NCBI RefSeq assembly: GCF_001279695.1 | Contig: NZ_LGDD01000043.1 | Span: 1 to 17,860, forward strand | Direction: 5' to 3' | Length of the DNA stretch: 17,860 nt | Source of the DNA: Streptomyces sp. WM6378 | GTDB lineage: Bacteria > Actinomycetota > Actinomycetes > Streptomycetales > Streptomycetaceae | In this document: one piece after another, positions 1-17,860 of the stretch | How positions within the stretch are numbered: the first letter of the stretch is position 1 | Layout of the letters: every line of letters begins with the position of its first letter | The notes under the pieces: generated by a model | What the model was told of the DNA's origin: nothing | The model's database searches: none | Seen by the model: the letters and a program-made list of their open reading frames with translations, nothing else | Position numbers and translations under genes: made by a program

Positions 1-2
1 AC

Positions 3-98
3 ACCAACCCCCGCCCCTATGTGTGGCACAAGACCGCCGACCAGATTCTCAACAGCCTCGCCAACTACTGCCGACGCATCAACGACTCAGGTCACTAG
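3..98 (+). pseudogene. IS630-type transposase, C-terminal fragment (runs off left edge)
   Basis: The frame open from the left edge reads TNPRPYVWHKTADQILNSLA and then a short tail ending RRINDSGH before TAG at 96-98. The PYVWHKTADQIL...CRRIN ending is the familiar C-terminus of one actinobacterial IS630-type (DDE, Tc1/mariner-like) transposase group. Only about 31 residues are inside the window, so whether the complete gene to the left is intact cannot be judged. It belongs to a different IS630 subgroup from the deleted copy at 2884-3183, whose C-terminus is of the QYRSGILDGFIAGTGLSLDT type. Family assignment rests on motif memory, not on a search. Confidence 0.7.
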
Positions 99-163
99 AA
101 GTCCGGTGAAGATGTTGGTGAGAGGACGTTCGGTGGCAGGACCGGACAGCGCCCTTTCCGTGG

Positions 164-390
164 TTATGGGTTGGCCGAGGTCAGGGTCCAGGCGCCATTG
201 TGGTGGTGGAGTCCTAGGTTGATCAGTCGGCGGAGGTTGAGGGCGGCTGCCCGGTGGTGGATCCAGCGTTCGCCTTTGATGGTGCCGCGGCAGGGCAAGC
301 GGCGGTTGCCGTGGGCGACGAGCCAGGCAATGACCCGTTCGACAGGTGGCCGCCAACAGCGGTAGTCGGCCTGCCAGCTGGGATCGGCGC
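164..390 (-). pseudogene. IS1182/IS5-type transposase, C-terminal fragment
   Basis: On the minus strand the frame closing at 164 reads DYRCWRPPVERVIAWLVAHG, then RRLPCRGTIKG, then WIHHRAAALNLRRLINLGLH and stops. The sequence PxVERxIAWL...RRLxxRG...W..HRAAALNLRRLINLGL is the end of the DDE catalytic domain of IS1182/IS5-like transposases, including the last catalytic Glu (in VER). Similarity fades near 385-390, where unrelated + strand coding sequence begins, so the element is 5'-truncated to about 70 residues and cannot be active. No terminal inverted repeat was recognised at either side. The assignment to IS1182 rather than another IS5-like group is tentative. Confidence 0.65.
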
Positions 391-417
391 GGGACGGGAA
401 ACTCCGGCGAACGGCCC

Positions 418-1048
418 GTGACCGCGGCCCTGGGCTGGGCCGCGGCAGCCGCACGCAGCCCCTTGCCCGCCCCGGAACCGACCCCCACGGAGGCCTCCCT
501 GCGCCGCCTGCTCCAGGGCGCGCTGACCGGAGTCCTCGTCCTGGCCCTGCTGTTCGCCGGCTATGTCCTGCACGAGCACCCCACGGTGATCCCCGTCATC
601 GCGGGCGTCGCCGGGCTGGCCACCATCGGCCGCGCCATCCTCACCACCGTCCTGCTGATCACCCGGCGGCGCCCATCACCCCAGCCCCAACACGAGGTGC
701 TGTACGGCGGTCTGACAGCCGTTCGCCAAGGGCAGCGTCGACATCTCCGCCCAGCGCACGGCACACGTCAGCGAGACCAACCGGGCCACCGGACACGGTG
801 ACGACGACGCCGCACCGTTCATACGGGTGTGCCTGGAGAGCCACAGCAGCGGCCAGAAGACGTGGCAACAGATCTCCTGCGGCACCGTGGTCCCCGCGGG
901 CACCGAGGCGCGGGACGTCGCACACATCAAGGCCGCCCGCGAGGGCATCGTGGAATACCGCGCGGTCGTATACGGGCTGACCAGCCCCACCGACCACCAC
1001 CCCGTCCGCGAGCGCACCTCCGGCCTCGCAACAGTCAGCACCCGCTGA
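418..1048 (+). pseudogene. Frameshifted small membrane protein, possibly plasmid-transfer (Spd-like)
   Basis: Two + strand reading frames look like one protein. The first runs from about a GTG at 418 (VTAALGWAAAAARSPLPAPE) through a hydrophobic pair, LQGALTGVLVLALLFAGYVL and a second segment of about 25 residues ending in ILTTVLLI, to HEVLYGG. Coding character then moves by one base at about 705-720 into a frame reading QPFAKGSVDISAQRTAHVSE and ending at TGA 1046-1048 (GLATVSTR). The second frame has no ATG/GTG before 827 although its upstream residues look coding, which argues for a frameshift rather than two genes. The layout (short N-terminus, two membrane helices, hydrophilic tail) resembles Spd-type spread proteins of Streptomyces conjugative elements. 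That identity is only a guess. The 5' end abuts the transposase fragment, so the start may also be lost. Confidence 0.45.
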
Positions 1049-1168
1049 ACTCGACTGCTGGACAAGGGGGTTGGGGTGGAGTGGGCATGACCCGGTGGCC
1101 CATACCCACAGCCGCTCGGCTCCGTACTGATGGAACCGGGTCACCCCGGCCCGATCGAGCCGCACGCC

Positions 1169-1200
1169 CTCGGGGGCTCCGCCACGGCGGAGCCCCCGAG
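1169..1200. repeat. Perfect 15-bp-arm hairpin
   Basis: CTCGGGGGCTCCGCC (1169-1183) is followed by a 2-base spacer and its exact reverse complement (1186-1200). The hairpin is strong and GC-only, with no T-tract on either side. It lies about 120 bases after the broken + strand membrane gene and inside the decayed DUF7691-like reading frame on the minus strand. It could serve as a factor-dependent style Streptomyces terminator, or it may be a spread palindromic repeat. Confidence 0.6.
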
Positions 1201-1349
1201 TCACCCAGACGGACCAGGCCGACTGTCGTCGCGCCGCCAGGGCGTCCCCGAAGTCGTCTCGTGCCACCTCCAGCAACTGGTCAACCGGGTCCGACCAGGG
1301 CAGGCGTAGCAGCAATGTTGACCAGGTAGACGATCAGAGAGGAACTCAT
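1201..1349 (-). pseudogene. DUF7691-like protein, N-terminal fragment with frameshift
   Basis: An ATG at 1349 (minus) opens MSSSLIVYLVNIAATPALVG, which resembles the N-terminus I associate with the DUF7691 family of streptomycete hypothetical proteins (MSSSLxxYLVD...ALVGS...LLE.....FG..LA). The frame stops soon after, but one base over it continues as PVDQLLEVARDDFGDALAAR. Removing a single C at about 1288-1291 would give ALVGPVDQLLEVARDDFGDAL. Similarity is lost near the 1169-1200 hairpin, although codon bias persists to about 1080. It is therefore both frameshifted and truncated, and no function is known for the family. The family assignment is from memory and moderate. Confidence 0.4.
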
Positions 1350-1382
1350 GTATCGAACCTACGAGCCCCTGACAACCGAAGG

Positions 1383-1601
1383 TCAGGCGGAGCCGTCAAC
1401 AGGGGCGGGAGGGAGCGTGGCGCTGATCCGGTCGGCAACCGGAGAATCGCACCCCTGCGGGCCGAGTACGTATCTCGCCACTACGGCGGTCAGATGCAAG
1501 GAGAGGCCGGGCAGTTCGGCTGTCCTCACAACGCTTGGGGACGTCCTCACTTTCACGCACGAATCGCTTGCGGGGGCCAAGTACTCCCCCAGAATGGTCA
1601 T
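1383..1601 (-). CDS. Small hypothetical protein (72 aa), coupled to the upstream ORF
   Basis: The ATG at 1601 overlaps the stop of the preceding minus-strand ORF in an ATGA arrangement (1601-1598), the usual sign of translational coupling. The product begins MTILGEYLAPASDSCVKVRT and ends LPPAPVDGSA. Third positions are mostly G/C, consistent with real coding. I see no signal peptide, membrane helix or recognisable motif, and I do not recognise the family. An alternative is that this and the upstream ORF are two halves of one gene separated by a frameshift at the overlap. Confidence 0.4.
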   Translation of the reverse strand: MTILGEYLAPASDSCVKVRTSPSVVRTAELPGLSLHLTAVVARYVLGPQGCDSPVADRISATLPPAPVDGSA

Positions 1602-1834
1602 GGTGGTGTGTGTGCCCCGGTACCGGACCCCTCTCGGTAGTAGAGATAGAGGGGCCGAAGGGTCTCCTTGGCGAAGCCCAGCGTCGGCCCCCACTTGCTG
1701 AGGCTGTCCACCATCTCGGAGACCGTCAGCTTCTGTGCCGTCAATTCTCCGAACTCTGCGATCACCGCCCTGCGGTCTACAGTCATCGATTCCAGTCGCG
1801 GAACAGACGGCAACTCATGCAACGGCGCTGTCAT
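1598..1834 (-). CDS. Small hypothetical protein (62-78 aa)
   Basis: The frame closing with TGA at 1598-1600 encodes MTVDRRAVIAEFGELTAQKL, then TVSEMVDSLSKWGPTLGFAK, and a tail ending GAHTPP. Two starts are possible: ATG 1834 (78 aa) or ATG 1786 (62 aa, beginning MTVDRRAV). Neither has a clear ribosome-binding site, and the internal one looks more natural because the coding bias begins there. The protein appears soluble and helical. Nothing identifies a function. It overlaps the next gene by ATGA, so the two probably form an operon if both are real. The IS6-type transposase remnant lies immediately upstream and may have removed the native promoter or the N-terminus. Confidence 0.45.
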   Translation of the reverse strand: MTAPLHELPSVPRLESMTVDRRAVIAEFGELTAQKLTVSEMVDSLSKWGPTLGFAKETLRPLYLYYREGSGTGAHTPP

Positions 1835-1898
1835 GTTGTTGGGCGTGGGGGTGTCTGACGTGTGTCGTGGCGTGGTGGGCTCGGATGCTGGCCTATGG

Positions 1899-2215
1899 TC
1901 AGGCTGCGGTGGGCCGGCCGGCGACGCCAGTGACCTGCTCCCAGACGGCGAAGCGGATGCTCATCTCGGCTCGGTGTTCGGCGGCGGTCAGCAGATGCCG
2001 CCGGGGCCGGAAGTGGGGTGAGATGCCGCTGAACGCGGCCAGGAACCGCTGCGCCCCGCCGGTGGAGCGGAAGCCTTTCATGGCCCGTTCGCGCTGCCGG
2101 GTCGGGTGGTGGCTGTTCTCTGCCCGGTTGTTCAGGCCCTTGTGGGAGCGATGCTCGACCGAGGGCATGCCCCCCGGTAGGCCGCGCCGTAGGAGCGTCG
2201 TTGCCGATTCCGGGA
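1899..2215 (-). pseudogene. IS6-type transposase, C-terminal fragment with frameshift
   Basis: The minus strand reads MPSVEHRSHKGLNNRAENSH, then QRERAMKGFRSTGGAQRFLA, then FSGISPHFRPRRHLLTAAEH, and ends ...GVAGRPTAA. This is the well-known C-terminus of actinobacterial IS6-family transposases; the N-x-AENSH segment carries the final catalytic Glu of the DDE triad. Just upstream, in another frame, RSYGAAYR matches the expected preceding residues (SYGAAHREVMPSVEH in intact copies). One base is missing at about 2171-2178, where CGGGGGGCATG stands for an expected 12-base CGGGAGGTCATG. The rest of the transposase is absent because the I36-type gene begins to the right. It is inactive. Confidence 0.75.
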
Positions 2216-2244
2216 CGCGGATCCGGGACGGCGGGGTGGAATGG

Positions 2245-2604
2245 TCAGCAGCCCGGGCCCACGCCGTCGATCCGGCCGCCGAAGTCGGAACCGTAGTCGA
2301 TCCGGTTGTCGCCGCTGCGCACCACCCGGGTCTCCTTCGGGTCCCAGTTGATGAGGCAGCCGTCGACGCTGGCCACGAACGAGCCGACGTTGTCGTGGAA
2401 CGCGGCCGGCATGTCGTGGTAGCCGTCCTTGGCGACCCACTCCCAGCTCTGGCCGTCGTAACGGGAGCCGGTGTAGAAGCAGATCGACCCCTGCGTACAA
2501 GAGGGTGCAGCCGGCGCGGCAGGGGCCGCCACCGCGTTCGAGACGGGCACGAGCAGGGCGGTCAGGGAAAGAGCGGAGGCCAAGGGCCAGGAACGCAGCT
2601 TCAT
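2245..2604 (-). CDS. Secreted peptidase inhibitor family I36 (SMPI/crystallin-fold) protein
   Basis: The start is ATG 2604, set by an upstream GAGGAGA ribosome-binding site 6 bases away, giving 119 aa. Residues 1 to about 27 (MKLRSWPLASALSLTALLVP...AVAA) form a Sec signal peptide with an A-x-A cleavage site. The mature part starts APSCTQGSICFYTGSRYDGQ and contains SWEWVAKDGYHDMPAAFHDN, VGSFVASVDGCLINW and a final GGRIDGVGPGC. The Cxxxx(I)CFY...G..W, late Cys and N-x-(V/I)GS pattern is that of I36-family extracellular proteins, which share a beta/gamma-crystallin fold. The founding member inhibits metalloproteases, but many members have no tested activity. Four cysteines suggest two disulfides. 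It is monocistronic, with transposase debris on both sides. Confidence 0.8.
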   Translation of the reverse strand: MKLRSWPLASALSLTALLVPVSNAVAAPAAPAAPSCTQGSICFYTGSRYDGQSWEWVAKDGYHDMPAAFHDNVGSFVASVDGCLINWDPKETRVVRSGDNRIDYGSDFGGRIDGVGPGC

Positions 2605-2726
2605 GGAAGTTCTCCTCGATGAACGATGAACCAGTGGAGACCGTTGCTCCCTCATGGGGCTCCTTGCCCCGAGGGCGTCCCGGGTCCGACGTCCGTCCGA
2701 CCCGGTGCCAGAAGTCTTGTCGCCGG

Positions 2727-2774
2727 CTCGGCGCCGAGTCGACGGGTTTCCTGTTGACCCGGGGAACAGGAAAC
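2727..2774. promoter_or_regulatory. Palindrome plus inverted repeat upstream of the I36 gene
   Basis: CTCGGCGCCGAG (2727-2738) is a perfect 12-bp palindrome. Just beyond it, GTTTCCTGTT (2746-2755) and AACAGGAAAC (2765-2774) form a perfect 10-bp inverted repeat with a 9-base spacer, in a stretch less GC-rich than its surroundings. Both lie 120-170 bases upstream of the I36 start, where a promoter and operator would be expected. No confident -35/-10 pair was assigned, so a regulatory role is inferred only from position and symmetry. Confidence 0.35.
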
Positions 2775-2883
2775 AGGGAAACCCTCCGGACGGCGCACCG
2801 CCGTCCACCCTCATACGGCCCAACTCGCCGCACCAGCACGGCATTTGTGCTGCACGGCCTTGATCCTTACTGATCTCGGCGCG

Positions 2884-3183
2884 TCAAGGTGATGTTGGCG
2901 TGTCAAGGGAGAGACCGGTTCCGGCTATGAAGCCGTCGAGGATGCCGGAGCGGTACTGGAGGCTCAACACCGCTCGGCCCCCGGGAGGCAAGTGCCCCGG
3001 CTCCGCCTCAGCGCCACAACCGCTGCCACTGATAGGCCGACTTCACACTCACCCGCAGTTGCCGGGCGACCTCCGGCGCCTTGAGCCGCTGGGCAAACAG
3101 CTCTGCTGCCTGCATACGTACCGACTCCCGGCGCTGCCGAGCCACCGGCGTCAGCCCGCCCCCATCCGCATCTCTCACACACC
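2884..3183 (-). pseudogene. IS630-type transposase remnant, N- and C-termini joined by internal deletion
   Basis: From about 3183 the minus strand reads VRDADGGGLTPVARQRRESV, then RMQAAELFAQRLKAPEVARQ, LRVSVKSAYQWQRLWR and then TGA, followed in frame by GGAGALASRGPSG. This is the winged helix-turn-helix DNA-binding N-terminus of an IS630-type transposase, with a stop where Ala is usual in W-R-A-G-G. Near 2965-2972 the sequence switches to SLQYRSGILDGFIAGTGLSL and a stop at 2884, which resembles the C-terminal end of the same family (QYxPxxLDGFIAxTGL). The entire DDE catalytic core, some 200 residues, is missing. The residue is a roughly 300-bp non-autonomous relic. Confidence 0.65.
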
Positions 3184-3249
3184 ACTGTCTACCGCCAACG
3201 TCCCACCACCATCAGGAAGTTCAACAGCCATCACCCTGACGCACCGAGG

Positions 3250-4596
3250 TCAGTAATGGTGCTGGCCGCGGCGGCTCTTCAGCATCAGGGCACCCGAGAA
3301 CGAGTCGATGCTCGTGGTGCCGTTTCCGGGAAGTGCCTCGGTCAGCATGGCGTGGTAGGCATCGGGACGGAACTCGGCGAGAGGAAGGAAGCCGCCGCGG
3401 AGGTAGCTGGTGGAGGAGCCGTGGCCCCGGCCGTCCGATCCGTCGACACGACCCGCGTACTTGTGTGGGCTCTTGGTCATCACGTCGACGAGCGTGTTCG
3501 CGAGCGGGGCCATCATGGACGCGGTGATGCTGTATCTGCCGGTGAGGTACAGCCGGTAGAGGCCGGCGCAGTCCAGGCTGCCGTGATTGGAGTCCTCACC
3601 GGCTCTCTGCGATGGCGAGTAGCCCCAGTCGTAGGCGGATTTGCCCGCGGGATCGGTGTACCTGCGGGCTGCGGAGAAGAACCAGTTCACGCTGGCCTTG
3701 ACCAGCCGGTCGTAGCGGGCGGCGCGCTGGGCGTCGTCGCCCAGGATCTGGTGTGCGCTCGCCAGGTTGGAGAAGCCGTAGTCGAACATCATCTGCTGGT
3801 TCCAGGGCACCGGCTTGCCGCCCTGGTAGGGCGAATCCCCCGCGAAGTACTGGCGGTCACTGCGGGAGACGTCCAGCAGCCGCGCCAGGATGTGCTGATC
3901 GACGGCGACGTCGGCTTCCGCAACGAACTTCTTTGCCCGGTCGAGGTAAGTGGCGCCGTATTGGTGCGGGTCGCCGATCGGCACGCGCTTGTGCCAGATG
4001 GCGGGAGTCTGCAGGATCTGCCGGGCACAGTTGCCGAGGTGGCCGACCGGGTCGCCTTGCTCGCCGCCGGTGCCGATCGGCTGCGCGGTGACATCGTTCG
4101 GCCAGGCGGGGTCGACCTTGCCGGTCCACAGCGGGTGCCGGCCGACCGGGCTGGGGGCGAGGTCGTTGCGCTCGGAGAGCACGGCGTCGCAGAAGCCGAT
4201 CATCCGGTCGAGTATCGCGGTGTCGTGGGAGATCTCGTAGACCGTCCCCATGGCTTCGGCCGCTTGCCCGCTGCGGCCCTGGGCCCAGTTGTTACCGATG
4301 TTGTCGCCGGCCGGGGTGAGGGTCTCGACGTCGGCCTTGAACGACTTGATCTCGCTCGGCGTCACCAGGCCGTCCGGGCCGTCGATACGCAGCACCAGGC
4401 TTCCGGCCGGCGGATTATCAGACGATGCGTCGTCGGCCGGGTCCTTCACGGCCGGATCGGTGGCCGTCGACGCGTTCGCGGCGGACTTCTTGCCGCCGCC
4501 TGATCCCGTCAGCACACCGCCAAGTGCGATCGCGGTGCCAAGTGCGCAGAGGAGCGCCACACACCCGAGGAATATCTTGACTGGCTTGGTTCTCAC
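3250..4596 (-). CDS. Membrane-anchored or secreted alpha/alpha-toroid-like protein (putative carbohydrate-active)
   Basis: I prefer GTG 4596 as start (448 aa), because the protein then opens with basic residues and a hydrophobic segment (RTKPVKIFLGCVALLCALGT... at about 5-32), typical of a signal anchor or secretion signal. A Gly/Lys/Ala/Asp-rich linker follows (about 33-68). No good ribosome-binding site supports this start, and the frame stays open to a TTG at 4845. The large domain contains NNWAQGRSGQAAEAMGTVYE, LSERNDLAP, WTGKVDPAWPND, GTGGEQGDPVGHLGNCARQI, GKPVPWNQQMMFDYGFSNLA, YDWGYSPSQRAGEDSNHGSL and HKYAGRVDGSDG. Repeated helix-hairpin spacing with conserved W, N, E-D-x-x-H-G residues resembles (alpha/alpha)n toroids of glycoside hydrolases and polysaccharide lyases. 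I recall similar secreted fungal proteins, but I can name neither a family nor a substrate. Confidence 0.6.
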   Translation of the reverse strand: MRTKPVKIFLGCVALLCALGTAIALGGVLTGSGGGKKSAANASTATDPAVKDPADDASSDNPPAGSLVLRIDGPDGLVTPSEIKSFKADVETLTPAGDNIGNNWAQGRSGQAAEAMGTVYEISHDTAILDRMIGFCDAVLSERNDLAPSPVGRHPLWTGKVDPAWPNDVTAQPIGTGGEQGDPVGHLGNCARQILQTPAIWHKRVPIGDPHQYGATYLDRAKKFVAEADVAVDQHILARLLDVSRSDRQYFAGDSPYQGGKPVPWNQQMMFDYGFSNLASAHQILGDDAQRAARYDRLVKASVNWFFSAARRYTDPAGKSAYDWGYSPSQRAGEDSNHGSLDCAGLYRLYLTGRYSITASMMAPLANTLVDVMTKSPHKYAGRVDGSDGRGHGSSTSYLRGGFLPLAEFRPDAYHAMLTEALPGNGTTSIDSFSGALMLKSRRGQHHY

Positions 4597-4845
4597 GGAT
4601 CGGTTGACGGTATCCGAGCAGCACCGGTTCCCTGAGGGGCTCAGATATGGGATTCGGCCGCTGATCTGCGGGTTTTCCCGCATCACCTCGCACCAGTCGG
4701 TGGCGGCCAGCACCCAGCCTTTGCCGACCAGGTGGGCGCTCCACGCCAGTAGGTCTGCCCGGGTGCGGAGACGAGCGGCGGCGACGCGGTAGTGTATTGC
4801 GCCCGCGGGGCCGGGTAGCGCCTGGTGGCACCGGCGTTTGACCAA
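4597..4845 (-). other. In-frame upstream extension, probably a remnant of another gene
   Basis: The reading frame of the toroid-like gene stays open for 83 codons upstream of its likely start. Part of this looks coding: RVAAARLRTRADLLAWSAHL then VGKGWVLAATDWCEVMRENP. It is hydrophilic, ends before the membrane segment and would leave that segment internal, which is unusual for a secreted protein. I therefore read it as debris of a separate, unrecognised gene, though a true N-terminal cytoplasmic domain followed by a transmembrane helix cannot be excluded. An internal ATG at 4683 is another possible start. Confidence 0.3.
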
Positions 4846-4899
4846 GCCGTAGCCAGATCAACGCCTACATCCCGAGCAACGGACCTATGGCAGAGAGAC

Positions 4900-4916
4900 C
4901 CTGACATGTGGTCAGG
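4900..4916. promoter_or_regulatory. Inverted repeat CCTGAC-N5-GTCAGG
   Basis: A perfect 6-bp inverted repeat with spacer ATGTG sits between the small ORF ending at 4912 and the 4845/4596 starts of the toroid-like gene. Its size and symmetry suit a dimeric regulator operator, but there is no second copy in the window and no assigned promoter. Confidence 0.25.
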
Positions 4917-5079
4917 ATATGGATGCGTCGGCCGCCGGGTCAGGCCGAAGCCGGGGCTCGAGGAAAGTAGCGGGCGGAGCGTCGGCCGCCGAGCGCGGCT
5001 CCCGACGCGGACGTACCGGCTCAGGAGAACTGAAGGAAGGCGTGTCGCTGTCCAAGGAACTGCGTGGGTCTGTGGTCAC
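4912..5079 (-). CDS. Short hypothetical protein (55 aa), possibly a truncated N-terminus
   Basis: The GTG at 5079 is preceded by a purine-rich GGGGGAGA stretch at a plausible distance. The product begins VTTDPRSSLDSDTPSFSSPE and continues as a Pro/Arg/Ala-rich, disordered-looking sequence ending DPAADASIS. Codon bias is consistent with coding. Such low-complexity N-termini often precede membrane or regulatory domains in Streptomyces, so this may be the surviving start of a larger gene whose remainder is the debris at 4597-4845. No domain is recognisable. Confidence 0.3.
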   Translation of the reverse strand: MTTDPRSSLDSDTPSFSSPEPVRPRREPRSAADAPPATFLEPRLRPDPAADASIS

Positions 5080-5350
5080 CCGCCCAGTCTCCCCCACCGC
5101 ACACCCGACCCAACCGGTCGGCCGGACAAACCTCGAACCCCGCCCTTCACACGGCCACCTGCGCCCCGCGACAGACATCGCCCAGGGCGACGGGCAGTTC
5201 GCACTCCTGGCAGATCAGCCACGATGGGGGGCGCCGCTTGGACGTGTAGGGCCCAAATGGCCGCCTCGCCCCCAACCGCTCAATCCACCGACAACCAGAA
5301 GCACCCCCGCGCCTTGGGCGGGGCGTGGCGTTACGGGTCGACGTGAGGGA

Positions 5351-5620
5351 TCAGAGGGCATGGCTGCCGCGCAGGGCGGCCCGCAGGCGACGGCCCTCGT
5401 CCGAGTCCTGGATCTTGACCCGCTCGGGATCCAGGGAGGCAAACCGGGCCACAGCCGCACACTGATCATGGCCGCGCGCGTGCGCGACATGCAGCCAGTA
5501 CAGGGCTTTGCAGAGCACCTGGGAGACACCGGGCCTGAGCTCACACAACGGACCGGCGACCGGATAGTGCAGGGCCAGCATGCTGCGCTGCTGCGGCGGC
5601 AGCTCACGCAACGCCCCCAC
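5351..5620 (-). CDS. Small hypothetical protein (about 89 aa)
   Basis: The minus-strand frame ending at 5351 reads VGALRELPPQQRSMLALHYP, VAGPLCELRPGVSQVLCKAL, YWLHVAHARGHDQCAAVARF, then ASLDPERVKIQDSDEGRRLR and AALRGSHAL. It has convincing helical, protein-like composition and good third-position GC bias. GTG 5620 is a possible start, but the frame is open for a long way upstream, so the N-terminus is uncertain. LRELPPQQRSMLALHY superficially recalls region 4 of ECF sigma factors, but the rest does not follow that fold, so I do not call it one. No function is proposed. Confidence 0.4.
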   Translation of the reverse strand: MGALRELPPQQRSMLALHYPVAGPLCELRPGVSQVLCKALYWLHVAHARGHDQCAAVARFASLDPERVKIQDSDEGRRLRAALRGSHAL

Positions 5621-5666
5621 CCGCGCGGCGCCGGTGGGACCGCTTTCCCCGCTCGGTGATGCGCGC

Positions 5667-5694
5667 GGCGGGCCCGCGGCGACGCGGGCCCGCC
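5667..5694. repeat. Perfect 12-bp-arm hairpin with GCGA loop
   Basis: GGCGGGCCCGCG (5667-5678), then GCGA, then CGCGGGCCCGCC (5683-5694). The + strand transcript would form a 12-bp GC-only stem closed by a GNRA-type tetraloop. It lies just upstream (minus-strand sense) of the 5620 start and about 220 bases before the GNAT gene. It could be a terminator or a structured leader element. No T-tract follows on either strand. Confidence 0.5.
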
Positions 5695-5914
5695 CGCCAG
5701 GACGTGCACATCCCAGTGGGAGGTGATCCCGGCCTTCAGCACACCGGCGAAGACGCAACGTGCGCCCTGTCGATGACCCGGCGGAGGTCGGGATCGGCTG
5801 CGTGACGGTTCCGGAGATCGTGGAACCAGGCGCGAAGCCCGGTTCTGGGACCGGAAGACTCGGGTGAGGGAGGGACCCGGTGCCGTTCGTGCCGAGCTCT
5901 GGCAGGATCCCCCC

Positions 5915-6331
5915 ATGGAGATCCGCCGCATCACTCGGGTCGAGGCTGTCCACGGCGCCGGGCACCTCTTCGATGTGTCCCCTCTGCCGGAGGCGACTGA
6001 GAGGTTTCTGGCGGACGAGCGCCACCACCTCCTGATCGCCTATGTCGATGGCGTCCCGGCGGGGATGGTCACCGGCGTCGAGATGACACACCCGGACAAG
6101 GGCACCGAGATGTTCCTGTACGAGCTGGGCGTGGACGAGTCGTTCCGCGGACGCGGTGTCGGCCGGTCCCTGACGTCGGCGCTCGCAGACCTGGCGCGCC
6201 AACGGAACTGCTACGGCATGTGGACGGTCACGGCCGAGGACAACACGGCGGCCCGGACGACTTACCGTCGTGCCGGAGGCATCCCGGAAGAGGAGCAGGT
6301 GGTGCTCGTCTGGGCCTTCGACCAGGCGTAG
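5915..6331 (+). CDS. GNAT family N-acetyltransferase (138 aa)
   Basis: Start ATG 5915 (MEIRRITRVEAVHGAGHLFD), preceded by a weak CAGGAT; an open frame exists upstream but adds only non-coding-like residues. Core GNAT elements are in order: beta-strand IAYVDGVPAGMVTGVEM (about 41-57), strand and acetyl-CoA loop FLYELGVDESFRGRGVGRSL (67-86; the R-x-x-G-x-G/A pyrophosphate-binding motif is RGRGVG), and the C-terminal TAEDNTAARTTYRRAGG with its usual N...A...Y...G. Length and the ELxVxxxxRGRGVG pattern recall small acetyltransferases of the AAC(3)-I type, which modify aminoglycosides. That substrate is not established here. The gene stands alone and ends into a strong bidirectional terminator. 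Confidence 0.85.
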   Translation: MEIRRITRVEAVHGAGHLFDVSPLPEATERFLADERHHLLIAYVDGVPAGMVTGVEMTHPDKGTEMFLYELGVDESFRGRGVGRSLTSALADLARQRNCYGMWTVTAEDNTAARTTYRRAGGIPEEEQVVLVWAFDQA

Positions 6332-6391
6332 GTCCACAGAGTGGAGCGACCCGCCGCATGGGGAAGCTCGGGTCTCATGGCGTGACCCGAC

Positions 6392-6445
6392 AACGCAAAA
6401 AGCCCCCCGCGCAGCCGACTTGGCCGGGTGGGGGCTTTTTGCGTT
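6392..6445. terminator. Bidirectional intrinsic terminator
   Basis: AACGCAAAAAGCCCCC (6392-6407) pairs perfectly with GGGGGCTTTTTGCGTT (6430-6445), a 16-bp stem. The loop lies between the arms, and the A5/T5 stretches inside the arms give a U-run for both directions. It lies between the convergent GNAT gene (stop 6331, +) and the secreted-protein gene (stop 6530, -) and should end both transcripts. Confidence 0.85.
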
Positions 6446-6529
6446 TTGGACGAAGAGAAGAGTGCTGACCCGGCAAGCCAATCCGCTGGATTGGGAGGGG
6501 CTGATCAGATGGCGCAAGGCTCGGCGACG

Positions 6530-6943
6530 TTAGTCAAGAATGCCGACATGCGTCAACGCGCCACACAATTCGTGGAGATCCGAGAGTGCCGAGATCTCGT
6601 CCTGAGAAAGGACGTTGTTGAGGCCCACGTTGACGAGGCCAACCTGGCTCTGCGTGACCTCGCCGTTGTTGACCTGGGTCTGATCGTTGGCGGCCACCTG
6701 TACGCCGGTGTCAACGTCCTCTTCCCACATCGCATAGTACGGGGCCGTCTCTTCCGAGATCTCCTCGATCTCGGCCTGGTCGGCAAGTTTGGCAGCTTGT
6801 TGTTCGAGGAGCTGTTCTTCGCCACAGCCACTTACTTGGACCTTGACGAGGCCGTGGCTTACGGCTTGTGCGGGGGCAATGAACGCGATGGTCGGGATGG
6901 CCAGCAGGCCGACGGCGGTGACGGCGCGGAGGATGCGGCGCAT
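6530..6943 (-). CDS. Secreted protein of unknown function (137 aa)
   Basis: Start ATG 6943 follows an AAAGGGA ribosome-binding site. Residues 1-27 (MRRILRAVTAVGLLAIPTIA...PAQA) are a clear Sec signal peptide with A-Q-A cleavage. The mature protein, about 110 aa, is acidic: VSGCGEEQLLEQQAAKLADQ, AEIEEISEETAPYYAMWEED, NDQTQVNNGEVTQSQVGLVN, and a C-terminal SALSDLHELCGALTHVGILD. Two cysteines could form one disulfide. The N/Q/V-rich middle is reminiscent of surface-assembling actinomycete proteins such as rodlins, but I cannot show homology. Its gene is monocistronic, with a long upstream region and a shared terminator downstream. Confidence 0.75.
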   Translation of the reverse strand: MRRILRAVTAVGLLAIPTIAFIAPAQAVSHGLVKVQVSGCGEEQLLEQQAAKLADQAEIEEISEETAPYYAMWEEDVDTGVQVAANDQTQVNNGEVTQSQVGLVNVGLNNVLSQDEISALSDLHELCGALTHVGILD

Positions 6944-7091
6944 GACAGTCCCTTTCTGTCCGTTCACGGGCAGCGGACGAACGCACACATGACCGCGCGG
7001 TTTGTTGATCAGGGCGCCTTGAGGTCTTCCAGATCTCCCCGGAGGATTCCCTGCCCGCAATATAGGCGAACTGCATGTAGCCCGAAACAGG

Positions 7092-7340
7092 CTACCCGGC
7101 ATTCGTAATGCATGCCTCCGCTAACCCATCACCGCCACAGCAAGTGAAGCGTTGCACAGCCGACTTGACGTCGTTGCACCCACGTGTCTCGATCACCGTT
7201 CTACTCCTTCTTGGCAATAGCGCGAAAAGGCGCCCGAACAAACTACTGGGAGCCGGGCTCGGCTGGACATTCAACACCTCATACGCCCCCCAACACCGCA
7301 TAAGCCCCCTGTGGACGTCGGCGCGGTTGCGCTTGCTCAT
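7092..7340 (-). CDS. Doubtful small ORF (82 aa)
   Basis: ATG 7340 has a good GGGAGAAGGG ribosome-binding site and overlaps the stop of the upstream ORF as ATGA. The first dozen codons (MSKRNRADVHRG) have actinomycete bias, but the bias is lost afterwards and the stretch includes rare codons such as TTA. It may be only the start of a truncated gene running into non-coding DNA. If the TTA is translated it would be a bldA-dependent codon. No similarity is recognised. Confidence 0.2.
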   Translation of the reverse strand: MSKRNRADVHRGLMRCWGAYEVLNVQPSPAPSSLFGRLFALLPRRSRTVIETRGCNDVKSAVQRFTCCGGDGLAEACITNAG

Positions 7341-7651
7341 GGCCCTTCTCCCCCGCTCGGGGCACTCCCGCCACGGCGGCGTCGCAGCAACTGGTCATAG
7401 GGGGCCACCGAGGGCAGCCGCCGGGTGTCCGGCGGCAGATGCGTCAGCCGCCACCCAGTCAGGAACGTGACAGTGGCCTGTGCCGGGGCAGCCCTCACTG
7501 CGACGTGCTGTTCCACTGCCGCCGTCGAGGGGTGCCGGCCCGCCATGGGGGCCGGGCGGAATACCTCCAGGCGATCATCGGCGCCAGGGGGAAACACCGC
7601 TCTGGGTCTGCCGAACCTAGCGTCTGGCGTGGCGGCCGCGCCTGACGGCAA
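7337..7651 (-). CDS. Doubtful hypothetical ORF (104 aa)
   Basis: A frame with segments such as EQHVAVRAAPAQATVTFLTG and WRLTHLPPDTRRLPSVAPYD closes by ATGA overlap with the next ORF. The beginning overlaps the 3' end of the dedA-like gene on the same strand by about 35 bases in a different frame, and composition is Arg/Pro/Gly-rich. Coding potential is ambiguous. It could be a genuine distal operon gene or GC-driven noise. Confidence 0.2.
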   Translation of the reverse strand: MPSGAAATPDARFGRPRAVFPPGADDRLEVFRPAPMAGRHPSTAAVEQHVAVRAAPAQATVTFLTGWRLTHLPPDTRRLPSVAPYDQLLRRRRGGSAPSGGEGP

Positions 7652-8288
7652 TTCCCTTCGGCTGCTGGGCCTTGGACTTTCTGCGGGTCCTGAGGACCTC
7701 GATGGCCGCCGGGACGACGGAGATCAGCACGATGCCGAGGAGGATGGCTTCGATGTGGTTCTTGATGAAGCCGATCTGGCCGAGCCAGTAGCCCGCGACG
7801 GTGAGGCCAGTGCCCCAGGCCGTGCCACCGATGACGTTGTAGGTCAGGAAGGTGCGGTACGTCATCGATCCGGCGCCCGCGATCATGGGCGCGAACGTCC
7901 GGATGATCGGTACGAAGCGGGCCAGGACGATGGCCTTGGGGCCGTGCTGGTCCATGAACTCATGTGCACTGTCGAGGTTCTCGCGTTTGAAGAGCCTGGA
8001 GCCGGGCCGGTTGAAGAGCTTCGGGCCGGCGAACTTGCCGATGAGATAGCCCGCTTGGTCCCCGAGGATCGCGGCGGTCACGATCAGGGTGCAGACCAGC
8101 CACAGGGGTTGGGTGATGCGGGTGCCGTCGGCGACCAGCAGCCCGGCGGTGAACAGGAGCGAGTCGCCGGGCAGGAAGGCGAAGAGCCCGGATTCGGCGA
8201 AGACGATGACGAGGATGCCGATCAGGCCGAACTGTGCGATCAGATAGTCCGAGGACAGCCACTCGGGACCGAGCGCAAGCGTGTACAA
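7617..8288 (-). CDS. DedA family (SNARE-associated/VTT domain) membrane protein
   Basis: TTG 8288 is chosen as start because GAGGAGA lies 9 bases upstream and gives a 223-aa protein, the usual DedA length. Family hallmarks in order: VIVFAESGLFAFLPGDSLLF (E-x-G-x-x-x-P-x-P-G/D type motif), AGYLIGKFAGPKLFN, ENLDSAHEFMDQHGPKAIVL, ARFVPIIRTFAPMIAGAGSM (F/R-x-x-P-x-x-R), and YNVIGGTAWGTGLTVAGYWL, followed by a last membrane segment and a basic tail. DedA proteins act in the cytoplasmic membrane and are linked to lipid scrambling, proton-motive-force maintenance and envelope stress tolerance. It reads away from the SDR gene. No operator of the GTAC type lies between its start and a recognisable promoter. 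Confidence 0.9.
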   Translation of the reverse strand: MYTLALGPEWLSSDYLIAQFGLIGILVIVFAESGLFAFLPGDSLLFTAGLLVADGTRITQPLWLVCTLIVTAAILGDQAGYLIGKFAGPKLFNRPGSRLFKRENLDSAHEFMDQHGPKAIVLARFVPIIRTFAPMIAGAGSMTYRTFLTYNVIGGTAWGTGLTVAGYWLGQIGFIKNHIEAILLGIVLISVVPAAIEVLRTRRKSKAQQPKGIAVRRGRHARR

Positions 8289-8671
8289 GGGTCCGACTCT
8301 CCTCGATCTGGGACGACAGGTGCGGATCGGCAGACGGATCCCCTGGCGAGCACATCTTACGGGACGTTTGTACAACTAACTTGAAAGCCCACTGGCCCAG
8401 CTCCTCGACCTGCACTGAGGCTAGCGGAGCGCCTTGCGAAGCCGCTTGTGGCGCTGGTCGTTCGTGGAGCCGGCCAGAAGGTGACCTCCACATGCCAAAC
8501 CTGTACAGGCGTACTAGCATGGTGGGTATTCACAAGGGCTTCGCTCAGACCGCGGCGGCGAGACTCTCGCCAGGAGCGCGGAACACCTCGGGACGAAGTG
8601 GGACAGAATCTGGCCTATAGCGGCTCCATACTCGCCCCACGATCCATCAGGGCACATGAGGAGTTACTGCC
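8289..8671. other. Divergent intergenic region between DedA and SDR genes
   Basis: This 383-base region carries the promoters of both divergent genes but no convincing coding sequence. It contains the GTAC-N4-GTAC element at 8503-8514, about 160 bases before the SDR start, within a locally AT-richer stretch, and a GAGGAG ribosome-binding site at 8658-8663. GTGACC (8481) and TACAGG (8504) are spaced 17 bases apart and could be a weak -35/-10 pair overlapping the element. Confidence 0.5.
8503..8514. promoter_or_regulatory. Candidate TetR operator, site 1 (GTAC-AGGC-GTAC)
   Basis: GTACAGGCGTAC. One of four GTAC-N4-GTAC elements in the window, here upstream of the SDR/YjbR pair. Flanks (CCT...TAG) are only partly symmetric, so it may be the weakest of the four sites. 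Confidence 0.45.
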
Positions 8672-9598
8672 ATGAATGCGAAACCGCTGTCCGGGAAGGT
8701 CGCGCTGGTCGCCGGGGCGACCCGCGGCGGGGGCCGTGCGATGGCCGTCGAGCTGGGCCGGGCCGGAGCCACCGTGTACGTGACCGGCCGCACCGCCCGT
8801 GGCGTGGTCAGCGAGACGGGCCGACCGGCGGAGACCGTCGAGCAGACCGCCGAACTGGTCACCGCGGCCGGCGGCGCGGGCATCGCCACCGTGGTCGACC
8901 ACCTCCAGGACGACCAGGTGCGGGAGTTGGTGGCCCGGATCGACCGCGACCACGGCCGCCTCGATGTCCTCGTCAACGTGATCTGGGGCGGCGATCATCT
9001 CGTCGAGTACGGCAAGAAGGTCAAGATGTGGGAGTACGACCTGGACAAGGGGCGGCGGATGCTGCGGCTCGGTGTCGAGTCCCACTTCGTCACCAGCCAC
9101 TACGCACTTCCGTTGATGATCCGGAGGCCCGGCGGGCTGGTCGTGGAGATCACCGACGGCACCGAGGAACTCAACCACACCCACTACCGCGAGCCGTTCT
9201 TCTTCGACCTGGCCAAGTACGCGCCGTTCCGGATGGTCAAGGCGCTGGCCCAGGAGGGGAAGGAGTACGGCTGCACGGCGCTTGCCCTCGCCCCGGGATT
9301 CATGCGCACCGAGGCGGTTCTGGAGAAGTTCGGTGTCGCCGAGGAGAACTGGCGCGACGCCTGCGCGGCGATCCCCGACTTCGCGATGTCCGAGACCCCC
9401 GTCTTCGTCGCACGGGCCCTGGCGGCGCTGGCCAGCGACCCCGGCGTGGCCCGCTTCAACGGCTGCTCGGTGTCCGCCGGTGAGCTGTCCAAGGAGTACG
9501 GCTTCACCGACGTGGACGGCTCGGCCCCCGACCCGGCCCGGTACTTCGGCGAGGTCATGCGCACCGGGCAGTACCCGGACCCCGCCGGCTACCGCTGA
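8672..9598 (+). CDS. Atypical short-chain dehydrogenase/reductase (308 aa), catalytic Tyr replaced by Phe
   Basis: ATG 8672 follows GAGGAG at 8-base spacing. The N-terminus KVALVAGATRGGGRAMAVEL (9-28) is the SDR dinucleotide-binding G-x-x-x-G-x-G turn. ATVYVTGRT (33-41) ends in a basic residue that favours NADP(H). LDVLVNVIWGG (98-108) is the equivalent of the NNAG strand. The usual Y-x-x-x-K is FFFDLAK, so Phe178 stands at the expected Tyr and Lys182 is kept. The Ser strand reads GGLVVEITDGT with Asp/Thr instead. Related actinobacterial proteins, as I recall them, read FYDLAK and share the LAPGFMRTEAVLEKFGVAEE and NWRD segments, so the family is clear. Loss of Tyr predicts altered or no dehydrogenase chemistry. 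A candidate TetR operator lies upstream, and the YjbR-like gene starts 51 bases downstream, probably co-transcribed. Confidence 0.85.
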   Translation: MNAKPLSGKVALVAGATRGGGRAMAVELGRAGATVYVTGRTARGVVSETGRPAETVEQTAELVTAAGGAGIATVVDHLQDDQVRELVARIDRDHGRLDVLVNVIWGGDHLVEYGKKVKMWEYDLDKGRRMLRLGVESHFVTSHYALPLMIRRPGGLVVEITDGTEELNHTHYREPFFFDLAKYAPFRMVKALAQEGKEYGCTALALAPGFMRTEAVLEKFGVAEENWRDACAAIPDFAMSETPVFVARALAALASDPGVARFNGCSVSAGELSKEYGFTDVDGSAPDPARYFGEVMRTGQYPDPAGYR

Positions 9599-9649
9599 CG
9601 AAGGCCCCGCCCTCTTTCGCGGCGGGCTCGTACGGCGAAAGGCAATCAC

Positions 9650-10024
9650 TTGACCCCGGACGAGGTCGCGCTGTATGCCCTCTCAATGCCGGAGGCGACG
9701 GAGCACGAGCCCGGTCCCGGTATGTGCCTGTACAAGGTCGGCGGCAAGATCTTCGCCGTCCTGACACCGGCGACCGGTGCGCGCCCCGATCAGGTGACCT
9801 TGAAGTGCGAGCCTGGCCTCGCCCCGCACCTGCGCGCGCAGCACGCCGCCGTGCGCCCGGGGCTTTACGGGCACCGGCAGCACTGGAACACCGTAGTCCT
9901 CGACGGCACAGTGTCAGACGGGGAGTTGGCCGACATGATCGACCACTCCTGGGAGCGTGTGGTGGCGAGGTTGTCCCGCGCCACCCGCGAACAGCTGCTC
10001 AGGCTCCGCGCAGGACTGCCTTAG
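9650..10024 (+). CDS. MmcQ/YjbR family DNA-binding-fold protein (124 aa)
   Basis: TTG 9650 follows GAAAGG and gives MTPDEVALYALSMPEATEHE. The family signature is present: early LSMPEATE..PxP, then MCLYKVGGKIFAVLTPATG, VTLKCEPGLAPHLRAQH, RPGLYGHRQHWNTVVLDGTV and a C-terminal IDHSWERVVARLSRATREQL. YjbR/MmcQ (CyaY-like fold) proteins are small and basic-surfaced. Their role is not settled, despite a DNA-binding-like fold. It probably forms an operon with the SDR gene. Its TAG stop overlaps the TAA of the convergent tetR gene (shared bases 10021-10024), leaving no room for a terminator between them. Confidence 0.8.
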   Translation: MTPDEVALYALSMPEATEHEPGPGMCLYKVGGKIFAVLTPATGARPDQVTLKCEPGLAPHLRAQHAAVRPGLYGHRQHWNTVVLDGTVSDGELADMIDHSWERVVARLSRATREQLLRLRAGLP

Positions 10025-10626
10025 GAGTCGGCCTTCTCGGGCGGTGCGGGAAGGGCCGGGTTGGGGGTGAGGATGCGGCGGAGAATGTCCTCGACCTCGG
10101 CGCGGCTGGGCGGCTGGGTGCCAGCGAGGCCGCGCAGGGTCAGCCCTTGCATGGCGTCGGCGGCGGCCCGCGCCGTGGACAGATCGACGTAGGGCAGCAG
10201 GGCGTTGAGGGTGGCTTCGGTGTACTGGTCGACGATGGGACGCAGCGCGGGGCGGCGCAGAGCGGCGAGGTAGAGCTCGTATTCGAGGACCTGGTACTCG
10301 CGGTTGACGCCGAAGCACTCCATGAGGATGTCAGTCAGCAGCACGACGTGCTGATTGGTGGTGAGGTCGGGGCGCCGGGCCACCCAGTCCTTGAGCAGCG
10401 CGGCATAGCGCCCGTACGCCTGCTGGAGGGCGGCCTGGATCAGGTCGTCCTTGGTGGCGAAGTGATAGGTGGTCGCGCCCAGCGGCACACCCGCCTCCTC
10501 GGCGACCGCCCGGTGGGTCAGCCCTTCGATGCCCCGCGCGGAAATCACGCGCTCGGTGGCGTCGACGATCTCCGCGATCCGGCGCTCGGGGTCGCGGCGG
10601 CGCCGGGGGGAGGGCTGGGCGGGCAT
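10021..10626 (-). CDS. TetR/AcrR family transcriptional regulator (201 aa)
   Basis: ATG 10626 has a GGAG 8-9 bases upstream. A basic start (MPAQPSPRRRRDPERR) leads into the TetR helix-turn-helix: IVDATERVISARGIEGLTHR, AVAEEAGVPLGATTYHFATK, then DDLIQAALQQAYGRYAALLK (the conserved G-x-x-x-x-x-Y-x-F-x-x-K-x-x-L). The remaining helical C-terminal domain should bind a small ligand and dimerise. Members usually repress themselves and nearby efflux or enzyme genes until ligand binds. Upstream is GTACGCATGTAC (10660-10671), extended to CGGTAC/GTACCG, the best palindrome of the four related sites in the window, so autoregulation is likely. A second regulated promoter probably serves the AlkZ-like gene next to it on the same strand. 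Confidence 0.9.
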   Translation of the reverse strand: MPAQPSPRRRRDPERRIAEIVDATERVISARGIEGLTHRAVAEEAGVPLGATTYHFATKDDLIQAALQQAYGRYAALLKDWVARRPDLTTNQHVVLLTDILMECFGVNREYQVLEYELYLAALRRPALRPIVDQYTEATLNALLPYVDLSTARAAADAMQGLTLRGLAGTQPPSRAEVEDILRRILTPNPALPAPPEKADS

Positions 10627-10659
10627 ACGGGTGGCTCCGTGCGGTCGGCGGGCAATGCG

Positions 10660-10671
10660 GTACGCATGTAC
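10660..10671. promoter_or_regulatory. Candidate TetR operator, site 2 (GTAC-GCAT-GTAC)
   Basis: GTACGCATGTAC, symmetric to six bases per arm (CGGTAC...GTACCG) and followed by a third GTAC half (10673-10676). It lies 34 bases upstream of the tetR start codon, a position suited to autorepression. The flank CGTACC is shared with site 3 at 11995-12006. Confidence 0.6.
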
Positions 10672-10744
10672 CGTACCGGGCTCAGAGGTGGGGTGGCGCG
10701 CCGATCGGAGGTGGCTGCGGCGCTGCGGGCGACTGTCGGCTCGG

Positions 10745-11914
10745 TCAGGAGGCCAGCTTGCGCTCCAAGGGGGTGCGGTACTGGGGTGTGACACGGGTGG
10801 CGCCGAGGAAGGCGGTCAGGCGGGCGATCTCGGTCTCGATGGCGGTCCGGGCCGCGCGTCCGGGGTCGGTGAGCAGTTCCCAGGCGATGCGGCCGTCGCG
10901 GCGCTGGGCCCAGCCGCCGATGATCGCGCCGTTCCACCAGATGGTGGGGCCGATGTTGCCGTTGCGATCGAAGAGCGCGGGCTTGTGATCGGGATTGAGG
11001 TAGAAGTCGCGGTGGCGCCAGCCCATGGGGGTGGGGTCGAGGCCGGGCAGGAGCGCGGCCCAGGGCTCGGCCTCGGCAGGTGATTCCTCCTCGCCGGGCA
11101 GGAGGTAGCCGATGCCTTCGTCGAGTTCGACTGCTTCGGCGCCGGTGGCCGCGAGAGCCCTGCGCGTGTCGGTCATGTTCCAGCCGGTCCACCACTTGAG
11201 GTCGTCGGCGGTGACCGGGCCGAAGGCGGATAGATAGCGGCGGGCCAGTTCGGTCCTGGCGTGCCCGGCGGGCAGTTCCGGCAGGGGGTCGGCCGGGGCC
11301 CAGCAGAATTGGCTTGAGGTCCACGAACCGCGCGGTCGCGCCCGGCGGATGCGGCCCTCGGCGGCCAGCACACCCAGAATCGGAGCGGAGAGGCTCTTCC
11401 GGGACTCGTACGGCTTGCCCGGGAAGGTAACGATCTGCTCGCGCAATTCCGGTATGTCCAGGGCGAGTTCGGCGGCGCTGACCTCGCCGCGCTTGGTGAG
11501 GGCCACTATGGCGGCCTGCTCCACGGCGGTGTAGCGGGCGGTGCCCCAGCCGCAGGTCTCGCGCAGGTGACGCATGGTGTGGGCGCGGTTCTTGGCGGCG
11601 TCCCCCTGAGCGGTGGCGGCATGCGCGACGGGTGCCAGGCCGGACGGCAGGACGAACATGGTGCGGCGCATGCACCGGATCCGCGCCAGCGTCCGCTCCT
11701 CGTACAACGCCCGCTCCACCACGGCGACTTCGGGAACGGCCATCCGGGCCGCCGCGGACAGGAACACGGTGGCCGGGTCGGTGGCGTGCAGAGCGACCAG
11801 CGCGTCGACGACCTCGCAGGGAGTCCTGGCCCGCGCGCCGCCCAGGAGATGCCGGGACCCCAGGCGGGCGCGGCGCTCGGCGGGAGTGATGCGGCGAAGG
11901 AGAGTGGTGCTCAT
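10745..11914 (-). CDS. Winged helix DNA-binding domain protein, AlkZ-like (HTH_42) family (389 aa)
   Basis: Start ATG 11914 (MSTTLLRRITPAERRARLGS). Characteristic segments: CEVVDALVALHATDPATVFL, LYEERTLARIRCMRRTMFVL, VEQAAIVALTKRGEVSAAEL, YLSAFGPVTADDLKWWTGWN, LLPGLDPTPMGWRHRDFYLN, RNGNIGPTIWWNGAIIGGWA and a C-terminal TPLERKLAS. This is the HTH_42 family, built from tandem winged helices. Its studied members AlkZ and YcaQ are DNA glycosylases that excise bulky or crosslinked alkylated bases and protect genotoxin producers. Their catalytic Q-x-Q is not seen here; HAT (residues 43-45) is at about the corresponding place, so activity is uncertain. A strong AAGGAGG upstream serves a 16-codon leader ORF that overlaps the start by ATGA. 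A GTAC-N4-GTAC site lies about 80 bases upstream. Confidence 0.85.
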   Translation of the reverse strand: MSTTLLRRITPAERRARLGSRHLLGGARARTPCEVVDALVALHATDPATVFLSAAARMAVPEVAVVERALYEERTLARIRCMRRTMFVLPSGLAPVAHAATAQGDAAKNRAHTMRHLRETCGWGTARYTAVEQAAIVALTKRGEVSAAELALDIPELREQIVTFPGKPYESRKSLSAPILGVLAAEGRIRRARPRGSWTSSQFCWAPADPLPELPAGHARTELARRYLSAFGPVTADDLKWWTGWNMTDTRRALAATGAEAVELDEGIGYLLPGEEESPAEAEPWAALLPGLDPTPMGWRHRDFYLNPDHKPALFDRNGNIGPTIWWNGAIIGGWAQRRDGRIAWELLTDPGRAARTAIETEIARLTAFLGATRVTPQYRTPLERKLAS

Positions 11915-11961
11915 GGCTCGGCTCCGGTCGGGGGTGCAGGCAAGCGGATCGGGAGGTACAA
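11911..11961 (-). CDS. Candidate 16-aa leader ORF coupled to the AlkZ-like gene
   Basis: A near-perfect ribosome-binding site, AAGGAGG (complement of 11967-11973), sits 5 bases before a TTG at 11961. The frame encodes MYLPIRLPAPPTGAEP and its TGA overlaps the ATG of the AlkZ-like gene (ATGA). No in-frame start for the large protein is positioned to use this site, which otherwise would be wasted. The leader is Pro-rich and could couple or attenuate translation. It may equally be accidental. Confidence 0.35.
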   Translation of the reverse strand: MYLPIRLPAPPTGAEP

Positions 11962-11994
11962 CGTGACCTCCTTCCCTCACCCAGATCCAATAAA

Positions 11995-12006
11995 GTACAT
12001 ACGTAC
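11995..12006. promoter_or_regulatory. Candidate TetR operator, site 3 (GTAC-ATAC-GTAC)
   Basis: GTACATACGTAC, followed by CGTACCG exactly as at site 2, so the two minus-strand promoters share the 7-base flank as well as the core. It lies upstream of the leader ORF and the AlkZ-like gene, next to an AT-rich TACTTTATT (minus sense) that could be part of a -10 region. Confidence 0.6.
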
Positions 12007-12185
12007 CGTACCGCGTGCCGATGTGGTCCCATTGCCCGACACGGGACGATCCAGCCCCACCCTTTCCACTGACGGCAGCTTTCCTCAGGTCACATGCGTG
12101 ATCGCGCACGCTGCCGCAAGCGGTGCCACCCAGCCCCGGCGTGATCACGGATTCATTGCGGCACGAAATTGTCACTATGTCCGTA

Positions 12186-12214
12186 TTGCCTGCTCTGCAG
12201 TGATGGTCTACAGT
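12186..12214 (+). promoter_or_regulatory. Predicted promoter of the VOC/SnoaL/exporter cluster
   Basis: TTGCCT (12186-12191) and TACAGT (12209-12214) are separated by 17 bases, a plausible primary-sigma -35/-10 pair. The operator-like site 4 starts at 12213, overlapping the -10 and the expected start of transcription, the classical place for repression. Confidence 0.45.
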
Positions 12215-12224
12215 ACTTATGTAC
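12213..12224. promoter_or_regulatory. Candidate TetR operator, site 4 (GTAC-TTAT-GTAC)
   Basis: GTACTTATGTAC, the fourth copy of the motif, overlapping the predicted -10 element of the + strand cluster and 110 bases upstream of its first gene. Flanking symmetry is partial. Confidence 0.5.
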
Positions 12225-12334
12225 AAGTCAAGGGGTGGAGAGCGGATCCGAGCGACACATGCCGGCGCCCCGCCTCCCGGCGCACAGCATCGGCTGCGCC
12301 CGTACCTCTCCCTTCTCCCTTTGGAGTGATCTTC

Positions 12335-12745
12335 ATGGGCGGTGCTTCCGCGCTCCCCGCTGCCATGGGCCGGGTGGCCTCATATGCCTTCTGGTGCCCC
12401 GACGGCAAGGCGCTCGCCGAGTTCTACGCCGCCGCCCTGGACTGGAAGGTCGTCCAGGAGTTCCCGGACGAGAGCGGCGTCCCGACCGCTTTCCTCGTCA
12501 CCGACGGCTCGACGACGTTCGTGTTCTACACGGCCAAGGGGTTCACGGCCCCCAACTGGCCCGAGGATGAACTCCCCTTCCACCTCGACCTGGCCTTCGA
12601 CGACGCCGCGGCGGCCGAGCAGCGCCTGCTCGAACTGGGCGCCACCAAGCCCGACCACCAGCCCGGTGGTGAGCACTGGACCGTCCTGCTGGACCCGTCC
12701 GGACAGCCGTTCTGCATCAGCGCGGGCTGGCCCCAAGGCGCCTGA
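12335..12745 (+). CDS. VOC family protein (glyoxalase/bleomycin-resistance fold), type A (136 aa)
   Basis: ATG 12335 follows GGAG at 8-base spacing. Residues RVASYAFWCPDGKALAEFYA begin the first beta-alpha-beta-beta-beta module (xVxxFxxxLxxA-FYAAAL), and the second ends LGATKPDHQPGGEHWTVLLD then PSGQPFCIS. The last strand (PFCIS) has no Glu where metalloenzymes of the superfamily carry a ligand, so a binding or sequestering role is at least as likely as catalysis. It is the first gene after promoter and operator site 4, and heads the cluster VOC-A, SnoaL-like, VOC-B, exporter. A divergent, frameshifted relative lies at 16305-16699 on the other strand. Confidence 0.85.
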   Translation: MGGASALPAAMGRVASYAFWCPDGKALAEFYAAALDWKVVQEFPDESGVPTAFLVTDGSTTFVFYTAKGFTAPNWPEDELPFHLDLAFDDAAAAEQRLLELGATKPDHQPGGEHWTVLLDPSGQPFCISAGWPQGA

Positions 12746-12802
12746 GCGCCCCATCGCACACCCAACACCTGCGCCTCACCGCAGATCACCAGGAGGACGG
12801 CC

Positions 12803-13174
12803 ATGAATGCCGATCAGTTCGTCAAGGAGTGGGCGAGCGCCTACAACGATCAGGACTTCGACCGGTTCGGGGCGCTGTTCACCGACGACGTCGCCTACAC
12901 CCTCAAAGCCTTCGGTCTCGCTTTCACGGGCCGGGACGCCTGGGTGGGCCACGTGCGGGAGTACGCGGCCGCCGTGCCCGACCGCAGGCTGACCGTCAAG
13001 CGGACCGTCGCGGACGGGGACACCATCGCGGTCGAATACGACTTCGCGGGCACCAGCGCCGGGGTCATGGCGAACCTGCCGCCCAAGGGAGAGCCGGTCA
13101 CGGTCAGCTTCTGCACCATCCTGCAGCTGCGCGGCGACCGCGCGGCTGCGCAGGTCGACTACCTCGGCGGCTAG
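12803..13174 (+). CDS. SnoaL-like / NTF2-fold protein (123 aa)
   Basis: ATG 12803 has a strong AGGAGG 6 bases upstream. The protein starts MNADQFVKEWASAYNDQDFD and continues RFGALFTDDVAYTLKAFGLA, FTGRDAWVGHVREY, then ADGDTIAVEYDFAGTSAG and a final AAAQVDYLGG. The pattern W..ayn..D...l..lft.Dv.......G...G...v......v.D is typical of the SnoaL-like polyketide-cyclase-like/NTF2 cone fold, a small pocket used for isomerases, hydrolases and binding proteins of secondary metabolism. The substrate cannot be read from the sequence. It sits 57 bases after VOC-A and 75 before VOC-B, so it is likely co-transcribed. It has no counterpart in the inverted VOC pair at 15.7-16.7 kb. Confidence 0.8.
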   Translation: MNADQFVKEWASAYNDQDFDRFGALFTDDVAYTLKAFGLAFTGRDAWVGHVREYAAAVPDRRLTVKRTVADGDTIAVEYDFAGTSAGVMANLPPKGEPVTVSFCTILQLRGDRAAAQVDYLGG

Positions 13175-13249
13175 CCACCTGCGGCCCCGCCCGCGACAGC
13201 ACACACCAACACACCCCTACACCCACCCACACATCAAAGGAGTATGACC

Positions 13250-13636
13250 ATGGGTTACGCACCCTGCTTCAGCGTCAAGGACACCGCAGCCAGCATCGCC
13301 TTCTACGAGAAGCTCGGCTTCACCGTGGACTCCAGCGGCGCCAAGCCCGGCGACGACATCCACATGCTGCTCCACGGCGGCGAGTTCTGCGGAATGCTCT
13401 ACAGCAACGCGGACCTGAAGAAGTGGCTGCCCGTCCTCGCGGACACCCCCATCGGCTTCGCCGGCATGCACTACCTGGGCGTCGACGATCTCCAGGCCAC
13501 GCACGACCTCATCGCCCAGCACGCCGAGATCGTCAAGCCCCTCGCCGAGCACAACGGCATGCGCCTGTTCTACTTCCGCGACCTCGACGGCTACGTCATC
13601 GGCGTCAACGAGAAGGCCGCTGCCCCTGCCGTCTAG
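13250..13636 (+). CDS. VOC family protein, type B (128 aa)
   Basis: Of two nearby ATGs (13244 and 13250), the second is chosen because AAGGAG lies 7 bases before it and only 1 base before the first. The sequence starts MGYAPCFSVKDTAASIAFYE and shows both VOC modules: KLGFTVDSSGAKPGDDIHML and, after PIGFAGMHYLGVDD, the final RLFYFRDLDGYVIGVNE. The last strand has G-Y-V-I-G-V where metal-dependent members have N-x-I-E. The first ligand His is also absent, so it is probably a non-metal binding protein of bleomycin-resistance type. It is very similar to the minus-strand gene at 15743-16150 (shared ...FCGMLYSNADLKKWLPVLAD...). It is third in the cluster, with the exporter next. Confidence 0.85.
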   Translation: MGYAPCFSVKDTAASIAFYEKLGFTVDSSGAKPGDDIHMLLHGGEFCGMLYSNADLKKWLPVLADTPIGFAGMHYLGVDDLQATHDLIAQHAEIVKPLAEHNGMRLFYFRDLDGYVIGVNEKAAAPAV

Positions 13637-13885
13637 AGCCTGCCCGGCGGACCCTGTCCGGTGAGCGGGGGCCCGGCACGCCGATCTGCGGCGTTGCTGT
13701 CAATCGCCGACGCCCTGCGTCACCTTGGTCCCCGCGGTGCTGCTGAACGCACCAGGCGCCCCCGCTCACCGGCACCTCACAGCCAAGTCACCTCAACTGC
13801 CAGCTGCCGCCCGACAGATCCCAGGCCTCCCCTCCGGGCCACCCGGCCCCACAGAGCCGGCACCACCGCGGAACGAAGCCCTGCC

Positions 13886-15450
<1,565 letters not shown>

Positions 15451-15742
15451 AACCAGCACCCACGGGGGCAAGCGCACCACCAGGAAGCGATCACCGGTGC
15501 GGCACGGACTCCTCGCCGTCACGGGCTCCCGTGAGAACAACCGGTCGCGTTTTCGGCATCGAGCTGCCCGTGTTCTGTCTGAACGGGCGTGACCGATTTC
15601 TGGCATGGTGCCAAATGGCATGCGCATCAGCCTGGTTACGAGTCCTGGCCGTAAGGCGCTGTTGTCGCTCCCAACACCAGGGCGACCGGCTGCACGGCTT
15701 GCACCGGCACCATCTTGCCTGTCCGCCGGAGTTTATTCCTGG

Positions 15743-16150
15743 TCAGGTGTATTTGCCGAGGTCGCTGGCCTGGAGGGCGGCGTTGTCGTTGATGCCGACG
15801 ACGTAGCCGTCCGGGTCGCGGAAGTAGAACATGCGCTGACCGGTGTGGTCGGTGCCGGTGTCCTTGACGATCTCGGCGTGCTCGGCGATGTGGTCGTGGG
15901 CAGCGTCGAAGTTGTCCACGGCAAGGTAGAACATGCCGGCGAACCCGATGGGGACGTCCGCCAGGACGGGCAGCCACTTCTTCAAGTCGGCGTTGCTGTA
16001 GAGCATTCCGCAGAATCCGCCCTGGTAGGTCAGCATGTGAATGTCGTCCCCGGGACTGGCGGTGCTGGAATCGACATCGAAGCCGAGCTTCTTGTAGAAC
16101 GCGATGCTGGCAGCGGTGTCCTGGACACTCAGACAGGGCGCGAACGGCAT
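15743..16150 (-). CDS. VOC family protein, type B paralogue (135 aa)
   Basis: ATG 16150 follows GGAGG 5 bases away. The product begins MPFAPCLSVQDTAASIAFYK and continues KLGFDVDSSTASPGDDIHML, QGGFCGMLYSNADLKKWLPV, LADVPIGFAGMFYLAVDNFD, and ends with MFYFRDPDGYVVGINDNAAL. By eye roughly two thirds of residues match the type B protein at 13250, including the missing metal-ligand positions, so they are recent paralogues. It follows the type A relative (16305-16699) on the minus strand with 154 bases between, the same A-then-B order as in the + cluster but without the SnoaL-like gene. Confidence 0.85.
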   Translation of the reverse strand: MPFAPCLSVQDTAASIAFYKKLGFDVDSSTASPGDDIHMLTYQGGFCGMLYSNADLKKWLPVLADVPIGFAGMFYLAVDNFDAAHDHIAEHAEIVKDTGTDHTGQRMFYFRDPDGYVVGINDNAALQASDLGKYT

Positions 16151-16304
16151 GGGTCCTCCACGGGCAGGTCCGGCTTTTCAACAGGGCGGCGAGCAGGGGC
16201 CGGCATACGCCGGCACCCCCCGGTTCCTTTCTCCTCCTGCCCGGGCGGCTCTGCACTCCGGGGGCCACCGTCCCGGTGAGAGCAGCCCCCTTGGAGCGGT
16301 GGTC

Positions 16305-16699
16305 TCAGCGGGGGCCGCTGATGCAGAAAGGCTGGCTGGAGGGGTCGAGCAGGGCGGTCCAGTGGTCCCCGCCCGGCTGGTGGGCGGGCCTGGTGGCGCC
16401 CAGTTCCACGAGCTGCTTCTCTGCCGCCTCGGCGTCGTCGAACGTGGTGTCCCTGGGGAAGGCGAGTTCGTCCTGGCGCCAGGCGGGGGTCTTGAACGCC
16501 GTGGCGGACCGGAAGACCATCATGTCGCCCACCCACACCGGGAAGGCCGCAGCGTTGCCGTCCTCGTCCGAATACGGCTCGGAGACCCGCGGGCCGAGGG
16601 CTGCGGCGTAGAACCCGCGATGTCGCATCCGTCCTCGGCCCAGGCCGTATGCGACAGGACCCGGCCGGTCACAGCGCCGCCGGCGTTTGTTTCGAGCAT
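16305..16699 (-). pseudogene. VOC family protein, type A relative, with frameshift
   Basis: ATG 16699 (after GGGGAAGA) opens MLETNAGGAVTGRVLSHTAW then AEDGCDIAG. One base over, the protein continues FYAAALGPRVSEPYSDEDGN, VWVGDMMVFRSATAFKTPAW, DTTFDDAEAAEKQLVELGAT and HWTALLDPSSQPFCISGPR. Adding one G at about 16609-16614 restores a single protein that aligns with the type A gene at 12335 (FYAAAL; LGAT-P-HQPGG-HWT-LLDPS-QPFCIS). Elsewhere the two differ a good deal, so the pair is older than the type B pair or evolves faster. The frameshift is either decay or a sequencing error. No GTAC-type operator is found upstream. Confidence 0.75.
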
Positions 16700-16719
16700 G
16701 GCTCTTCCCCTGTGGTGTG

Positions 16720-16755
16720 GGTCGGCCGGGCGGTTTCCGCCCTCTGGAGCCGACC
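16720..16755. repeat. Nested inverted repeat upstream of VOC-A'
   Basis: Outer arms GGTCGGC (16720-16726) and GCCGACC (16749-16755) enclose a hairpin GGGCGG-TTT-CCGCCC (16728-16742). It lies 20-55 bases upstream of the VOC-A' start codon (minus sense), so it is placed as a leader or operator. It does not resemble the GTAC motif. Confidence 0.4.
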
Positions 16756-16844
16756 GTAACGAGCAAGCAGGGCGAGGAATGTCCTCCATGGCTCACGGCG
16801 GGTGTGCGGGGGCGGGTGCCGGGGTGGGTGGGTAGCGTGAGGCC

Positions 16845-17171
16845 ATGGCCTATGACGAGGTACTGGCGGAACGAGTCCAGGAGCTGCTGGAACAGAGCGA
16901 CGCGGTCGTGGCGAAGAAGATGTTCGGCGGGCTCGTCTTCACCGTGCAGGGGAACACGGCGGTCGGCGTGGTCGGCGACGACCTGCTGGTACGAGTCGCC
17001 CCGGACAGCACCCCACGCGCCCTCGCCCAACCCGGCGCACGGCCCTACGAGTTCCGCGGCCGGATCTCGAAAGGCTGGGTACTGGTCTCAGGAGAAGTCC
17101 TCGACGACGACATCCTGGACAACTGGCTGGAGCTGGGCCGGGAAGCCGCCGCCGAGCATCCGCCCAAGTGA
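16845..17171 (+). CDS. TfoX/Sxy N-terminal domain family protein (108 aa)
   Basis: ATG 16845 follows GTGAGG closely. The sequence MAYDEVLAERVQELLEQSDA then VVAKKMFGGLVFTVQGNTAV, GVVGDDLLVRVAP, and RISKGWVLVSGEVLDDDILD matches the TfoX_N pattern (KxMFGGxxFxxxGxMxxGxxxDxLxVRV; P.....R..RG.v.v). In gamma-proteobacteria Sxy/TfoX controls competence with CRP. Actinobacterial single-domain relatives are uncharacterised, and the name should not be read as a competence function. Small MFGG-domain proteins like this and YjbR-like proteins often occur near VOC and SnoaL-like genes. It is divergent from VOC-A' and has its own promoter region of about 145 bases. Confidence 0.85.
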   Translation: MAYDEVLAERVQELLEQSDAVVAKKMFGGLVFTVQGNTAVGVVGDDLLVRVAPDSTPRALAQPGARPYEFRGRISKGWVLVSGEVLDDDILDNWLELGREAAAEHPPK

Positions 17172-17660
17172 CCCGGGCCGGAGGCAGGCATCATCTGTCA
17201 CAGGCCGGGGTGCACGGTGGGCGGCACACCTCGGTGGGCTCCCGCCGACCCCGTAGGCGCTCCACGGCTCGGTCAGAAGCAGTGCGCGAGGGGGCCGGGC
17301 CCCACCCGCAGGGACCGTCCACTCGTCGCAGCGCGGCAGCGCCGGGCCCACACAACTCGGCCTCCCCGCAGACTCATCCCGCCGCATGCCGACTGCCCCG
17401 GGCGAGTCATCAGGGCCGCGCCGGACTCTTGGACTGCGTGGGTCAGGAAACGAAGTGCACCAGAGTCCCGGGGGAAGTCATGGCGCCCCGGGACTCGGTA
17501 CATGCAGCGGATCTTGCTCGGGCGGGCCAGGCGGACGGGCCTGCCGCATACCATCACGCGGCCCTGAGAAAGCCCCGCGCCAGGGCAGGTGGCCGGTCGG
17601 ACCCTGCCGGGGACAGCACACCAGCCCCGCCCGGGCCCAGGGTGAGGCGTGGTCGGCGCT
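17172..17660. other. Intergenic stretch, no convincing gene
   Basis: Several open frames exist on both strands but all are Arg/Pro/Gly-rich without a ribosome-binding site or protein-like pattern, as expected from GC-rich non-coding DNA. The only distinct structure is the hairpin at 17463-17496. This would hold the 3' end regions of the TfoX-like gene and of the gene entering from the right. Confidence 0.5.
17463..17496. repeat. 11-bp-arm hairpin
   Basis: GAGTCCCGGGG (17463-17473) and CCCCGGGACTC (17486-17496) are perfect inverted arms with a 12-base loop. There is no T-tract. It lies between two convergent genes (TfoX-like and the right-edge gene) and may act as a terminator. Confidence 0.45.
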
Positions 17661-17860
17661 TCAGCGGTCCTTCGTGGTCGGAACGTGGGGCTCGTCCGGC
17701 TCGCCGGTGGTGGTGAGCGCGCGGGCCACGTCCTGCAGCAGCCGTGCGAACTCCTCCAGGTGCGGGGCGAGTTCGGGGCTTCCTCGGAAGGTGCTGCCGG
17801 GGCCGGGGTCGAGGTCGAAGAGTTGGAGGGCGATGCGGCGGGGGGCGTCGGCGGCCAGTT
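17661..17860 (-). CDS. Hypothetical protein, C-terminal part (runs off right edge)
   Basis: The minus-strand frame reads LAADAPRRIALQLFDLDPGP, GSTFRGSPELAPHLEEFARL, LQDVARALTTTGEPDEPHVP and TTKDR, ending TGA at 17661-17663. Codon bias and the amphipathic helix LEEFARLLQDVARAL indicate real coding. About 66 residues are visible and no family is recognised. The acidic, Pro/Thr-rich last 15 residues look disordered. Confidence 0.6.
   Translation of the reverse strand, partial: LAADAPRRIALQLFDLDPGPGSTFRGSPELAPHLEEFARLLQDVARALTTTGEPDEPHVPTTKDR

Follow-up and report, generated by a model that had tools for sequence, protein, structure and literature searches.

The operator of Rv3066, a TetR-family regulator of Mycobacterium tuberculosis, is reportedly a 14-bp palindrome. 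Rv3066 (PDB 3t6n, 3v6g, 3v78) is described as binding a palindrome (PMC4482099) and as the repressor of mmr, which encodes an SMR pump (PMC11537118). A related system is that of EbrR, an SMR-linked TetR protein of Streptomyces (PDB 3hta, 3hth, 3hti, 3htj), whose relatives across the genus carry GTAC-N4-GTAC upstream and adjoin an SMR gene where examined (loci L040 and L044 by eye, L039 by Pfam). AZL2 DNA glycosylases (HTH_42/AlkZ-like) are described in an excerpt of Bradley 2022 (PMC9040887): the Streptomyces caeruleatus enzyme excises 7-methylguanine, the genes are mostly single-copy and located outside biosynthetic clusters, and the excerpt names no regulator for them.

The window, by which we mean the whole stretch of DNA analysed (17,860 nucleotides of Streptomyces sp. 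WM6378), contains a tetR gene beside an alkZ-like gene. An earlier note had proposed that four GTAC-N4-GTAC elements, at 8503, 10660, 11995 and 12213, mark a TetR regulon that includes an SDR gene, tetR itself, the alkZ-like gene and a VOC/SnoaL/exporter cluster. Exactly four such 12-mers are indeed present at these positions, and no other exact copy occurs in the window. The features discussed below are:

8362 to 8373, plus strand: weak, degenerate candidate operator GGACGTTTGTAC, on the side of a VTT/DedA-like gene (score 16.5)
8503 to 8514, plus strand: weak candidate operator 1, SDR side (rank 7 of 77, score 16.4, flank permutation p 0.28)
8672 to 9598, plus strand: SDR oxidoreductase (NF006159, 1.4e-133), a doubtful regulon member
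10021 to 10626, minus strand: tetR, EbrR/Rv3066-like TetR-family regulator of 201 aa (Pfam TetR_N 6.4e-11, TetR_C_31 5.7e-12)
10660 to 10671, minus strand: candidate operator 2, tetR promoter (rank 3 of 77 with the orthologue matrix, score 23.0), with a third GTAC ahead of it on the minus strand (10673-10676)
10745 to 11914, minus strand: alkZ-like gene, 389 aa, predicted AZL2-type DNA glycosylase (Pfam AlkZ-like 4.4e-60; HATD motif, His43)
11995 to 12006, minus strand: candidate operator 3, alkZ promoter (rank 1 of 77 with the orthologue matrix, score 29.4), with a third GTAC at 12008-12011
12177 to 12191, plus strand: extended -35 region of the VOC promoter, ATGTCCGTATTGCCT (-35 TTGCCT at 12186-12191), conserved in orthologous loci, where it lies 23-24 bp away from the operator
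12209 to 12214, plus strand: -10-like hexamer TACAGT, with a 17-bp spacer to the -35 and overlapping candidate operator 4
12213 to 12224, plus strand: candidate operator 4, VOC operon promoter (rank 2 of 77 with the orthologue matrix, score 26.4)
12335 to 12745, plus strand: VOC1, glyoxalase/bleomycin-resistance-like (Pfam Glyoxalase_6 3.8e-21)
12803 to 13174, plus strand: SnoaL-like protein (Pfam SnoaL_2 9.9e-20)
13244 to 13636, plus strand: VOC2, glyoxalase-like (Pfam Glyoxalase 1.3e-8)
13886 to 15450, plus strand: MFS (DHA2-type) exporter (Pfam MFS_1 4.5e-44, first part), split over two frames in this assembly by C-rich tracts (about 14503-14584)

The four elements lie 158 bp (8503), 34 bp (10660), 81 bp (11995) and 111 bp (12213) from the likely start codons of SDR (ATG 8672), tetR (ATG 10626), alkZ (ATG 11914) and VOC1 (ATG 12335), respectively. 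Their geometry is largely as first described: sites 10660 and 11995 share the flank CGTACC, site 12213 overlaps the -10-like hexamer, and the 16-base frame claimed as a palindrome at 10660 is present, although its central four bases are not palindromic. Sites 10660 and 11995 also share, on the minus strand, a third GTAC (GTACGGTAC), a feature absent from the earlier note.

Conservation upstream of orthologues, the lack of which had been named as a point against the motif, is found for the sites at 10660, 11995 and 12213. GTAC-N4-GTAC lies within 450 bp upstream in 14 of 24 named orthologues, loci that are not independent since two strains contribute two each and several are close relatives; an EbrR-type paralogue, 45% identical, has it at 25 of its 26 loci. 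Other palindromic tetramers put through the same test reach at most 2/24 and 4/26. Two exact sites lie between the VOC side and TetR at nine of the 24 loci. Among 16 loci fetched from outside the genus, the motif occurs in eight and within 450 bp upstream in four. Other GTAC spacings in the orthologue promoters (N9 in 9/24, N1 in 8/24, N0 in 4/24 and N10 in 2/24) read as a putative extra half-site.

Scoring employed a matrix trained on 33 sites of orthologous TetR loci, with the window sites held out; two of the 33 (L054 3868 and L037 12410) lie outside TetR promoters. In leave-one-out runs the TetR/VOC promoter held the best site in 17 of 18 training loci, and in seven further orthologues without an exact site, all outside the training set, the two best scores fell at the same two intergenic places (7/7). 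On the other hand, two of the 24 named orthologues lack a good site close to TetR: L052 has its sites upstream of the whole VOC-AlkZ-TetR run, and L054 has none. When 77 of the 78 genomic occurrences of the motif were ranked, sites 11995, 12213 and 10660 took the first three places, with scores of 29.4, 26.4 and 23.0. Unselected sequence of the same genus (212 kb) scores 13.6 at most, and places in the strain's own genome chosen because they contain the core score no higher than 22.3. Less favourably, the orthologue matrix reaches 14.4 at paralogue loci, and against shuffled flanks the flank fit of site 12213 reached only p 0.038. Three of the four motifs may be read as real repressor sites because close matches precede the same kinds of gene in many relatives, and, judged by sequence comparison, the TetR protein of 10021-10626 very probably uses 10660, 11995 and 12213 as its operators. 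Comparison lends good support to the assignment to the local TetR for these three, which have the same element in matching places at orthologous TetR loci, but not for 8503. Within the part of the literature covered by our search, we found no report of the GTACNNNNGTAC string, of this operator or of TetR control of AZL2.

One further candidate in the same genome, C295:33189 (score 22.3), lies outside the window between the gene of a small secreted-like protein and that of an MMPL exporter, and is regarded as a weak lead to another operator.

The solved chains closest to the window TetR are the EbrA repressor 3hta (6.9e-35), whose recognition region is almost identical, and Rv3066 3t6n (7.9e-24), and these matches, the TetR_N and TetR_C_31 domains and the upstream GTAC-N4-GTAC place it in the EbrR/Rv3066-like subfamily. 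It nevertheless differs from EbrR in forming a separate clade (support 0.999, against 0.967 for the clade of the paralogue), in having VOC and AZL2 partners rather than an SMR pump, and in its operator flanks, which are TACAGTAC-N4-GTACTGTA for the window TetR and ATGtGTACG-N2-CGTACaCAT for the EbrR type. Rv3066 likewise differs from the window system in that its target is a pump and not a glycosylase. No SMR gene was found beside the window tetR; the SMR gene adjoins the paralogue at C316. The window TetR clade is, in sum, sister-like to EbrR, with a related operator. Its neighbour encodes an AlkZ-like family protein with a catalytic-type motif, HATD at residues 43-46, which fits the consensus H-aliphatic-(S/T)(D/E) given for AZL2 in the PMC9040887 excerpt and not the (Q/H)-aliphatic-Q of self-resistance AlkZ; glycosylase activity is predicted. 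Unlike the AZL2 genes of that excerpt, it is a second copy (the other in this genome being at C332) and is joined to a TetR/VOC regulon. Genotoxin biosynthetic genes were not recognised within the short 17.9-kb contig.

Since the paralogue (G000:C316) resides in the same genome, shares the GTAC-N4-GTAC core and has a nearly identical recognition region (VPLGATTYHF, against VPLGSTTYHF in the window TetR), it might bind the window sites instead of or besides the local protein, one SMR-pump repressor governing both sets. The flanks are clade-specific, however: the paralogue matrix reaches only 0.7 in the window, and of the flanks of 77 genomic occurrences just one scores above zero, beside the paralogue's own SMR gene. 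We therefore consider such cross-binding improbable. The motif is not private to the local TetR, for the paralogue has operators with this core in different flanks; the local TetR remains the preferred owner of the three predicted operators. The note had also held genome-wide abundance against the motif, and the bare core is indeed not rare, with 78 copies in 9.49 Mb, nor is it enriched, as the reversed control pattern occurs 65 times. Together with the post hoc choice of the pattern by an earlier reader, this could suggest chance clustering of a motif in a GC genome. Yet 78 random sites would give any cluster of four within 3.7 kb at p = 3.6e-4, so the clustering is not chance; 200 dinucleotide shuffles of the window contain a mean of 0.04 elements, and at a genomic density of about 0.14 per window the Poisson value for four is 1.4e-5. 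The held-out ranks of 1-3 among 77 and the conservation upstream of orthologues also contradict a chance origin, which is hardly credible, and abundance leaves the claim for 10660, 11995 and 12213 standing.

Being self-complementary, the elements could alternatively act in RNA as small hairpins with a 4-bp stem and a 4-base loop. Such a stem is very short, flank conservation extends beyond it, and most of site 12213, given its overlap with the -10 hexamer, would not be transcribed from the VOC promoter; we regard this explanation as extremely remote. It is likely that the genuine sites are confined to the tetR/alkZ pair and the VOC promoter, with 8503 and the degenerate copy at 8362 (not in the earlier note) as background and the SDR and VTT-domain genes outside the regulon. 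The flanks of 8503 are no better than shuffled ones (p 0.28), three occurrences elsewhere in the genome exceed it in flank score, no site scoring at least 14 was found at any of 29 SDR orthologue loci, and SDR is present at none of the 24 orthologous TetR loci. Comparative support for 8362 was likewise not found. On the other side, the two sites score on a par, both exceed the highest value found in the 212 kb of unselected sequence (13.6), and a single intergenic region holds them at a distance of 141 bp. Site 8503 as the SDR operator was rejected as unconserved.

The partners of the regulon are apparent from the orthologous TetR loci, where VOC neighbours occur at 17/24 and AlkZ at 12/24. 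SnoaL (0/24) and the exporter (4/24), both included in the original proposal, do not hold as conserved members. The site was absent from VOC1 relatives without this TetR nearby (6/6) and from the other AZL2 loci (25/25). In genome G090, 4.7 Mb separate tetR from an AZL2 locus that was outside the training set; sites at this locus score 28.9 and 20.8, and the -35 element recurs there 24 bp from the operator. This unlinked gene carries the same operator-promoter unit as the window locus. For ATGTCCGTATTGC, an interpretation as a PafBC- or ECF-type element was dropped because the spacing better suits an ordinary -35/-10 promoter.

The analysis directly establishes the sites and their conservation, how the clades are structured, the geometry of the promoter and the families of the genes. 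From family knowledge, a TetR dimer would cover the VOC promoter (TTGCCT-N17-TACAGT) at its -10 region and also occupy the sites just upstream of alkZ and tetR, repressing VOC, alkZ and its own gene. Its release by a small aromatic drug, probably DNA-binding or DNA-reactive, would switch on together the AZL2 glycosylase and the VOC proteins, and in this strain also SnoaL and the MFS exporter; the glycosylase would then remove alkylated bases, and the VOC proteins may bind or convert the drug. A drug-inducible genotoxin defence of this kind could equally prove right or wrong. The best reading is an EbrR-like sensor, sister to the repressor of an SMR pump, that has been rewired to control an AZL2 glycosylase and VOC proteins. 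More tentatively, and with somewhat less confidence than in the defence function, a repressor sharing multidrug-sensor ancestry with EbrR may have been rewired from drug export to DNA repair. One small molecule sensed by TetR would then induce the glycosylase jointly with drug-binding VOC proteins, acting in trans across megabases in some genomes, and the conserved ATGTCCGTATTGC box beside the -35 would take a second input.

AZL2, a glycosylase class of unclear purpose, thereby gains a candidate regulator, an operator and constant partners; its natural substrate can therefore be sought through the compound that releases the repressor. Furthermore, a family-wide operator rule emerges for EbrR-like regulators, a GTAC-N4-GTAC core with clade-specific flanks, and hence their targets, unlinked ones included, may be found in any actinomycete genome.

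GTAC-N4-GTAC occurs exactly four times in the window, at 8503, 10660, 11995 and 12213, and a motif scan thereby upheld the count of the earlier note, which had proposed these elements as operators of the TetR encoded among them. The bare core is ordinary in the 9.49-Mb genome, with 78 copies against 65 of a reversed control pattern, whereas the cluster of four elements inside 3.7 kb is unusual (p 3.6e-4 given 78 random sites). The features concerned are as follows.

8362-8373: degenerate operator-like site, score 16.5
10021-10626, minus strand: tetR; closest solved structures EbrR, next Rv3066
10745-11914, minus strand: AlkZ-like gene with HATD motif
Plus-strand operon, first gene: VOC1 (Glyoxalase_6)
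Plus-strand operon, after VOC1: SnoaL
Plus-strand operon, after SnoaL: VOC2
Plus-strand operon, after VOC2: MFS exporter, split by C-tracts
15743-16150, strand opposite to VOC2: VOC3, sharing 72% identity with VOC2 across the aligned segment (L258)

The HATD motif fits the AZL2 consensus as given in PMC9040887. Long C-tracts (14503-14584) disrupt the reading frame of the MFS exporter gene, and this break may be an assembly artefact of the 361-contig draft. VOC3 adjoins a TfoX_N gene (16845-17171), and a similar VOC-TfoX group is found in another genome (G134, locus L265) without the operator.

A TetR relative (E 1e-20 or better) is present in 163 of 199 Streptomyces genomes; among the matches listed, a close TetR (68-74%) occurs in only three other genomes, the remainder being ~40-51% identical. 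A named-genome scan yielded 24 close orthologues (L047-L070; 57-76% identity in the best segment), whose loci are partly related to one another. In a midpoint-rooted FastTree phylogeny, these, two further orthologues and the window TetR form one clade (support 0.999), while the TetRs of 26 paralogue loci form a second (0.967). The motif is kept within 450 bp upstream of TetR in 14/24 orthologues and 25/26 paralogues (the single exception, L022, lies at a contig end), the next-best palindromic tetramer in these regions reaching 2/24 and 4/26. Other GTAC spacings (N9 9, N1 8, N0 4 and N10 2 in orthologues; N10 11, N9 3, N11 3 and N7 2 in paralogues) may reflect an additional half-site or operators close by. 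Outside the genus, the exact element was found at 8 of 16 fetched loci, four having it within 450 bp upstream. At two non-genus EbrR-like loci with the element (L284, 2050 and 2064; L293, 1445), the neighbour is an MFS exporter, not an SMR pump.

An orthologue matrix (consensus taCAGTACatatGTACTGta) was built from 33 sites of 18 orthologue loci, with none from the window. Ranked by flanks alone among 77 genomic occurrences, 11995, 12213 and 10660 came first, second and third (p 0.0007, 0.038 and 0.0013 against their own shuffled flanks), and 8503 seventh (p 0.28). Full scores were 29.4, 26.4, 23.0 and 16.4, respectively; the top score in 212 kb of unselected sequence was 13.6, and own-genome places chosen for having the core scored up to 22.3. 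That last value belongs to the genome's best match outside the window (C295:33189; L297, 3690-3701), upstream of an MMPL-family exporter and a divergent small gene. With a matrix of 37 paralogue sites (consensus CgATGtGTACGnnCGTACaCATcG), the window maximum was 0.7, and on flanks a single site, the one next to the SMR gene of this genome, scored above 0.

In leave-one-out tests, the TetR/VOC promoter held the best site in 17 of 18 loci, L054 being the failure. For seven orthologues without exact sites, all outside training, the top two scores fell at the same two intergenic places (7/7). With the full matrix, and training loci included, the best score lay in the promoter zone at 21/24 named loci, and 22/24 reached 13.7 (L052 and L054 were below). 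The element was absent from 6/6 loci of VOC1 relatives without this TetR and from 25/25 other AZL2 loci.

Neighbours at the 24 named loci were VOC (17), AlkZ (12) and an MFS relative (4); none of the 24 has SDR, SnoaL or the VTT-domain gene. The SDR gene, SnoaL and the exporter, which the earlier note had placed in the regulon, are thus not constant partners, and for now the regulon is best drawn without the SDR gene and site 8503. The site at 8362-8373, 141 bp from 8503, precedes by 74 bp the probable start codon (TTG, 8288) of a VTT/DedA-like gene.

All 12 TetR-linked AlkZ proteins carry HATD, and they form a clade (0.968) with the window protein and three close relatives, which also includes that of L138 and a second AlkZ copy of the window's genome. 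In genome G090, the tetR orthologue (4.12 Mb) and closest AZL2 gene (8.85 Mb) lie far apart on one contig, with no TetR of the window/orthologue kind found in the 8-kb surroundings of the latter. This AZL2 locus, outside training, has candidate operators scoring 28.9 and 20.8; the second stands behind ATGTCCGTATTGCAC, as in VOC promoters, ~620 bp ahead of the gene with a short ORF intervening. The locus is a predicted TetR target in trans.

The window VOC promoter comprises ATGTCCGTATTGCCT (-35 TTGCCT), 17 bp and TACAGT, which overlaps operator 12213, as the earlier note had proposed for its -10 box; TetR would repress by covering the -10 region. Of the 27 loci that were scanned, 9 carry TGTCCGTATTGC exactly, with the operator 23-24 bp downstream (23 bp in the window) in 8/9 by script, and a degenerate operator was found by hand at 24 bp in the ninth (L126); further loci have one- or two-base variants. 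The ATGTCCGTATTGC box (12177-12191), immediately at the -35 of VOC promoters, is better conserved than an ordinary -35 and may be the site of a second regulator. The genome has one more exact copy of TGTCCGTATTGC, at C309:53509 between apparent thyX and dapA genes, assigned by eye.

TetR would repress tetR, alkZ and the VOC operon, and a drug would release it. EbrR structures include some with dyes, for example ethidium or proflavine. Loss of Rv3066 raises mmr more than 100-fold (PMC11537118), so regulators of the EbrR/Rv3066 family usually repress, and one AZL2 member is described as excising 7-methylguanine (PMC9040887). Together, these analogies suggest that the TetR may sense a DNA-reactive compound, with repair and detoxification as a joint answer.
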